A stretch of DNA of 64,000 nucleotides, taken from Actinobaculum suis. GTDB lineage: Bacteria > Actinomycetota > Actinomycetes > Actinomycetales > Actinomycetaceae. The stretch is taken from NCBI RefSeq assembly GCF_900102025.1, contig NZ_FNAU01000001.1:62001-126000 (forward strand). The letters run 5' to 3'. The notes below the pieces were generated by a model. The model saw nothing but the letters and a program-made list of their open reading frames with translations, was not told where the DNA came from and searched no databases. A program made the translations under genes and the position numbers. This document shows, one piece after another, positions 1 through 64,000 of the stretch. Each line of letters begins with the position of its first letter. Position 1 is the stretch's first letter.

Positions 1-1272
1 CACGGCCATCAGGCAGGAGATCACCGAAGATCCTCCTTGGCTCATGAATGGTAGTGGAACCCCGAATACTGGAAGCATGGAAGTTACCACTAGCATATTC
101 GCCAAGGCTTGCCCGCACAGCCACAGGGCAATCCCGCCCACCGTAAGCTTGGCGAAGCGGGAAGGGTGGTGTATGCAAATACGCACTAGGGATATCCCCA
201 CCATTAGGAATAGGATCACTACCGCCGCGCATCCTAAGAAGCCCAGCTCTTCGCCCACGACGGCGAAAATGAAATCGGTTTGAGCTTCGGCTAGATTGCC
301 CGGCCATTTTTCAATCCCGGTGCCCAAGCCCGATCCGCCCAGGCCACCCGAACCGAAAGCCCACAGCGCATAATCCGCTTGGGTGGGAGAACCCCCGGCA
401 GGCAAAGTAAAAATGTTTTCGAAGAAGTCTTGCACGCGGGCCAAGCGGGAAAGGCTCACCGCAATGGCGAGGGCCGTACCCAGGATGCCAGCCAGGCCGC
501 CTACCGCAAACCATTGCCAGGCCATGCCGGCTAGCCAGAGCATTCCGGCCGTGAACAAAGCAAAAACCAGTACGGTTCCCATATCGTGGCCCAGGCCTAC
601 CAGCCCGGCGGAGAGCAGGAAGATAGCAATGGGCCACACCCAGTTTTTTATGTCTTCCCATTCTTCCCGGCGCAGCAAGTTGACGCTTGCTGCCCCGCGA
701 ACATTGACCAAGGTGGCGGCTAGCGCAATAATCGTGGCTAGTTTCAAAAACTCGGAGGGTTGCATACGGATAGGGCCTAGCGCCACCCAGTTGCGGTTAC
801 CGGCTACTGCCACGCCGAGGGGTGAAAATACCAAGCATTGCAAAAGTAAGGCCCCCGCCCAGAATGCGGCCCAGGATTTGCGGAAGAACTCAATGGGGAA
901 ACGAGACAGAATTGCCGCGACTACTATTCCCACGCAGGCATAGAAAATTTGCAGGTAAACCCCGCGGAAAGTGTTGGTAGCTCCCGCCGCGGCGCTTCGC
1001 ATCGCGCCGGGCGTGACCGCGGAAAACACCATAACGAGACCCAAAACCGTGAGCACGAGGGTGGCCACCGCGAGCATAATGATCGAATGGCGCATTACGT
1101 CACGCACTTTTTCGGCGTTTTCTGCCGGCAGGCGGGTAGCGCCCGTTACTGGTTTGCCTTTCGGGGTACGGCGGCGGGCCTGGCCCGTAGCGCCGCGTGA
1201 CCCGCGGCGTGTGGCACGGGTCGGGGCATCGTGACGGGTCGCGGCATCGTGGGTGCCACCGGTTTTTGCCAT
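1..1272 (-). CDS. ftsW: FtsW, septal peptidoglycan glycosyltransferase (C-terminus cut by window edge)
   Basis: SEDS-family polytopic membrane protein that polymerises lipid II at the septum with its partner class B PBP (ftsI, same cluster). Reading from ATG at 1272 gives 424 open codons running off the window. About 60 basic, Ala/Thr/Arg-rich residues precede the first membrane segment, and several more hydrophobic helices follow. The SEDS signature is clear near the edge: a run ending FGVPLPFMSQGGSS matches the family's LPLPFxSxGGSS region. The start has GAGGAA about 7 nt upstream and lies 4 nt after the murD stop, so it is translated from the dcw operon. RodA is the alternative, but the dcw position favours FtsW. 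The extreme C-terminus is not visible. Confidence 0.93.
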   Translation of the reverse strand, partial: MAKTGGTHDAATRHDAPTRATRRGSRGATGQARRRTPKGKPVTGATRLPAENAEKVRDVMRHSIIMLAVATLVLTVLGLVMVFSAVTPGAMRSAAAGATNTFRGVYLQIFYACVGIVVAAILSRFPIEFFRKSWAAFWAGALLLQCLVFSPLGVAVAGNRNWVALGPIRMQPSEFLKLATIIALAATLVNVRGAASVNLLRREEWEDIKNWVWPIAIFLLSAGLVGLGHDMGTVLVFALFTAGMLWLAGMAWQWFAVGGLAGILGTALAIAVSLSRLARVQDFFENIFTLPAGGSPTQADYALWAFGSGGLGGSGLGTGIEKWPGNLAEAQTDFIFAVVGEELGFLGCAAVVILFLMVGISLVRICIHHPSRFAKLTVGGIALWLCGQALANMLVVTSMLPVFGVPLPFMSQGGSSVISCLMAV

Positions 1273-1276
1273 GTTG

Positions 1277-2770
1277 TTATTTCCTCGCTTCCCGGGCGAA
1301 GGCGTCCCCGCGATCGGCATAAGAAGTGAATTGGTCCATGGAAGCGGCGGCCGGCGCTAGGAGCACGGTATCGCCCGGCTGGGCAATTTGCCGGGCCCAG
1401 GTGATCGCTTCTTGCATGGGAGCGGTGGCCAGCGCGGAAATGTAGTACACCGGAATGGTCAGCTCCGCTAAGGCCTCATGCCATTCTTCTTGTTCCGTAC
1501 CGATCACCACCACGGCCCGCAGTTTGCTTTCCACTTCGCGCACCAAGTTTGTGAAGTGGGCCCCCTTCGGTTGCCCACCGGCGATCCACACCACCGTCCC
1601 ATCGGCTTGGGCGAGCAAAGAAGCCCGCGCCGCGTGAGCATTGGTGGCTTTCGAATCGTCGATATATCGCACCCCGTCTTTCACGGTTACGGTTTCAATG
1701 CGATGTTTGCCGGGCAGCATGGATCGCAGGCCGGCCCGGATCGACTGCGCGGAAATCCCCAATGCCCGGGTGAGCGCTGTAGCCGCCAAAGCATCAGCCA
1801 CAATATGTTCCGGAACTACTTCCGCATCCGGGGCAAGCTGCGCCAAATCGGCTAGTTCATACAGTTCGGTGGCCGTATTCCAACGGTCAGCCCCAAAGGC
1901 GCGGTCTACCACGATGCCGTCTACCACGCCGAGCTGGCCCACTTGCGGCACGCCCGCGGTATATCCAATCGCCCGGGCACCTTCTACCACATCGGCCCCA
2001 TCGACCATATTTTGTACCGTTTTGTCCCCTACCGGATAGATCGCTGCCCGGCGCACATTGTGGTAGACCCGCGCTTTGGCACGCCAATATGATTCTCGGT
2101 TGCCATGCCATTCCAGGTGGTCATCGTCAATATTGAGGCAGACCGCGGCGTGCGGAGAAGCCGTGTTCGTGGTTCGTAATTGGAAGCTGGATAGTTCTAA
2201 GGCCAGGGCCCGCGGAGCATCGTTATCCGTGCGGATTGTTTCGGTGATTGCGGGGTTGCCGATATTGCCTACCGGGGTCCCGCCCAAACCTGCCTGCCCT
2301 AAAATACGGGCAGCCATGGTGACCGTCGTCGTCTTCCCATTGGTACCCGTAACCGCCAACCAGGGCGCCCACCGCCCGGCGCTATCGCAGGCACGCAAAC
2401 GCCACGCCAATTCTATTTCGGAGGCTAGTTCCACCCCGTTTTCTTGCGCGAGGGTGAAGAGCGGGGAGGTTTCCCGGATGGCCGGGGCAGGCACGATCAG
2501 GTCTGGACGCCAGCGGAGCACCTTTTCTGCTAATTCTTCCGCATCCGCATCCGAACCGGCAGTGGCGAGCGGCAAAGTAGTTACCGCTGCGAGTTTAGAT
2601 ATATCGGAATCCCACGCGGAAACCTGTGCTTGCGTGGTGTTACACAGGGCACTTGCGGCGGCTTGCCCCGATTTTCCGAGGCCGACGACGGCGATTCGCA
2701 TCCCCGCCATGCTTTCTGCACCCGGAATGTGCAAGCTCGTGGTGTCCAGAAGGTCGTAGTCGTTTTCCAT
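1277..2770 (-). CDS. murD: MurD, UDP-N-acetylmuramoyl-L-alanine--D-glutamate ligase
   Basis: Cytoplasmic ATP-dependent ligase adding D-Glu to UDP-MurNAc-L-Ala. The 497-aa product has an N-terminal Rossmann-like domain (VVGLGKSG near residue 28), the Mur ligase P-loop GTNGKTTT at about 142-149, the LELSSFQL segment typical of MurD, and DDSKATN in the C-terminal part. The frame stays open upstream to 2824, but the ATG at 2770 is preferred: it overlaps the mraY stop by one base (TAATG), which indicates translational coupling. A further in-frame ATG lies 20 codons later, just before the Rossmann strand. Length is slightly above the usual 440-480. Confidence 0.95.
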   Translation of the reverse strand: MENDYDLLDTTSLHIPGAESMAGMRIAVVGLGKSGQAAASALCNTTQAQVSAWDSDISKLAAVTTLPLATAGSDADAEELAEKVLRWRPDLIVPAPAIRETSPLFTLAQENGVELASEIELAWRLRACDSAGRWAPWLAVTGTNGKTTTVTMAARILGQAGLGGTPVGNIGNPAITETIRTDNDAPRALALELSSFQLRTTNTASPHAAVCLNIDDDHLEWHGNRESYWRAKARVYHNVRRAAIYPVGDKTVQNMVDGADVVEGARAIGYTAGVPQVGQLGVVDGIVVDRAFGADRWNTATELYELADLAQLAPDAEVVPEHIVADALAATALTRALGISAQSIRAGLRSMLPGKHRIETVTVKDGVRYIDDSKATNAHAARASLLAQADGTVVWIAGGQPKGAHFTNLVREVESKLRAVVVIGTEQEEWHEALAELTIPVYYISALATAPMQEAITWARQIAQPGDTVLLAPAAASMDQFTSYADRGDAFAREARK

Positions 2771-3855
2771 TACTGCATCGCCAACCATTCGGCATAGAAC
2801 AAGCCCACTCCCACGCAGGCACAAAGCGCTTCAATAAGCCAGAATCTGACGGTAACCGTGATCTCATTCCAGCCTTTGAGCTCGAAATGGTGATGTATCG
2901 GGGCCATGCGGAAAACGCGTTTTCCGGTGGCTTTGAATACTGATATTTGAATGACGTCAGAAACGATTTCGAAGACGAAAAGCCCGCCGATAAGCAAGGC
3001 CAAAAACTCAGTGTGGGTGAGGATAGAGATACCCGCGAAGGTCCCGCCCAGGGCGAGCGAACCGGTATCTCCCATAAAGATTTGCGCCGGGTTCGTGTTC
3101 CACCACAGGAAACCAATTACGGCACCCACTACCGCAATCGCAATAATCGCCATATCCCGCGGGTCGCGCACGGTATAGCAGCCGGGGGCGGCATCGACCA
3201 CGCCCAAGCAAGCATGGTTGGACTGCCACATCGCAATACCGGCATAGGCCGCGAAAGCAATTGCGCTCGCCCCGGAAGCCAAGCCGTCCAAACCATCCGT
3301 CAAGTTCACCGCATTCGACCACGCGGTAATCAAGAAATTCGCCCACAAAACGAAAAGGATCACGGCGCCCACCGCGCCCGCAAAAGCCAGGTCGAATTTA
3401 GTTTCCCGCATCACCGAAAGCGCGGTGGATGCAGGTGTGCGGCCATGTTCATTGGGGAACATGAGCACGGCTATCGACCAGGCAATCCCCACGACCGCCA
3501 GCCCAATAATTTTTGCGATCGGGGTGAGCCCCAAAGATTGTTTCTTGCGGATCTTGGTGAAATCATCGGCGAATCCCACCGCTCCCATGCCAAACATCAG
3601 GGCCAGCAACAATATCCCGGATACTCCCGGGGTGCGGCCGGTGGCCAGGTTGGCTACCAGGTAGGCAACTACCACGGCGAAGATAATCATTACCCCGCCC
3701 ATGGTGGGCGTGCCGCGTTTAGTGAGGTGCGAAGTAGGGCCGTCTTGCCGGATGAACTGGCCGAACTGCCGGGACACCAAGAATTTTATGAAGAGGGGCG
3801 TGCCCAACAGCGTTACCACGAGTGACACCGCGAACGCGATGAGAATCGCTAGCAT
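2770..3855 (-). CDS. mraY: MraY, phospho-MurNAc-pentapeptide translocase
   Basis: Integral membrane enzyme making lipid I from UDP-MurNAc-pentapeptide and undecaprenyl phosphate. At 361 aa it has the standard family length. Visible signatures are the N-terminal GTPTMGG segment, FADDFTK (Asp-rich catalytic site), NLTDGLDGLA, and the cytoplasmic APIHHHFE motif, all separated by hydrophobic helices. The start overlaps the end of murF by 7 bp (ATGCTAG), and the stop overlaps the murD start, so the three genes are translationally coupled. Confidence 0.97.
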   Translation of the reverse strand: MLAILIAFAVSLVVTLLGTPLFIKFLVSRQFGQFIRQDGPTSHLTKRGTPTMGGVMIIFAVVVAYLVANLATGRTPGVSGILLLALMFGMGAVGFADDFTKIRKKQSLGLTPIAKIIGLAVVGIAWSIAVLMFPNEHGRTPASTALSVMRETKFDLAFAGAVGAVILFVLWANFLITAWSNAVNLTDGLDGLASGASAIAFAAYAGIAMWQSNHACLGVVDAAPGCYTVRDPRDMAIIAIAVVGAVIGFLWWNTNPAQIFMGDTGSLALGGTFAGISILTHTEFLALLIGGLFVFEIVSDVIQISVFKATGKRVFRMAPIHHHFELKGWNEITVTVRFWLIEALCACVGVGLFYAEWLAMQ

Positions 3856-5354
3856 CTCTCCCTCTCTTTCGAGCTCGTAACGGCCGAGTCCGAAGCTTGC
3901 CCCGCCCCGGCCGCATTATTTTCATTCGACCCGCTCGCGGAATCTTCCGCGAAACTATTAGCGATCTGCCACACACCCGAACTGTGCGAGCCTTTGAGCA
4001 AAACCGCATCGCCGGCTCTGAGCATACCCGCTAGCTCGGCTTGTGCGCCGGAAGCGTTCGCCGCCTCCACCACGGTAATGCCATGTGTGCGGGCACTTTC
4101 CGCCAGCGGTGTGGTTTCCGCACCCACGGTGAGGAGATAGTCGACGCCGGCTGCTGCCAGTGGTGCGGCCAGGGCGCGGTGTTCGGCCGCGCTAGCTTCT
4201 CCTAGTTCAAGCATGGCACCCAGCACGGCGATTTTGCGCCGGCCGGTACCAATCCGGCCCAGCGCAGCAATACCAGCGCGCATGGAATCCGGGTTGGCGT
4301 TGTAAGAATCATCGATTACCAGGTATTTGCCTCCGCTTCGCCACTGCACGTCCATGCGGTGCGGGGAGGCGGCAGGAGCGGCCAGGCCGGCCGCGATTTC
4401 TTCTCCGGCCAAACCCAAAGCGTAGGCGCCAGCCGCAGCCGCCAAGGCGTTACTGACTTGGTGCGCGCCCACCAAGCCGAGTTTGACGTCTTGGGAGCCG
4501 TATCCGGCAGGGCCGCGGAGCCGGAAATGGGCTCGGTCGTTTTCATCGAGCCGCACATTTTCGGCCACGAAATCTGCTTCCGAGTTGCCGGCTGCCGAAA
4601 AACGCCATACTTTGCCGGGGGCCAGGCTGGCCATGGTGGCCACCCGCGGATCGTCGCAGTTTAAGACAGCGGTGCCACCGGGCCGCAAGTTGCTCACCAG
4701 TTCGGATTTGGCACGCGCCACGTTTTCAATACCGCCAAAAACGCCGAGGTGGGCGCGGGCTACCGCGAGAACCACTGCCACATCGGGAGGCGCAATGGAA
4801 CACAGGTAGGAAATATTGCCGATGCGGTCCGCTCCCATTTCGGCTACCAGGGTGGCGGTGTTTTCGTCTACCCGCAATACCGTGAGCGGCAAGCCGATCT
4901 CGTTGTTCAAGGAACCCGGCGGGGCTACTACTTCGCCGCGGCTTACCAGGATACGTGCCAGTAGATCTTTGGTGGTGGTTTTACCCACGCTGCCGGTTAC
5001 TGCCACTACGCGTAGCTGGGGGTTTGCGGCGCGAGCGAGCCGCAAGTTTTCCCGAGCTAATTTACCTAGGGCGGCCGGTACGTCTTCCACCACGATGAGG
5101 CGGCGCGGATCGGCGCCGCTGGCGGTAGCACATTCCGGATCGGTGGTGAGCACGGCGGCTGCGCCCGCTTGCAGAGCCGGGCCGGCAAACTTAGCCCCGT
5201 CCACGCGCGCACCTTTAATGGCAGCAAAAATTGCTCCCGGCGTGACTTCCCGGTTATCGCGCACCACTGCCCGGGCCCGCACATTTTCGTGGCCGCGAGT
5301 GGTTAAATAGCCTTCCGCGGCCTGCGCTACCTGGGCGAGAGTCATTTCAATCAT
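3849..5354 (-). CDS. murF: MurF, UDP-MurNAc-tripeptide--D-Ala-D-Ala ligase
   Basis: Adds the D-Ala-D-Ala dipeptide to the UDP-MurNAc tripeptide, completing the cytoplasmic precursor. 501 aa with the P-loop GSVGKTTT at 121-128, a central Mur ligase domain containing DDSYNANPDS, and a C-terminal domain with LKGSHSSG. The last ~30 residues are a Ser/Ala/Asn-rich tail beyond the fold. The ATG overlaps the murE stop by 4 bp (ATGA); a second ATG three codons on is also possible. Confidence 0.96.
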   Translation of the reverse strand: MIEMTLAQVAQAAEGYLTTRGHENVRARAVVRDNREVTPGAIFAAIKGARVDGAKFAGPALQAGAAAVLTTDPECATASGADPRRLIVVEDVPAALGKLARENLRLARAANPQLRVVAVTGSVGKTTTKDLLARILVSRGEVVAPPGSLNNEIGLPLTVLRVDENTATLVAEMGADRIGNISYLCSIAPPDVAVVLAVARAHLGVFGGIENVARAKSELVSNLRPGGTAVLNCDDPRVATMASLAPGKVWRFSAAGNSEADFVAENVRLDENDRAHFRLRGPAGYGSQDVKLGLVGAHQVSNALAAAAGAYALGLAGEEIAAGLAAPAASPHRMDVQWRSGGKYLVIDDSYNANPDSMRAGIAALGRIGTGRRKIAVLGAMLELGEASAAEHRALAAPLAAAGVDYLLTVGAETTPLAESARTHGITVVEAANASGAQAELAGMLRAGDAVLLKGSHSSGVWQIANSFAEDSASGSNENNAAGAGQASDSAVTSSKERERC

Positions 5355-7057
5355 GCGAAGTCTCCTTTGTGGCCCACAGTGCCAGCACCTTCTGCCCCGG
5401 CCGCGCCAGCTTCCCGGCGGGCGGCGCGGTTTTCCCGGAGCGTGAGGGCGCGGCGTGCTTCTACACGGTCATCAAGTTCTACTTCTCCGCCGCGCACCGG
5501 CTGGTGAGTTTCATGGCCACGCCCGGCCAGCAGCACGGTATCGGCCGCGTCCGCACCGCAAATGGCGGCGTGAATAGCTTCGCGCCGGTCCGGAATTTCT
5601 ATTACGCGGGCCGGGCCCGCCGCGGTACCCCGCAAAAGGTCGGCACGAATTTGCGCCGGATCTTCCTCATGCGGATCGTCATCGGTGATATACACGAGGT
5701 CTGCTGCGGCGGCCACCGCCCGGCCCATAGCCGGGCGTTTATCGGCGTCGCGCTCTCCGGCCGAACCGGTAAGCACAATAAACTTGCCGGAAACAGTATC
5801 GCGCAGGGCCGCCATCGCATTTTCCAGGGCCGCCGTATTATGTGCAAAATCCACCACTACGCGCGGCTGTTGGGAAATGATTTCCATGCGTCCGGGCACT
5901 ACCGGATCCACTCCGCCCGCCAGTACCGGGCGGATATCCACGCCCGCTTCCGCGGCCATTGCCACCGCCAAAGCCACATTTTCCACATTGAAGGAACCAG
6001 GCAACGAAGTGCTAAACACGTGTTCTTCTCCGGCCGGGCTACGCAAAGCAATCTGCGTGCGATGGCCGGGTTGTACGCGGGTAACTTCCCAGGTGGGGAA
6101 TCCGGGCACGCTTTCTTCACCCGGCAGTATTAGCTGGGTGGCCGGGATTTCAGCTTCGCGCAGCAGGCGCTTGCCCCACTCGCTTCCGCTGCGAATAACC
6201 GCGCGGCGCGCCCGCTGCGGGGTGAAGAAAGTACGTTTGGCCTGGTAGTAGCTTTCCATGGTCTGGTGGAAATCCAGGTGGTCTTGGCTCAAGTTGGTAA
6301 AACCGGCCACGTCAAAACAAATCGGATCGGTACGGCCTTGCGCCAAAGCGTGGGAAGAAACTTCCATAACTAGCGCATCCCCTCCCCACTGCCGGTGGGT
6401 GGCCAAGAGTTTTTGCAATTCATCGGGCATGGGCGTGGTCAAATGCGCGGGCACGGTTTCCCCGCCGACCCGTACTTCCACGGTGCCGATTAGGGCCGGC
6501 TTTTTCTCGGCCTGGCGAAGTAAAAAGTCCAGGATGTACGCCGTCGTCGTTTTTCCGTTGGTACCGGTAACCCCGCAGGAAAGGAAACTGTGGGCTGGGT
6601 AGCCGTACAGTTTTGCGGCTAGTTCCCCCAGATGGGTTTGCGGCGACTGTGCCACCACCACCGGAACCGGGGTGGAGTTTTCGGGCACCTGGGCAGAGGT
6701 TCCAGAAACCCGTGCGCGGTTTTTAGAACCGTAACTTACGCCGGCATCAGAACCAGCACCGGCACCTGCAGCAGTGTTTACGAAAACGGCACTAAAACCC
6801 GCACCGATACCGGAGCCCGCAATAATTTCTGCGCCGGCCGCATCGGTATAGATAGCTACTGCTCCTTGAGCTACCGCGGCAGGCGCAAAAGTGGCGCCAT
6901 GCACTTTTGTACCTGGCAGGGCCGCGAAGAGGTCTCCCGGGCCGGCCAGGCGCGAATTAGCGGTAACCCCGGTGACGAGTGGATTGGCGCCACGCGGAGC
7001 CGTTTCGGTCAGTTCGCCCAAGGGCATTGCCTGCGCCCGTTGCGGTTCTTGTACCAC
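5351..7057 (-). CDS. murE: MurE, UDP-MurNAc-L-Ala-D-Glu--diamino acid ligase, probably L-lysine type
   Basis: Adds the third-position diamino acid to UDP-MurNAc-L-Ala-D-Glu. The 568-aa product has the P-loop GTNGKTTT at about 165-172, the MEVSSHAL segment near 232, and ERDADKRPAMG near 435. The substrate-selecting loop reads DDPH at about 460-463, where meso-DAP enzymes carry DNPR, so lysine (or ornithine) is the likelier substrate. The protein is ~60 residues longer than usual because a Gly/Ala/Ser-rich low-complexity stretch at about 80-135 lies between the UDP-binding and central domains. GTG start at 7057, 27 nt after the ftsI stop codon. Confidence 0.94.
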   Translation of the reverse strand: MVQEPQRAQAMPLGELTETAPRGANPLVTGVTANSRLAGPGDLFAALPGTKVHGATFAPAAVAQGAVAIYTDAAGAEIIAGSGIGAGFSAVFVNTAAGAGAGSDAGVSYGSKNRARVSGTSAQVPENSTPVPVVVAQSPQTHLGELAAKLYGYPAHSFLSCGVTGTNGKTTTAYILDFLLRQAEKKPALIGTVEVRVGGETVPAHLTTPMPDELQKLLATHRQWGGDALVMEVSSHALAQGRTDPICFDVAGFTNLSQDHLDFHQTMESYYQAKRTFFTPQRARRAVIRSGSEWGKRLLREAEIPATQLILPGEESVPGFPTWEVTRVQPGHRTQIALRSPAGEEHVFSTSLPGSFNVENVALAVAMAAEAGVDIRPVLAGGVDPVVPGRMEIISQQPRVVVDFAHNTAALENAMAALRDTVSGKFIVLTGSAGERDADKRPAMGRAVAAAADLVYITDDDPHEEDPAQIRADLLRGTAAGPARVIEIPDRREAIHAAICGADAADTVLLAGRGHETHQPVRGGEVELDDRVEARRALTLRENRAARREAGAAGAEGAGTVGHKGDFA

Positions 7058-7084
7058 GTCCTGTACCTACTTCCTGCTTCCTGC

Positions 7085-8950
7085 TTAGCCAATATCTGAT
7101 GCGTACCACGGGTATTTGTACAGCGGCACCTCCGAAGGGGGAATGCCCAGCTGCCGGGTAGCGAACTGCGCAACCTCCTTGAACACGGGCGCCGCGGTTT
7201 CCCCGCCGTAACCGGCCCCAGCCCCACCGTAAACGGTACCCGCAATTGCGATCTGCGGGTTTTCTGCCGGCACGACGCCGATAAAGGTACCTACCCGCTC
7301 GGTGAGGTTACCAGCTGCGTCCGGGACCTGCGCGGTTCCGGTTTTACCCGCCACATTGTAGCCGTCTACGCGCGCCGCCCACCCCGTAGAACCAGGCTGG
7401 GTGACCCCCTGCATCATATTCAGCATGGTTGCCGCTGATTCTTCGGAAATCACGCGGTGGGATTCTCCGGGCCCGGTGGGTATTTGGGCGCCGTCTGGAT
7501 CGGAAACCGCGTCAATAATCCGCAAGGGCACGTAAACGCCGTGGTTGCCGATCGTGGCGGCAATTTGCCCCAGTTGTACGGTGGTGGCCGCCCAGCCTTG
7601 CCCGAACATAGTGGTGTAGCGGGTGCGGTTATCCCAGGTGGAAGGATCCCGCAAAATACCGGCCGATTCGGCAGGCAATTCAATCCCGGTAGGGGTGCCG
7701 ATCCCGAAAGATTTCATGTATTCGAAACGGGTTTCATCCGGCACGGTATCGCCCACTTGGACCAACCCGGTGTTATAAGACAGCGCCATAATCCCGGCTA
7801 CCGTCATTTGCCGGTTCGGGTGTTCGTCATTGTCCGAAATGGTTTCCCCATTGGGCATGGTGATCTTATCGGGCACGCCGAAAGTACTTAGCGGGGTCAC
7901 GGACCCTTGGTCGATAGCCGCCGCAAAGGTGGGGATCTTGCCGGTAGAGCCCGGTTCTACGGGAGCTTGGACCGCTCGTGAACCCCAGTTTTCGGGGCTC
8001 GTGCCCGCCAGGTTTGAAGGATCCGGCGAATGCGAATCTGCTAGGGCGAGGGTGCGCCCGGTCCCAATTTCGATAACTACTGCAGAACCCCATTGTGCTT
8101 GGTTTGCGTCTACCGATTTATCGAGCGCCGCCATGAGGGAGTTTTGTAAATCCCGATCAATAGTTAACGTGACGGACCGGCCATTCTCCGGTTCTACGCG
8201 GGTAGCCGTACCGTTGGGTACCACGGCCCCGCCGCCGGCCACTTGCACCGTGTATTCGCCGTCTTTACCCGCGAGAATATCTTCTTGCGTGCGTTCAATT
8301 CCGGCTTGTCCTACTGATTCGGGTTGTTCGGCAGTTTCGCCCACGTACCCGAGAATATTTCCGGCCACCGGCCCGTTCGGATAATCCCGTTTCATGTATT
8401 GTTCGGGTTCAATACCGGGGATGCCGAGGGAAGCGATTTCCCGCCAAGTTTCAGGGGAAATATCTTTGGCGATATAGACGAAGGTGGATTTCTTTTCCCC
8501 GCCGATCATTTTCCCGCCCAGTTCGGCGCGGTCAGTTTTGAGGATCGGAGCTAGTACTTTCGCGGCTTCCGCGGCCCCGGTACCGGCAACGACGGGCGCA
8601 CCGGTAGCGTCGCGTTGCAGATTGCCTTCCGCATCGGTGGCGTAGTGTACGTAATCGCCGATGAGTTTCTGGTTGACGCCGATGTTGTAACGTTCCACGG
8701 AGGTAGCTAGTACCGCGCCGGAAGAATCCCGAATATCGCCGCGCTGGGCGTGCAGGGTATAGGTACGGGTACGGAAAGCATCAGCCGCGGCGGAAAGCTG
8801 TTCGGACCGTAAGAACTGCAGGTCAAAAAGTCGGATTCCGAGCACGAGGGAACAGACCGCGAAAATTACGACGAGTGTGCGCATCCGGCTGCTAAACAGC
8901 GGGCGGCGTACGGGCCGTGCCGTACGCGCCGTGCCGTGAAGCTTACTCAT
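7085..8950 (-). CDS. ftsI: FtsI-type class B penicillin-binding protein (septal transpeptidase)
   Basis: Monofunctional transpeptidase (PBP3/PBP2 type) that cross-links septal peptidoglycan with FtsW. The 621-aa protein has a short basic cytoplasmic N-terminus, one membrane anchor at about 25-42, a PBP dimerisation domain (RGDIRDSSG) and a transpeptidase domain with all three active-site motifs: STGK near 335, SYN near 391 and KTGT near 536. No PASTA repeats are present. ATG at 8950 is preferred over GTG at 8953 because AAGGAAGG is better spaced from it. A 132-bp gap separates it from the upstream ftsL-like gene, wider than elsewhere in this cluster. Confidence 0.95.
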   Translation of the reverse strand: MSKLHGTARTARPVRRPLFSSRMRTLVVIFAVCSLVLGIRLFDLQFLRSEQLSAAADAFRTRTYTLHAQRGDIRDSSGAVLATSVERYNIGVNQKLIGDYVHYATDAEGNLQRDATGAPVVAGTGAAEAAKVLAPILKTDRAELGGKMIGGEKKSTFVYIAKDISPETWREIASLGIPGIEPEQYMKRDYPNGPVAGNILGYVGETAEQPESVGQAGIERTQEDILAGKDGEYTVQVAGGGAVVPNGTATRVEPENGRSVTLTIDRDLQNSLMAALDKSVDANQAQWGSAVVIEIGTGRTLALADSHSPDPSNLAGTSPENWGSRAVQAPVEPGSTGKIPTFAAAIDQGSVTPLSTFGVPDKITMPNGETISDNDEHPNRQMTVAGIMALSYNTGLVQVGDTVPDETRFEYMKSFGIGTPTGIELPAESAGILRDPSTWDNRTRYTTMFGQGWAATTVQLGQIAATIGNHGVYVPLRIIDAVSDPDGAQIPTGPGESHRVISEESAATMLNMMQGVTQPGSTGWAARVDGYNVAGKTGTAQVPDAAGNLTERVGTFIGVVPAENPQIAIAGTVYGGAGAGYGGETAAPVFKEVAQFATRQLGIPPSEVPLYKYPWYASDIG

Positions 8951-9082
8951 CACCCTTCCTTCACTTTCCTTCCTCCCACCGCTACTCGTTTTCTGGGCGC
9001 TGCTGGTTCCTCAACCTAGTTTTCTACCTTTTCCCAACCTAGCCAAGATCCCGATCATCGCGTCGAGATCGGCAGATAACTG

Positions 9083-9484
9083 CTAAGGCGTGTTGGTATG
9101 CGGGGTGATAACGCGACCCTGTGCCAGATCAATGTGTTGCACATTTGGCGCCGGTTCCAGGCCGAGTTCTTTGGCCCGCTCCAGCAAACCGCCCGGCGTA
9201 GAGGCTGCCACCACTTGGTCCCGCAAAGTTGCTTCGTGAGCAGATTCTTCGGCAATGCCTTGCTGTACCGAACGAATTTCGTAGGCGGTTCCTACCATGG
9301 CTGTATTCAGCGAAAAGACGGTTATCAAAGAACCGATGAACAGCAGCGCACAAATCGCGATCGTCCACCCAAAACCGCGACTCGCGGTGGGGGTGGGTAC
9401 CACGGTGAGATGGGGTTTGCCATCAATTACACGGCGTGGTTCGGGCCGGGCCTCGGTTTCGAGACGGCGTACTGCTTGACTCAC
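9083..9484 (-). CDS. ftsL: FtsL-like cell division membrane protein
   Basis: A 133-aa bitopic protein: about 38 polar cytoplasmic residues, one membrane helix at about 39-61, then an extracytoplasmic segment ([20 protein letters not shown]) that could form the short coiled coil of FtsL/DivIC-type septation proteins. Sequence identity in this family is weak, so the call rests on size, topology and position between rsmH and ftsI. The ATG overlaps the rsmH stop by 4 bp. Expected partners are FtsQ and FtsB/DivIC, which are not in the window. Confidence 0.75.
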
Positions 9485-10479
9485 TGTGCACCTCCATCGC
9501 GCATCGTGTTATCGCGCATTTTTTCGGCAGCGCGTAAACGCACCGAAGCAGAGCGCGGATTTTCGGCTATTTCTTCCGGGGTGGCCTGGCGGGCCCCGCG
9601 TGTCAATAACCGCAGCACGGGTTCATGGCCGGCCAGTTCTACCGGAAGCCCACGCGGCGTTGTGGAACGGGAAGCATCTCCCAAAACTTGTTTAACGATT
9701 TTGTCTTCCAAAGACTGGTAGGACTCGACGACGATCCGCCCGCCCACTCGCAAAGCAGAAATCGCTGCCGGCAGGGCCCGCTCCAAAGCGCCCAATTCAT
9801 CATTGACCGCAATCCGCAAGGCCTGGAAAGTACGCTTAGCTGGATTACCGCCGGTGCGCCGCGCCGGCGCCGGTATAGCCGCGCGCACAATGTCCACTAG
9901 CTGGCCGGTGCGGGTAAGCGGCTCCTTGGCCCGCTGGCGCACAATTTCCCGGGCAATACGCGGGGCGAATCTTTCTTCTCCGTAACGGCGCAAAATCCGC
10001 ACCAGTTCTTTTTCGGATGCCTGGGCTAAAAGCTCGGCCGCGGTAATACCACTCTCCTGGTCCATGCGCATATCCAAAGGTGCGTCATGGCTATAGGAAA
10101 ATCCGCGTTCGGTGGCATCCAGTTGCAGGGAAGAAACTCCCAGATCCATGAGGATGCCAGCTACCCCACCCGGAGCATAAGTAGCCGCTATATCGGCGAC
10201 GGCGTCGTACACCGCCTGTACGGGCCGGAAACGCTCCCCGAAAGGTGCCAAGCGTTCACTGGCCAAGGCGATGGCTTGCGGATCACGGTCGATGCCGATC
10301 ACCGTAAGTTGCGGGAAGCGGGTGAGCGCCGCTTCGCTATGCCCGCCCATGCCGAGCGTGCAGTCGATGAGAATAGGCTTTTCCGAGGAGAAAGCGGGGG
10401 CTAGGAGGTCGAGGCACACATCGGCGAGAACGGGCTGGTGCAAGGCGTTGTGCGCCGCCCGTCCTTCTCCGTTGCTCAT
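9481..10479 (-). CDS. rsmH: RsmH (MraW), 16S rRNA m4C1402 methyltransferase
   Basis: SAM-dependent methyltransferase for N4 of C1402 in 16S rRNA. 332 aa, normal length. The N-terminus [13 protein letters not shown], the SAM-binding [10 protein letters not shown], the GIDRDPQAI acidic strand, MDLGVSS and the SYQSLED motif are all characteristic. Start ATG has GGGGAGG about 6 nt upstream. A 164-bp spacer separates it from mraZ. Confidence 0.97.
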
Positions 10480-10643
10480 TTTGTGCCTCCCCGCATTCCC
10501 TCCTCGGAAAAGATCCCCTCCGCGGTTCTGAAGCTGGGGAATTGCCTCAGAGCCAGACGGAGAAGATCATCCCCGAGGCAGGATCCTCGTGTGCTGCTAC
10601 CAGCGTGAGATCTTCGTTTCCTGGTTTTCCGGTGTAGTGGCGG

Positions 10644-11075
10644 TTAGAAGAGCCCCGGAATGACTTCTTCTTCCCGTTCGGCGAATGCCGATTCTTGTTC
10701 TTCCAGATACGTGGCCCAGGATTCGGCGTTCCAGATCTCCACGCGGTTTCCCGTACCGATCACTGCCAAATCCCGTTCCAAACCCGCATATTTGCGGAGC
10801 ATCGCCGGAATGGTGATGCGTCCCTGTTTATCGGGAACATCATCAACTGCACCGGAAAGCAACATTCGTGTATACGAACGTGCCTCCTTGGAGGTAAGTG
10901 GAGCCTTAGCCAAGGTTTGCTGCATTTCCGCAAATTCCTGAAGTGGAAAAACGTAGATGCAGTGTTCTTGGCCGCGGGTCATGACCAGACCTCCCTGCAG
11001 TTGGCCACGGAATTTGGCGGGCAAGATGATCCGGCCTTTCTCATCGAGCTTCGGCTCGTAAGTTCCTAGGAACAT
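10644..11075 (-). CDS. mraZ: MraZ, transcriptional regulator of the dcw cluster
   Basis: AbrB-like DNA-binding protein and usual first gene of the dcw cluster. 143 aa with two SpoVT/AbrB repeats: [19 protein letters not shown] at the start and [18 protein letters not shown] in the second half. The open frame reaches back to 11171, but the ATG at 11075 is used because it begins the conserved fold and follows AAAGGGGG at proper spacing. TGGAG repeats just upstream on the same strand may be its own operator, which would make the gene autoregulated. Confidence 0.95.
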
Positions 11076-11093
11076 CTCGCACCCCCTTTCCCG

Positions 11094-11125
11094 TGGCGCT
11101 CCACTCCACAATACTCCACTTTGCT
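11094..11125 (-). promoter_or_regulatory. candidate MraZ-binding repeats upstream of mraZ
   Basis: Reading the minus strand toward mraZ, TGGAG occurs three times with starts 10 and 5 bp apart, followed 10 bp later by CGGGA. MraZ proteins bind short TGG-containing repeats with about one helical turn of spacing just upstream of their own gene, and this block ends about 20 bp before the start codon. The precise register is an inference. Confidence 0.4.
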
Positions 11126-11129
11126 CCCT

Positions 11130-11148
11130 CAGCATTTCAAAAATGCTG
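11130..11148. other. inverted repeat upstream of mraZ
   Basis: AGCATTT and AAATGCT flank a 3-nt spacer, extended by one outer C-G pair, giving an 8-bp stem. It lies about 55 bp upstream of the mraZ start beside the TGGAG repeats. It could be an operator or a small RNA hairpin; no U-tract follows on either strand. Confidence 0.4.
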
Positions 11149-11157
11149 GCCAACAGC

Positions 11158-11395
11158 AAGCAAAATAGCATATTTGCGCGGTTTTACGGGGTGGAGGAAG
11201 GTGGGCGCCGGATAGCTCACGGCGTGTTTGCGCCCGCGCGAAAAGGTGTACGAAAAAACGCGTGGACGCCGTTGCGGCAAACGTTTTTGGCCGGAATCGA
11301 AGCGCTAATCCAGGCGCGCCGCCTCCCCACTAAACCGCGAAATCTGGCGGTTTTAGGAGCGGGGTGGGAAAGCGGTAGTAGCATTGCCGCGGATT
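11158..11395. other. gene-free stretch between the terminator and mraZ
   Basis: No credible gene. It must hold the dcw promoter on the minus strand. The portion near 11160-11185 is AT-rich (AATAGCATATTTG), but I cannot assign -35/-10 boxes with confidence. Confidence 0.4.
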
Positions 11396-11457
11396 AAAAA
11401 ACAGTGGGCCCGTGGTCTTCTCCACCAGTTATTTCGGGGAGAAAACCACGGGCCCAC
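11396..11457 (-). terminator. strong intrinsic terminator after the DUF3040 gene
   Basis: A long inverted repeat (11404-11423 with 11438-11457, a single mismatch, loop 14 nt) is rich in GC. On the minus strand it is followed at once by TG and six T (11401-11396). This isolates the dcw cluster from the DUF3040 transcript, so mraZ needs its own promoter between here and 11075. Confidence 0.88.
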
Positions 11458-11510
11458 CGCGATATGCCTTTTGTCCTAGGCTTTCAGTTATTTTGTTCTC
11501 ATTATGCCAG

Positions 11511-11605
11511 TAGGCTAGGCGCCGCCGAATTTGAGCCAGGCACCGTCGATTTTGGGCTAGGCGCCGCTGTAGTTAGGCTATGCGCCGGCAAAAATAGGCT
11601 AGGCG
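11511..11605. repeat. degenerate ~21-bp tandem repeats covering the 3' end of the DUF3040 gene
   Basis: GGCTAGGCGCC-like cores recur about five times at roughly 21-bp spacing (variants GGCTATGCGCC, AGCCAGGCACC). The last copy contains the stop codon and final Gly/Ala codons of the DUF3040 gene (stop at 11599-11601). The others lie downstream, so the gene's terminus appears to have been duplicated repeatedly and then diverged. Confidence 0.7.
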
Positions 11606-12003
11606 CCACCAAAATCGCGCCGCCGCCGGTTCCATTCTTCTACTTGGCGCGCCATGAAACCGCGTGCCTTGGCACCCGGTGATTCCGTATTGGAATCACC
11701 ACCTACTGGCTGCTCTACTTTCTGGGTGGTGATACCCGCGAGCGCATACCACACCCCGCCGAACATGATGATCACACCACCCCCGGAAATCCACAGCATG
11801 CTTGCCGCCACACCCCATACGAGCAAGGCGATTCCGCATACCAGCGCGAGTAAACCGAGCACGAGATGCCGAATGGACAGCTGCCGCGTGACGGTTTCCC
11901 GAACTTCCTTCGGCTTCATGTTCTGAGCGAAGCTCGGATCCTCATCCGCCAGTTGTGCCTCGAGCTCCTCGAGCATCTTGCGCTCGTAATCAGACAGAGC
12001 CAT
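11599..12003 (-). CDS. DUF3040 family membrane protein
   Basis: Small actinobacterial protein of unknown function, 134 aa. The N-terminus MALSDYERKMLEELEAQL is the DUF3040 hallmark. It is followed by a basic segment and two adjacent membrane helices at about 47-67 and 70-90, then a charged tail ending EEWNRRRRDFGGA. AAGGAGG precedes the ATG by 6 nt. In related genomes members often sit near the dcw cluster and dinB, as here. No enzymatic motif is visible. Confidence 0.88.
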   Translation of the reverse strand: MALSDYERKMLEELEAQLADEDPSFAQNMKPKEVRETVTRQLSIRHLVLGLLALVCGIALLVWGVAASMLWISGGGVIIMFGGVWYALAGITTQKVEQPVGGDSNTESPGAKARGFMARQVEEWNRRRRDFGGA

Positions 12004-12130
12004 GGGGCCTCCTTACCGAAAAGTCTCGTACCAGTTTAGCTTGTTAGTCCCGCTCAACCATAGCCGGTTCCGCGCCGCAGATCGACAAATGTTCAAGAGT
12101 CAGGCGTGGTTTTCCAGACTATGGCGCGAT

Positions 12131-12238
12131 TTACTCGGTTTTGTTGGGATCGGCCGCTTACTCGATTTTGTTGGGGCCGGCCGCTTACTCGATTTTGTTG
12201 GGGCCGGCCGCTTACTCGGTTTTGTTTAGGCCGGCCGC
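12131..12238. repeat. 27-bp tandem repeat, four copies
   Basis: Units at 12131, 12158, 12185 and 12212 each begin TTACTCG and end CCGGCCGC or CGGCCGC. Copies 2 and 3 are identical; copies 1 and 4 differ by a few bases. They lie between the dinB stop and the DUF3040 start, and each carries a FseI/NotI-like GC block. The near identity suggests recent expansion and possible length variation between strains. Confidence 0.92.
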
Positions 12239-12286
12239 AGGGGCACGAAGTGGAGCGTCTGGAGTTCCCGGTTTGGTCTGGATGCG

Positions 12287-13594
12287 CTAAGCAGCCGGGC
12301 TGCCCGGTTTGTCCGGGGCGCGCGAACCATCTGGACTGCCCGGCTTGTCCGGCGCACGTGCAGCATCTGGGGCGTGCGGGTCTGCCTTGGTGCCGAGCAG
12401 ACTGGCCGGGCTTAGCACACTATCTCCAAACCGGGCGCGAATGGAGTCCATGGTTTTTTCAGCAGCGGAGCGGCGGGCGTCGTCGTCGAAAGCAAGTTGG
12501 ACACCCTCGCCTTCCGGGCAGAGCTGTTCAGCACGCAAACCCAGTAGGCGCAAGCCGGGCGGGCGGATCTCGATGGGACGGAGAAGTTCTACCGCGCGGT
12601 CGTAAAGGTCTTGGGCTACTTGGGTGGGTTGGTCGAAAGTGGCGGAGCGGGTGATGGTGCGAAAATCGGCGAAACGTACTTTGATGGAAACCGTGCGCGC
12701 GGCCAGGCCGGCTTGGCGCAGGCGGCGGGCGGCGTCGTGAGCGTGGGCGAGTAAAACCTGGTGGAGTTGGGTACGTTCAGCCACGTGTTCGAAAAATGTG
12801 GTCTCCCGGCCCATGGATTTTTCTTCCCGCGTGGTTTCTACCGGGCGCGGGTCGTGCCCCATCGCAAGTTCGTACAAGTGGGTGCCGGCAGCTTGACCCA
12901 ACACGCGAATCAGGCGCTCCGGGCCAAGCCGGACCAGATCACCCACGGTATCCACACCTTCCCGGTCAAGCCGTTCGCGTGTGCGATCACCTACTCCCCA
13001 CAGCACGCCGACCGGTAAAGAGTGCAGGAAAGGCAGGGTTTGGGCGGCGGAAATAAGCATCCACCCGTCCGGTTTAGCCTGGGCAGAAGCAATTTTGGCC
13101 ACGTGTTTGGTGGCGGCGATTCCAACCGAGGCAGGCACTCCTTCCTGGGCACGGATTTGCGCGCGAATCATTTGCGCGATTTCCACCGGGGACCCAAAGA
13201 GGCGGCGCGCTCCGGAAACATCGAGGAAAGCTTCGTCTACAGAAACCTGCTCCACCGCGGGCGTGACCTGCCGCAAAATATCCATAATGCGGGCCGAAAC
13301 CGCCTGATATTTTTCGCCGCGCACGGGCAACATCACCAGCTGTGGGCACCGCCGGTAAGCCAAACCCACGGGCATGGCCGAGTTGACCCCGCATTCCCGA
13401 GCCTCATAAGAAGCGGCGGCAACCACGCCGCGTTCCTGCCCGCCTACGGCCACGGGCCGACCGCGCAACTCCGGATGGTCTAGCAGTTCCACCGCCACGA
13501 AAAAAGCGTCCATATCCACGTGGAGAATCGGGGTGTCCGAATCGTCCGTCCCCCAAGAATGCCGGGCGCTTTTGACTCGCGGTCCTCGTGACAT
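12287..13594 (-). CDS. dinB: DNA polymerase IV (Y-family translesion polymerase)
   Basis: Error-prone Y-family polymerase, 435 aa. Visible are HVDMDAFFVAVE at 25-36 (first catalytic Asp and steric gate), the YEAR motif near 63, SVDEAFLDVS near 118 (second catalytic acidic pair), and SVGIAATKHVAKIAS. A little-finger domain follows. The frame is open to 13858, but that extension only translates the 23-bp tandem repeats. ATG at 13594 has GGGAGGGAGG upstream and begins just before the fold. The C-terminus ends in a repeated APDKPGSP tail that replaces a recognisable clamp-binding end. No LexA box is seen upstream. Confidence 0.93.
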   Translation of the reverse strand: MSRGPRVKSARHSWGTDDSDTPILHVDMDAFFVAVELLDHPELRGRPVAVGGQERGVVAAASYEARECGVNSAMPVGLAYRRCPQLVMLPVRGEKYQAVSARIMDILRQVTPAVEQVSVDEAFLDVSGARRLFGSPVEIAQMIRAQIRAQEGVPASVGIAATKHVAKIASAQAKPDGWMLISAAQTLPFLHSLPVGVLWGVGDRTRERLDREGVDTVGDLVRLGPERLIRVLGQAAGTHLYELAMGHDPRPVETTREEKSMGRETTFFEHVAERTQLHQVLLAHAHDAARRLRQAGLAARTVSIKVRFADFRTITRSATFDQPTQVAQDLYDRAVELLRPIEIRPPGLRLLGLRAEQLCPEGEGVQLAFDDDARRSAAEKTMDSIRARFGDSVLSPASLLGTKADPHAPDAARAPDKPGSPDGSRAPDKPGSPAA

Positions 13595-13733
13595 ATCGGA
13601 TTCCTCCCTCCCTGTATTATCGCCGATCCGCGGCGCGAACGGTACTAGGCAACGGAAGCCAACGACACCCGGAAACGGAAAGCGACCGTACTGGGTAACG
13701 CAAACGCGCTTTATTTGGTAACAGGAGCGCGCG

Positions 13734-13840
13734 ATACTCGGCAACACAAACCCGCGATACCCGGCAACGCGAGCGCGCAATACCCGGCAACGCATGCGCG
13801 CGATACCCGGCAACGCGAGCGCGCGATACGCGGGAGCGAA
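13734..13840. repeat. 23-bp tandem repeat between dinB and the spermidine-synthase-like gene
   Basis: The core GATACCCGGCAACGCGAGCG recurs with its ATAC at 13734, 13757, 13780, 13803 and 13826, an exact 23-bp period. Weaker copies extend leftward to about 13670. Together they fill most of the divergent gap 13595-13906; no other feature was seen there apart from the leaderless promoter at its right end. Confidence 0.9.
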
Positions 13841-13894
13841 AGGCGGCTTTTTAGCCACAAATGAGCGAAAATAACATTATTTTCCGTGATCTAG

Positions 13895-13900
13895 TAAACT
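13895..13900 (+). promoter_or_regulatory. -10 box of a leaderless gene (spermidine-synthase-like)
   Basis: TAAACT lies 6 nt before the GTG start, with no Shine-Dalgarno between. Transcription starting about 7 nt after the -10 box would begin at the start codon. Confidence 0.6.
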
Positions 13901-13906
13901 ATTTGT

Positions 13907-14731
13907 GTGGCTGATTTTCCTGTAGAACCTGTTGTGACTGATTTTTCGGTGGCCGAGCTGGAACGACATCGAGATCGCCCCTCTTTAGTAACTCTTTTTC
14001 TTTCCGGGGTGGAATCTTCGGCACTTGATTTGGATGATCCAACGTACCTCGAATTTGAGTACATGCAGCATTTTCGGTGCGCGGTAGACGCCGTTTTTCC
14101 CCCCAAGCAGCCGCTCAAAGCCTTACATTTAGGAGGGGCTGGGTGTGCCTTTGCACGGGCTTTAGATGCCTTGCGCCCCGGTTCGCGCCAGCTCGCAATC
14201 GAAATTGACCGGCGGCTGGCCGAATACGCCCGGCAGTGGTTTGATCTACCCCGTTCCCCGCGCTTGCGGATTCGCGTGGAAGATGCCCGGCACACCCTCG
14301 ATACGATCAACCCCGCTTGGGACGTGATCATTCGCGACGCTTTCCAAGGCGTGGAAGTTCCTAGCCATTTGCGCACGGTAGAAAGCGCGCGGGAAGCAGC
14401 GCGCATCCTCGCTCCCGGTGGGGTTTATCTGCTCAATTCCATTGCTTCGGCCGGGTTGAACCGTTTGAACGCAGAAGCCGCCGCCTTGTTTACCGCTTTC
14501 AAATACGTAACCGCGATTACCGACCCGGCAATTTTACGGGGCCGGCGCTTTGGCAATATTGTGCTTGTTGCTTCTAATGACGAACTGCCGCTGTACGAAC
14601 TGGAGCGAAAAGTGCGCAGCCTTCCCCTGCCCACGCGGCTAGTAGATCCGGAAGACTTACGGGCGCGGGCGCGCGGTGCCCAACCCGCCCGAGATGCCGA
14701 AGTTGGTTGGGTGCCAGGAGCACACCCCTAA
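13907..14731 (+). CDS. spermidine synthase-like methyltransferase-fold protein
   Basis: 274-aa protein with the Rossmann fold of the polyamine aminopropyltransferase/SAM methyltransferase superfamily. A central LGGAGCAFAR glycine loop (about 92-101) and an acidic strand end AIEIDRR are followed by VEDARHTLD and VIIRDAF, the positions where true spermidine synthases carry catalytic Asp residues. The N-terminal beta domain is reduced. Actinobacteria commonly carry such truncated SpeE-like proteins with no proven polyamine activity, so the substrate is unknown. GTG start 6 nt after a -10 box indicates a leaderless mRNA. It diverges from dinB. Confidence 0.8.
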   Translation: MADFPVEPVVTDFSVAELERHRDRPSLVTLFLSGVESSALDLDDPTYLEFEYMQHFRCAVDAVFPPKQPLKALHLGGAGCAFARALDALRPGSRQLAIEIDRRLAEYARQWFDLPRSPRLRIRVEDARHTLDTINPAWDVIIRDAFQGVEVPSHLRTVESAREAARILAPGGVYLLNSIASAGLNRLNAEAAALFTAFKYVTAITDPAILRGRRFGNIVLVASNDELPLYELERKVRSLPLPTRLVDPEDLRARARGAQPARDAEVGWVPGAHP

Positions 14732-14749
14732 ACAGGAGCACACCCCTAA
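14715..14749. repeat. 18-bp direct duplication including the stop codon
   Basis: CAGGAGCACACCCCTAA occurs at 14715-14731 and again at 14733-14749. The first copy ends in the TAA of the spermidine-synthase-like gene; the second is a decoy copy downstream. A further pair of 20-bp near-copies (ACGACGCCGGACGCG...) lies at 14752 and 14814, filling the gap to the PAC2 gene end. Confidence 0.9.
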
Positions 14750-14924
14750 GCACGACGCCGGACGCGAGAGCTTCCGAGCAACCGAGCGTTTCCGAACGGC
14801 CCGATGTTTCTGAACGACGCCGGACGCGAAAGCCTCCAGGCGACCGGTTGTTTCTTAGGGCCGCCGCTCCACCTCCGAGGGCACCACTCGCCTCCGTGGA
14901 CCGCCGTGTACCGGCTGCCTTTAT

Positions 14925-16445
14925 TTAGTCTGCCGCGTGCCGGCCGCGCCGCGGCTGCTGGCCGGGGTCAGTTTCGGAAGAGTTTTCGGCGTCGTAAGCT
15001 GTGCCATTAGTTGGCTCTTCGACTGTGCCGTTATTCGGCTCTTCATCCGCCGGGGTTTCTGCCGCCGTTGCTTCTTCGCCCTGCGGTGATGATGCTGCCT
15101 GGCCGGTATCCTCAGCCGGAAGGTTATCGCCGGCTACCGTTTGTTCGGTGCCCGCGGCCGGGTGGTCGGCGGCTGTGCTCAGCACCGGCCGGGCCGTACC
15201 AGCGTCTCCGGCGGTGGGCGCATTTTCGGGGCCGGTTTGCACTTGCGGGGCGCCATCGGCGTCGTACCCTTGTGAGCTACCCGGGAACTGGGCTTGGCCA
15301 CGCTGCACCATCCCGGGAGGCAGGGGGAACTGACGCGCCACGAACTGCCCATCCCCCGCAGCCGGCGCGCTATACGTAATCCCGGCATCTTCGGCATGGT
15401 TCAAGTTAACGGCTGGCCACTGCCCGCGCGAGGCCGCCGAAGCTCGCGGCGAAGGCCCGGTACGGTAGCCACGCGCGCGGCGGAAAGCTTCCAGCTGTTC
15501 GGCAATCCCGCCCAGGGATTCAAACTCGGTATCCTCGCCAGCCCGCGCCTGATCTTTTTGTTTCGAAGCTTCGTATTGGGCAAGGAATTGTTCGGCCGCG
15601 CGGCCAATTTCTTCTACCGAAGGCACATCAGCGCTCGTGCGCGGTGCCTGTACCAGGCCCGGATCGGCGTCGGACTTATCGTATTCTTCTTCGAAAGCAG
15701 TAACTATCTCCCGCAACTGCTCGTTTTGCTTCATCATGGTTTCCAAAGCTTCGTTTTCTTCCCGCGCCGAAACTTCCAGATCACCCAGCGGGAAAGAGAA
15801 CCCAGAAACCGAAGCCAGCATAGAAAGACCCGAAACCGCGCCGGCAGAATACCGGTTTCCCGTCAGGTACACCGGCACGCGCACGGTAAGCGCCACCGAT
15901 TCCATCCCGAACTGGGCAATGTTGTACTCAAAGAAATCCGAAAACGAAGCCGAATACCACACATTTGCCTGCAAAGCCGGGGCAACTTTCTCCCGGTTGT
16001 GGGACCGCACGAGCATATCCGGTTGGCGTGTGTGCGGCAGCCCCGCCGGAATAGAACCGACTGAGAAAACCCGTTTAATTCCGAAATAGTGGAGAGTATC
16101 CACAAGATCGGCAGCGAAAGTATCCCAGTAGAAATCCGGTTCCGTACCGGTAAGGAGCAGGAAGGGCCGGCCTTCCATATCCCGCACGATATAAAGGTCG
16201 ATAGCTGGCCGGAACAGCCCCACCAGCTCGCCATTTATGTAATTGACGCGGGGGCGTTGGGCCCGGTAGTCCAAAAGGGGATCAACATCTATACGGGCCG
16301 CGCGTACCGTATCCAAAGTAAGTAGTTCTGAACGGACCAGATCCGAAACTGAGCCGGCGTCGTTCAAAGGATCCGTCAGGTTCACCACCAGAGTATCTAA
16401 CTGGTCTGGAAAATCGCCGGTTGCGGCATCAATAAACCTGCCCAC
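14925..16445 (-). CDS. PAC2 family protein (proteasome assembly chaperone-like)
   Basis: 506-aa protein whose first ~300 residues match the actinobacterial PAC2 family: FRPAIDLYIVRDMEG, FLLLTGTEPDFYW, VFSVGSIPAGLPHTRQPD and the YLTGNRYSAGAVSGL segment. The family resembles eukaryotic proteasome assembly chaperone 2, but its bacterial role is not established. The last ~200 residues are a low-complexity Ala/Glu/Asp/Gln-rich tail ending in near-repeats of NGTVEEPTNGT, which about doubles the usual length. GTG start at 16445 with AGGAAGGAG upstream. No proteasome genes are in the window. Confidence 0.85.
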   Translation of the reverse strand: MGRFIDAATGDFPDQLDTLVVNLTDPLNDAGSVSDLVRSELLTLDTVRAARIDVDPLLDYRAQRPRVNYINGELVGLFRPAIDLYIVRDMEGRPFLLLTGTEPDFYWDTFAADLVDTLHYFGIKRVFSVGSIPAGLPHTRQPDMLVRSHNREKVAPALQANVWYSASFSDFFEYNIAQFGMESVALTVRVPVYLTGNRYSAGAVSGLSMLASVSGFSFPLGDLEVSAREENEALETMMKQNEQLREIVTAFEEEYDKSDADPGLVQAPRTSADVPSVEEIGRAAEQFLAQYEASKQKDQARAGEDTEFESLGGIAEQLEAFRRARGYRTGPSPRASAASRGQWPAVNLNHAEDAGITYSAPAAGDGQFVARQFPLPPGMVQRGQAQFPGSSQGYDADGAPQVQTGPENAPTAGDAGTARPVLSTAADHPAAGTEQTVAGDNLPAEDTGQAASSPQGEEATAAETPADEEPNNGTVEEPTNGTAYDAENSSETDPGQQPRRGRHAAD

Positions 16446-16875
16446 GTGATCTCCTTCCTGTGCGTGCCCTCAGGGGCCTCAACGCCATCAATCTTCTCAT
16501 ATGCCCGAAATCTGATTGATTTCGTTACAAGCGCATTTGCCTGCCCAGCGTGGTGGCCTGGGACACAACGGAGGCGAGGATTTTTCGCGATAATTGCATG
16601 TCAAATTCTCGGCACCGAAGTTTCGATCATATGCGGTTTGCGTGCAGAATACATTTTCCGCACGCACCCGTTTTGCTCGCGGCGTGCTTGCGGTAGTTAT
16701 TTCCACGAAGCCGGTACTGCTTCCACGAGTTGCGTAACCAGGGTGCGTACTGATGGTGCACAGCTGTAGCTGGCGGCTGTAGCTGGCGGTGCGTGCTTGT
16801 GGTTCACGCATGCCGTGCGTAACCGTGCCAAGAATTGCGCATTTTCTTGCGGTCTCTCCTGAGGAGTTGTATATA
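16446..16875. other. 430-bp intergenic region before helD
   Basis: Divergent regulatory region between the PAC2 gene and helD. No gene is supported. It contains a perfect 13-bp tandem pair (GCTGTAGCTGGCG at 16763 and 16776). I looked for, and did not find, the rifamycin-associated element known upstream of some actinobacterial helR genes. Confidence 0.5.
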
Positions 16876-19149
16876 GTGACAGGCACTGAACAGTCCCCCC
16901 GGCAGCGCGCTATTGGCGAAGAACAGTCTTTCGTCGATACTGCGTATGCTGCGCTCGACCAACAACGCGATACTTACCAGGAGCGGCTTGATCGGGTGCG
17001 GGCACAGACCGGCCAGGAATCGGCTGGGGAAATGAGCGAACGCGATTCGTTTGCCACCCACTATGAAGACAACCTCATCCGCTTGCGCAATGTGGAGAAC
17101 CGTTTGGTTTTGGGCCGTCTTGATTACACCGATGAGCGCGCTCCGGAACATATTGGCCGGATTGGTCTCAAGAATGATGCGCAAGAGATCATTCTTTTGG
17201 ATTGGCGGGCCCCGCAATCTGAACCTTTCTACCGGGCAACTGCCGCTAACCCGGGTGGGGTGCGGCGCCGACGCCATATTCAGACCCGTTTGCGCACGGT
17301 TACCGGGGTGGAAGATGAGCTTTTGGACGCCACGCACGCAAACGCGGACGATGAGCTGAATCTGACCGGGGAAGGTGCGCTCATGGCCGCCATGAACAAG
17401 GCGCGTGACGGCAAAATGGGCGATATTGTGGCCACTATTCAGGCCGAACAGGACCGGATTATTCGCTCCGACGCGCACGGCATTTTGGTGGTGCAAGGTG
17501 GGCCCGGTACCGGGAAAACAGCGGTGGCCTTGCATCGCGCTGCCTATCTGCTCTACACCTTGCGGGAGCGGCTGTCCCGTTCCGGAGTGCTTATTATTGG
17601 GCCTTCTCCCGTGTTTTTGCGCTATATCGATGAGGTTTTGCCTTCTTTGGGCGAATCTGATGTGGTTTCGACGACGATTGGCGGGCTCGTGCCGGGTGTG
17701 CGGGCCACCCGTACGGAAACACCGGCACTGGCGGAACTTAAAGGCCGCCTAGTGTGGCGTGATATTGCGCGGCGGGCGGTAACCGAGCTGTTGGAAAAGC
17801 CTTTGCGGGAGCAAGTGGTATTTGATATCGGCGGGGTGACGGTGCGTTTGCGGCCGCGAGATGTGCAAGAAGCACAAGCCCGGGCCCGGCGTACCGGCCG
17901 GCCGCATAATGAGGCCCGCGATACTTATGCGAAGCATTTGGTAACGATTTTGGCTGAGCAGATTGCCCGCGAAAACGAAGTAGAACTAGCCGATAACCAG
18001 TGGATTGTGGCCGATGTGGCAGCTTCGGTGGATGCGCGGCGGGAAATCAATTTGCACTGGCTACCTTCTTCGGCAGCCGAATTATTGGAACGTTTGTATA
18101 AACGCCCGGCTCTGCTTGCCCAGGTTGCACCCGAGTTGACGGAAGCGGAACGGGAAAGTTTGTACCACGCGCCCGGGGGTGGATGGACCGACGCCGATAT
18201 TGCGATCATTGATGAGCTTTCCGAGCATTTAGGGGTTTTCGATTCTGATATTGACCGGCGGGAGCGGCGTTCCCAGCGGGCCGCGGAAGCGGAAATTGAC
18301 CAGTTCACTCAGGATGCGATGGAAGGTATGGGCCTGGGCGGCGGAATTGTGACCGCGGAAATGTTGGCGGAACGGATGAAGGATCAGCAGCATCGTGATT
18401 CTTTGGCAGAACGTGCCGCCGCAGACCGCACTTGGACCTACGGCCATGTGGTGATCGACGAAGCTCAAGAGCTCTCCCCTATGCAGTGGGAAATGATTAT
18501 TCGCCGCAACCCTTCCCGTTCGATGACGATTGTGGGCGATGTGGATCAGCGCCCCGCGGGAGCACCGGAAGGCGGCTGGAAAGAACTTTTGGGCCGGTTG
18601 TCCGCGCAGGTGCGGGAAGAACATTTGACGATTTCTTACCGTACGCCAGCCCCGATTTTGCGAGCCGCCCAACGTGTTTTGGCCGCGGCGGGAGTGCAAG
18701 TGCGGCCGGTAACCGCCGCCCGGGATGCCGAAGATTCCCTTACTTTGGTGCCGGTGGCGAAGGAAGGCGGGGCGCCGGCCCGGCAACGGGTAGTGGTGGA
18801 AACCGTGCGGGAAGCTTGCCTGCATATGGATGATCTGTACGGACAGGATGGCGGTACGGCGGCAGTGATTGTGGCCAGTGCGCGGCGTACCGAATTTGCG
18901 GAAGTGTTAGATAGTGCTGTGGAGCTGGCGGCGTGGCGGCGCGATACCGGCGGCGTTGACGTGACGGCCAGGATTCAGCTTTTGGACGCAGTGGACGCGA
19001 AGGGCCTCGAATACGACGCCGTGGTTTTGGTGGAACCACAGGAGATTTTGGCGGAAGGGCCAGGCAACCTGTATGTGGCCATGACCCGTCCTACCCAAAA
19101 ACTCCGCGTCGTTTACTCCGGGGAACTGCCCGCTGGCTTCACCGATTAG
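16876..19149 (+). CDS. helD: HelD-type superfamily 1 helicase-like ATPase, RNA polymerase recycling factor
   Basis: 757-aa UvrD-like ATPase. The N-terminus is helical and charged (RDTYQERLDRVRAQ onward), as in HelD proteins that insert into the RNA polymerase secondary channel. Walker A GGPGTGKT sits at about 208-215; later come VIDEAQELSPMQWEMI (Walker B), TIVGDVDQR and YVAMTRPTQKL (motif VI). HelD proteins remove stalled RNA polymerase from DNA, and some actinobacterial members confer rifampicin tolerance. The GTG at 16876, preceded by GAGGAG 9 nt upstream, is chosen over the longer open frame from 16789. The stop codon lies in a 23-bp tandem repeat. Confidence 0.88.
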   Translation: MTGTEQSPRQRAIGEEQSFVDTAYAALDQQRDTYQERLDRVRAQTGQESAGEMSERDSFATHYEDNLIRLRNVENRLVLGRLDYTDERAPEHIGRIGLKNDAQEIILLDWRAPQSEPFYRATAANPGGVRRRRHIQTRLRTVTGVEDELLDATHANADDELNLTGEGALMAAMNKARDGKMGDIVATIQAEQDRIIRSDAHGILVVQGGPGTGKTAVALHRAAYLLYTLRERLSRSGVLIIGPSPVFLRYIDEVLPSLGESDVVSTTIGGLVPGVRATRTETPALAELKGRLVWRDIARRAVTELLEKPLREQVVFDIGGVTVRLRPRDVQEAQARARRTGRPHNEARDTYAKHLVTILAEQIARENEVELADNQWIVADVAASVDARREINLHWLPSSAAELLERLYKRPALLAQVAPELTEAERESLYHAPGGGWTDADIAIIDELSEHLGVFDSDIDRRERRSQRAAEAEIDQFTQDAMEGMGLGGGIVTAEMLAERMKDQQHRDSLAERAAADRTWTYGHVVIDEAQELSPMQWEMIIRRNPSRSMTIVGDVDQRPAGAPEGGWKELLGRLSAQVREEHLTISYRTPAPILRAAQRVLAAAGVQVRPVTAARDAEDSLTLVPVAKEGGAPARQRVVVETVREACLHMDDLYGQDGGTAAVIVASARRTEFAEVLDSAVELAAWRRDTGGVDVTARIQLLDAVDAKGLEYDAVVLVEPQEILAEGPGNLYVAMTRPTQKLRVVYSGELPAGFTD

Positions 19150-19200
19150 GCCCCGGCCATAGCGGGTGTTAGGCCCCAGCCATAGCGGGTGTTAGGCCCG
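19146..19200. repeat. 23-bp tandem duplication spanning the helD stop codon
   Basis: TTAGGCCCC(G/A)GCCATAGCGGGTG occurs at 19146-19168 and 19169-19191, and a third partial copy starts at 19192. The helD TAG stop falls at the beginning of the first unit. Further GGGTTAGG copies continue to the nrdR end, where the minus-strand stop codon (19274-19276) lies in the same motif. Confidence 0.9.
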
Positions 19201-19273
19201 CCGTGGGTTAGCAGCCCCGGCCGGCTTGCGGGTTAGGCCGGCCCCCGGCTTGCGCGTTTGGCTTGGCCGCGGG

Positions 19274-19741
19274 TTAGGCTTGCGCTTCGCGTTCGGCGCG
19301 TTCGCGGCGTAACTCGTCGATGGCAGCTTGGAAATCGTCCACGGAGTCGTAGTTGGAGTACACGGAAGCGAAACGCAGGTAGGCAACCTCGTCTAGTTTT
19401 TTGAGAGGTTCGAGGATAGCGAGTCCCACATCATGCGAATTTATTTGGGATCCGCCAGCGGAGCGAACTTCTTCTTCTACTTGGGAAGCGAGTAGGGCGA
19501 GTTGGTCTTCGGTGACCGGGCGGCCTTGGCAGGCTCTACCTACACCGCTAATGATTTTGTCCCGCGAGAAGGGCTCCGTTGCCCCCGATCTTTTAATAAC
19601 AACAAGAGACGCGGATTCAATAGTGGTAAATCGGCGATGACACTTGAGGCACTCCCGGCGACGACGGATAGATATGCCGTCGTCTGTGGTCCGGGTATCG
19701 ACTACTTTTGAATCCGGATTCCGGCAAAATGGACAATGCAT
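19274..19741 (-). CDS. nrdR: NrdR, ribonucleotide reductase repressor
   Basis: ATP/dATP-binding zinc-ribbon repressor of nrd genes, 155 aa. The zinc ribbon has two Cys pairs (MHCPFC and CLKC), followed by RRFTTIE and an ATP-cone domain starting at about residue 46 ([17 protein letters not shown]). It is a standard partner of lexA in actinobacteria. ATG lies 6 nt after TAGCGT with no Shine-Dalgarno, so it is probably leaderless. The target nrd operon is outside the window. Confidence 0.97.
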
Positions 19742-19747
19742 GCTTAA

Positions 19748-19753
19748 ACGCTA
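19748..19753 (-). promoter_or_regulatory. -10 box of leaderless nrdR
   Basis: TAGCGT on the minus strand, then 6 nt (TTAAGC), then the ATG. No ribosome-binding site is present. Confidence 0.55.
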
Positions 19754-20145
19754 CTAGCACGGCATGTTTATCAGCAAATAGCTGGGCATGTAGAACCGCG
19801 CGCGAACTATTTGCACGCGCGCGCACTAATGCGAGACCATCCGGGCCTCATTACGAGACCATCCAGGCCTCCAGCTCCGCTCAGATCTATTCAACAGCTG
19901 CCCTATTTAACAGTTGTTCATTTCACAGCCATTAGGAGTTTCCGGATGCATTGCTATTAGTAGCTTTTTACTCACGCGCATTTACTATCTCGTGCTTACC
20001 CATACTATCTCGTGCTTATCTCGCGCTTTCTGGAAAGTCCGCGTGGTTCCCTGTATTTAGCCGCTTCTCAGTTCGTTCTCAGTTCGCGGTAATTCGCGGC
20101 TCACAGTAAACCGGCATAGGTCGTATCTTCTTATTGGGCCGGTTA
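19754..20145. other. gene-free stretch between the LysM gene and nrdR, with direct repeats
   Basis: No gene is supported. There are paired direct repeats: CGAGACCATCC(G/A)GGCCTC at 19832 and 19854 (22 bp apart), and TACTATCTCGTGCTTA at 19983 and 20003 (20 bp apart). They look like further members of the decayed tandem repeats seen throughout the window. Confidence 0.6.
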
Positions 20146-20757
20146 TCAATAGGCCGGAATTTGCAAGACTTGCCCAGGCATAAGTTGTTCAGAAGAAAGC
20201 CCATTGATTCGCTGTAAATCCGCCAAGGCAGTGGCATGATCGGGAGCATCAACAATCTGGGCGGCGATCGAACTCAAAGTATCTCCAGTCTGCACGGTGA
20301 CCGCTCCCCCGCTTTCTACACCAAACACAGAGCCGATGAGCAACCCCATGCTCAGGACTACGGCCGCGACAAAAACGTAGAGCGCAGCTTTCATGCCCGC
20401 CAGGACCGTGCGTTCCAGATCCGCAATCCCGCGCACTGAATACCCGGGGGCCACATATCCGCGTACTACACGCCTGCGTACTGCATACCCGCGCACTGCA
20501 TGCCCGCGTTCGCTATCTTCGGGTTCGCTATGGCCGCGCGCCACCTGGCCGCGCGCAACCTGGCCGCGCGCGGCATGTTTGTTGACCGCTTGCCCATTCG
20601 CTGCATCTTTACCTGCTTTACCTGACGCAAAGCTCTGTGCCGCCGGGTTTTTATCCGCTGCTGCAAGCGGTGGCACCAGCCGGAGCTGCGGCGCTGGTGC
20701 CACGCGCCGCACCGGTGCTTCTTGGTCTTCATATCGCAGTACTTCCGCAACACTCAT
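20146..20757 (-). CDS. SOS-linked LysM membrane protein, probable division inhibitor (YneA-like)
   Basis: 203-aa protein with a long polar N-terminus, one membrane helix at about 127-147 and a single C-terminal LysM domain (VQTGDTLSSIAAQIV to VLQIPAY) expected outside the membrane. Position next to lexA with LexA-type boxes in front, plus the TM-LysM layout, match YneA/DivS/ChiZ-type SOS division suppressors. Residues about 62-118 are an Arg/Gly/His repeat region (ARGQVARGQ, VRGYAV-like units) absent from relatives. Start ATG with GGGGGAG upstream; TAGGAT lies between box 1 and the start as a likely -10. Confidence 0.8.
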   Translation of the reverse strand: MSVAEVLRYEDQEAPVRRVAPAPQLRLVPPLAAADKNPAAQSFASGKAGKDAANGQAVNKHAARGQVARGQVARGHSEPEDSERGHAVRGYAVRRRVVRGYVAPGYSVRGIADLERTVLAGMKAALYVFVAAVVLSMGLLIGSVFGVESGGAVTVQTGDTLSSIAAQIVDAPDHATALADLQRINGLSSEQLMPGQVLQIPAY

Positions 20758-20776
20758 GCGACTCCCCCGATCCTAT

Positions 20777-20807
20777 TCGAACACATGTTCGTCGAACGTC
20801 TGTACGA
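20777..20807. promoter_or_regulatory. two tandem LexA (SOS) boxes in front of the LysM gene
   Basis: TCGAACACATGTTCGT (20777-20792) and TCGAACGTCTGTACGA (20792-20807) each differ from the actinobacterial SOS consensus TCGAAC-N4-GTTCGA at one position. They share one base, giving 15-bp spacing, and sit immediately upstream of the probable -10 of the LysM gene. Confidence 0.85.
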
Positions 20808-20834
20808 ATACTATCGCCTTGGCGGCGCACTGTC

Positions 20835-20874
20835 TAGAACAATTGTTCGACACGCGTGGCGAACAATTGTTTGA
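20835..20874. promoter_or_regulatory. two LexA (SOS) boxes in front of lexA
   Basis: TAGAACAATTGTTCGA (20835-20850) and GCGAACAATTGTTTGA (20859-20874), 24 bp apart, match TCGAAC-N4-GTTCGA with one and three mismatches. The second overlaps the -35 box of the predicted lexA promoter, the classical autorepression layout. Confidence 0.85.
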
Positions 20875-20899
20875 AAGAGCTCCGTTCTGGCTCTACCCT
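20871..20899 (+). promoter_or_regulatory. lexA promoter
   Basis: TTGAAA (20871-20876) and TACCCT (20894-20899) are separated by 17 bp. Predicted transcripts have about a 60-nt leader before the ATG at 20966. Confidence 0.65.
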
Positions 20900-20965
20900 T
20901 GATGTATCCATAACAGCAGGCACCTCCGACAGAATTAGTTGGTGCGCGTGATGAACGGAGTAATA

Positions 20966-21805
20966 ATGTCCCGCCTTCCCGAACTCACCGAGCGTCAGGC
21001 ATCCGTTCTTTCCTGCATCATTAAGGCGATAACGCAGCGGCATATGCCGCCCACTATTAGGGAAATCTGTAAAGAGGTAGGGCTTTCTTCCCCTTCTTCG
21101 GTGAAGCACCAGCTAGATTCTTTGGAACGCCTGGGATATATCTCCCGCGATGCGCATCGCCCCCGCAAAATCGAACTAACGGAGCTCGCTCTGGAAAGGC
21201 ATGGCTTGATATCCGGTAGTGATTCCGTGCCTGGCGAGGGCTTTCTTTCCGGTCGAAATGCCACTTCCGAGGCGGCGGGGTTGGCACCGGTATTGCCTTT
21301 ACGTAGTGTGACCGGTGCTGATGCTGAAACCGGTGCATATGCTTCGGGTGGTTCTCCGGCTCCGACCGGTACTGTTTCTCCGCTTTCGCATGCCACCTAT
21401 GTGGATGAGTCAGGTGAAGTAGAAATACCGGAAGCGGTAAATGTGCCGGTGGTGGGAAGAATTGCGGCAGGCGCTCCGATTCTGGCAGACCAGCAGATCG
21501 AAGATGTATTCCCACTTCCCCGCCAGCTCACGGGAAGCGGCGAGCTGTTTACGTTGAAGGTTTCCGGGGATTCAATGATGGATGCCGCCATCTGCGATGG
21601 CGACTGGGTGGTAGTTCGCCGCCAACCGGTGGCTAATAATGGCGAAATTGTGGCAGCCATGATTGACGGCGAAGCTACTGTAAAAGTGCTCGACCGCCGC
21701 AACGGCCATATTACTTTGCTTCCCCGCAATGAAAACTATGATCCGATCCCGGCTGATGAAGCACAGGTATTGGGCCGGGTTGTCATGGTAATGCGCCGGC
21801 TGTAA
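20966..21805 (+). CDS. lexA: LexA, SOS repressor
   Basis: Repressor that self-cleaves on RecA filaments. 279 aa with an N-terminal winged helix (ELTERQASVL, SSPSSVKHQLDSLERLGYI), a cleavage site Ala168-Gly169 in RIAAGAPILA, catalytic Ser203 in SGDSMMD and Lys240 in ATVKVL. A linker of about 75 Gly/Ser/Thr/Ala-rich residues (about 82-155) makes it much longer than the usual 200-230 aa. ATG at 20966 has ACGGAG upstream; the frame is open from 20939. It faces away from the LysM gene across four SOS boxes. Confidence 0.95.
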   Translation: MSRLPELTERQASVLSCIIKAITQRHMPPTIREICKEVGLSSPSSVKHQLDSLERLGYISRDAHRPRKIELTELALERHGLISGSDSVPGEGFLSGRNATSEAAGLAPVLPLRSVTGADAETGAYASGGSPAPTGTVSPLSHATYVDESGEVEIPEAVNVPVVGRIAAGAPILADQQIEDVFPLPRQLTGSGELFTLKVSGDSMMDAAICDGDWVVVRRQPVANNGEIVAAMIDGEATVKVLDRRNGHITLLPRNENYDPIPADEAQVLGRVVMVMRRL

Positions 21806-21827
21806 TTGCTGCGCATAGCGCGGCCCG

Positions 21828-21903
21828 CCGGCAGCGTTATGCATCACCGGCAGCGTTATGCATCACCGGCAGCGTTATGCATCACCGGCAGCGTTATGCG
21901 CCA
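21828..21903. repeat. 19-bp tandem repeat, four copies, between lexA and the dinG-like gene
   Basis: CCGGCAGCGTTATGCATCA occurs at 21828, 21847 and 21866 without mismatch; a fourth copy at 21885 ends GCGCCA instead. The array separates the convergent lexA and dinG-type genes. The unit is not a multiple of three and contains an NsiI-like ATGCAT palindrome. Confidence 0.95.
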
Positions 21904-21916
21904 CCAGCAGCTGTAT

Positions 21917-24025
21917 TTATGCCGCGCCAGTACCAGTGTTGCCACCGGCCGCGGCTAAACGTTGTAGCGCACCTTGCACGGTTTCGGGATTCGTCGTCGT
22001 CCACATGCGCGGCATTGAAGCCATCAGGAAACTTCCGTAACGCTTAGTGGTGAGCCGGGAATCGAGTACTGCCACTACTCCCCGATCATCACTTTTACGC
22101 AATAACCTGCCCGCGCCCTGCGCCAATAGCAAAGCTGCTTGGGCCACCGAGACTTCCATGAAACCGCTCCGGCCAGCCTTCTCCGCTTCCTGCGTGCGAG
22201 CCTGCACCAAAGCATCATTGGGGCGTGGGAACGGAATTCGATCAATAATCACCAGCCGGCAAGTATGCCCGGGCACGTCCACTCCCTGCCACAAAGACAG
22301 CGTGCCAAATAAAGATGCTGCGTCATCGGCCGCAAAAGCGGAAATAAGTGCCGGCAAAGATTCCTCGCCTTGCAATAAGACCGGGGTTTCAAGCCGCTCC
22401 CGGGCAAACTCAGCTGCGTTTTCGGCGCCGCGCCGCGAGGTAAACAGACACAAAGCCCCACCCTGGGAAGCTTCGATAAGCCGCACCAACTCTTCCAAGT
22501 TCTCATTTCCGTAACCGTCGCGGCCCGGAGCTGGTAAGTGGCTCGCCACGTAAAGAATCGCTTGACGGGCCGGATCGAAAGGCGAACCGACGTCGATCCC
22601 CTCCCACGGACCTTGCGAAGGATACAGAAAACCGACCTCGCGCGCCGCGTGCTCAAACCGCCCACCAATTTGCAAAGTAGCGGAAGTCAAAATCACCGGG
22701 GTATCTTCGAATAGTTCATTCGCGAGCGCCCCGGAAACATCCAAAGGCGCCACGTACAAAGTGGGGCGTGCTTCCATATCGCGTGCAATCCACGGCACCA
22801 AACCGTTGCCCACGCGTTCAGAGAGCAACTGTTCCACAACGTCTACGATTTCTGCCACGCGGGCCCGCAGCACGGATTTCGCGGCCGCATCATTCGGATC
22901 CTTACCGGGCAGGTCCGCGATATCTTCCTGCGCGTTTTGTAGTTCGCGCAGCACGAGGACCAGCGAATCTTGCAAATGCGGGGGCAAACCGGCAAGCCGG
23001 CCATCTGGAATATCGGTCAATACGTCTTCGAGGCCGCCCGCGGCGTCTTCCAATTTGCCGGGCAAAACATTTTCGCGGCGCAATAGGCGGGCCAGGCTAC
23101 GCAATTGCATCGCCGAAATGCCTACCGTGAGTTGGGAGGTTACCCGGCTTGTTAGTTCGTGTGCTTCGTCGACGACGTACGCATCAGCTTCCGGTAAAAC
23201 AGGCGTGCCCTGACTTTGGACGCCGAGCATCGAATGGTTCGTGACCACGATATCGGCGCCGGCCGCGGTTTCCCGCGCCTGGAAAGCAAAGCAACTTTCG
23301 TATAGAGGGCAACGCGAACCTAAACATTCCCGTTTAGAAACCGAGACCTGGCGCCATGCTCGATCGGAAGCACCGGGGATGAGGTCGTCGCGGTCTCCCG
23401 TTTCGGTTTCGTTCGCCCAATCGCGGATGCGGAGTACTTCCTCCCCCAGGGCCGAGGCACCGTAGGTTCCTTCCGCCCGGGAAAGGAGCGAATCATCTTC
23501 CGGATAGCCGCCGGCCACTTTGCGTAGGCACACATAGTTGTTCCAACCTTTAAGCAAAGCAAAACTTGGTTTTTTGCCCAATATTTTCTGGGTGGCGCTA
23601 GCGGCAAGCGGGGCGTCATGACGCACGATTTGGCGTTGCAAAGCCAGGGTGGCGGTAGAAATGATCGCCCGTTTTCCCGTGCGCGCGGCCCATTCCATTA
23701 CCGGCACTAAATAGCCCAAAGATTTCCCGGTGCCGGTACCGGCTTGTACGAGCAAATGTCCGTCTTCTTCCAGCGTGCGAGCAACTGCCGCAACCATTTC
23801 TTCTTGGCCGGGGCGAGATTGCCCGCCTAGCTCACTAACGGCTTCCTGCAGGATTTGCGCACAACTTGCCGCACTTACGTTTAAAGTTTCCGTAGTGTTG
23901 GACTGTATGTACTCCCCTCCACCGGACTGTGCGTATTCTTCGTTACTGGACTGTAAGTATTGCCCGCTGGCGGTGTTTGTGGATTCTTCAGTGCTAGAAG
24001 CTGGGTTTTGTTCTTCCTCATGCAT
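21917..24025 (-). CDS. dinG: DinG/XPD-family ATP-dependent DNA helicase
   Basis: 702-aa superfamily 2 helicase. Walker A AGTGTGKS lies near residue 95-102 and the DEAH box in VVDEAHELTS. Four cysteines in the XPD/DinG arrangement (one in NNYVCLRKV, three in CLGSRCPLYESC) should bind an Fe-S cluster. The C-terminal helicase motif LLLAQGAGRLLRKSDDRG is present. It probably unwinds damaged or structured DNA; actinobacterial members are usually called DinG. ATG at 24025 overlaps the hflX end by 8 bp and begins before a Ser/Gln/Tyr-rich imperfect repeat (about 18-45). Confidence 0.88.
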   Translation of the reverse strand: MHEEEQNPASSTEESTNTASGQYLQSSNEEYAQSGGGEYIQSNTTETLNVSAASCAQILQEAVSELGGQSRPGQEEMVAAVARTLEEDGHLLVQAGTGTGKSLGYLVPVMEWAARTGKRAIISTATLALQRQIVRHDAPLAASATQKILGKKPSFALLKGWNNYVCLRKVAGGYPEDDSLLSRAEGTYGASALGEEVLRIRDWANETETGDRDDLIPGASDRAWRQVSVSKRECLGSRCPLYESCFAFQARETAAGADIVVTNHSMLGVQSQGTPVLPEADAYVVDEAHELTSRVTSQLTVGISAMQLRSLARLLRRENVLPGKLEDAAGGLEDVLTDIPDGRLAGLPPHLQDSLVLVLRELQNAQEDIADLPGKDPNDAAAKSVLRARVAEIVDVVEQLLSERVGNGLVPWIARDMEARPTLYVAPLDVSGALANELFEDTPVILTSATLQIGGRFEHAAREVGFLYPSQGPWEGIDVGSPFDPARQAILYVASHLPAPGRDGYGNENLEELVRLIEASQGGALCLFTSRRGAENAAEFARERLETPVLLQGEESLPALISAFAADDAASLFGTLSLWQGVDVPGHTCRLVIIDRIPFPRPNDALVQARTQEAEKAGRSGFMEVSVAQAALLLAQGAGRLLRKSDDRGVVAVLDSRLTTKRYGSFLMASMPRMWTTTNPETVQGALQRLAAAGGNTGTGAA

Positions 24026-25589
24026 GAGAAACCTGGTCTTCCTGGGCAGCTTCTTGCCAAGCGGGGGAGAATTCTGCGGCGAGTTCTTCCGGTACGAGGG
24101 CATGCACGTAGGTGCCGGTAGCCCGGTATTCGACGGGAGCTAGCAGTTCTCCACGTTCGTAAATCAGCGACACTAGTTCGCCGCGATCAAACGGTACGAT
24201 TGCTTCGAGCTCATGGCTTGGCCGCGGCAAAATCTCGTCGAGTTTTTCGCGTAGCTCTTCCAGACCTTCCCCGGTGAGGGCCGAAACTGCTACCGAATCC
24301 GGATAGCGGGTTTCTAGTGCAGCTAGATCTACCGGATCGGCGAGGTCTTTTTTGGTGAACACCATGAGTTCGGGAACTTCGCGTGCCCCCGGCACGGTTT
24401 CGAGTACTTCGTGTACCGCGCGGATCTGCCCTACCGGATCGGAGTGGGAGGAATCAACAGCGTGCAAGAGCACATCGGCGCTGCCCACTTCTTCCAAGGT
24501 GGAGCGGAAAGCTTCCACAAGTTGAGTGGGTAAATTGCGCACAAACCCGACCGTATCGGAAAGTGTGAACTCGCGGTCGGTGGCCGTGCGGGCCCGCCGT
24601 ACCGTGGGATCCAGGGTCGCGAAAAGCAGGTTATCTACGAGCACTCCAGCCCCGGTAAGCCGGTTGAGCAAAGACGATTTCCCAGCATTTGTGTAGCCCA
24701 CGATTACAACGGATGGAATACCTGTGCGTTCACGTTCGGCACGGCGAGTATCGCGGGCAGGTTTCATTTTCTTGATATCGCGGCGCAGCTTTGCCATGCG
24801 GAAGCGGATGCGGCGCCGATCCAGTTCCAACTGGGTTTCACCCGGACCGCGCGACCCAATACCAGCACCACCTGCTGCCTGGCCACCAGCTTGCCGGGAC
24901 ATCGATTCACCCCAGCCACGCAAACGCGGCAAAAGGTATTCCAGCTGGGCTAGCTCCACTTGGGCTTTACCTTCTTTGGATTTGGCATGGCGGGCGAAAA
25001 TATCAAGCACCACCGCGGTACGGTCTACCACTTTTACGTCGACGATATCTTCCAAACCACGCCGTTGCGAAGGCGCCAATTCGGAATCAACAATCACCGT
25101 ATCCGCACCCACGCTCGCAACCAGTTCGGCCAGTTCATGGGCTTTCCCTTTCCCTAAGAAAGTGGCCTTATCGGGTGTATCGCGCCGTTGCAATACCCCT
25201 TCGAGTACCTGGGAGCCAGCGGTGTGGGCGAGCGCGGCAAGTTCGCGCAATGATTCTTCTGCTTCTTCACGCGAAAACTCGTAGATACCAACCAGGACCA
25301 CTCGTTCCAAGCGGACTTGCCGGTATTCAAGTTCGAGAGCTTCATCTTCAGAAAGGTCGCGGTGCACACCGCTTACCCGCTGGAATTTTTGGCGCTGTTC
25401 ACGCTCCAAAGTGTCCCCGGACCATGCCCACCGTTCTTCGGCTGTTTCTTGTAGGGAGGTTCCCTCCAGCGAACTGAGATCAACCGTGCCTGCTATTTCT
25501 TCCTGGTGCCCCGTTTTTTCTTCCCGGTATGGAGTTTCCTTCTCGGTGTTCGCGGCAGAATCGGTAAGCCGTTGGTCCTCTTTGTGCAA
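24018..25589 (-). CDS. hflX: HflX, ribosome-associated GTPase
   Basis: GTPase that binds the 50S subunit and splits stalled ribosomes. 523 aa: an acidic ~75-residue N-terminal extension, the HflX domain (TFLGKGKAHEL, DSELAPSQRRGLED), a helical linker (GPGETQLELDRRRI), then the G domain with GYTNAGKS (G1), DTVGF (G3) and TKKD (G4). The start is a TTG at 25589 with AGGAAAGG upstream. The stop overlaps the dinG-type gene. The usual neighbour dapF is missing between hflX and miaA. Confidence 0.95.
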   Translation of the reverse strand: MHKEDQRLTDSAANTEKETPYREEKTGHQEEIAGTVDLSSLEGTSLQETAEERWAWSGDTLEREQRQKFQRVSGVHRDLSEDEALELEYRQVRLERVVLVGIYEFSREEAEESLRELAALAHTAGSQVLEGVLQRRDTPDKATFLGKGKAHELAELVASVGADTVIVDSELAPSQRRGLEDIVDVKVVDRTAVVLDIFARHAKSKEGKAQVELAQLEYLLPRLRGWGESMSRQAGGQAAGGAGIGSRGPGETQLELDRRRIRFRMAKLRRDIKKMKPARDTRRAERERTGIPSVVIVGYTNAGKSSLLNRLTGAGVLVDNLLFATLDPTVRRARTATDREFTLSDTVGFVRNLPTQLVEAFRSTLEEVGSADVLLHAVDSSHSDPVGQIRAVHEVLETVPGAREVPELMVFTKKDLADPVDLAALETRYPDSVAVSALTGEGLEELREKLDEILPRPSHELEAIVPFDRGELVSLIYERGELLAPVEYRATGTYVHALVPEELAAEFSPAWQEAAQEDQVSHA

Positions 25590-25744
25590 ACTGTATTCCT
25601 TTCCTGGTGCTGTTTGGACGTGTTCCGCGGCTTCCTCGCCTGCGGAATAATGCTTATTGTTCGTACCTGCTCCTTAACTGTTCTGCCCATTTTCCCACGA
25701 AGACGCCGGCGCGCCAACGATACGTATCACGATGCGTGTTTTGC

Positions 25745-25835
25745 GCGTCACCGTACTTTGCGCGTCACCGTACTTTACCGGTCGCTGTACTTTGCAGGGC
25801 GCCGTACTATTCCGGTCTGCCGGTCGCCGTACTTC
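25745..25835. repeat. ~17-bp degenerate tandem repeat between hflX and the methyltransferase
   Basis: GTACTT or GTACTA cores with a preceding CGCGTCACC-like segment start at 25753, 25770, 25787 and 25804, an exact 17-bp spacing, with a fifth at 25829. They occupy the 320-bp divergent gap 25590-25910, which holds no gene. Confidence 0.85.
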
Positions 25836-25897
25836 GCCGGCGCTATCTCGGCGCGCCGGGTTTCTCACCCCTGCCGCGGGCCGAGTATCTGGTGTTT

Positions 25898-25903
25898 TAA
25901 AAT
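25898..25903 (+). promoter_or_regulatory. -10 box of a probably leaderless methyltransferase gene
   Basis: TAAAAT ends 7 nt before the ATG at 25911. The intervening CAGGGGT contains a weak GGGG, but transcription should begin at about the A of ATG. Confidence 0.6.
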
Positions 25904-25910
25904 CAGGGGT

Positions 25911-26519
25911 ATGAGCGAGCACTATTTTTCCTCCAACCCGGAATCTGCGGCGCATGAACACCCGATGAAGGTGCGTTTGCGGGGCCGCGAGTATCAGGTA
26001 ACCGGGTCCGACGGCGTCTTTGCCGGCAACCGTGTTGATAAGGGCACCTCGGTGTTTTTGGACAAGGTTCCCGATCCGCAGGTGGAAGCCGGGCAGATCG
26101 CCCTTGATTTGGGGTGTGGCTGGGGTCCGCTCACTATCGCGCTGGGTGCGCATGCGCCGCAAGCGGAACTGTGGGCAGTGGATGTGAATGAGCGGGCGCT
26201 TTCGTTGACGAAACGTAATACGCATGCCGCCGGTGTGAAAGCCCATGTCGCTACTCCTGAAGATGCTCTAGCACAACTAGCTGACCGGGAGATTCGGCTG
26301 ATTTGGTCTAATCCTCCTATCCGTATTGGCAAAGCAGCTCTGCACGAATTGCTCGGTACTTGGTTGGCAAAACTTTCCGCCGATGGGGAAGCTTTCCTGG
26401 TGGTGCAAAAGAACCTGGGTGCTGATTCTTTGGCTCGCTGGCTACGCGAAACGGGATGGGAGTGCGCCAAGATCGGTTCTGCGAAAGGCTTCCGTATTCT
26501 GCGAGTAGCCCGTAGCTAA
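25911..26519 (+). CDS. class I SAM methyltransferase, RsmC-like small subunit type
   Basis: 202-aa methyltransferase matching the C-terminal MTS domain of RsmC-type enzymes, which methylate guanine N2 in 16S rRNA. Motifs: FLDKVP, the SAM loop DLGCGWGPLT at about 64-73, AVDVNERAL, and the NPPIR catalytic motif of amino-methylating enzymes, then VVQKNLGAD. The frame is open from 25506 but only translates repeats, so the ATG at 25911 is used. It is the only plus-strand gene between hflX and miaA and may be an insertion in this conserved block. Confidence 0.85.
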   Translation: MSEHYFSSNPESAAHEHPMKVRLRGREYQVTGSDGVFAGNRVDKGTSVFLDKVPDPQVEAGQIALDLGCGWGPLTIALGAHAPQAELWAVDVNERALSLTKRNTHAAGVKAHVATPEDALAQLADREIRLIWSNPPIRIGKAALHELLGTWLAKLSADGEAFLVVQKNLGADSLARWLRETGWECAKIGSAKGFRILRVARS

Positions 26520-26650
26520 GAACGCGTAACCCGAAGCTTTAAGCCCGTGGCCCGTTTCTGGCTGCTCTTTTTCAACGTGCTTTCTGGACGTTCTTTCTGG
26601 CTGCTCTTTCTGGATGCTCTCCTACCGCTAGGGCTACAAATAGCGTTTAC

Positions 26651-26678
26651 AGATCGACGAGGATGTAGCGCAAGCCGT
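26651..26678 (+). repeat. 28-bp exact copy of an internal ahpF segment
   Basis: The 28 bases here are identical, in the same orientation, to 44190-44217 inside ahpF (codons 103-112). The flanks do not match. It lies in the gap between the convergent methyltransferase and miaA, just outside the miaA stop. Confidence 0.95.
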
Positions 26679-26689
26679 TATCGCCTATC

Positions 26690-26780
26690 GGGCGCTGGCT
26701 AGTTCTCGGGCGCTGGCGTGTTGCCGAGCGCTGGCTCATTGCCGGGCGCTGGCTCGTTGCCGGGCGCTGGTGTTTGCCCC
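26690..26780. repeat. 18-bp repeats at the miaA 3' end, crossing the stop codon
   Basis: GGGCGCTGGC-type units recur about every 18 bp. Inside the gene they encode APGNEP-like hexapeptides. Past the TAG stop the same unit continues, and would read on as PAPD, so the stop arose within a repeat unit. Confidence 0.85.
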
Positions 26781-27685
26781 GGTAGCGAAGCATAGATTTG
26801 CGCGGCTATTTTTGCGGCTTGGCCGGCAGTATTGTCGTGCCAGGTGAGCCGCGGATCGGCGGTGAACCAGCTGATTTGTTTGCGGGCAAGCTGGCGGGTA
26901 GCAACCGTGATTTTTTCGATTGCTTCGCTTTGACTCATTCTTCCGGCGAGCACTTCAATAGCTTGCGCGTATCCCGTAGCTCGGCGCGCCGTGGGAGTAT
27001 TAGCCAGCCCTTGTTCTAATAGTTCGGCAACTTCAGTAAGTAGCCCGGCCGCAAACATTTCCTCCACGCGTTTGTGAATACCTGCGTGTAATACGGCCCG
27101 TTCCCGGTTGATGCCATGCATATATACCTCCGGATAATGGGAGGTATGCCGCGGGAACCGGGAAGTGTAGTGGCCGCGCAAGCGGATTATTTCTACGGCC
27201 CGGATAACCCGCCGCCGGTTGCGGTGGTCAAGCGTTTCGTAGGCTTGCGGATCACGGGTGGCAAGTTCGCGCAAGATTGCTGGATAGTCCGCCGTGGCTT
27301 CTTTTTCTACTTGGGCTCGTACTTGCGGATCGGTACCCGGAAAATCGAGCTCATCGAGCAAAGCGGAAACGTATAGTCCTGAACCGCCCACTACCAGCGG
27401 GATCTTGCCGCGCTGCATAATATTTGCGAGTGCGGCTCGCGCCTGTTTCTGGTAGGCAGCCACCGATGCTTCTTCGCTAATGTCGAGCACGTCTATCAGG
27501 TGGTGGCGAATTCTTTGCCTTTCCGCCGGGGTGGCTTTCGCCGTCCCAATATCCATGCCCCGATACAGTTGGAAGGCATCCGCGGAAATAATTTCTACTC
27601 GGCGCCCGCCACCCAGCATTTCCGCCAGCTCTAAGGAAATAGCGGTTTTGCCGCTCGCCGTGGGCCCGACAATCGCGATAATCAC
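26699..27685 (-). CDS. miaA: MiaA, tRNA dimethylallyltransferase
   Basis: Transfers a dimethylallyl group to N6 of A37 in tRNAs reading UNN codons. 328 aa: P-loop GPTASGKT at 7-14, SADAFQLYRGMDIGTAK, a GSGLYVSALLD segment, and the C-terminal TRQLARKQISWF motif. The last ~30 residues are an APGNEP repeat tail beyond the normal end. It follows recX after a 15-bp gap. miaB, the usual upstream partner, is absent here. Confidence 0.95.
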   Translation of the reverse strand: MIIAIVGPTASGKTAISLELAEMLGGGRRVEIISADAFQLYRGMDIGTAKATPAERQRIRHHLIDVLDISEEASVAAYQKQARAALANIMQRGKIPLVVGGSGLYVSALLDELDFPGTDPQVRAQVEKEATADYPAILRELATRDPQAYETLDHRNRRRVIRAVEIIRLRGHYTSRFPRHTSHYPEVYMHGINRERAVLHAGIHKRVEEMFAAGLLTEVAELLEQGLANTPTARRATGYAQAIEVLAGRMSQSEAIEKITVATRQLARKQISWFTADPRLTWHDNTAGQAAKIAAQIYASLPGQTPAPGNEPAPGNEPALGNTPAPEN

Positions 27686-27700
27686 TCAGTTAGCCTATCT

Positions 27701-28219
27701 TCATTCGGCGCGCACGTTTTCCCGCGCAATACGTAGAGCCTTCGTGCACTGCTCATAGGTGTAGCCGCGCCGCGCCAACATGGCATACACGCGTTGCTCC
27801 AAAGTGTCCGGGTTACCTGAAGCTGCTAGCAGACGATTCTCTGCCAAACTGATCGCCCCGGCCAGTTCAGTTTCCGGTGCTAGTTCGGAAAGCGCGGCGC
27901 TAATCAGTTCTTCACTGATCCCTTTGCGGCGTAGTTCGATCCCGAGCACGCGGCGCGACATCGGTTTGACGGCCAGTCGGCGCCGCACGTATTCCTGGGC
28001 GAACCGGGCATCATCCACATAGCCGGCCGCTTCCATTTCTGCCAAGGTCTGGAGAATAACTCCTTCGGGAAGGCCGCGTTTGGCCATCACCTCCCCTAAC
28101 TCCGCCCGCGCATAGTCCCGCATACCGAGGCGACGATAGGCAATTTCTCGCGCTTTTTTAACTTGCTCTTCCCGAGGGAGCTCACTTAGATCAGGCCCGC
28201 GGCTTTTCCGCCTCGCCAT
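27701..28219 (-). CDS. recX: RecX, RecA regulator
   Basis: Small helical protein that inhibits or modulates RecA filaments. 172 aa with the typical spacing of three-helix repeats: AREIAYRRLGMRDYARAELGE, AAGYVDDARFAQEYVRRR, and RRKGISEELISAAL. The ATG directly abuts the recA stop, so the two are cotranscribed. Confidence 0.94.
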   Translation of the reverse strand: MARRKSRGPDLSELPREEQVKKAREIAYRRLGMRDYARAELGEVMAKRGLPEGVILQTLAEMEAAGYVDDARFAQEYVRRRLAVKPMSRRVLGIELRRKGISEELISAALSELAPETELAGAISLAENRLLAASGNPDTLEQRVYAMLARRGYTYEQCTKALRIARENVRAE

Positions 28220-29377
28220 CTAGCTTTTCACCGGCTCCTTCTCCGCCGTCTTAGTTTTGGTAGTAGCTGCGGCCTTCTTTTCCTTCGCGGAAGTGGCTGT
28301 TTCCTTCTTGGCGGTACTCGCGGCTTCCTTTTCTGCTGCCTCCGCCACGGCAGCTTCCGGATCTTCGCGCACGCCCACGGCAATTAGGATCTTATTTTCG
28401 AGTTCTGCGGCAAGGTCCGGGTTATCGACCAAGAACTGGCGTGCCCTTTCCTTACCCTGGCCGAGTTGATCGCCTTCATAGGTGAACCAGGCCCCGGACT
28501 TGCGAATAATTCCGGCTTCTACACCCATGTCAATAATTCCGCCTTCGCGAGAAATACCTTCGCCGTAAATAAGGTCAAATTCGGCTTGTTTGAAGGGCGG
28601 CGCCATCTTGTTTTTTACGACCTTCACGCGGGTGCGATTCCCGATCGGGTTTCCTCCTACTTTCAGAGCTTCCCCGCGCCGCACATCCAAACGCACCGAA
28701 GAGTAGAACTTGAGTGCCTTTCCACCGGTGGTGGTTTCCGGGTTCCCGAAGAACACCCCAATTTTTTCGCGCAGCTGGTTAATGAAAATCGCAGTGGTAC
28801 GGGTAGAAGACAGCGCCCCGGTAATCTTCCGCAAGGCCTGGCTCATAAGCCGGGCTTGCAGGCCCACGTGCGCATCGCCCATATCTCCTTCAATTTCGGC
28901 TTTGGGAACGAGCGCGGCCACGGAATCTACCACCACGACGTCGATAGCTCCGGAACGCACCAGCATGTCCATAATTTCCAGGGCTTGTTCTCCCGTATCT
29001 GGCTGGGAGACGATGAGCTCATCGGTATTCACCCCGAGTTTGCGTGCGTATTCGGGATCCAGAGCGTGTTCGGCGTCGATAAAAGCAGCGATCCCGCCTT
29101 GTTTTTGGGCTTCCGCTACCACATGCAAGGCCACCGTGGTTTTACCGGAAGATTCCGGACCATAAATCTCCACTACGCGCCCGCGTGGCAAACCGCCCAC
29201 TCCGAGTGCAATATCCAAAGCAAGGGACCCGGTAGGGATCACCTCAACGCGGCGTGCTGGCCGGTCCCCCAGCCGCATCACTGAACCTTTACCGAACTGC
29301 TTATCAATTTGCGCGAGCGCCGCATCAATTGCGCGTTGCCGCTCGTCCTTATTTTCGGCGTCCTTCTTTTCGGCCAT
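28220..29377 (-). CDS. recA: RecA recombinase
   Basis: Central homologous recombination protein and LexA coprotease. 385 aa: Walker A GPESSGKT at 73-80, the EHALDPEYA segment, the L2 DNA-binding loop with [21 protein letters not shown]-type sequence, and a C-terminal tail rich in Ala, Glu, Lys and Thr, longer than in E. coli. ATG follows AAAGGA. A LexA-like box lies about 200 bp upstream. Confidence 0.99.
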
Positions 29378-29569
29378 TCCCGGTCCTTTACTCGATATTC
29401 CTACAGAACAGGCTTCTAGCGAAGCTTTCCCTCTCCGGGTACTTCGCGATCGCCCTCCGCTTGCCCTCTCCGAACAAGCTCTGTTTCTAAGGTACGTCCA
29501 GCCTCCGACATAAAAAGACGCCGCGAACCAATCTGTTGATATCGCCGGCGCTTTTGCGACCTGTGGAAC

Positions 29570-29593
29570 ACTCTAATCCGAACGGGTGTTCGA
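29570..29593 (-). promoter_or_regulatory. LexA box and candidate promoter upstream of recA
   Basis: CCGAACGGGTGTTCGA (29578-29593) matches the SOS consensus with one mismatch. On the minus strand TAGAGT (29575-29570) follows and could be a -10. The distance to the recA start (about 200 bp) is long but compatible with a leader. The rest of 29378-29804 is C-rich sequence without a gene. Confidence 0.65.
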
Positions 29594-29804
29594 GGGAAGC
29601 TCGGTTTTGGCGTGTTGCGCTAGAGGAATATCACCCGCGCCCAAACCTCCCGGCGCCACGCTCCCCATTCTTCCCCGCCACCCAGACTTCCCAGGCGCCC
29701 GTACTTCCAGGCCGACCTTCGCGCACACCTACTTGCCGGCGGCGGCGCACATATTCGTCTGCAGCGGCCGCGCGTGTTTATCTGCGGCAGCACGGCAGGT
29801 TTTT

Positions 29805-30050
29805 TTAGTGTGGAGGCAGACCACGCTCGTTTGGTTTTATGCGGTGTAGGTACCGGTATTTTTCGGGGAAGCCCATGTTTTCACACAGGGCGTCCCACAC
29901 TTTTTGGGGTTCGACGCCGTCTTCCACGGCTTCCGCTAGAGACCGGCCGTCTAGGGCGGAAAGTACCATGTCTTGGGCCACGCTATGGCCACGGTCGCCA
30001 AAAACCCATTCCAGGTTTGCCCAAAATTCTGATTCGCGCACGCGCTTCAT
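29805..30050 (-). CDS. DUF3046 family protein
   Basis: Small actinobacterial protein of unknown function encoded between clgR and recA in many genomes. 81 aa from the ATG at 30050; the fold region includes ESEFWANLEWVFGD, VLSALDGRSLAEAVEDGV and VWDALCENMGFPEKY, matching the family's WxxLxxxFG and VWxALC pattern. The frame stays open to an ATG at 30077 beside the clgR terminator hairpin. The shorter start is preferred because it begins just before the conserved core. Confidence 0.85.
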   Translation of the reverse strand: MKRVRESEFWANLEWVFGDRGHSVAQDMVLSALDGRSLAEAVEDGVEPQKVWDALCENMGFPEKYRYLHRIKPNERGLPPH

Positions 30051-30075
30051 CCTAAACCCCCACCCGTGGTGGGGC

Positions 30076-30106
30076 ATAGAAAAGCCCGCGCACCGGGCGC
30101 GGGCTT
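30076..30106 (-). terminator. intrinsic terminator after clgR
   Basis: AAGCCCGCGC (30082-30091) pairs with GCGCGGGCTT (30097-30106) around a 5-nt loop. On the minus strand the stem runs into TTTTCTAT. A second small GC hairpin lies at 30057-30074, next to the DUF3046 start. Confidence 0.8.
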
Positions 30107-30161
30107 CCTTTTAGCAGGCCGGCAACCCAGCCTGCGCAGTAGTCTGCTTACGAAGAGGCTT

Positions 30162-30557
30162 TTAGCGGCCCATCTTGGCGTATTCGCGGCGGACCATTTC
30201 TTCCGGAATGGCATCCGGGATACGCATATGGGCTGGAATGCGCCCTTCGTGAATATCTACGCGGTCTGCTGCCAAGCGCAATACTTGACTCAGCGGTACG
30301 TTCAACGCGCGGCAAATTGAAGAAAGCAGTTCTGAGGATGCTTCCTTTTGGCCGCGTTCAACTTCGGAAAGGTAACCCAAGGAGACGCGTGCATCCGAAG
30401 AGACTTCCCGCAAAGTACGGCCCTGGCGTTGCCGATACGCACGTAGGACTTCTCCCAATTCCACGCGAAGGAGCGCAGGCTGCGTTGCCTCACGTTGCTC
30501 CGTTGTAGGAACATTATTCTTCCGGTTCAGGCCGGTCCGAGTATTTTCTGTCATCAT
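30162..30557 (-). CDS. clgR: ClgR-like XRE transcriptional regulator of protease genes
   Basis: 131-aa helix-turn-helix regulator. The domain at about 34-95 contains [20 protein letters not shown] and [20 protein letters not shown], near-identical in pattern to ClgR, which activates clp protease and other stress genes in actinobacteria. Position between cinA and DUF3046-recA is the standard one. Two adjacent ATGs begin the frame. No clear ClgR operator was recognised in the 270-bp gap upstream (30558-30827). Confidence 0.88.
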
Positions 30558-30827
30558 TACTTTCTAACGCCTTCGCTGTGCACTTTATTCCCCGCCTGGC
30601 GAAATATCTCTGAGATATTGTGTTTCCCCGAGTTTCGCAGCGCTTTCGCATCCCTGATGGCTCCCTTAGTAGCCATCTGTTCTGCTTCCAGTATTAAGTA
30701 CGCCACTTGTGACTGGAGATTTGCTGGGAGTCTGCCAGAAAACTCCCAATTAGATTTTCCGTATCGTGCTTTACCAACTACCTATGCGCGAAGGCAAAAA
30801 CATCTTGTACATGGTAGTACTCCCAGT

Positions 30828-31322
30828 CTACACGGCTGGATCCAGGCCGAGTTTTTCTCGCAACAGCCGGATCGCCTGCCACACTGCGCCGGCACGTACT
30901 TCCTCGCGCCCTCCCGGTAAATGTAGCTCGCGTTCCGCACTGCCCAGGCTCCCGCTAATCGCGATCCACACGGTTCCGGCCGGATGGCCATCGGCAGGTC
31001 CGGGCCCGGCAACCCCGGTGGTGGCAAGGGCGACTGTGGCGTCATATAGGTGGCATGCGCCGGCCGCCATTTGCCGGGCGACTATCTGGTCAACCGGTCC
31101 GGTTTGTGCCAGTCGTTGCTCGCTGACGCCAAGAATGCTGGCTTTTGTTGCCGTGGCATAAGTACATATACCGCCCCGCAGCACGCTCGAAACTCCGGGG
31201 ACTTCCACGAAGGTAGCAGTAAGTGCTCCCCCGGTTAATGATTCGGCGCAGGCAATGGTCAGGCCTCGTTTTTCGAGTTCGTGTACCGTCTCAGTAAGTT
31301 GTGCGGTCGCCTCAATTTTCAT
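30828..31322 (-). CDS. cinA: CinA C-terminal domain protein (NMN deamidase-type)
   Basis: 164-aa single-domain CinA/YgaD protein. Motifs: IACAESLTGGALT at about 24-36, LRGGICTYATATKASILGV, TGVAGPGPADGHPAGTVWIAI. The domain converts nicotinamide mononucleotide to nicotinic acid mononucleotide in pyridine nucleotide salvage. The ATG at 31322 overlaps the pgsA end by 11 bp, so the pair is cotranslated; the frame is open further upstream but only inside pgsA. Confidence 0.92.
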   Translation of the reverse strand: MKIEATAQLTETVHELEKRGLTIACAESLTGGALTATFVEVPGVSSVLRGGICTYATATKASILGVSEQRLAQTGPVDQIVARQMAAGACHLYDATVALATTGVAGPGPADGHPAGTVWIAISGSLGSAERELHLPGGREEVRAGAVWQAIRLLREKLGLDPAV

Positions 31323-31926
31323 TCGGGTTTCCTTCGTGGGCGATAGCGACGGCGTCGCGCGTGTACCCAATGGCAGACCAGATGGACAATACCAACGCTA
31401 CCCCGAGGATTATCCACCCCACCCACATGCAGGCTTGGGCAAGCATGGGCGTGGCCGCAAACCAGGAGTCCCACGGGACGATCAGCCAACCGGCCCCCAC
31501 GGATTGGGCGACCATTTTGTATTTGCCGAGGGTGCCGGCGGCCATGACTTTCTTTTTCACGACCGTCATGCGCACGATCGTGATGTAAAGTTCGCGGGCG
31601 ATGAGCAAGATGGTGACCCACCACCAGAGCCGGCCGTGCCAGGAAAGCATGATAAGCGCCGCCGCGATTAGACCTTTATCCGCAATAGAATCGGCGAGTT
31701 TGCCGAAGTTGGTGATGAGGCCGCGGCTACGGGCGAGGTGACCGTCGAGCTTATCGGTGGCAGCGGCGATAACGAAGATCGCCCAGGCGGCGAAGGCACG
31801 GCCTGGGGTTGGTTCCCAATACGCCCAGATAAAAACGGGGATGAGAATAACGCGTAACATAGTGAAAGCGTTCGCAATATTCACAATGGGTACTTCAGTT
31901 GAGCCCTGATTTTGCTTTTCGGTCAT
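31312..31926 (-). CDS. pgsA: PgsA, CDP-diacylglycerol--glycerol-3-phosphate 3-phosphatidyltransferase
   Basis: Membrane enzyme of the CDP-alcohol phosphatidyltransferase family making phosphatidylglycerolphosphate. 204 aa with several membrane helices and the complete family motif D-x2-DG-x2-AR-x8-G-x3-D-x3-D starting at DKLDGHLAR (about residue 58). N-terminal NIANAFTMLRVILIP is typical. The ATG follows TAGGCT by 7 nt with no Shine-Dalgarno, so it is probably leaderless. A phosphatidylinositol phosphate synthase is the alternative; position and the NxxTMLR start favour PgsA. Confidence 0.92.
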   Translation of the reverse strand: MTEKQNQGSTEVPIVNIANAFTMLRVILIPVFIWAYWEPTPGRAFAAWAIFVIAAATDKLDGHLARSRGLITNFGKLADSIADKGLIAAALIMLSWHGRLWWWVTILLIARELYITIVRMTVVKKKVMAAGTLGKYKMVAQSVGAGWLIVPWDSWFAATPMLAQACMWVGWIILGVALVLSIWSAIGYTRDAVAIAHEGNPNEN

Positions 31927-31933
31927 GTGGCCC

Positions 31934-31939
31934 AGCCTA
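31934..31939 (-). promoter_or_regulatory. -10 box of leaderless pgsA
   Basis: TAGGCT on the minus strand, a 7-nt spacer, then ATG. No ribosome-binding site. Confidence 0.6.
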
Positions 31940-31991
31940 CCGTGCCCAGCCGCGAAACTTGTGGCTCGGCGCGAGATTATACTTTCCGGAC

Positions 31992-32879
31992 TTAGCGGGT
32001 GATACGGGCACGGGCTTCGATCACCTCGAAAGGCGTGGCCTGCGCGCGGGTAGTTACTTCCCCATCCACAGGATAGGTATAGCCCTCAACCGTGAATTGT
32101 GCCCGCCAAGTAACCGCAACCTGCGGGGAATACATCCCGGGCCGCAAATACGTATGCGTCACCGTCCCCTGCGGCCAGGTATCACCCGGAACCGTACTGT
32201 GGAAAACCGGGCTTCCGTCACCAGGATTCCACTCATAACGCACCGGCATCAGTTCCACCACCACTGGGAACCCATAGACCTCTACCTGGCGAGTATGCGC
32301 CTGCACCGAGGACATGAAATACACCGGCTTGTTTATCAACACCCAAGAATCCGCTGGGGAAATCTCGAAACTTCCACCATCAGTAACCAAAGAAGCCACA
32401 TCCTCAATGGTCACCAACGACGCCGCATCAATCTCCATCACCGGCGCGGTTTCCTCCGTACCTACTGCCGCTGGATTGGCAGAATCTGCAGTCCCCCGCG
32501 GCTTAAACCGCGACCGACCCAACCAAGCCATCCCCACCTGCTCCTGCGAATCCAACTCCCACTCCGCCGGCTGTAACAAGTGGTAGACACGGCGACTAGA
32601 ACCAGACCCTGGTTTCTTTCCGCTACGCCACAGGCCACTACCGGAACTCTTTGGGGAACCGTGGTGTCGTATAGCTTCCGCGGCGCTATTGCTTCTGACA
32701 TCGCGGTGCACGATTGTCACGGTAGCCTTGTTCCCGGTCGCTAGCCAATTACGGTCAAAACCATTTGCTTCTACTTTCGGGATAATAAACATGCAGGAAG
32801 CTAGCAGACCGAAAGCTAACGCGACCTTCCAATAAGTATGGCTATTCCACCTCTTTAAGGGCTTCGGATGCTCCAGCAT
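31992..32879 (-). CDS. secreted or membrane-anchored protein with PKD-like C-terminus
   Basis: 295-aa protein with an N-terminal hydrophobic helix at about 17-35 that could be a signal anchor, then a Ser/Arg/Gly-rich region and a C-terminal segment reading YEWNPGDGSP and VTHTYLRPGMYSPQVAVTWRAQF. That pattern (W-x-x-GDG ... H-x-Y-x-x-x-G-x-Y) is typical of PKD-like beta-sandwich repeats in actinobacterial surface proteins. The ATG overlaps the stop of the upstream lipoprotein gene (TAATG), so the two are likely partners. Function unknown. Confidence 0.75.
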   Translation of the reverse strand: MLEHPKPLKRWNSHTYWKVALAFGLLASCMFIIPKVEANGFDRNWLATGNKATVTIVHRDVRSNSAAEAIRHHGSPKSSGSGLWRSGKKPGSGSSRRVYHLLQPAEWELDSQEQVGMAWLGRSRFKPRGTADSANPAAVGTEETAPVMEIDAASLVTIEDVASLVTDGGSFEISPADSWVLINKPVYFMSSVQAHTRQVEVYGFPVVVELMPVRYEWNPGDGSPVFHSTVPGDTWPQGTVTHTYLRPGMYSPQVAVTWRAQFTVEGYTYPVDGEVTTRAQATPFEVIEARARITR

Positions 32880-33565
32880 TATTGCTCTGCACCGTCCTCC
32901 GAAATCCCATCTTCCGGGAGCTCCATATAGATGTCAGTAACAACCCATTGATCCGAATGATTCTCGAGAATCATTCCTACCTTAAATTCTTGCGCACGTG
33001 CTTCGCTGGTGCCTTCAGGGGAATTGAGTTGACTCGAGCCTCGCTTTCCTGCAAGGGCAACGACAAAATCGTTTTGTTCAGCGTCATACCATCCTTGTCG
33101 TTCGTATATTTCGAACTCAGGCATCGTTTCCAGATACCCAGTCCACCCTTTTAGTCGCCGAATTTCTTCCTGGCACCATGCACACTCGGCACCCGACATT
33201 TTTTCGAGGTCTTCTGTTTCCAAAGTCGTGGCACCATACAAGGTGAGTAGCAAATAATATTCAGCCGCGGCGATAGCGCCGTCGGCATCGACGTTTTCCA
33301 TTGCGGCCGGCGGGACTGGTTTTTCCGCTTCGCCAGCTTCCTTCACGGCTGTTGTGGAATCAGCGTCATTGTTGGTTTCCACAGATTCCTTGTTCGCGGC
33401 ATCGCTAGTTTGCAACGACTCCGGAGGTACCACCGTCAGGGTCGGGCTCGGCGGGCTTGAATCAGTCGAACCACAGCCAACCAGAACCGGCAAGACAAAC
33501 AAAATAGACAATCCAAGAGCGGCATAGCGCCACGCGGCAGGCCGCCACACAAATCTAGGCTTCAT
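32879..33565 (-). CDS. lipoprotein with DUF6318-like domain
   Basis: 228-aa lipoprotein: basic N-terminus (MKPRFVWRPAAWRY), hydrophobic segment and lipobox LVGC, then a Ser/Thr/Pro/Glu-rich linker. The globular part contains AAEYYLLLTLYGATTLETED and CAWCQEEI, with a Cys-x2-Cys that could form a disulphide. This resembles the DUF6318 family, a match made from memory of the motif. ATG at 33565 lies 7 nt after TACTCT and needs no Shine-Dalgarno; the longer frame to 33721 lacks a plausible signal peptide. It is translationally coupled to the PKD-like protein. Confidence 0.78.
   Translation of the reverse strand: MKPRFVWRPAAWRYAALGLSILFVLPVLVGCGSTDSSPPSPTLTVVPPESLQTSDAANKESVETNNDADSTTAVKEAGEAEKPVPPAAMENVDADGAIAAAEYYLLLTLYGATTLETEDLEKMSGAECAWCQEEIRRLKGWTGYLETMPEFEIYERQGWYDAEQNDFVVALAGKRGSSQLNSPEGTSEARAQEFKVGMILENHSDQWVVTDIYMELPEDGISEDGAEQ
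32955..32976. other. 22-bp perfect palindrome inside the lipoprotein gene
   Basis: GAATGATTCTC is followed immediately by its reverse complement, with no spacer. It encodes part of the MILENHS segment near the C-terminus of the lipoprotein, about 75 bp before the start of the PKD-like gene. Confidence 0.95.
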
Positions 33566-33572
33566 ACCGCGA

Positions 33573-33578
33573 AGAGTA
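33573..33578 (-). promoter_or_regulatory. -10 box of the leaderless lipoprotein gene
   Basis: TACTCT on the minus strand, then TCGCGGT (7 nt), then ATG. Confidence 0.6.
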
Positions 33579-33768
33579 GCCGCTTCCCCGGTATACAACC
33601 ACTGCCTATCCACAGGACGAAAACTGCGCGGCCTTCCTTCCCAGCGCACAGCCCAAAGCCCAGCCCAGCCCAGTCGAGTTAACAGCTCAGCGCCCGGCCC
33701 CATCGTTACCGCACACACCACTCAGATGCGTCACTAGCGCTACACCGTCTAAGCGGGCTAGCTTTGTT

Positions 33769-36700
33769 TTACCTGCCGGTTAGTTGCCAGGCATCTTCGC
33801 CAGATTCCCCTTCAGCGTCAAAGTCGTCGTCATACCAGTTTTTGGCAACCGGTTCCTGGTTTTCTTCCGCCAGCGGGTCCGTAGCGTAGCGGTCGTAATA
33901 CGAACCGGCATAGCTATTTGCGCTGTGCGTGCTGAGCGCTTGGTCCGGGCTCATCCCTGGCCCGGCATTAGCTTTTCCCGGCGAACCACCCGCGTTTCCG
34001 GCCGGATAAACACCGTGGGAATAATCGGCGTCGTCGGCACTGGCACTCGATGAAGGGCCACCAGCTACCCCACCGGCACCATAACCAGCGCCTGCACCGC
34101 CCGCGGCACCCGCACCACCAGCCGGGCCTCCCGCGCCACCAGCTTCATCATCTTCGTACACGGATTCCTTTTCGCCCCGGAGCACGGCCAAGGCATCCTC
34201 CACGCGTTCGGGTGACACCAGCACATCGCGGGCCTTCGAACCGAGGGAAGGCCCCACGATTTCGTATTGCTCCAACAGGTCCATCATGCGGCCGGCCTTC
34301 GCGAAACCGATGCGGAGTTTACGTTGCAACATCGAAGTGGAACCAAACTGGGTGGTAACCACGATTTCGGCGGCCTGCAGGAGAGTTTCCAGGTCGTCGC
34401 CGATTTCTTCGCGCTGCTTTTTGACGGCGCGCACTTCTTGCACGGTCTCTTCGAAATCTTCGCGGTATTGCGGGCGCAGTTGCGCCTTCACATGCTCCAC
34501 CACTTTTTCGATTTCATCTTCGCCCACCCAGGCGCCCTGCAACCGCATCGGCTGCTTACCGCCCGGCATAAATAGCGCATCGCCCTGGCCAATCAGCTTT
34601 TCCGCCCCGCCCATATCTAGAATCGTGCGCGAATCAGCGATGGAGGAAGTCATGAAAGCCAAACGCGAAGGAATATTCGCCTTAATCAGACCAGTCACTA
34701 CGTCCACAGAGGGCCGCTGCGTGGCCAACACCAAATGGATACCGGCCGCACGTGCCAGCTGGGTAATACGCTGGATGGAGGATTCCACGTCACGCGGGGC
34801 CACCATCATCATGTCTGCCAATTCGTCTACCACAACCAGCAGATACGGGTAGGGCGCCAGCTTCCGATTGGGATCATGCGCCTGCACCTTCCCTGCCCGA
34901 ATCGCCGCATTGAAATCAGTAATGTTCTTGAAATGGTAGGCCGCCATATCGTCATAGCGCGCATCCATTTCTTTCACTACCCATTCCAAAGCTTCCGCAG
35001 CCTTCTTCGGGTTGGTAATGATGGGCGTAATCAGATGCGGAATACCGGCATAAATCGTCAATTCCACGCGTTTCGGATCGATCAGAATCATCCGCACTTG
35101 GTCCGGCGTTGCCCGCATCATAATGGACGTAATCATCGAGTTGATGAAGCTCGACTTCCCGGACCCGGTAGCGCCCGCCACCAACAAGTGCGGCATTTTC
35201 GCCAGATTTGTGACCACAAACCGCCCGCGCACGTTCTTCCCCACACCCACGGTTAGCGGATGCGTATCTTTATGCGCCACTTCCGAAGCCAATACATCTC
35301 CCAAATGCACTACCTCGCGGTCCGCATTCGGAATCTCAATACCAATCGCCGATTTGCCGGGGATCGGCGAAAGAATACGCACGTCCGCGCTGGCTACCGC
35401 ATAGGCAATATTCTTCGAAAGCTGGGTAATTCGCTCCACCTTAACGCCCGGGCCAAGTTCGACCTCATACTGGGTAACCGTGGGCCCGCGCGAAAAACCG
35501 ACTACGTGCGCATCCACATTGAAATCTGCGAAAACCTGCGTGAGCGCGGCAACTACTTCGTCATTCGCTTCGGTCCGTTCGGCGTGGTTGCCACCCAAAA
35601 CCAAACAGTCCGGGGAAGGCAGTTCATATTTCACGCTCGGATCGAGCGCCAATTGCTGTGTGCGCTGGATCGGCGCCCCACCCTGCGGTGCCGGCAAGCC
35701 TGCCGGTTCTGTTCCCGCAATAGGTTCTTGGCGTTTCGTTTTTACCGTTTGGGTGCGTCCCGGAGCCGTGGCCGCCCCCGGCGTGGCACCGCTTTCGGCA
35801 GGCCCGTCCAGCTTGCGGGTGGGAGCTTCCGTTCCGGCGGCGGCGCGCTGCGCCGTCAAAACTTGCGTTGCCATGGCATCCCCGGCATTACCATCTCGGC
35901 CCGCATCACCGGGCGAAGCCGCGCTCGGGGTGCTCGCCGCTGCCGTAGAGTCTCCTACCTGGCCGGAGTTCTTAGAGAGAGCCGCGGCCCAACGGCGTTT
36001 CTTGCGCGGTTTTAGCTCGGTGGTAGGTTCGGCGTCGTCGAGCGTTGCGGGTGAATCGTAAGGTACAGAGGCGGAAGCACCCTGGTTTGCTATATCTGCC
36101 TCGTGGGCACTAGCCGCTTCGGCACGGTCTTCCCGCCGCTGCTCCCTCCATTCGAGGAAGTTTTGCGCCAGCACCTGGATCGAAGTGTTAGTCATGTAAA
36201 GCAGTGCCCATAAAATGGCGAGCACTAGGATCGGAATTGCACCCCACGCGGATAGCAACATATTTAGGATGCCGCCGGAGATCCAGCCGAGCAGGCCGCC
36301 GGCCTTTTCAATCCCGCTGAAATCGTCTACGGGGCTTACCGGGTTGATCGCAACATGCAAAATTCCGGCTACTGCGGTGAGGATAATGCCCAGGCCAATG
36401 GCCATTCTTTGGCTGGCGTTAGTGCGGTCGGGAACGATGAGGCGTACCGCCATGGCCAGGCACAATACCGGCACGAGTACCGACAGTAGGCCCACTACCC
36501 CGGCGGTGGCATGATGAATGATGCCGCCTAGCACTCCGCCCATACCGAACCATTCGCGTAGTGCCACTAGGATCGCTAGGGCTAAGAATACGAAGAAGAA
36601 AGCATTGCGTTGATTTGCGGACAAGCGGCTCGTCTCCTCACCTTCCGCGGGAAGTTTACGGGTGGGCTCCGCGTTTCGTTGGCGTTTTGGGGACGCCGCG

Positions 36701-36771
36701 CCGCTACCGCGCCGCGAGGCACGCGGCGACGCACTTCTACTTCTTCGAGAATTCTTGTTACGGGATGCCAC
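33769..36771 (-). CDS. ftsK: FtsK/SpoIIIE-type DNA translocase
   Basis: Septum-anchored ATP-driven DNA pump for chromosome segregation. About 1000 aa: a basic Arg/Ser N-terminus, four or so membrane helices (about 55-205), a low-complexity linker, the motor with Walker [10 protein letters not shown] and [11 protein letters not shown], then the gamma winged helix ([19 protein letters not shown]). After gamma comes an unusual ~130-residue Gly/Ala/Tyr/Asp-rich tail with GGAGG-type repeats. GTG at 36771 lies 7 nt after TACAAT (leaderless); the frame is open to a GTG at 36819, which would need a different promoter. Confidence 0.95.
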
Positions 36772-36778
36772 GTTCCGA

Positions 36779-36784
36779 ATTGTA
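36779..36784 (-). promoter_or_regulatory. -10 box of leaderless ftsK
   Basis: TACAAT on the minus strand, then TCGGAAC (7 nt), then GTG. It lies inside the longer alternative frame, so it also argues for the shorter start. Confidence 0.55.
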
Positions 36785-36856
36785 GCCGCGCCCCGCGCTG
36801 CCCGCCGCCCCCACCACACTTTCGGGATGACCTCACATCCTCCCGGAAATGCCAGA

Positions 36857-36901
36857 AAAGGCCGGTTGGCAGGCGTTATACATGCCCATCAACCGGCCTT
36901 T
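36857..36901 (-). terminator. intrinsic terminator after the low-complexity membrane protein gene
   Basis: AAAGGCCGGTTG (36857-36868) and CAACCGGCCTTT (36890-36901) form a perfect 12-bp stem with a 21-nt loop. On the minus strand the stem ends in TTTTCTGG. It separates the 36911-37819 gene from ftsK. Confidence 0.82.
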
Positions 36902-36910
36902 CCAGCGGCT

Positions 36911-37819
36911 TTAGTTTGCCGCTCCCTGCTGCAGGAGAGAAGAGGCGTCAACGCCGCACTTTGACATGGCGTTTAACATGGCCAAGCCATCCTTTTCCAA
37001 TTGCGGATCTCCGTTTTGCAATTGTTCTAGGCCCGTCATATCGCCTTCCGTGACCTTGCTGAAAGCGTCGATTGTATGGTCAGATATCTTGCCAACCGTG
37101 TTTTCTGCCATGCACTGCACCAAATCGGGGTGCTTGGCCGCGTTTAAGGATTCCTCGCCCGTGCCTAGGTAAAGCAAAGGCAGGAGTGCCTTCCACGTTT
37201 CCAAGTGTTTAGCTTCGTCATATGTGGTGGCAGAAATGTCCCCGCTAGCCCCACCGGCCTGTTTTTCAGTAGCTGCTGGAGTGGTTGGAGCCGCGGGCGT
37301 AGGCGTAGCGGCGGGCGTGGTGGCAGGCGTAGTTGCTTCTGCTACCGGTGTGGTGGTGGCGGTAGCGTCGTCTGCAGCGTCAGTCTTATTCATTGCATAA
37401 ACGACGCCGAGAATCACCACAGCTAGCACCAAGACGGCCACCACAATCGCAATTACGACGCCGTTCTTCCGTTTCGTTTCCGGTTGGGGCGAACTGAAAG
37501 GCGAACCGCCATAACCGCCAGCAGGATTCGGAGTTTGGCCAGCCGAGTACTGCGCGCTAGCTTGCCCACCCGGATACTGCGCACCGGGTTGTCCGGTCGG
37601 GTACTGCGCGCCGGGATACTGTCCGCTTTGATATTGATTAGCCTGATATGGCTCTGGAGGATACTGCCCGGAGGGATACTGCCCCGCGGAGTTTTGCCCC
37701 GCGGAGTACTGCCCGGCAGGATTCTGCCCGCCCGGGTACTGGCCTGGAGTGCCGGCGCCGTTTTGCTCCGGACCCGGATAATTGCCCCGCCCGTATTCGG
37801 GCCTTTGGTTCTGATTCAC
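36911..37819 (-). CDS. membrane-anchored protein with Q/Y/P/G repeat N-terminus and GKISD domain (paralogue A)
   Basis: 302-aa protein. Residues 1-115 are a Gln/Tyr/Pro/Gly repeat region (GQYP, GAQYP units). A single membrane helix follows at about 119-141, then a Thr/Pro/Ala linker, and a C-terminal domain of about 100 residues with [20 protein letters not shown] and MSKCGVD. Only two Cys are present, both in this outer domain, so a disulphide is plausible. The domain matches that of the protein at 40833-41702 motif for motif. I do not recognise a named family. GTG start with AAGGAG upstream. Confidence 0.75.
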
Positions 37820-37911
37820 GATTCTCCTTCGTGTTCGGATCAGGAAGATCTTTGGCGCTTCTCCGCGTAGTAATCGACTTTATCATCGCCCGTGGCGCCA
37901 ACACTCTTTAT

Positions 37912-37944
37912 TGTCTATCTAGCTATTTATTAGCTAGATAGACA
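37912..37944. other. perfect 13-bp inverted repeat between rnj and paralogue A
   Basis: TGTCTATCTAGCT and its exact reverse complement flank a 7-nt AT loop. It is AT-rich, CTAG-containing and lacks a U-tract on either strand, so it is not a classical terminator. It lies 35 bp after the rnj stop and about 90 bp before the paralogue A start. Confidence 0.95.
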
Positions 37945-37978
37945 TTGGTCCGCCGTTTCTGCAGATCCACCAGCTCGG

Positions 37979-39652
37979 TTATATCTCTACAACGGTCGGG
38001 ATAATCATGGGTGCGCGGCGCAGCTTGCGGGAAGCCCACCGGCCAATTACCCGGCGCATTGCCTGTTGCATGCCGTACGCATCCATGCCCTTATCAAGTG
38101 CTTCTTCGAGGGCTTGTTGTACGTCGTCTTGAATATCGTCGAAGACGGCGTCTTCTTCCGCCATGGCCCGCGCTTGGATATGCGGACCGGTAACGATACT
38201 CTTCTCGTTCGGGTCTACAACGGCGAAGACCACGATAAACCCTTCCGAAGAAAGCACTTGCCGGTCTTTGAGTTCAGATTCGGTGAGAGTACCGATCGAA
38301 CCTCCGTCTACATAAATGTTTTGGAAAGGTACCGAGCCGACGAGTTTGCATTCGCCGTCGAGCATATCGATTACGGAACCATTTTCGGCCAAGATTACGT
38401 TTTCGGGCGGCACCCCGGTTTCCACCGCAATCTTCCCATTAGCTACCAGGTGACGCACTTCCCCGTGCACCGGCATCGCATAGGCAGGTTGCAAAATGTT
38501 GTACGTGTAGAGCAGTTCGCCTTGGGCGGCGTGCCCGGAAACGTGTACCCGCTCATTGCCCTGGTGGATTACTTGCGCGCCGAGCTTGATTAGCCCGTTA
38601 ATTACACGGAACACCGCGTTTTCATTACCGGGAATGAGAGAAGAGGCCAAAAGTACGGTATCGCCTTCCCCAATGGAAATTCGATTATGGGAACGGTTGG
38701 CGAGCCGCGCCAACACCGCCATTGGTTCCCCTTGGCTTCCCGTAGACATGTAGATGCGCTTATTGGGTGCTACCGAATCCATATTCCGCACGTCGATCAC
38801 GGTGTTTTCCGGTATATCCAGATAGCCGAGTTCTTCCGCAATCCCCATATTGCGCACCATCGACCGGCCCACGAAAGCAACTTTACGGCCATGATTTGCG
38901 GCCGCGTTAAGAACTTGTTGCACGCGGTGTACGTGGCTGGCGAAGGAAGCGACTACTACTTGCCCTTGCGCGTTTTCGATTACGCGGTCGATCACGGGAG
39001 CGATTTCAGCTTCCGAGTGGACAAAGCCGGGCACTTCCGCGTTGGTGGAATCCACCATGTATAGGTCTACGCCTTCTTCGCCGGCGGCCGCGAAGGCCCG
39101 CAGGTCGGTAAGGCGCCCGTCCACGGGTAGCTGGTCCATCTTAAAGTCCCCGGTAATGAGGATATTTCCTTCCGGGGTGCGGACGAACATGGCTAGCGCA
39201 TCGGGGATGGAGTGGTTGACGGCAATGAATTCGAATTCCATGCCGGCAATTTCCAGCACATCGCCTTCTGCCACAATCTGGGTGCGGGCGCGGATCCGGT
39301 GTTCTTGTAGTTTGGCTTCCACGAAAGCGATCGTGAGTTGTGAACCTACCACCGGGATGTCTTCGCGCATTTTCAGCAGATACGGTACGGCGCCGATATG
39401 GTCTTCATGCCCGTGTGTGAGCACGATGGCCACAATGTCATCGAGCCGATCTTCCAGGTAATCAAGGTTCGGCAAGATGAGATCTACGCCCGGTTGGGTT
39501 TCTTCGGGGAAGAGCACCCCGCAATCTGCCACTACCAGTTTACCCTTGTATTCAATAATGTTACAGTTTCGACCGACCTCACCCAGGCCACCGAGCGGCA
39601 CAATCCGCACGGCATCCTGGGCGGGTGGTACGCCCTTGCTATCTTTATTCAC
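37979..39652 (-). CDS. rnj: ribonuclease J
   Basis: Metallo-beta-lactamase/beta-CASP ribonuclease with 5'-3' exo- and endonuclease activity, 557 aa. Motif HGHEDH at 80-85 binds the two metals; other motifs are NHSIPDA, TGDFKMDQ, STNAEVPG, SGHAAQGEL and MPVHGE. Start is GTG at 39652, inside an ACCCCGT...ACGGGGT inverted repeat (39651-39687) that could mask initiation. It follows dapA on the same strand (44 bp), the conserved actinobacterial arrangement, and ftsK comes next but one. Confidence 0.96.
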   Translation of the reverse strand: MNKDSKGVPPAQDAVRIVPLGGLGEVGRNCNIIEYKGKLVVADCGVLFPEETQPGVDLILPNLDYLEDRLDDIVAIVLTHGHEDHIGAVPYLLKMREDIPVVGSQLTIAFVEAKLQEHRIRARTQIVAEGDVLEIAGMEFEFIAVNHSIPDALAMFVRTPEGNILITGDFKMDQLPVDGRLTDLRAFAAAGEEGVDLYMVDSTNAEVPGFVHSEAEIAPVIDRVIENAQGQVVVASFASHVHRVQQVLNAAANHGRKVAFVGRSMVRNMGIAEELGYLDIPENTVIDVRNMDSVAPNKRIYMSTGSQGEPMAVLARLANRSHNRISIGEGDTVLLASSLIPGNENAVFRVINGLIKLGAQVIHQGNERVHVSGHAAQGELLYTYNILQPAYAMPVHGEVRHLVANGKIAVETGVPPENVILAENGSVIDMLDGECKLVGSVPFQNIYVDGGSIGTLTESELKDRQVLSSEGFIVVFAVVDPNEKSIVTGPHIQARAMAEEDAVFDDIQDDVQQALEEALDKGMDAYGMQQAMRRVIGRWASRKLRRAPMIIPTVVEI

Positions 39653-39695
39653 CCCGTCATTCTCTCATGACCTGGTTATTACGGGGTGATTTACT

Positions 39696-40598
39696 TTACG
39701 CAGGCAGGAGGTTTTCTTCTCGCATCACATTTGCGAGCTCGGTAATTTGCGAATTTGAGGCTCCAACTAGCGGCAAACGGAGTGTGGCAGAAGGCAAAAC
39801 ACCTTGCAGTTTGAGAGCTTCCTTCGCCATTACCGCGCCTTGCCCGCTACCCATAATCGCGTGGATGAGCTGCATTTGGCCGGCAAATTCTTCCCGCGCG
39901 GCCGGCAGATCCCCGGCGTCGACCTCCTGTGCCAGGGCCCGCAAGCGATCGGCAATTACATGCCCAGCAACGGAAACCACCCCGGAAGCACCGTGAGCAA
40001 GCCACGCAAAGTTGAGGGCATCATCCCCCGAATAGTAGGCAAGCCCGGTTTCCGCGATTTTCACGAAACCGCTCGCCACGTCCCCAGTGGCATCTTTCAC
40101 TGCCACAATGCGCGGGTGTTCCGCAAGCCGTTTGAGCGTATCAAGTTCAATTTTTACGCCGGTACGGCCCGGAATGTCGTAGATCATGACCGGTAGGTCG
40201 GTAGCTTCAGTAACCGCCGTAATGTGCTGGTACACGCCTTCTTGGGAGGGGCGGTTGTAGTACGGGGCGACGACGAGGATCCCCCGAGCACCATTCGCCT
40301 GGGCACCCTTGGCAATCCGGACGGCGTGGGCGGTGTCATTCGAACCGGCGCCAGCATAAACAAGTGCGCGCTCACCTACGGCCGCTACCACTTCCCGTAC
40401 CAGGGTGTCTTTTTCTGGCTGGTGGGTAGTGGGCGCTTCTCCCGTGGTGCCATTGAGCAACAGGGCGTCACACCCATCATCAACGAGCTTATTCGCCAGC
40501 TTCACAGCGCTATCTACATCCAGCGAGCCGTCTTCATTGAACGGCGTAACCATCGCCACTGAAACCGAACCAAATGGGCGAGCAATTTCCTTGTGCAT
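39696..40598 (-). CDS. dapA: DapA, 4-hydroxy-tetrahydrodipicolinate synthase
   Basis: Condenses pyruvate and aspartate semialdehyde in lysine/DAP biosynthesis. 300 aa TIM barrel: GTTGEAPTT near 49, the Tyr of VAPYYNRPSQEG, YDIPGRTG, and the Schiff-base Lys in VAVKDATGD near 167. ATG lies 6 nt after TACAAT with no Shine-Dalgarno, so it is probably leaderless. dapB is nearby, separated by paralogue B. Confidence 0.97.
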   Translation of the reverse strand: MHKEIARPFGSVSVAMVTPFNEDGSLDVDSAVKLANKLVDDGCDALLLNGTTGEAPTTHQPEKDTLVREVVAAVGERALVYAGAGSNDTAHAVRIAKGAQANGARGILVVAPYYNRPSQEGVYQHITAVTEATDLPVMIYDIPGRTGVKIELDTLKRLAEHPRIVAVKDATGDVASGFVKIAETGLAYYSGDDALNFAWLAHGASGVVSVAGHVIADRLRALAQEVDAGDLPAAREEFAGQMQLIHAIMGSGQGAVMAKEALKLQGVLPSATLRLPLVGASNSQITELANVMREENLLPA

Positions 40599-40604
40599 GA
40601 TCGC

Positions 40605-40610
40605 ATTGTA
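40605..40610 (-). promoter_or_regulatory. -10 box of leaderless dapA
   Basis: TACAAT on the minus strand, then GCGATC (6 nt), then ATG. The terminator of the upstream gene lies 40 bp further upstream, so dapA has its own promoter. Confidence 0.65.
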
Positions 40611-40650
40611 GCTGGCTGCGCGCAGGTACGCGGCAATTGTTCATATGGCA

Positions 40651-40696
40651 AAAACGATGCCGGTGTGTACGAAAAACTCCTTACACACCAGCATCG
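40651..40696 (-). terminator. intrinsic terminator after paralogue B
   Basis: CGATGCCGGTGTGTA (40655-40669) pairs with TACACACCAGCATCG (40682-40696) with one mismatch. On the minus strand the stem is followed by TTTTTGCC. Between here and 40832 lie degenerate copies of an AGCTTTTGGTTTCC-like unit; no gene. Confidence 0.85.
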
Positions 40697-40832
40697 CAGC
40701 TAGTTTATTGCTATTGAGTTGTTTCCCGAGCAAATCCGAGCTTTTGGTTTCCTGAACCAGCTCGAACTTTTGGCTCTTAGACAGGCCGGAGCTTTTGCTT
40801 CCTAGGCAAACCAGAGTTTTTGGGTTCGTCTC

Positions 40833-41702
40833 TTAGTTGCTGGAATTGTTTCTCTTGCCCGCTCCGCTACCAGGTGCATCTTCGCCGTCAAATGCATCAT
40901 CGCTACCAAATGCATCGTCGCCACCCGGTTCTTCGCCGTCGATTATTTCTTGTTCAAAATCGGGGTCGTATTCTTCTTGCAGTCCGCAAGCCACCATGGC
41001 GCGGTCAACTTCCTGGGCGTCCTTTTCCATTTGATCGAAGCTGTAATCCGTGGGAATCTTCGATTCGTCGTAATTATCCGAGAGAACTACGTCCATCATG
41101 GCAAAGAAATTATCCGAGATCTTGCCGTCGGTTTCCTTCGCCAAGCACTTGGCATCCTTGTCGATGTTTGCCTGGTCGTACCCAGGATCAAACTCGGCCT
41201 GTAGCTCTAAGATCGGCTTCCACCTTTCGGCTCCGCCATTGCCCTTGCCAAGGAAGTAGAAAGCTGCGGCCACTATCGCGATGATGACGATAATCGCCAC
41301 GATAATGCCCACAATGAGGCCGGTCTTCTTTTTCTTCGGTTGCGGAGAGAAAGGTGTTGACCCCGGTTGCGGAGAGAAAGGAGTTGACCCCGGCTGGGCA
41401 GAAAAGGCAGAGGTACCGGTAGTTCCGGCTCCCGCAGTTACTGGCGGCTGGCCCGGGTAGGCCTGGCCTTGGTCTGGCCGCTCCCCGCCCGGCTGGCCGG
41501 CACCCGGCTGAGCTGCCTGCGGCTGGCCCGCCTGCGGTTGCCACGCATTTGGCTGACCCGCCTGCGGTTGCCCGGTTCCGGGGGCGCCGGCCCCGGAACC
41601 TACTTCGGGGCCTTGCGGCGCACCGGCCGATTGCGGCGAGGGAGGCATGCCGCCGAGCGGCGTCGCTCCATTTTGCGTAGTCGATTCGTCGTTCTGGCTC
41701 AT
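40833..41702 (-). CDS. membrane-anchored protein with Q/P/G repeat N-terminus and GKISD domain (paralogue B)
   Basis: 289-aa protein with the same layout as the one at 36911-37819: a Gln/Pro/Gly/Ala-rich N-terminus (AGQPQ units, then a duplicated PGSTPFSPQ), a membrane helix at about 127-150, and a C-terminal domain with RWKPILEL, CLAKETDGKISD and MVACGLQ. It ends in an acidic DDAFGSDDAFDGED-type tail. The shared Trp-Lys, Cys-x-Ala-x-x-Thr-x-Gly-Lys-Ile-Ser-Asp and Cys-Gly pattern shows the two are paralogues. ATG with GAGGAA upstream. Function unknown. Confidence 0.75.
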   Translation of the reverse strand: MSQNDESTTQNGATPLGGMPPSPQSAGAPQGPEVGSGAGAPGTGQPQAGQPNAWQPQAGQPQAAQPGAGQPGGERPDQGQAYPGQPPVTAGAGTTGTSAFSAQPGSTPFSPQPGSTPFSPQPKKKKTGLIVGIIVAIIVIIAIVAAAFYFLGKGNGGAERWKPILELQAEFDPGYDQANIDKDAKCLAKETDGKISDNFFAMMDVVLSDNYDESKIPTDYSFDQMEKDAQEVDRAMVACGLQEEYDPDFEQEIIDGEEPGGDDAFGSDDAFDGEDAPGSGAGKRNNSSN

Positions 41703-42278
41703 ATTTTTCCTCGTTTATTTCGCTTCCCAGTTTTCCCCGCTCCGCTTTTCCGTTGGAAAACCGATTTCCTGGAAATACTTCCGGCAAAACCTTTCCTTAC
41801 GGAAAAGCGGTTTCCCGCAGGAAACACTTCCTCGGAAGTCCTATGTTCCCGGGATAGCTTCCTGTTCATTTCATTACCGGAAAAGCTCTCCCGCGATAGC
41901 TATCTCGCGAAGGCTTATGCGCGAAGATTTTCTTGCCGCAGAGAGAGTTTCTCAAGGGGCAGGGTTTCTCAAGGGGCAGTGTTTGTTTCCCCAGGGACAG
42001 TGTTTCCCCAGGGACAGTGTTTCTGTTTCCCAGGGATAGTGTTGTTTCCCAAGTTTCCCAAGGGGTGGGAACGGGGTGTTATCGGCCGGCGCAGCGGCTT
42101 CGCCGCCAATTAGAAGCCATAGGATCCTTCATTTTTGGAAATATCCTACAAATCCATTCTCCAACCTTCCTGTCATTTTAGAGGTAAAGCACTGGCATAA
42201 CCAGTACGTTTCCTCAGCTCGCCCCATAACCTCAGCTGATCCGCCTAATTACTTGCAAGCCCCGGGAGTTTTCCACAG
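41703..42278. repeat. 576-bp gene-free region with 17-22-bp degenerate repeats
   Basis: At 41947-42065 GTTTCTCAAGGGGCAG-like units repeat: 41947 and 41964 (17 bp), then GTTT(GTTT)CCCCAGGGACAGT at 41981 and 42002, then two shorter variants. The left part (41720-41830) is rich in GGAAAA/TTTTCC inverted segments. No gene is supported on either strand. Confidence 0.75.
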
Positions 42279-43019
42279 CTACAGGTCAAGAAGATCTTCC
42301 AGCCCGTAGGTAAGCCCGCCGCGGCCAGAAATCTTCCGCACGGCCAGCAAAACTCCGGGCATAAAGCTCGTGCGGTCGAAAGAATCTTGCCGGATTACCA
42401 ATTGTTCTGCCGGGTTGCCCAGCAATATTTCTTCGTGCGCATTCAGCCCGCGCAAACGGACCGCGTGCACGTGCACGTCATCGATCACGGCCCCGCGCGC
42501 ACCTTCCGGATCAATCGTCGTCGCATCAGGACTGGCCGGCACCCCGGCCTTTTGCCGGGCTTGGGCAATACGTTGCGCGGTAGCAAAAGCAGTACCGGAA
42601 GGCGCGTCCACTTTGTCAGGGTGATGCATTTCGAGCACTTCCACGGATTCAAAATACGGCGCTGCCAGTTCCGCAAATTTCATGGCTAATACCGCGGAAA
42701 GCCCAAAGTTTGGGGCCACTAACACGCTTTGCCCAGTTTCTTGTGCCCGGGTTTTTACTTCCGCAAGGTCGGCGTCGTCCCACCCACTGGTTCCCACCAC
42801 CACATCAACACCCGCTTCGAGCAGGGCGAGCACATTAGCCTTCGTGGCATCCGGAACGGTGAATTCCACCGCTACTGTGGCGCCGTTCAGGTTCTCCGCG
42901 GTGAGCGGATCGCCATGGTCAAGCCGGGCCACCAATTTCAGATCCGCGGCCGCCGTGACCGCGTCGCACACAGTTTTACCCATACGCCCCGAGGCGCCTA
43001 CAACCGCAACTTTAATCAT
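42279..43019 (-). CDS. dapB: DapB, 4-hydroxy-tetrahydrodipicolinate reductase
   Basis: NAD(P)H-dependent reductase following DapA. 246 aa: nucleotide loop VVGASGRMGKTV at 6-17, DFT-type segment EFTVPDATKANV, GTSGW, and the substrate motif EMHHPDKVDAPSGTA. ATG lies 6 nt after TAGGCT and lacks a Shine-Dalgarno, so it is probably leaderless. It diverges from ahpC across a 302-bp gap. Confidence 0.97.
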   Translation of the reverse strand: MIKVAVVGASGRMGKTVCDAVTAAADLKLVARLDHGDPLTAENLNGATVAVEFTVPDATKANVLALLEAGVDVVVGTSGWDDADLAEVKTRAQETGQSVLVAPNFGLSAVLAMKFAELAAPYFESVEVLEMHHPDKVDAPSGTAFATAQRIAQARQKAGVPASPDATTIDPEGARGAVIDDVHVHAVRLRGLNAHEEILLGNPAEQLVIRQDSFDRTSFMPGVLLAVRKISGRGGLTYGLEDLLDL

Positions 43020-43025
43020 GTACTG

Positions 43026-43031
43026 AGCCTA
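43026..43031 (-). promoter_or_regulatory. -10 box of leaderless dapB
   Basis: TAGGCT on the minus strand, then CAGTAC (6 nt), then ATG. Confidence 0.6.
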
Positions 43032-43054
43032 CCCGGACGCCTGCCCACGAGCGC

Positions 43055-43118
43055 GCGCCGTCCACAGCGAGCGCAAGCTACAAAGAGCGCCGTCCACAGC
43101 GCGCGCAATCCACAAAGA
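43055..43118. repeat. 32-bp imperfect tandem duplication between dapB and ahpC
   Basis: GCGCCGTCCACAGCG begins at 43055 and 43087, and both copies continue similarly to CAAAGA. The rest of the 302-bp gap holds the ahpC promoter region. Confidence 0.85.
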
Positions 43119-43213
43119 ACACGGGCTACCCGCAACTGGACAGAAAACACTTCGCCTACCGACTTCTGTATTTTTACGTTCCGGACGCCACATTTAGGCG
43201 CCCAGCGATAAGA

Positions 43214-43243
43214 CTGGAATCATTCCAGAAAAGCATCTATAGT
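43214..43243 (+). promoter_or_regulatory. candidate ahpC promoter with overlapping palindromic operator
   Basis: CTGGAAT-C-ATTCCAG (43214-43228) is a perfect 7-bp inverted repeat. TATAGT (43238-43243) is a good -10; the -35 position, 17 bp upstream, falls inside the palindrome. A regulator bound there would block or recruit RNA polymerase. Its identity (OxyR-, PerR- or other type) cannot be read from this. Confidence 0.5.
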
Positions 43244-43321
43244 GGATGCACAGGCGATGAAAAGAGTCGCATCGCATGGCTCAATCGAGCCGAAAAGCCC
43301 GATTTTTAGCAAGGAGAGTAC

Positions 43322-43882
43322 ATGTCGCTTATTAATACCCAGATTCAGCCCTGGGAATCGCAGGCTTACCACAACGGCAAGTTCATCGATGTTTCGACCG
43401 AAGATTTTGCCGGGCGCTGGGTGATCGTCTTCTTCTACCCGGGTGATTTCACCTTCGTCTGCCCCACGGAACTGGCAGATCTGGAAGAGATCTACCCCGA
43501 ACTGCAGGAGATCGGCGTAGATGTTTATTCGGTTTCCCGTGATTCGCACTTCGTGCACAAGGCTTGGCACGAAACTTCGCCCGACGTTTCTAAGGTCACC
43601 TACCCGATGATTGGCGATGTGAAGGGCGAAATCACGCAGGCTTTCGACAATATGCGTCCCACTGGCCTGGCGGATCGTTCCACTTACCTCATCGATCCGG
43701 ACGGCATCATCCAATACATCGAAACCACCTCGGAGGGTGTGGGCCGCAACGCTAAGGAACTGCTCCGCAAGGTCAAGGCCGCCCAGCACGTACGGGCACA
43801 TCCGGACCAGGTCTGCCCGGCCAACTGGGAAGAGGGCGATGAGACCCTCACTCCGTCCTTCGACCTCTCGGGGAAGATCTAA
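43322..43882 (+). CDS. ahpC: AhpC, alkyl hydroperoxide reductase peroxiredoxin
   Basis: Typical 2-Cys peroxiredoxin reducing H2O2, organic peroxides and peroxynitrite, 186 aa. Peroxidatic Cys47 in FVCPTE and resolving Cys165 in QVCPANW are present. It resembles the enterobacterial AhpC type that pairs with AhpF, rather than the mycobacterial AhpC/AhpD type. AAGGAG precedes the ATG, and the stop directly abuts ahpF. The pair sits as an insertion between dapB and the M16 peptidase. Confidence 0.98.
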   Translation: MSLINTQIQPWESQAYHNGKFIDVSTEDFAGRWVIVFFYPGDFTFVCPTELADLEEIYPELQEIGVDVYSVSRDSHFVHKAWHETSPDVSKVTYPMIGDVKGEITQAFDNMRPTGLADRSTYLIDPDGIIQYIETTSEGVGRNAKELLRKVKAAQHVRAHPDQVCPANWEEGDETLTPSFDLSGKI

Positions 43883-45484
43883 ATGACAGTTTTGGATGCA
43901 CAAACAACAGCGCAGCTGAAGAAGTATTTCGAGCTCATCCGCGAACCGATCGAACTTGAACTCGTGGCTGATGAGTCTCCGGAATCGGCAAAGTTGCGTG
44001 CCTTCCTGGAGGAAACCGCGGCGATTTCCGAAAAGATTACGGTGCGCGAAGTTACTGGTGAGCGGGCCCCTGCTTTTCGGATTAGCCGTACCGGTACCGA
44101 TGTAGCGGTAACTTTCGCCGGCTATCCGGGCGGGAGGGAGTTCGAGTCCTTCCTGCTGGCCGTACTCCAGGTAGGCGGGCATCCCGTAAAGATCGACGAG
44201 GATGTAGCGCAAGCCGTACGCGAACTTCCTGCCCTGGAATTCACCACCTACATTTCCCAGACCTGCCAAAACTGCCCGGTAGTGGTACAAGCTTTGAACG
44301 CGATGAGCGTACTCAACCCAAAGATTCGCCACACCGCGGTAGAAGGCAGCTCGCATCGCGCCGAAGTAGAACGTTTGGGTGTGCTCAGTGTGCCCACGAT
44401 CTACCTGAATGGGGAAGAATTCGCACAAGGGCGCATGGGCGTGGAGAAAATCATCGCGAAGCTGGCCGAATCCGGCAAGCTCGCAGATGCTTCGGGTACG
44501 ACGCCGGACGGCACGCTACGCCCCATCGCGGAACGGCGTATGGATAAGGCCGATGATTACGACGTGCTCGTGATCGGTGGCGGCCCGGCCGGTGCGACGG
44601 CCGCGATCTATTCTGCCCGCAAGGGTTTGAAGACGGCTTTGGCTACCGGCACGATCGGCGGTCAGGTATTGGAAACCACCGATATCGAAAACATTACCGG
44701 CACCCCGCATATCGAAGGTGTTGACTTTGGGGCAGCCATTGAACGCCACCTCGGAGATTACGAGATCGATATTTACGAATCGGTAGAAGCCACCGGTTTG
44801 GAGCGTACCGATGCCGGTAAGATCCACGTGACCTTCGCCGGCGGTGGGGAGCTGCGCGGCCGGTCGGCAATTTTGGCGCTGGGTGCGAGCTGGCGTTTGC
44901 TCGGAGTGCCGGGCGAATCCGAATACCGCACGAAGGGCGTTTCCTTCTGCGCGCACTGCGATGGCCCCATGTTCGCCGGCAAACCGCTGGCGGTGGTGGG
45001 TGGAGGTAACTCCGGCGTGGAAGCCGCCATCGATTTGGCGGGCGTAGCCAGCCACGTTTCCCTCTTCGAGTTCCAAGACCACCTCAACGCCGATTCGGTA
45101 CTCATCAAGAAGGCCGAAGCCACGGAAAACATTGATATTCACGTGAATGCGGCAGTGAGCGAAGTGCTCGGCGACGGCGAAAAGGTAACCGGCCTGGCCT
45201 GGAATGATCGTGCCTCTGGTGAACGCCACGAAATTGACCTTTCCGGCGTTTTCGTTCAGATCGGCCTGGTTCCTGCAACCGCCTGGTTGGGCGATACTGT
45301 GGAACGCAACCGGGCTGGCGAAATCATTGTGGATAAGCAAGGCGCTACCTCGCTCGAGGGAGTGTATGCCGCCGGAGATTGTACCGATGGTCCCTTCAAG
45401 CAGGTTTCGACCGCTTTGGGATCCGGCGCTACCGCGGCGCTCGGCGCCTTCAACCATATGATCCGCGAGGGCGTGGAAGCCTAA
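43883..45484 (+). CDS. ahpF: AhpF, NADH-dependent AhpC reductase
   Basis: Flavoprotein regenerating AhpC, 533 aa. The N-terminal tandem thioredoxin-fold domain has a CQNC redox centre at 128-131; the C-terminal thioredoxin-reductase part has FAD loop VIGGGPAGATAA, redox pair CAHC, NAD loop VVGGGNSGVEAA and AAGDCTD. ATG follows the ahpC stop with no gap. Codons 103-112 lie in a 28-bp sequence that is exactly repeated at 26651-26678. Confidence 0.97.
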   Translation: MTVLDAQTTAQLKKYFELIREPIELELVADESPESAKLRAFLEETAAISEKITVREVTGERAPAFRISRTGTDVAVTFAGYPGGREFESFLLAVLQVGGHPVKIDEDVAQAVRELPALEFTTYISQTCQNCPVVVQALNAMSVLNPKIRHTAVEGSSHRAEVERLGVLSVPTIYLNGEEFAQGRMGVEKIIAKLAESGKLADASGTTPDGTLRPIAERRMDKADDYDVLVIGGGPAGATAAIYSARKGLKTALATGTIGGQVLETTDIENITGTPHIEGVDFGAAIERHLGDYEIDIYESVEATGLERTDAGKIHVTFAGGGELRGRSAILALGASWRLLGVPGESEYRTKGVSFCAHCDGPMFAGKPLAVVGGGNSGVEAAIDLAGVASHVSLFEFQDHLNADSVLIKKAEATENIDIHVNAAVSEVLGDGEKVTGLAWNDRASGERHEIDLSGVFVQIGLVPATAWLGDTVERNRAGEIIVDKQGATSLEGVYAAGDCTDGPFKQVSTALGSGATAALGAFNHMIREGVEA

Positions 45485-45544
45485 AACCAGCACTGCGGGT
45501 TCATGGAGCTGTTTCGCGAAAAACCAGTTCCCCGGTTTCCCTAA

Positions 45545-45663
45545 AACTGGCAAACCGGCCTAACTGGCAAACCGAATTTAGGGCCGCTCCCCTAACTTAG
45601 AGCCGCTTCCCTTAAGTTGGGACAGCTCTCCTGGGGTAGGTAGAACAGCTCTCCTGGGGTAGG
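45545..45663. repeat. degenerate tandem duplications downstream of ahpF
   Basis: AACTGGCAAACCG occurs at 45545 and 45562 (17 bp apart) and ACAGCTCTCCTGGGGTAGG at 45622 and 45645 (23 bp apart). These fill most of the 45485-45692 gap before the terminator; no gene is present. Confidence 0.85.
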
Positions 45664-45692
45664 GCCGCTCACCTCGTTTATTGCAATACTGC

Positions 45693-45745
45693 AACCCGGC
45701 TGGGAATCTCTAGTACAACCGAGATTCCCAGCCGGGTTCTTTTTC
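45693..45745 (+). terminator. intrinsic terminator of ahpCF
   Basis: A perfect 18-bp stem (45693-45710 with 45721-45738, loop 10 nt) is followed by CTTTTTCG on the plus strand. It also faces the end of the convergent M16 peptidase gene but has no T-run on that side. Confidence 0.93.
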
Positions 45746-45786
45746 GTTGTTTGTAAGGGCGAATAATGACGCGGCGTCCACGCTGT

Positions 45787-47100
45787 TTACTGCGCGGCGC
45801 CCACGATGACGCTGGAACGCGGCCCGCTGGCAAGCTCGCGCGCCAATTCCGCGATATCTGCGGCCGTAACTGCCCGCGCCCGGCGAATATGTTCACCTTT
45901 GGAAATGAGCTGGCCGCGGGTTAGTTCGGAGGTGCCTAAACGTTGCATTTCCGCGTTCACGGATTCCCCGCTGAAGACGATATCGGCCCGCACCCGCCGG
46001 AATGCCGATTCCACTTCTTCGGCGCTTACACCGTCGCGAGCTAAACGATCCAGTTCGCTATGCATAAGTTCCATAACTGCAGGCGCGTTTTCGTTCGCAC
46101 ACCCGGCGCTCAAACCGTACATACCGCCTTCCCGGTATGCGTTCAGGAACGAATAGACCGAATAAGCCAGGCCGCGCTTTTCGCGTATCTCTTGGAAGAG
46201 CCGGGAAGAGCTACCTCCGCCGAGGATCGCATTCAAGGCGAACAGCACCGGCAGGCGCTCATCTCGCACATCCAAACCCGGCATGCCAATGAGTACCGCG
46301 GCTTGTTCGACGTCTTTTTGGAGTCGCACGTCTTGCCCGGCCGGATATTGGATGCTGTCGCTTTCCCGGCGGGTGGCCGGATTTTCGGTAGCCGCAAACT
46401 TCCAGCCACCATTTTCCAAGGCATCTACTACACGGCGGCAAAAATCTTCATGGTCCACTGCCCCGGCCGCGGTTACTACTAGCTCTGCGGGCCGGTACAC
46501 GGCGTGGTAGTGCGAGGTGAGGGCCGTGTGCGCTAAGGATTTAATATCTTCTGGGGTGCCGCCAATTGGCCGGCCCAAAGGATGTTTCCCGAACACTAGC
46601 TCGGGTAGTTTTTCCATGGCCACCATGGACGCATCATCGGCGTACATGGCGAGCTCTTCTAGGATCACGCCGCGTTCGGTCTGGAAATCCACTTCGGCAA
46701 GTTTGGCGGAAGTGATCATATCCGCTAGCAAAGCAATAGCTTGCGGCAGATCTTCGTCAATTACATGCCCGTAATAGCAGGTGTATTGCTTGGAAGTGGC
46801 GGCGTTAAAACCGCCACCCAAATAGTCACTTTCGGCCGCAATATCTTGCGCGCTGCGCGTGGCAGTACCTTTAAAGAGCAGGTGTTCCAAGAAATGCGTG
46901 GAACCTTCCGTACCGGGAGTTTCATCACGCGAACCGGCCCCTACCCAAAATGCGACATGGGTGGACCGCACATGCGGCAAAGCCGAAGTCAAAACCCGCA
47001 AACCGCCGGGTAGTACGGAGCGGCGCACCCGCGCGCCTTCATCATCTAGGTCTAAGCTGTGCCCTGTTTCCAAGGGGAGATCAATTAGCGAATAATGCAC
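45787..47100 (-). CDS. M16 family zinc metallopeptidase (pitrilysin/processing-peptidase type)
   Basis: 437-aa protease with the inverted zinc motif HFLEH at 69-73 and the downstream Glu in ERGVILEELAMY, then a second, inactive M16 domain (GLAYSVYSFLNAYREGGMYGL). In actinobacteria this gene (pepR) usually follows pnp; its substrate is not known. GTG start 6 nt after TAGGCT without Shine-Dalgarno suggests leaderless initiation. Confidence 0.92.
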   Translation of the reverse strand: MHYSLIDLPLETGHSLDLDDEGARVRRSVLPGGLRVLTSALPHVRSTHVAFWVGAGSRDETPGTEGSTHFLEHLLFKGTATRSAQDIAAESDYLGGGFNAATSKQYTCYYGHVIDEDLPQAIALLADMITSAKLAEVDFQTERGVILEELAMYADDASMVAMEKLPELVFGKHPLGRPIGGTPEDIKSLAHTALTSHYHAVYRPAELVVTAAGAVDHEDFCRRVVDALENGGWKFAATENPATRRESDSIQYPAGQDVRLQKDVEQAAVLIGMPGLDVRDERLPVLFALNAILGGGSSSRLFQEIREKRGLAYSVYSFLNAYREGGMYGLSAGCANENAPAVMELMHSELDRLARDGVSAEEVESAFRRVRADIVFSGESVNAEMQRLGTSELTRGQLISKGEHIRRARAVTAADIAELARELASGPRSSVIVGAAQ

Positions 47101-47106
47101 CGGACC

Positions 47107-47112
47107 AGCCTA
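47107..47112 (-). promoter_or_regulatory. -10 box of the leaderless M16 peptidase gene
   Basis: TAGGCT on the minus strand, then GGTCCG (6 nt), then GTG. The adjoining 47125-47175 holds repeated CTAGCGGTGC motifs. Confidence 0.6.
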
Positions 47113-47292
47113 ACTGTTTTTTCCTGCTAGCGGTGCAGATACAACCGCTAGCGGTGCTCATACATGTAGCGGAACGTATACAAGTATTGGTTCGCTAGCA
47201 CGGGTGCGGGAGTTTCCATTTCCGCACACGCCGATTCCGTTGCCCGGGGAGTGGGGCGCCAGCAGATGCCCGTGAGTTTCGGTAACAGCACG

Positions 47293-47339
47293 GCGGTCCC
47301 CGGGTGGCGGGGCTACTGCCCTGCCCACCCGGGGACCGC
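47293..47339 (-). terminator. candidate terminator hairpin after pnp
   Basis: A perfect 15-bp GC-rich stem (47293-47307 with 47325-47339, loop 17 nt) lies 42 bp after the pnp stop. No T-run follows, so it may act as an RNA-stabilising 3' hairpin or a factor-assisted terminator. Confidence 0.55.
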
Positions 47340-47380
47340 GAGTTTACGCGGGCCGGTAGCGCCGCGTATGTAATCTGTTT

Positions 47381-49942
47381 TTAGCCTTCAGCCGGCTTGG
47401 TGTGCGTGCGGCGGCGACGCCGGCTGCCCCGGCTTCCCCGCGTAGTACGGCGCGAACCGCGCCCACCTTGCCGTGCTTCACCGTTTTCTTCGGATGCAGC
47501 CTCACCGTCGTTTTCTTCTGCTTCTTCCGCGGAAGTGGCGGAAGGTGCAGATTCAGCCGAATCGGCCGTGGCAGAAGAACGGGTGGAGGTGCGCCGGCGG
47601 GTGCGGCTGCGCCGCGATCCGCGCGAATTGGAAGCCGATTCCTTAGCTTCCGGTGCTTCCTCAGCTTCCGATGCTTCCTTAGCTTCCGATGCTTCCTCGG
47701 TTTCTTCTTCCGTGCCGTGGTTTTCGGCATCCGTGCTTTCGGCGTCGGCGCCCCCGGCAACGGCGAGGGAAACCTTTCCGCGATCATCGATCTCGGTAAT
47801 TTCTACCTCTACCTTGTCACCCACGTTGAGCACGTCTTCTACCTGCTCCACGCGCTTACCACCTACGAGGCGGCGGATTTGCGAGATGTGGAGAAGGCCG
47901 TCGCGGCCCGGAGTGAGGGAAATGAAAGCGCCAAAGGTGGTGGTCTTGACCACGGTACCTACGTAGCGTTCGCCCACTTCCGGTAGTTGCGGGTTGGCGA
48001 TCTCGTTGACCATATCCCGAGCGGCTTCCGCGGCCGGACCATCGGTAGCGCCAATGAAAACAGTGCCGTCTTCTTCAATGGTGATTTCGGCGCCCGTTTC
48101 GTCTTGGATCTGGTTGATCATCTTGCCCTTCGGGCCGATCACTTCACCGATCTTATCCACCGGGATGTTCACGGTAAGGATCCGCGGCGCGGTGGGAGCC
48201 ATTTCGTCCGGGCTGTCAATTGCTCCGCTCATGAAGTCGAGGATTGCCACCCGTGCGTCCCGGGCTTGGTCCAGCGCGCTAGAAAGTACGTCTGCCGGAA
48301 TCCCGTCGAGCTTGGTATCAAGCTGCAGGGCGGTGATGTACTGCTTGGTGCCAGCCACCTTGAAGTCCATATCTCCCAGGGCGTCTTCCGCGCCGAGGAT
48401 ATCGGTAAGCGCTACCGAACGCATTTCGCCGTCGATTTCGGCGGTGATCAGACCCATGGCAATACCGGCCACCGGGGCGCGCAGCGGCACGCCCGCGTTG
48501 AGCAAGGAAAGCGTAGAGGCACACACGGATGCCATGGAGGAAGAACCATTCGACCCCATGGTTTCCGATACCTGCCGGATGGCGTACGGGAATTCTTCAC
48601 GGGAGGGCAACTGCGATTCGAGTGCCATTTCCGCGAGGTGCCCGTGCCCGATTTCGCGCCGCTTGGGCGAACCTACGCGGCCGGTTTCGCCGGTGCAGTA
48701 GGGCGGGAAGTTGTAGTGGTGCATGTAACGCTTTGCCGTTATCGGCAAAAGGTTATCAAGCTGCTGTTCCATCTTCAGCATATTAAGCGTGGTAACACCC
48801 AAAACCTGGGTTTCGCCGCGCTGGAAGATAGAAGATCCATGCACGCGCGGAAGCACTGCCACATCGGCGTAGAGAGACCGAATATCGCGCGGGCCGCGCC
48901 CGTCCATACGCACACCCTGGGTAAGCACGTGTTCGCGCATAACCTGCTTGAAGCTAGCGTTTACTGCCGCGCTTAGTGCCTTCGCGTCTTCTTCTTCGTC
49001 ATAAGCAGCATCGTCTCCGCTGGTCAGTTCGCTGACCACCGCTTCGGTAAGCTCGTTGAGCGCGTTATCACGTTCCTGCTTATCCACAATGCCCAAAATG
49101 CCATCGAAGCGATCACCCAGTTGCTTTTCGACGGCGGCGTACTGTTCTTCCGCGTAATCGGGGAAGATCGGGTATTCCACCTTTTCCTTACCGCATTCGT
49201 CAATGAGCTTTTGCTGGGCTTCGCACAGGGTGCGAATCACTGGCTTGGCGGCTTCAATACCTTGGGAAACGATCGCTTCGGTGGGTGCAATCCCGCCGGA
49301 AGTAATGTTTTCTTCGGTCTTTTCTGGCGCTTGCGCTTCGATCGTGGTGATAGCGACGTCGTTACCCACCACGCGGCCCGCAATATCCATCGTGAAGGTG
49401 GAACGGGCAATTTCCGAATAGCGCGGGAATGCCACCCACTGGCCATCTACCAGGGCAAGGCGGGTGCCGCCTACCGGCCCGGCAAAGGGTAGATCGGAAA
49501 GCGAAGTGGAAAGCGAAGCCGCATTGATAGCGAGTACGTCATAAGCATCGTCCGGGGCTACCGAAAGCACGGTTGCCACGATCTGCACTTCGTTACGCAT
49601 CCCCTTGGTAAACAGTGGACGCAAAGGCCGATCGATAATCCGGCAAGCCAAAATAGCGTCCGTTGAGGGACGCCCTTCCCGGCGGAAGAAGCTACCGGGG
49701 ATCCGGCCCACGGCGTATTGGCGTTCTTCTACATCAACGGTGAGCGGGAAGAAGTCAAAATGCTCTTTCGGGGCGCTGGAAGCGGTGGTGGCCGAAAGGA
49801 CAGTAGTTTCTCCGTCCAGGTAGGCCAAGGCGCTTCCCGACGCCTGCTGGGCGAGCAACCCAGTTTCAAAACGAATCGTGCGGGTACCGAAGGAGCCGTT
49901 ATCGATCACGGCTTCCACGGAATGTACGTTAGGACCCTCCAC
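47381..49942 (-). CDS. pnp: polynucleotide phosphorylase
   Basis: Phosphorolytic 3'-5' exoribonuclease, 853 aa. Two RNase PH domains ([15 protein letters not shown] in the first; [12 protein letters not shown] and [10 protein letters not shown] in the second), a KH domain ([20 protein letters not shown]), and an S1 domain ([17 protein letters not shown]). The last ~110 residues are a Glu/Ala stretch and an Arg/Ser/Thr/Gly-rich basic tail, common in actinobacterial PNPases. GTG start with AAGGAGG upstream. It follows rpsO as usual. Confidence 0.97.
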
Positions 49943-50176
49943 GGGACCTCCTTGTTCTTGTTTCTTATCTTTTCCCGCCGCGGTCGTCAGTAAAAACTCA
50001 CGGAGTGAGCGGCTCGCAGCAATGCGCTTGCGGCCGGCTTATATATTCTTTGCATTCTCCGGAAGCTATCACCGAAGACCACACGGGATCTCCTGCTATC
50101 TATATCTTCTATTAGTGTTTGCACACGAGGCCAGATTTCTGGACGAAACTGGAAAACCCTCATGGCATACTGAAAG

Positions 50177-50202
50177 CGGCCCGGAACTACTCCGAGCCGC
50201 CC
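50177..50202 (-). terminator. weak terminator hairpin after rpsO
   Basis: GCGGCCCGGA and TCCGAGCCGC form an imperfect stem with a 5-nt loop, followed on the minus strand by TTTCAGT. Partial readthrough into pnp is likely. The rest of 49943-50213 shows no gene. Confidence 0.5.
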
Positions 50203-50213
50203 ACGATTTTCTC

Positions 50214-50483
50214 CTAGCGACGCAGTCCTAGGCGCGAAATGAGAGAACGGTAACGTTCAATATCCTCATCGGCCAGGTACGTCAGCAAACGACGGCGTTG
50301 CCCGATCAAGAGCATCAAACCGCGCCGCGAATGGTGATCGTGAACGTGAGTGCGGAAATGCTCCGTCAGGTTCTTAATACGAGCCGAGAGCAGAGCCACC
50401 TGGACCTCCGGCGAACCGGTGTCTCCCTCGTGGGTCGCGTATTCGGCAATGATCTTCTGCTTTTCCTCAGTAGAGAGGGACAT
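50214..50483 (-). CDS. rpsO: 30S ribosomal protein S15
   Basis: 89-aa primary rRNA-binding protein of the 30S platform. The canonical sequence is present: [32 protein letters not shown] and [18 protein letters not shown] stands 7 nt before the ATG. rpsO-pnp order is conserved. Confidence 0.99.
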
Positions 50484-50730
50484 GCGATTCTCCTTTAGTA
50501 TCCGTTGCGCGGAGCAGCGGGGCCTGTTCTCCCGAGCATGACGCTACCGCGGCCGATCGACGGCAATCAAATATCTTAGCACCCGTGCATACCCTCCCGC
50601 TTGTGGTACTGCTCGCAAGCAAGGTCGACACTGCTCGCAAGCAAGGCCGGCAGGGTGCGGACGATTCAGGTGAGGCGAAGGTGATTCCTGAAGCAACGCA
50701 GCCGCTCATTGCGCGGTTATTTACCACCAT

Positions 50731-50790
50731 TTACTGCGCGGTTGCGGGGGTTGCTTACTGCGCGGTTAGCGGAGTTGCTTACTGCGCGGT
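50731..50790. repeat. 24-bp tandem repeat that triplicates the ribF stop codon
   Basis: TTACTGCGCGGTT begins at 50731, 50755 and 50779, exactly 24 bp apart. The copy at 50779 is the real ribF end (minus-strand ACCGCGCAGTAA); the other two repeat the same last codons and stop downstream. Upstream of these, CTGCTCGCAAGCAAGG is also duplicated (50609 and 50632). Confidence 0.95.
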
Positions 50791-51771
50791 TACTTGCCCG
50801 GGCGCGAGGCGGACGGCAGGCGGAACTCCTAATTTGTCCGCCACTTCTAGCAAGTCCTGATCCATGCGGGCTTGCAGACCGCTCACCTCATCAAATTTCA
50901 TCATGGGCCGGATATAAGCAATAAATTCCACGGAAATTTCTTCGCCGTACAGATTTAGATCCGAACGTCCGAGCACATGTGCTTCTACCGTGCGGCTCTT
51001 CGCCCCGAATTGCGGATTACTGCCCACGGAAATCGCGGCCGGAAGATACTCGGTGGCGCGCGTGCCTGGCACCGCTCGTACCAGCCAACCGGCATAGACG
51101 CCGTCGGCAGGAACTTCCCCCAACTCGCTTCCGGAAAGGTTCGCGGTGGGGAATCCAAGTTCCCGTCCCCGCTTAGCGCCATGTTCCACCACGCCACGGA
51201 TACGGTGTGGGCGCCCTAAGATTTCGGCGGCATCGCTAACATTTCCAGCTTCGAGGAGTTCCCGAACTTTTGTAGAAGACCAACGCTGCCCATCCGGCCC
51301 GCACAGGTCGCTCACGACGTCGATATCCACACCGAAGCGTTGCCCCAGGCTGAGAAGGGCACGCGTATCGCCGGCGTTACCGCGCCCGAACCGAGCATCT
51401 TCACCAACAACAACTCCGCGGGCCCGCAATTGGCCCATCAGCTGGCGGGTAAAAAACTCCTGCGGGGAGGCTTGCGCATAGGCGAGTGAATAATCCTGCA
51501 CATAGGTAGCACCGATCCCGGAGGCGGCAATGCGATTGAGCCGGTCTTCTAAGTTGATAATGAGCGGGACCTTGCTCTTCGGGTTGTGAATTGTTGCTGG
51601 ATGCGGATCAAAAGTGAGGACCACCGGCATCCACCCATGGGTGCGGGCCATTTCTACGGTCCGCCGTAAAATCGCCCGATGGCCGCGATGTACGCCGTCG
51701 AAGATACCGAACGTTACAGCTGTTGCACTCAAGTCTGCCGGGATGTCTTCCGGCCTACGCCAAATTTGCAC
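50779..51771 (-). CDS. ribF: RibF, bifunctional riboflavin kinase/FAD synthetase
   Basis: Converts riboflavin to FMN and FAD, 330 aa. The N-terminal nucleotidyltransferase domain has TFGIFDGVHRGH and LTFDPHPA, and WSSTKVRELL; the C-terminal kinase domain has RGRELGFPTANL and DGVYAGWL. GTG at 51771 is chosen because it lies 6 nt after TATGGT (leaderless) and starts the fold; the open frame to 51828 adds an unrelated stretch. No FMN riboswitch was seen. The gene's last codons are repeated downstream. Confidence 0.95.
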   Translation of the reverse strand: MQIWRRPEDIPADLSATAVTFGIFDGVHRGHRAILRRTVEMARTHGWMPVVLTFDPHPATIHNPKSKVPLIINLEDRLNRIAASGIGATYVQDYSLAYAQASPQEFFTRQLMGQLRARGVVVGEDARFGRGNAGDTRALLSLGQRFGVDIDVVSDLCGPDGQRWSSTKVRELLEAGNVSDAAEILGRPHRIRGVVEHGAKRGRELGFPTANLSGSELGEVPADGVYAGWLVRAVPGTRATEYLPAAISVGSNPQFGAKSRTVEAHVLGRSDLNLYGEEISVEFIAYIRPMMKFDEVSGLQARMDQDLLEVADKLGVPPAVRLAPGQVTAQ

Positions 51772-51777
51772 CCCCTC

Positions 51778-51783
51778 ACCATA
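51778..51783 (-). promoter_or_regulatory. -10 box of leaderless ribF
   Basis: TATGGT on the minus strand, then GAGGGG (6 nt), then GTG. GAGGGG touches the start codon, too close for a Shine-Dalgarno. Confidence 0.55.
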
Positions 51784-51903
51784 CCTTTTACGGGGCACAG
51801 AAAGCAGTACGCACACCCAAGCAAACATCTAGGACTTTCGTCTCAGGGGTGGCGCGGGTGCACATTCGCCCCTTTTCGAGACGCACTTAGCGGTGCTAAC
51901 GTG

Positions 51904-51921
51904 TACTACAACGGTTTAGTA
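51904..51921. promoter_or_regulatory. LacI-family operator upstream of the AGE-family gene
   Basis: ACTACAACGGTTTAGT (51905-51920), flanked by T and A that extend the palindrome, has conserved ACTA/TAGT ends and a central CG. It matches the site at 59144-59159 at 13 of 16 positions. It ends 23 nt before the ATG. Confidence 0.7.
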
Positions 51922-51944
51922 GAGCATCGTCAAGGGAGACGCAT

Positions 51945-53495
51945 ATGGTGCCAACCGCCCCAGAAATTAGCGCTTGGGAAAAAAGTGAGTTTCGTGCTTT
52001 GGTAGCGCGCGCCGCCCAATCGCGCACCCGCTTCGGGTTTGGGTATTTAGATTATGACGGTCAGCTAGATCCTGACCACGACCTCGAATTATGGATCAAC
52101 TGCCGCATGACGCATGTTTTCTGCCTGGCAGCTTTGCGGGAACAGGCAGAAGCGGAACCGGGCCCGCATTCTGCCCGGCAGCTGGCAACTTTTGGGATTA
52201 AGTGTTTGCGCGAGCACTTCTTCGATACCGCCCACGGCGGGTTTTTCTCCCGCCTCACGGCCGCTACCGGTCTGCCTTCCGGCCCGGGCGCTGACCGCAA
52301 AGAAGCCTACGCCCACGCTTTCGTGTTGTTAGCCGCCAGTTCCGGCATTCAGGCGGGAATTACCGGTGCGGAAGAACTTTTCGCTTTAGCCTTCACGGCA
52401 CACGAGAATTTCTTCTGGGAAGAACAGTACGGCCTGGTCTGCGAATCTTGGGACCGGGCGTTCACGGAATCGGAAAACTATCGCGGCGTGAACGCGAATA
52501 TGCACACTTTGGAGGCAAGTTTGGCGGCCTGGGACGCCACTGGCAACCCGCGCTGGCTAGCCAAAGCCTCACAAATCATTAATTTCGTGCTCGGGCAGGC
52601 CGCCTGTACCGGCTGGCATATTCCAGAGCATTTCAGCGCCACCTGGCAGCCCCTCCCCGATTTCAACCGCGATAATCCCGCCGATCCCTTCCGGCCCTAC
52701 GGTTATACGCCCGGGCACGGCGTGGAATGGTCGCGGTTGATTTTGCAGTTCTGGGCCGCGGTAGAAACTCATGCCCAGCAGGCTGCGGCGCTCGCGGATA
52801 CTGCGGGTGCGGTAGCGACGTCGAACAAAGTAGCAATATCTAGCGAAGCGCCAACACCTAGCGGGACGGCCCGCAGTGACGCCGATACTGGCTCCCCCTT
52901 CGGCAAGTTACCGGCGCGGGTTTTTGCGCAGCTTCCCCAGCTGGCACACCAATTATTTGCCACCGCGATTCGCGACGGATGGAACATAGACGGTGCTCCC
53001 GGTTTCGTGTACACGATCGCGCCGGATCGGAAACCGATCGTGCATGAACGCATGCATTGGACAGTCTGCGAAGCAATTAGTGCCGCCGCCGCTTTTGCTA
53101 CCTACAGTGAAACCCACCCGGAAATGATTACAACCGCGAGCGCGGTAAGCCACGTAGTAGCGGACGCAACCAGCGACGCCGCCCCGATTTCCGAGGTTGC
53201 CCCGGTTTCCGAGGTTTCCCCGATTTCCGACGCCGCACCGATTCTGGATCCCGCCCCGGTTCCGGAAGCTGCCTATTTCCGGGATTGGCACCGGCAGTTT
53301 ATTGCGTATGCCCGTACCTATTTGGTGCACGAGCCAGGTTTATGGATCCATGAATTGGATGCACAAAACCAGCCTTCGCGTATCACTTGGCCGGGTAAAC
53401 CCGATGTATACCATGCCGCCCAGGCCATGCTCATGGATGGGTTGCCGCTCTCCCCGTGCTTCGCGGGTGCCCTAAAGCTCACCGCGCAGGCCTAA
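51945..53495 (+). CDS. AGE-superfamily sugar isomerase, probable D-mannose isomerase (YihS-like)
   Basis: Cytoplasmic (alpha/alpha)6-barrel aldose-ketose isomerase, 516 aa. Motifs RMTH (54-57), KEAYAHAFVLLA, YRGVNANMHTLEA (about 179-191), WHIPEHF and GYTPGHGVEWSRL follow the mannose/sulfoquinovose isomerase branch rather than GlcNAc 2-epimerases. Next to mannosidases, mannose to fructose is the best guess; sulfoquinovose isomerase is the alternative. It is about 100 residues longer than relatives because of two low-complexity inserts (about 280-330 and 395-440, the latter an SEVAPVSEVSPISDAAP repeat). AAGGGAG precedes the ATG. A LacI-type operator lies just upstream. Confidence 0.83.
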   Translation: MVPTAPEISAWEKSEFRALVARAAQSRTRFGFGYLDYDGQLDPDHDLELWINCRMTHVFCLAALREQAEAEPGPHSARQLATFGIKCLREHFFDTAHGGFFSRLTAATGLPSGPGADRKEAYAHAFVLLAASSGIQAGITGAEELFALAFTAHENFFWEEQYGLVCESWDRAFTESENYRGVNANMHTLEASLAAWDATGNPRWLAKASQIINFVLGQAACTGWHIPEHFSATWQPLPDFNRDNPADPFRPYGYTPGHGVEWSRLILQFWAAVETHAQQAAALADTAGAVATSNKVAISSEAPTPSGTARSDADTGSPFGKLPARVFAQLPQLAHQLFATAIRDGWNIDGAPGFVYTIAPDRKPIVHERMHWTVCEAISAAAAFATYSETHPEMITTASAVSHVVADATSDAAPISEVAPVSEVSPISDAAPILDPAPVPEAAYFRDWHRQFIAYARTYLVHEPGLWIHELDAQNQPSRITWPGKPDVYHAAQAMLMDGLPLSPCFAGALKLTAQA

Positions 53496-53521
53496 ATCGG
53501 ACTCTCCGTGCAGGCCTAAAT
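53486..53521. repeat. 24-bp duplication carrying the AGE stop codon
   Basis: GCAGGCCTAAAT occurs at 53486 (containing the real TAA) and at 53510. The remaining gap to 53751 holds no gene and no clear operator. Confidence 0.9.
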
Positions 53522-53751
53522 ACTGGCGTAAGCCAGACTTTATAGCCCTTAGCTTGGCGGCGCGGTTGCTTGCTGCTACTCGCCTCGGAGCGGTACCAAG
53601 CTAGCTCGCGGGCCGATCTACCACCGGCCATATTGTCATGCCACTACCTGCAAAGTTGCCGGATAGTTGCGGCGGTCTGGCCACGTGAATCATTTTCCGC
53701 TCACCGATTCCCAATTCCCTAATTTCTCGTTATTTATTTAAGGAACATTCG

Positions 53752-56700
53752 ATGAGAAAGACACCAAAACATCGGGGGTATAAAGCCGTGGCCGCAGGCC
53801 TGGCTTTTGCCCTCGGCGCCTTTGCTATACCAAACGCCTTTGGCGCAGATTCTTACCCACCACGCGGGGAGGCTAGCCCGGGAAGTGCCCAACCCGTCGT
53901 CGCCGGATATCGGGTACAAGATATTCGCGATTGGAGCCCGGAAACAGATCCATTCTCCGCGCAGTTGCGCGCTACCGTGCCCTTGCAGTCTCGCATCGAC
54001 CATAATCCAGCAACTCAGGTACGTCCCGAACTTGATGGCAAAGCCCAGGTTATGCTCATGCAAGGAGATTATGGGAACTCTTTCTTCGGTTCCACCACCT
54101 ACAACAATACTTTTGGGGACCACACGCTGAATTTCTGGCAGTATGCCGATTATTGGGCACCTTGGCACGGGGCGGCTTCGAAGGGGGTCCCGCAGTCGCT
54201 GTATGACCCGCCCACCTCTGATTGGCGAAACCGCGGGTTTGAGTTCGGGGTGCTTTCCATTCCGACGCCGCAATACACTAACGCCGCTCACCGTAATGGA
54301 GTGAAGTCTATTGCCGTCATCTATTTCGATCCCTTCTTCCGGCCCGGCCTTACTTTCTCCGAAATGTTTGATAAGGATTCGGAAGGTTACATTATTGGCC
54401 GCAAACTCGTGGAAATGGCTAAATACTATGGCTTTGACGGCTACTTCCTGAACCAGGAAGAACGCGGGAGCGACCCGAGCGAGTTCAAGCCGCTCATGGC
54501 CTATTTAACGGCCCAAGGATTGTGGACACAGTGGTATGACGTGAATTCGAGCTTTGATGAGGCCAAGGCTTCCTGGCTGAAAGACAAAGAGCACGGGCAG
54601 ATCCACAATTCTGTGTTCGTGAACTATGGCGGCGACCCACATAGTATGCGTAGCTTTGCGGAGAGCCACGGTTATGACCCTTACGCGGAAGTGTTTGCGG
54701 GCATTGAAGCGAATCAAACTGGTTTTGCCAGCCCCGGTAATGTGGACCGCTCTTTCACTTCGGCCGAGAATCATTCACCGGTTACTTCTTTGGCACTGTT
54801 CACCCCTTCCGATATGTATCAGCGGGGTTTGGATGACGACATTAAAACCGCCACCGGCCGTACCTCTCCCGAGTTCCCCTTCATGCAGCAAGACGAATAT
54901 CAGTGGATGGTGGCGCAGCGTGAACGTATGTACTTCTCTGGGCCGCGCCAGGATGTGACCCAGGCAGGGGCGGTAGAAACCCGCCCGGAAGTGGGCGTAA
55001 CGAAGTCCGGTTGGCCGGGCGTAGCCGATTTTACGCCGGCGCGTTCTGTGATTAGCGGGCAGAATTTCGCCACCGATTTTTCGACCGGGAAAGGCCTGCG
55101 TTCCTACACGGACGGCCAGGTTTCTAATGATTCCGCGTGGTCGGATATGGGCGCGCAGGCAATTCTACCTTCCTGGCAGTGGTGGATAACCAATGACGGC
55201 GCCGATACGAAGATGCAAGCGGATTTCGATTACGGTACCGAACCGCGTTTCCAGCTGAATGGTACGCCTACCACTCCGCCTTTCACGCCGCGCGGAGCTT
55301 GGGCCGGCGGTAATTCCCTGGCCTGGTATGGAAACCTGCACGGGACTAGCACGCTCCGGCTGTTCAAAACCGATCTGGAAGTAACTGCGGCGTCGAACCT
55401 GGCCCTTACTTGGCAAAACAGCACTCCAAAACCGGAGGCCACCGCGAGCGAAAACAGCTCCGAAACCGCGCCGGCACCGCACCCGCAACTGGCGGTACGT
55501 CTAGACTTTGCGGGCGCTACCGCAGCTAATGCGGAAGCAAGTGCCGCAGGTGCCGCAGCAGATGACGCAGCAGGTGCAGCAGGTGACGCAGCAAATAACG
55601 CAGCGATTTTGCCTTTGCCCGCCGCGCCAGCCGGTGACGGCTGGCAAAACGCTACCCTTGACCTTTCTAAGTATGCTGGCAAACGCATTTCTATGATCAG
55701 TTTGGTAGCTACCGGTGAACAGGACGGCTTGCAGGTGAATCTGGGGGCCTTGGCGCTCAGTAACGGCCAAGCAAAGCCGGATGCGCCTGCTGGTTTGCGG
55801 ATAGATGAACTGCATAGCGATGGGCAAATGGTTGCTTCTTGGCAGCCGGGGAACTTCGCGAATGTTGACTACTATCTGCTTGAAGGCGTGGATGCTTCCG
55901 GCACCGTACACCGCCTCGGGAAAACTTACGGCGATACGTATTACGTGAAGAATCTAGGCTTGAGCGGTAATTGGACCCTGCGGCTCACCGCGATTGGCAA
56001 GGATGGGAGCCGTTCGGAGCCTTGTGACCTGGCGGTTCCGGGCAAGCACATGCCCCAAAAGCTAACTTATGATTCGGGTTTGGATCCACAAAAGGCTTTC
56101 CAGCAGGCTACAAAGCCCGGTGAGGTCACGCTTTCGTGGGAGGCGCCAAGTGCGGGCGCACCCGAAAACTACACCGTAACTTTGGAAAATATTTATGCTC
56201 CCGAACTGTATGCGGGCAAGGCTTCCGTGCAGGTGCCGGGGACGCAAACTACGGTGACTTTGCCGGCTCCGCCGGAAGGTCTGCCGTTCCGGGCTACGGT
56301 GAGTGCGGTACAAGCTGATGGTAGTAGCGCGGCAACGAGCTTGCGCGGCCGCTACCATGACGCTTACGCCAAGCCGCTGGCTCAACAGGATCTGGTTGTA
56401 CAGGCCGATTCTTTCCATTTGCGTAATCCTTCTGCTCAGGATTGGCAAACCTTGGATTTGGCCGCGCCGAATGACCATGGGGAAACTTTGCGTGCCACGC
56501 GTGGTTCTTCCGCGGACGAGAACGCGCGGCTAACGCGCGAACGTGAGCTTGCCTCGCCGGTAAGCATTTTGCTTACTGATTATGCGGGTAATGTTTCGGC
56601 ACCGGTAACGGTATCTCCGGGTGGGCAGATCGACGACGCCGCCGCGCCCGAGATTTGGGTGAGCCCGTGGACGGAGCAGAAGATTGGCGCGGGTGGAAGT

Positions 56701-57576
56701 CTCACACCGATAACAGTGCGGGCTGTGGATAACTTCTCCGCCCCAGAGGTGGCGGTGAGTATTGAACCAGATCTGCAAGATGGTGAGGCTAACGCGAACG
56801 CAGCGCCGGAGGCTACGGCTCCAGCTACGGATACTGCCACTGCTACACCTGCGCAAAATACTCGGTCCGCGCGGGCGAAGCGGGCCGTACCGCAGGCTGA
56901 AAAGCTGGCTGATACGGAAAAACTCGCAGGAACAGAAGGTGCTACAGATGCAGGGGACAACCAGGTAGTCACAGCAGCGCCAAGCGCCGATGCTACTGGC
57001 ACTGATACGACTGCGGATGGGGCAACCGGAGATTCTAATTTGGCGGCTTATGGTTTGTCCTATGATCCGCAGACCCGCACCGTTAGCGGCGCTCCGAATT
57101 GGGAGGGCGTGCGGATCTTGCGGTTCACCGCAACGGACGCGGCCGGTAATAAGGCTTCGGTTACGGTACGAATCGAAGCGTCCGGCCCTGCTCCCGCGGT
57201 ACCTCCTGCGCCGGTCACTCCACCAAGCACCGAACCGAGCACCGCGCCAAGTACCTCGCCGACCACGAAACCGAGCACCGCGCCAAGTACCTCGCCGACC
57301 ACGAAACCAAGCACCGGACCGAGCACCGAGCCGAGCATGGCACAGAGCACCGAGCCAAGTACCGCGCCGACCGCGCAACCAAGTTCGGCGTCTGCTGATA
57401 AGGCAGGCCAAAAGCCTGCCGGTAGCAGCCGCGCGGACCGTACTGAGCAGGGCAAACGGGGCCGGCTTTCGTTTACTGGAACGCAGGTTGGTGTAGGCAT
57501 TTTTGCCGGTTTGATGCTTCTGGCTTGCGGCGGGGCTGCCATTTGGTGGCGGCGGGCGCGCGAAACGCGGGAGTAG
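53752..57576 (+). CDS. secreted, wall-anchored GH85 endo-beta-N-acetylglucosaminidase
   Basis: Cleaves the chitobiose core of N-glycans. 1274 aa: signal peptide (about 1-32), GH85 catalytic domain with WQYADYWAPWHG, VIYFDPF and the active-site pair Asn234/Glu236 in DGYFLNQEERGS, accessory beta-sandwich and Fn3-like regions from about 330 to 1000, an Ala-rich stretch near 580-620, and a Ser/Thr/Pro repeat stalk (STEPSTAPSTSPTTKPST type). The C-terminus has LSFTG (about 1239-1243), a hydrophobic helix and basic tail, the layout of a sortase substrate though with Ser in place of Pro. ATG follows AAGGAA. Closest functional models are Endo-D/Endo-M type enzymes. Confidence 0.9.
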   Translation: MRKTPKHRGYKAVAAGLAFALGAFAIPNAFGADSYPPRGEASPGSAQPVVAGYRVQDIRDWSPETDPFSAQLRATVPLQSRIDHNPATQVRPELDGKAQVMLMQGDYGNSFFGSTTYNNTFGDHTLNFWQYADYWAPWHGAASKGVPQSLYDPPTSDWRNRGFEFGVLSIPTPQYTNAAHRNGVKSIAVIYFDPFFRPGLTFSEMFDKDSEGYIIGRKLVEMAKYYGFDGYFLNQEERGSDPSEFKPLMAYLTAQGLWTQWYDVNSSFDEAKASWLKDKEHGQIHNSVFVNYGGDPHSMRSFAESHGYDPYAEVFAGIEANQTGFASPGNVDRSFTSAENHSPVTSLALFTPSDMYQRGLDDDIKTATGRTSPEFPFMQQDEYQWMVAQRERMYFSGPRQDVTQAGAVETRPEVGVTKSGWPGVADFTPARSVISGQNFATDFSTGKGLRSYTDGQVSNDSAWSDMGAQAILPSWQWWITNDGADTKMQADFDYGTEPRFQLNGTPTTPPFTPRGAWAGGNSLAWYGNLHGTSTLRLFKTDLEVTAASNLALTWQNSTPKPEATASENSSETAPAPHPQLAVRLDFAGATAANAEASAAGAAADDAAGAAGDAANNAAILPLPAAPAGDGWQNATLDLSKYAGKRISMISLVATGEQDGLQVNLGALALSNGQAKPDAPAGLRIDELHSDGQMVASWQPGNFANVDYYLLEGVDASGTVHRLGKTYGDTYYVKNLGLSGNWTLRLTAIGKDGSRSEPCDLAVPGKHMPQKLTYDSGLDPQKAFQQATKPGEVTLSWEAPSAGAPENYTVTLENIYAPELYAGKASVQVPGTQTTVTLPAPPEGLPFRATVSAVQADGSSAATSLRGRYHDAYAKPLAQQDLVVQADSFHLRNPSAQDWQTLDLAAPNDHGETLRATRGSSADENARLTRERELASPVSILLTDYAGNVSAPVTVSPGGQIDDAAAPEIWVSPWTEQKIGAGGSLTPITVRAVDNFSAPEVAVSIEPDLQDGEANANAAPEATAPATDTATATPAQNTRSARAKRAVPQAEKLADTEKLAGTEGATDAGDNQVVTAAPSADATGTDTTADGATGDSNLAAYGLSYDPQTRTVSGAPNWEGVRILRFTATDAAGNKASVTVRIEASGPAPAVPPAPVTPPSTEPSTAPSTSPTTKPSTAPSTSPTTKPSTGPSTEPSMAQSTEPSTAPTAQPSSASADKAGQKPAGSSRADRTEQGKRGRLSFTGTQVGVGIFAGLMLLACGGAAIWWRRARETRE

Positions 57577-57877
57577 CTAAACCGCTAGTGGGCTAGAAAG
57601 TATTTGTATCCGATTTCCCGTTGGCCGCCGGTTGTGAGCTCAGTTGAGCTTGCGCCGGCGGTCAGCTTTTGCGGCGCGCCTGCGCTTTACCCAGCTTCCC
57701 CGCTTGCGGCAAGCGGCGTGCGGCAAGCGGCGTGCGGCAAGCGGCGTGCGGCACGCGGTTTTGCGGCACGCGGTTTTGCGGCACGCGGTTTTGCGGCATG
57801 CGGTTTTGCGGCATGCGGTGTGTGCGGCAAGCGGCGTGCTCGCTTGGCTTCGCCGCGTGCAACAGCTGGAGGAAAGT
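57577..57877. repeat. 14/15-bp tandem repeat array between GH85 and lacI genes
   Basis: Three TGCGGCAAGCGGCG units (57705, 57719, 57733), three TGCGGCACGCGGTTT units (57747, 57762, 57777), then two TGCGGCATGCGG(T)-type units and a final TGCGGCAAGCGGCG at 57823. The array fills the gap between convergent genes; no terminator was recognised there. Confidence 0.95.
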
Positions 57878-58909
57878 TTAGGCAGATCGAGCGGAGGCCG
57901 GCGAAACGTAACCGGCGGTGGAATCGCGGATTACCAAGGTGCCGCCGGCTTGTGCCTGGGTATGGGTAGTGCCGGTGTCGATGCCCCGGGCAAGAATTTG
58001 TGCGGCTTTGGTACCGAGCAGGCCGGGGTCGCGCGAAACTGCGGTAAGTGGCGGAGTGACTACGCGGCTAATCAGTGAGTCTTCATAGGAGACCACGAGT
58101 ACGTCTTGCCCGATTTTGAGGTCGTGGCGGCGGAGTGCTTCTAGCCCGCCGAGCGCCAATACTTCGTTATCGAAAATGATGGCGTCGGGGCGGCGCGCGG
58201 CGGAAAGCAAGCGGATCGTGGTAGCAAAACCGGCTTGTTCGGTAGCATCGGTTCCCCCGGAAACTACCGCTTCAATTCCGGCACGGCCAGCTTCGTAACG
58301 TAAAGCCTCCGCACGTTCCGCGGTGTGGAAAAGATCCGCCATGCCGCTCACGTAAGCAACGCGGTGGGCGCCGCGTGCCAACAGGTGGCTGAGGATCGCG
58401 TGCATCACGTCCCCCTCATCAATGGTGATCGCGCTGAAACCAGCAAACTCGTGGCCCACGAATACGGCGGGGATGCGCAGTTCTTTGAGTACTTCTACGC
58501 GCGGATCGTCAATACGCGGATCGACGACGATCACCCCGTCTACTCTCCCCTGCCCGTACCAGCGGTGGTAAGTTTCTACTTCTTCGGCTACGTTGTGCCC
58601 GGAACGCAAAACCAGGTCCAGCTCATACTCGGTAAGCCCGCTTTCCACCCCGAGAATGAATTTGAAGAAGAAGGTCTCGGTGTTAATGGATCTTTGCGGG
58701 CGGGCAATGTAAAGACCAACGGCGTCGGCGCGGGATTTGGAAAGGGCCCGCGCATGCTGGTTAGGAACCCAGCCCATAGTTTTCGCGGTTTTTAAAATCC
58801 GCGCGCGCGTAGCTTCGGAAATTCCCGGCTTGGAATTGAGCGCAAAAGATACTGCGGTTGGCGAAACGCCAACCGCTTCGGCAATATCTCTAATGGTCGG
58901 CCTGGCCAT
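57878..58909 (-). CDS. LacI-family transcriptional regulator
   Basis: 343-aa repressor: helix-turn-helix at about 4-24 (TIRDIAEAVGVSPTAVSFAL), hinge helix with PNQHARALSKSRAD, and a periplasmic-binding-protein-like sensor domain (GLYIARPQ, DGVIVVDPRIDD, PPLTAVSRDPGLLG). It lies in the sugar locus and diverges from the GH38 gene, so it should control that locus through the CG-centred palindromes at 51905 and 59144, with a mannose or N-glycan sugar as likely inducer. ATG with AGAGGGA upstream. Confidence 0.93.
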   Translation of the reverse strand: MARPTIRDIAEAVGVSPTAVSFALNSKPGISEATRARILKTAKTMGWVPNQHARALSKSRADAVGLYIARPQRSINTETFFFKFILGVESGLTEYELDLVLRSGHNVAEEVETYHRWYGQGRVDGVIVVDPRIDDPRVEVLKELRIPAVFVGHEFAGFSAITIDEGDVMHAILSHLLARGAHRVAYVSGMADLFHTAERAEALRYEAGRAGIEAVVSGGTDATEQAGFATTIRLLSAARRPDAIIFDNEVLALGGLEALRRHDLKIGQDVLVVSYEDSLISRVVTPPLTAVSRDPGLLGTKAAQILARGIDTGTTHTQAQAGGTLVIRDSTAGYVSPASARSA

Positions 58910-59139
58910 CGCGCTATGTTCCCTCTACTCTCTACTCTCGCCGTGCCCGCTACCATGTGCAAACATTCCCGCTCAAGCGTACAAATACCTGCTTCTACCC
59001 GCAGGTTCGTAGTTTCTAATGGGCCCGCTTAGGACTCGCTAATTACCACTGATTGTACCCACAAAAACTAAGCGGTACAGCGGCGTCCGGCCAAGCGAAA
59101 TTCTCCGGAAAATACTTCGAATTACCATCCCGAAAACAC

Positions 59140-59168
59140 TTGCACTAAACCGCTTTAGTCGCTACGCT
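59140..59168 (+). promoter_or_regulatory. promoter of the GH38-GH5 operon with LacI operator in the spacer
   Basis: TTGCAC (59140-59145) and TACGCT (59163-59168) are 17 bp apart. The palindrome ACTAAACCGCTTTAGT (59144-59159) overlaps the -35 and fills the spacer, so bound repressor would block RNA polymerase. The operator matches the one before the AGE gene. Confidence 0.7.
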
Positions 59169-59171
59169 CAT

Positions 59172-59452
59172 ATGGTAGATGCCAAAGGAGTCATCAATCT
59201 TCCACCCACATTTAGCGTTGCGACAATCCGGCCGTAACAGCTGTTATTTCCGCCTTACCCAGTAGCTTCTACGCGAAAGAGTAACAGCGGCAAAACTACA
59301 GAAAAGCGGGAAACGGAATTCCCTTACGGTCAAAGGAGGGCCGCGTATCCCAGGAAGGCACAAAAGCCTTTCGGGAAACTGTTTACCCCTTTTGCATCCC
59401 GGCGTTCTATCCGCCTTTCTCAGTAATGACCAGCAGATACGGGGCATCACAA
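59172..59452 (+). other. ~280-nt leader region before the GH38 gene
   Basis: No gene of note; a 21-codon open frame starts at 59172 (ATG) but has no ribosome-binding site. It contains a Shine-Dalgarno-like AAAGGAGGG at 59331 with no start codon after it, and a hairpin GGAAGGC/GCCTTTC at 59353-59372. The long leader could carry post-transcriptional control or hide a second promoter. Confidence 0.4.
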
Positions 59453-62400
59453 ATGCACGATAATCGCAGTATTTTGGAAGGCCGCGTGCGGCGCGCGCTC
59501 GCGGAGAAGATTCTCCCGGCCTGTTATACAGAACTTACCGACTTAGACGTAACCTGCTGGCAGGTGCCAGATCCGGAAGCGAAACCGGTAACTCCAGCGC
59601 AGGTCCCGCCTTTCTCGCAGTTCCGTCCGCTTGCCATTGGTGAGTATTGGGGTCGGGCGTGGGAAACCGTGTGGATGCGGATGCGAGCGCAGACCGCGCC
59701 GCTTGCTCCCGAAATCAAGGAACTGCTTGGGCTTGGTGCCCGCACAAGCACTGCTGATACCGCGAGCGCTGACGGTGTTTGCGGGCCGGATAGTACGTGC
59801 GGGCCGGATAGTACTTGTGCTGCTGACCAGGTTGAGATCCTGGTGAACCTGGGGTGGCAGGACCACTCCCCTGGTTTTCAGGCGGAGGGCCTGGTACACC
59901 GCACGGTTGTCCCGGAGGGAGCCCCGGCGGGCACAGACCAGGCACATATCGGCCCTACCGTGAAGGCGATCAATCCGAAGAATTTGTGGATTCCTGCTCG
60001 CAAGGTTCTCAGCGCTAGCGGCGATATTGATTTCACGATCGAAGCGGCAGCGAACCCGATCTTGCTTGATGTGCCGCCTTTCCAAGTTACTTACGAGGGC
60101 GATATTCGTACTTCTTCTGCCCGCCCGCTTTACCAACTGGTGCAGGCCAGCGTGGTTTTGCGGCACGGCCAGGTTTATCAGCTCGCGCTCGATATGAGCG
60201 TGCTGCACGAGATGGTGGCGGCAAAACCGGAGCTGGACGGGCATGACTGGTTGATTTTGCGCACGCTTTCTGCGGCTTTGGACCAGTTGGACCTGGCTGA
60301 TATTCCGGCTACCGCTGCCCGGGCCCGGGAACTATTGCAGCCGGTGCTGACCACTCCTGCCCATGTGGAAGCACCGCAGATTTACGCCGTCGGGCATGCG
60401 CACATCGATTCGGCGTGGCTGTGGCCTTTGCGGGAAACGCCCCGCAAAGTGAACCGTACTTTGGCCAATGTGGTCAATCTTTTAGAGCAGGGCGAAGACA
60501 TGTACTTCGCTTTCCCGGCCGCCCAGCATGCCGCGTGGCTAGCCGAGGAAGATCCGGAATTGTTCGCCCGGGTACGTAACTGGGTGGCAAAGGGCCGGAT
60601 TGTGCCGGTCGGTGGCATGTGGGTGGAATCGGATGCGGTGCTTCCCGGTGGGGAGGCTATGTGCCGCCAGTTTGTGGAAGGGCAAGCTTTCTTCGAAGAA
60701 GCTTTCGGGGTGGAATGTAGCGAGGTGTGGCTGCCCGATTCCTTCGGCTATTCGGCGGCTTTGCCACAAATTGCGCGGGAAGCTGGAATCAAGCGGTTCT
60801 TGACGCAAAAGATTTCTTGGAATCAGGTGAATGCTTTCCCGCACCACACTTTCTTGTGGGAAGGTATTGACGGTTCGCGGATTTTCACGCACTTCCCACC
60901 CGCAGATACTTATGGTTCCGATGTTACGGGGGCGCAAATCCGTCACGCCGTGATTAATTCTCGCGATAAGGGCCATACTTCGGTTTCCTTGCTGCCCTAC
61001 GGTTACGGGGATGGGGGCGGTGGGCCAACCCGCGAAATGCTGGGCCGCCTAGCCCGGCAGCGTGATCTGGCCGGTGCTCCGCGGTTGCTTTCGGCTTCCC
61101 CGCATGATTTCTTCGACCGGGCTATCGAAGCCTACGAAAAGCCGCCGGTGTGGGCCGGGGAACTCTACCTGGAATTGCATCGGGGCACGTTCACTTCGCA
61201 TGTGGCTACCAAACGCGGCAACCGGGAAACGGAAGCTTTGCTTAGGGAAACCGAGTTGTGGTGTACGACGGCGGCCGTGCGCGGCCTGATGGAATACCCC
61301 TACGCAGAGCTGCGGGCTTTGTGGCGGCAAGCTTTGCTGTGCCAATTCCACGATATTCTTCCCGGTTCTGCCATCTCCTGGGTCTACCGCGAAGTGGCCG
61401 GTATTTACGCCCATCTGCGCGAGCGTTGCGAAGCCTTAACAAAGCAGGCTTTGCAGGCTTTGACGAGCCAGGCAGCAAATGAAACTAGCGGCCGGGCTGA
61501 AACTAGTGGCCTGGCTGAAGCTGGCGCCCCGGTTGAAACTGGTGCCGCGACTGCACCCGGAACCACAGCAGAGCCCGGTGCCCCGACCGGTACGGTTTTG
61601 CGGGCCAATGCCACTTCCTTTACGCAAGATGGCGTGCCGCCTTTCGCGGTGGGCTACGTGGGCGCGCGCGAAAACTCGGAAGTTGGGCCAACTGCAAACA
61701 ATTTGGAGGCCGGGCCGGATTATTTGAGCAACGGGCTGCTAACTTTGCGTTTTGCGGACGGGGCTTGTGTATCTTTGCAAGACCGTTCCGGGCGCGAATA
61801 TATTCCGCGGCAAGAAGCGGCCGGCACTTTCCAGGTGCATCAAGACTTCCCCAATATGTGGGATGCCTGGGATATTGATCCTTTCTATCGCGGTTCGGAA
61901 GAACGCCTAGACCTGCAGTTTGGCGGCACCGAATTTTTGCAGGCTACTAATTCCGCGGAATTAGCTGGCTCCGGGGTGGCTGCACAAACCGCGGAATTAG
62001 TAAGCACCGGAATAGCCGCCCAAACCGCGGAATTGGTTGGCACGGCGGTGCAGGCAGTTTCTACGGCCCGGTATGGCGATTCTGAGTTGCGCATTACGTG
62101 GCAGTTGCGGCCCGGAGAAGAGTTCGCGCGCGTACGCGTGGATGCTGATTGGCACGAACACGAAAAGCTTCTCAAACTGGCATTCCCGGTTCGGATTCAC
62201 ACCGATCGGGCCCAATACGAGACGCAGATGGGTTATATCGAACGGCCCACTCACACGAATACGTCTTGGGATGCGAGCCGTTTCGAAGTTTCCTGCCACC
62301 GCTGGTTGCGGCTAGCAAATGCCGGGGCTAGCCTCGCGATCGCTAATGATGCGACCTATGGTTGGGATATTACGCGCCATCAGGAAGGCCGGCGCAGCAC

Positions 62401-62959
62401 GTATTCGCGCGTGCGGGCAACCCTGCTGAAATGCGCCCGGTATCCCGATCCGGAACAAGACCAAGGCCAGTTCTCCTGGAATTTCCGGCTCCACCCGGGA
62501 GCCAGCGTGGAGGCGGCAATTGCTGATGGTCAAGATATTTGCTTGGGCACCCGCTATGTTTCCGGCACCCCGGCAGGCCCGATAGCTCCAGCAGGCCCGG
62601 CAGTCGTGGCAGCTCCAGCAGCCCCAACAGCCCAGGTAGGCCCAGCCGGCCCGGCAGTCCCGGCGGCAAGCCCGGTAGCTCCGCTCTTCCGCGTGGAAGG
62701 GGCCGTAGTCGAATCGGTGGCCATGGCTCCCGACCGTTCGGGCAACGCCGTCGTACGCATTTATGAGGGCCGCGGTGCTACTAGCCACGTAACCATTCAA
62801 GCTCCCGAGTTTTCCCGCGCCTGGTGTACCGATTTACGGTACCGCAGCCCGGAAGAATCCGGCTATGCAGGGCCGGAAATACGGTGGGATGGTAAGGCCT
62901 GGCAGCTAGAACTCGCCCCCTTCCAGATCGCGACGATTCGATTCGAGCGTGCACTATGA
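59453..62959 (+). CDS. GH38 alpha-mannosidase
   Basis: Cytoplasmic exo-alpha-mannosidase, 1168 aa, no signal peptide. N-terminal MHDNRSILEGRVRRAL, then the catalytic domain with zinc-binding GHAHIDSAWLWP (about 314-325) and nucleophile Asp428 in WLPDSFGYS, followed by SWNQVNAFPHHTF and FTSHVATKRGNR, then the beta-sandwich domains. It is about 150 residues longer than relatives owing to inserts: a Cys-containing GPDSTCGPDSTC repeat near 108-122, an Ala/Thr/Pro insert near 680-720, AAQTAELV repeats near 845, and an Ala/Pro/Gly repeat near 1040-1080. ATG at 59453 matches relatives' MHD start; the frame is open to 59426. Its stop overlaps the GH5 start (ATGA). Confidence 0.93.
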   Translation: MHDNRSILEGRVRRALAEKILPACYTELTDLDVTCWQVPDPEAKPVTPAQVPPFSQFRPLAIGEYWGRAWETVWMRMRAQTAPLAPEIKELLGLGARTSTADTASADGVCGPDSTCGPDSTCAADQVEILVNLGWQDHSPGFQAEGLVHRTVVPEGAPAGTDQAHIGPTVKAINPKNLWIPARKVLSASGDIDFTIEAAANPILLDVPPFQVTYEGDIRTSSARPLYQLVQASVVLRHGQVYQLALDMSVLHEMVAAKPELDGHDWLILRTLSAALDQLDLADIPATAARARELLQPVLTTPAHVEAPQIYAVGHAHIDSAWLWPLRETPRKVNRTLANVVNLLEQGEDMYFAFPAAQHAAWLAEEDPELFARVRNWVAKGRIVPVGGMWVESDAVLPGGEAMCRQFVEGQAFFEEAFGVECSEVWLPDSFGYSAALPQIAREAGIKRFLTQKISWNQVNAFPHHTFLWEGIDGSRIFTHFPPADTYGSDVTGAQIRHAVINSRDKGHTSVSLLPYGYGDGGGGPTREMLGRLARQRDLAGAPRLLSASPHDFFDRAIEAYEKPPVWAGELYLELHRGTFTSHVATKRGNRETEALLRETELWCTTAAVRGLMEYPYAELRALWRQALLCQFHDILPGSAISWVYREVAGIYAHLRERCEALTKQALQALTSQAANETSGRAETSGLAEAGAPVETGAATAPGTTAEPGAPTGTVLRANATSFTQDGVPPFAVGYVGARENSEVGPTANNLEAGPDYLSNGLLTLRFADGACVSLQDRSGREYIPRQEAAGTFQVHQDFPNMWDAWDIDPFYRGSEERLDLQFGGTEFLQATNSAELAGSGVAAQTAELVSTGIAAQTAELVGTAVQAVSTARYGDSELRITWQLRPGEEFARVRVDADWHEHEKLLKLAFPVRIHTDRAQYETQMGYIERPTHTNTSWDASRFEVSCHRWLRLANAGASLAIANDATYGWDITRHQEGRRSTYSRVRATLLKCARYPDPEQDQGQFSWNFRLHPGASVEAAIADGQDICLGTRYVSGTPAGPIAPAGPAVVAAPAAPTAQVGPAGPAVPAASPVAPLFRVEGAVVESVAMAPDRSGNAVVRIYEGRGATSHVTIQAPEFSRAWCTDLRYRSPEESGYAGPEIRWDGKAWQLELAPFQIATIRFERAL

Positions 62960-64000
62960 GATTCGGAGTCAATTACACGCCGCGGCAAGGCTGGTTCTAT
63001 TCCTGGCTAGATTTCGACCGCGCGCAAGTGCAAGCAGATTTCACGGCGCTCAAAGAAATCGGGGCGGATCACGTGCGGATTTTCCCGCTCTGGACGCTCC
63101 TGCAACCCAACCGGACCTATATCCGTCCGCAAGCCATTCGTGATGTGGTCAGCGTGGCGGAAGTCGCCGACGATCTGGGGCTGGATATTTTCGTGGACGT
63201 TTTGCAAGGCCACCTTTCCTCCTACGATTTCCTACCTTCGTGGGTGCTCAGCTGGCACGAACGCAATATTTTCACCGACCCGCAAGTCGTTGCGGCCCAG
63301 CAAAACCTGATTACCACTTTGGCAGGCGCGCTCGCCGATATTCCGCACGCGCGCGGGCTCAGCCTAGGTAACGAGATTATCCAGTTCGCTGCCTCTCGCC
63401 ACCCTTCCCCGCAAGCGCTAACTTCCCACCAGGCCCGTACCTGGCTGGAAACGCTCTACCGGACGGCAAAGGCCGCCTGGCCGCACGGGATCCACACGCA
63501 TTCTTTTGATGACGATTTGTGGTTTGCGCCCGACCAGCCCTTCACCCCCGAACAGGCCACCGCGATAGGAGATTTGACCACCGTCCATTCCTGGATTTTT
63601 GGCGGCGTAGGCCCAGCATACGGGGCCGACGCCCCCGAACTCGCCTGGTTCGCTCGCTACCTGTGCGAAGTTGCTAATGCTTGGGCAGAGATCTTTGATT
63701 GCGCACCGGAGGGGCGCGGTTTGTGGCTACAAGAACTAGGAGCGCCACTAAATTACCTGCACGACGACGCCGCAGCCGCCACTTTCCTAACCAAAACTAT
63801 CGACTCCCTTTTGGGCGCCCATGGCGGCGGGCCTACCCCGCACCTGCAAGCAATCACCTGGTGGTGCTCCCACGATGTGGATCGCCACCTCGCAGATTTC
63901 CCAGAAGTGGAATACGGCCTCGGGCTTTTCAACAGCGCCGGAGAACTAAAACCACAAGGCCAGGCTTTCCAAAAAGCGATCACCCAGTGGGGCACCCGTG
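62956..64000 (+). CDS. GH5-family beta-mannosidase-like glycosidase (truncated by window edge)
   Basis: 348 codons are visible. The TIM-barrel enzyme begins MRFGVNYTPRQGWFYSW and has the GH5 acid/base Glu140 in LSLGNEI and probable nucleophile Glu260 in LWLQELGAP, then WWCSHDVDRHL and LGLFNSAGELKPQG, which lie near the end of such proteins. No signal peptide, so cytoplasmic. It resembles the GH5_18 beta-mannosidases of bifidobacteria, which split Man-beta-1,4-GlcNAc left after alpha-mannosidase action; that subfamily call is an inference from context and motifs. It is translationally coupled to GH38 by a 4-bp overlap. Confidence 0.82.
   Translation, partial: MRFGVNYTPRQGWFYSWLDFDRAQVQADFTALKEIGADHVRIFPLWTLLQPNRTYIRPQAIRDVVSVAEVADDLGLDIFVDVLQGHLSSYDFLPSWVLSWHERNIFTDPQVVAAQQNLITTLAGALADIPHARGLSLGNEIIQFAASRHPSPQALTSHQARTWLETLYRTAKAAWPHGIHTHSFDDDLWFAPDQPFTPEQATAIGDLTTVHSWIFGGVGPAYGADAPELAWFARYLCEVANAWAEIFDCAPEGRGLWLQELGAPLNYLHDDAAAATFLTKTIDSLLGAHGGGPTPHLQAITWWCSHDVDRHLADFPEVEYGLGLFNSAGELKPQGQAFQKAITQWGTR

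Follow-up and report, generated by a model that had tools for sequence, protein, structure and literature searches.

The window analysed here (64 000 nucleotides) corresponds to bases 62001–126000 of a 305-kb contig in the 2.2-Mb draft genome of Actinobaculum suis. Genes encoding a sugar isomerase of the AGE superfamily, a GH85 endoglycosidase, a LacI-family regulator (on the opposite strand), a GH38 alpha-mannosidase and a GH5 enzyme are present in this order at 51904–64000, the last one being cut by the window edge (Table 1). These are the five genes named in the original prediction. Four were recognized by Pfam with scores far over the cut-off; the GH5 gene product, which gave no Pfam match, was placed in subfamily 18 using phmmer. 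All the enzymes carry the expected catalytic motifs. The locus is larger than what is visible in the window: genes for a substrate-binding protein (SBP), two permeases, a GH20 enzyme and a PfkB kinase follow directly downstream with tight spacing in L002, the stretch running past the window (L002:2357 is 64356 in extended coordinates). An importer had been expected beyond position 64000, and the SBP and permease genes were found there (L002:2409–5945).

Table 1. Genes and operators of the locus. Positions are those of the window, or of L002 where indicated.
Feature	Position	Strand	Length	Domain, motif or remark
Operator O1, ACTACAACGGTTTAGT	51905..51920	+		25 bp upstream of the AGE start codon; two mismatches to ACTAAACCGGTTTAGT
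AGE-superfamily sugar isomerase (YihS/mannose-isomerase type)	51945..53495	+	516 aa	PF07221
GH85 endo-beta-N-acetylglucosaminidase	53752..57576	+	1274 aa	PF03644; secreted
LacI-family regulator	57878..58909	-	343 aa	PF00356 and PF13377
Operator O2, ACTAAACCGCTTTAGT	59144..59159	+		Divergent LacI–GH38 gap; one mismatch to ACTAAACCGGTTTAGT
GH38 alpha-mannosidase	59426..62959	+	1177 aa	GH38 N/mid/C; no apparent signal peptide
GH5_18 beta-mannosidase, Man-beta-1,4-GlcNAc type	62956..64356	+	466 aa	phmmer; overlaps the end of GH38
SBP, lipoprotein	L002:2409-3713			Lipobox LTAC
Permease	L002:3968-4945
Permease	L002:4938-5945
GH20 enzyme	L002:5945-7834			GGDE motif; no apparent signal peptide
PfkB kinase	L002:7997-9037			Nearest to fructokinases

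The GH85 protein, the only one encoded in the genome, was recognized by PF03644 with 143.3 bits (E=1.5e-41). The structures of Endo-A and Endo-D both matched at about 1e-31; they score alike, and the specificity of the enzyme does not follow from similarity. The catalytic pair N234/E236 lies within FLNQE; here, as for the GH38, GH20 and AGE motifs, the residue roles are those established for the families. The protein begins with a signal-like N-terminus, contains a Pro/Thr/Ser-rich stalk and ends with LSFTG, a hydrophobic segment and RRARETRE. This C-terminus resembles a sorting signal of the LxxTG type and not the canonical LPxTG, so that the wall anchoring originally proposed is likely only. 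Between the stop codons of the GH85 and LacI genes (57704–57834), the 15-bp unit TTGCGGCAAGCGGTT is repeated in tandem about nine times.

The GH38 N, mid and C Pfam domains scored 293.7, 99.7 and 138.1 bits, respectively. Bacterial alpha-mannosidase structures (7ufs/7ufr) matched the protein with an E value of about 1e-178, and the motifs HAHID, WLPD438SFGY and QFHD are present. For the adjacent GH5 enzyme, a likeness to bifidobacterial beta-mannosidases had been suggested and was borne out by phmmer against Bifidobacterium longum (BlGH5_18, 2.4e-94; BlMan5B, 1.5e-88). The best structural matches were 6gvb from Cutibacterium acnes, the closest characterized protein (E=1.5e-110), 7lr7 (1e-104) and 7lqx (2.4e-94). 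E140 and E260 are conserved together with the R, H and W residues of the active site, and the catalytic residues of the GH38–GH5_18 pair are intact. The corresponding catalytic pair of CaMan5_18 is E140/E259 (PMC6160142). The AGE protein was recognized by PF07221 (282.5 bits, E=6.7e-84) and matched the PDB entries 2afa and 2rgk at about 1e-69. It contains the His motifs NANMH, GHGVEW and DVYH. Its score against the D-mannose isomerase model NF051846 was 349.6 bits, under the curated cut-off of 600, and the match is split by two low-complexity insertions. The GH20 enzyme, the sole one of the genome, is distant from the GH20s of other loci (22–34% identity). The PfkB kinase scored below the curated fructokinase cut-off.

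Ala/Pro/Thr/Ser-rich, partly tandem-repeated insertions interrupt the otherwise conserved sequences of cytoplasmic enzymes encoded here. They are located near 53174–53243 in AGE and at 61480–61540, 61953–62043 and 62562–62664 in GH38; GH20 (L002:5945-7834) and TruB (L002:11246-12577) also carry such insertions. TruB has 443 aa, of which about 311–372 are unaligned and absent from the 338-aa TruB of a congener.

The search for accessory genes covered the genome one family at a time. A UgpC/MsiK-type ATPase gene above its curated cut-off is located at C28:42766, with a NagA-like gene just upstream; a second NagA-like match lies at C22:22695. Genes for NagB (slightly under its curated cut-off), an N-acetylmannosamine-6-phosphate epimerase and a ROK kinase are grouped on contig C28. 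The search for family GH125 gave no match in the genome. Contig C26 encodes a secreted protein of 1647 aa, in which two sialidase-type matches were found (L151:4664-9607). The NagB, epimerase and ROK kinase genes of C28 form an apparent sialic-acid cluster (L150:5900-14000) with a peptide-type SBP and permease and a 496-aa sialidase-like open reading frame. The original prediction had put forward a candidate complete N-glycan locus and advised looking past position 64000 for an importer and GlcNAc genes. Function, gene order and importer stand, and GH20 and PfkB were found there as well; the set becomes complete only when the NagA-like and NagB proteins and the shared ATPase, whose genes lie elsewhere in the genome, are counted.

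Beyond PfkB lie a macrodomain gene and then, on the other strand, a 227-aa open reading frame, truB, brnQ, rbfA and infB. These genes are unrelated to the locus and ancestral. The matching stretch of a congener (G001) consists of ribF, an OsmC-like gene, the macrodomain gene, the 227-aa open reading frame, truB, brnQ, rbfA and infB; none of the nine locus genes was found at this site, and GH5_18 and GH85 had no match anywhere in its genome. As the congener lacks the block at the same ribF–truB site, the locus stands as a self-contained block that spans about 19.2 kb, from 51829 to about 71040 in the extended numbering. The macrodomain gene (L002:9081-9749) was rejected as a member, since it occupies the same place in the island-free congener. 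Either this species gained the block or the congener lost it. GC content (0.589 in the island; 0.574 and 0.596 in the flanks) does not point to recent transfer, and no exact repeats of at least 10 bp common to both island boundaries were found. Among 149 relatives, the distribution of GH5_18 is patchy (27) and that of GH85 patchier (9). The infB-rbfA-truB-ribF-pnp stretch is normally compact. In both congeners it contains brnQ, the 227-aa membrane-protein-like open reading frame and the macrodomain gene (L137, L002:9081-14434); brnQ as listed overlaps the truB and rbfA reading frames.

The two promoter regions of the locus each contain a near-perfect copy of the palindrome ACTAAACCGGTTTAGT. 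Sites with at most two mismatches to it were expected 0.01 times in the window; two were found, O1 and O2, and these are the only such sites genome-wide. No site with at most three mismatches precedes GH85, SBP, GH20 or PfkB in this genome. A third site (C22:4023, three mismatches) was discarded because it falls among AT-rich repeats that separate other genes. These repeats are of the type GGTTTAAATTCGGCCCC (L135:1500-1710, C22 about 4020–4230) and lie between peptide deformylase-like and TetR-like genes. A scan for promoters and terminators performed no better than chance.

In other actinobacteria, a site with at most three mismatches was found upstream of LacI in 35 of 58 distinct loci, compared with 0 or 1 for 278 palindromes of equal composition used as controls; these loci are related and partly duplicated, so they are not independent events, and the controls share this relatedness. 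The motif precedes GH38 in 29/82 cases, SBP in 29/78, AGE in 7/13 and GH85 in 6/30, and was never found before PermA, GH20 or PfkB in the loci of relatives. LacI orthologues occupy the same position in these loci, with a near-invariant recognition region (AVSFALN in most). The recurrence of the operator before AGE and GH85 supports their membership of a single regulon, so that the isomerase and the endoglycosidase would belong to the pathway on grounds beyond adjacency. We propose tentatively that N-glycan catabolism, including GH85 and AGE, is under a LacI regulator with operator ACTAAASCGNTTTAGT in actinobacteria ranging from Actinomycetaceae and Propionibacteriaceae to Streptomyces; Bifidobacterium loci also have a site before GH38. 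Such a regulon would be undescribed so far. The novelty of operator and regulon is uncertain: no description of a ACTAAASCGNTTTAGT regulon was found in the part of the literature on LacI regulons, bifidobacterial regulons and the pathway that was covered. PMC9599254 gives NglR, a NagR paralogue and not this LacI, as the regulator predicted to control complex N-glycan genes in bifidobacteria.

From 323 genome matches, 80 loci were kept for comparison. LacI, GH38, GH5_18, SBP and both permeases occur together in 62 of them, and 26 of these 62 have GH85 nearby. The core made up of LacI, GH38, GH5_18 and importer is widespread and experimentally established elsewhere. Streptomyces loci of the N-glycan core, which Higgins et al. 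reportedly described in 2021, are ordered LacI-SBP-PermA-PermB-GH5_18-(GH85)-GH38, often including GH85; no relatives of AGE, GH20 or PfkB were detected near them. The locus of Arcanobacterium pluranimalium (L033/L054) contains GH85, LacI, GH38, GH5_18, SBP and both permeases at 49–72% identity, with operators before GH85 and GH38. AGE, GH20 and PfkB were not detected in that stretch. Its GH85 gene flanks LacI on the other side, is inverted and has its own operator, whereas the GH85 gene of A. suis has none; co-transcription with AGE is therefore assumed here. As in A. suis, the C. acnes locus has GH38 then GH5_18, together with GH20, an ABC importer and a regulator, but a GH18 candidate endoglycosidase replaces GH85, and AGE and PfkB are not described there. 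Hydrolysis of Man-GlcNAc by the C. acnes GH5_18 beta-mannosidase was assayed, and the GH38–GH5_18 gene pair was noted in Arcanobacterium haemolyticum (PMC6160142).

We consider with good confidence that the block serves the catabolism of N-glycans and is controlled by a single LacI-family regulator; the enzyme activities and the substrate class given below are drawn from homology. Surface GH85 would cut the chitobiose core of glycoprotein N-glycans, releasing Man(n)GlcNAc that may or may not carry antennae. The SBP and the two permeases would take up this product, probably powered by the shared MsiK/UgpC-type ATPase. In the cytoplasm, GH20 may remove antennary GlcNAc and GH38 alpha-mannose, and GH5_18 may split the remaining Man-beta-1,4-GlcNAc. 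Since GH85 would leave one GlcNAc on the protein, the imported glycan would have a single core GlcNAc and GH20 would not be needed for chitobiose. Mannose would be converted into fructose by AGE and the fructose phosphorylated by the PfkB kinase; GlcNAc would enter glycolysis via the ROK kinase, NagA-like and NagB proteins. LacI is predicted to repress the AGE(-GH85) and GH38-to-PfkB transcripts through the two ACTAAACCGGTTTAGT-type operators until a sugar of the pathway binds.

Which N-glycans are used is less clear. The best structural matches of the endoglycosidase include Endo-A, a GH85 enzyme known for acting on high-mannose glycans. The B. longum operon for high-mannose N-glycans, reportedly described by Cordeiro et al. 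in 2022, likewise couples release by an endoglycosidase and import to cytoplasmic GH38 and GH5_18. It also has an AGE mannose isomerase. GH38, GH5_18 and the importer of A. suis are related to that system, and the same pathway could be tuned to high-mannose glycans, GH85 releasing Man5-9GlcNAc for uptake by the importer and GH20 serving other GlcNAc-containing oligosaccharides. The review PMC10154615 gives three GH38 genes and one GH125 gene for the B. longum operon, whereas the A. suis locus has a single GH38, its genome no GH125 and its operon a cytoplasmic GH20. Because of the single GH38, the lack of GH125, the GH20 and the large secreted sialidase-like protein, trimmed complex or hybrid glycans are somewhat favoured as the substrate over large high-mannose ones, and the tuning to high-mannose glycans appears less probable.

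The AGE protein might be another aldose–ketose isomerase or epimerase, acting for example on sulfoquinovose or GlcNAc and standing beside the locus by chance. Its score under the NF051846 cut-off and the presence of sulfoquinovose isomerase among its nearest structures are consistent with this. We consider it unlikely, given the operator before AGE here and in relatives, the position of AGE beside LacI and the PfkB kinase in Arcanobacterium-type loci, and the lack of a sulfoquinovosidase gene in the locus. Other mannosides too are substrates of GH38 and GH5 enzymes, so that plant beta-mannan or yeast alpha-mannan could be imagined as the substrate instead of N-glycans. This is highly improbable: the GH85 family acts specifically on the chitobiose core of N-glycans, the GH5 enzyme has GH5_18 enzymes as its nearest characterized relatives and matches endo-mannanases at 2e-5 at best, and a GlcNAc-releasing GH20 is encoded in the same operon.

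N-glycan catabolism is thus the reading retained: the products of the gene set very probably cleave sugar chains from host glycoproteins, take them up and break them down as fuel. The main fresh detail is the shared operator, a modest addition which overturns no long-standing question. AGE isomerases would be linked to the pathway by co-regulation and not by proximity alone, and the conserved operator may offer a simple route to N-glycan genes in other actinobacteria. A host-glycoprotein foraging pathway described in Bifidobacterium, Cutibacterium and Streptomyces would be extended to another lineage of the Actinomycetaceae, where a single regulated unit would cover all steps between the surface endoglycosidase and fructose phosphate.
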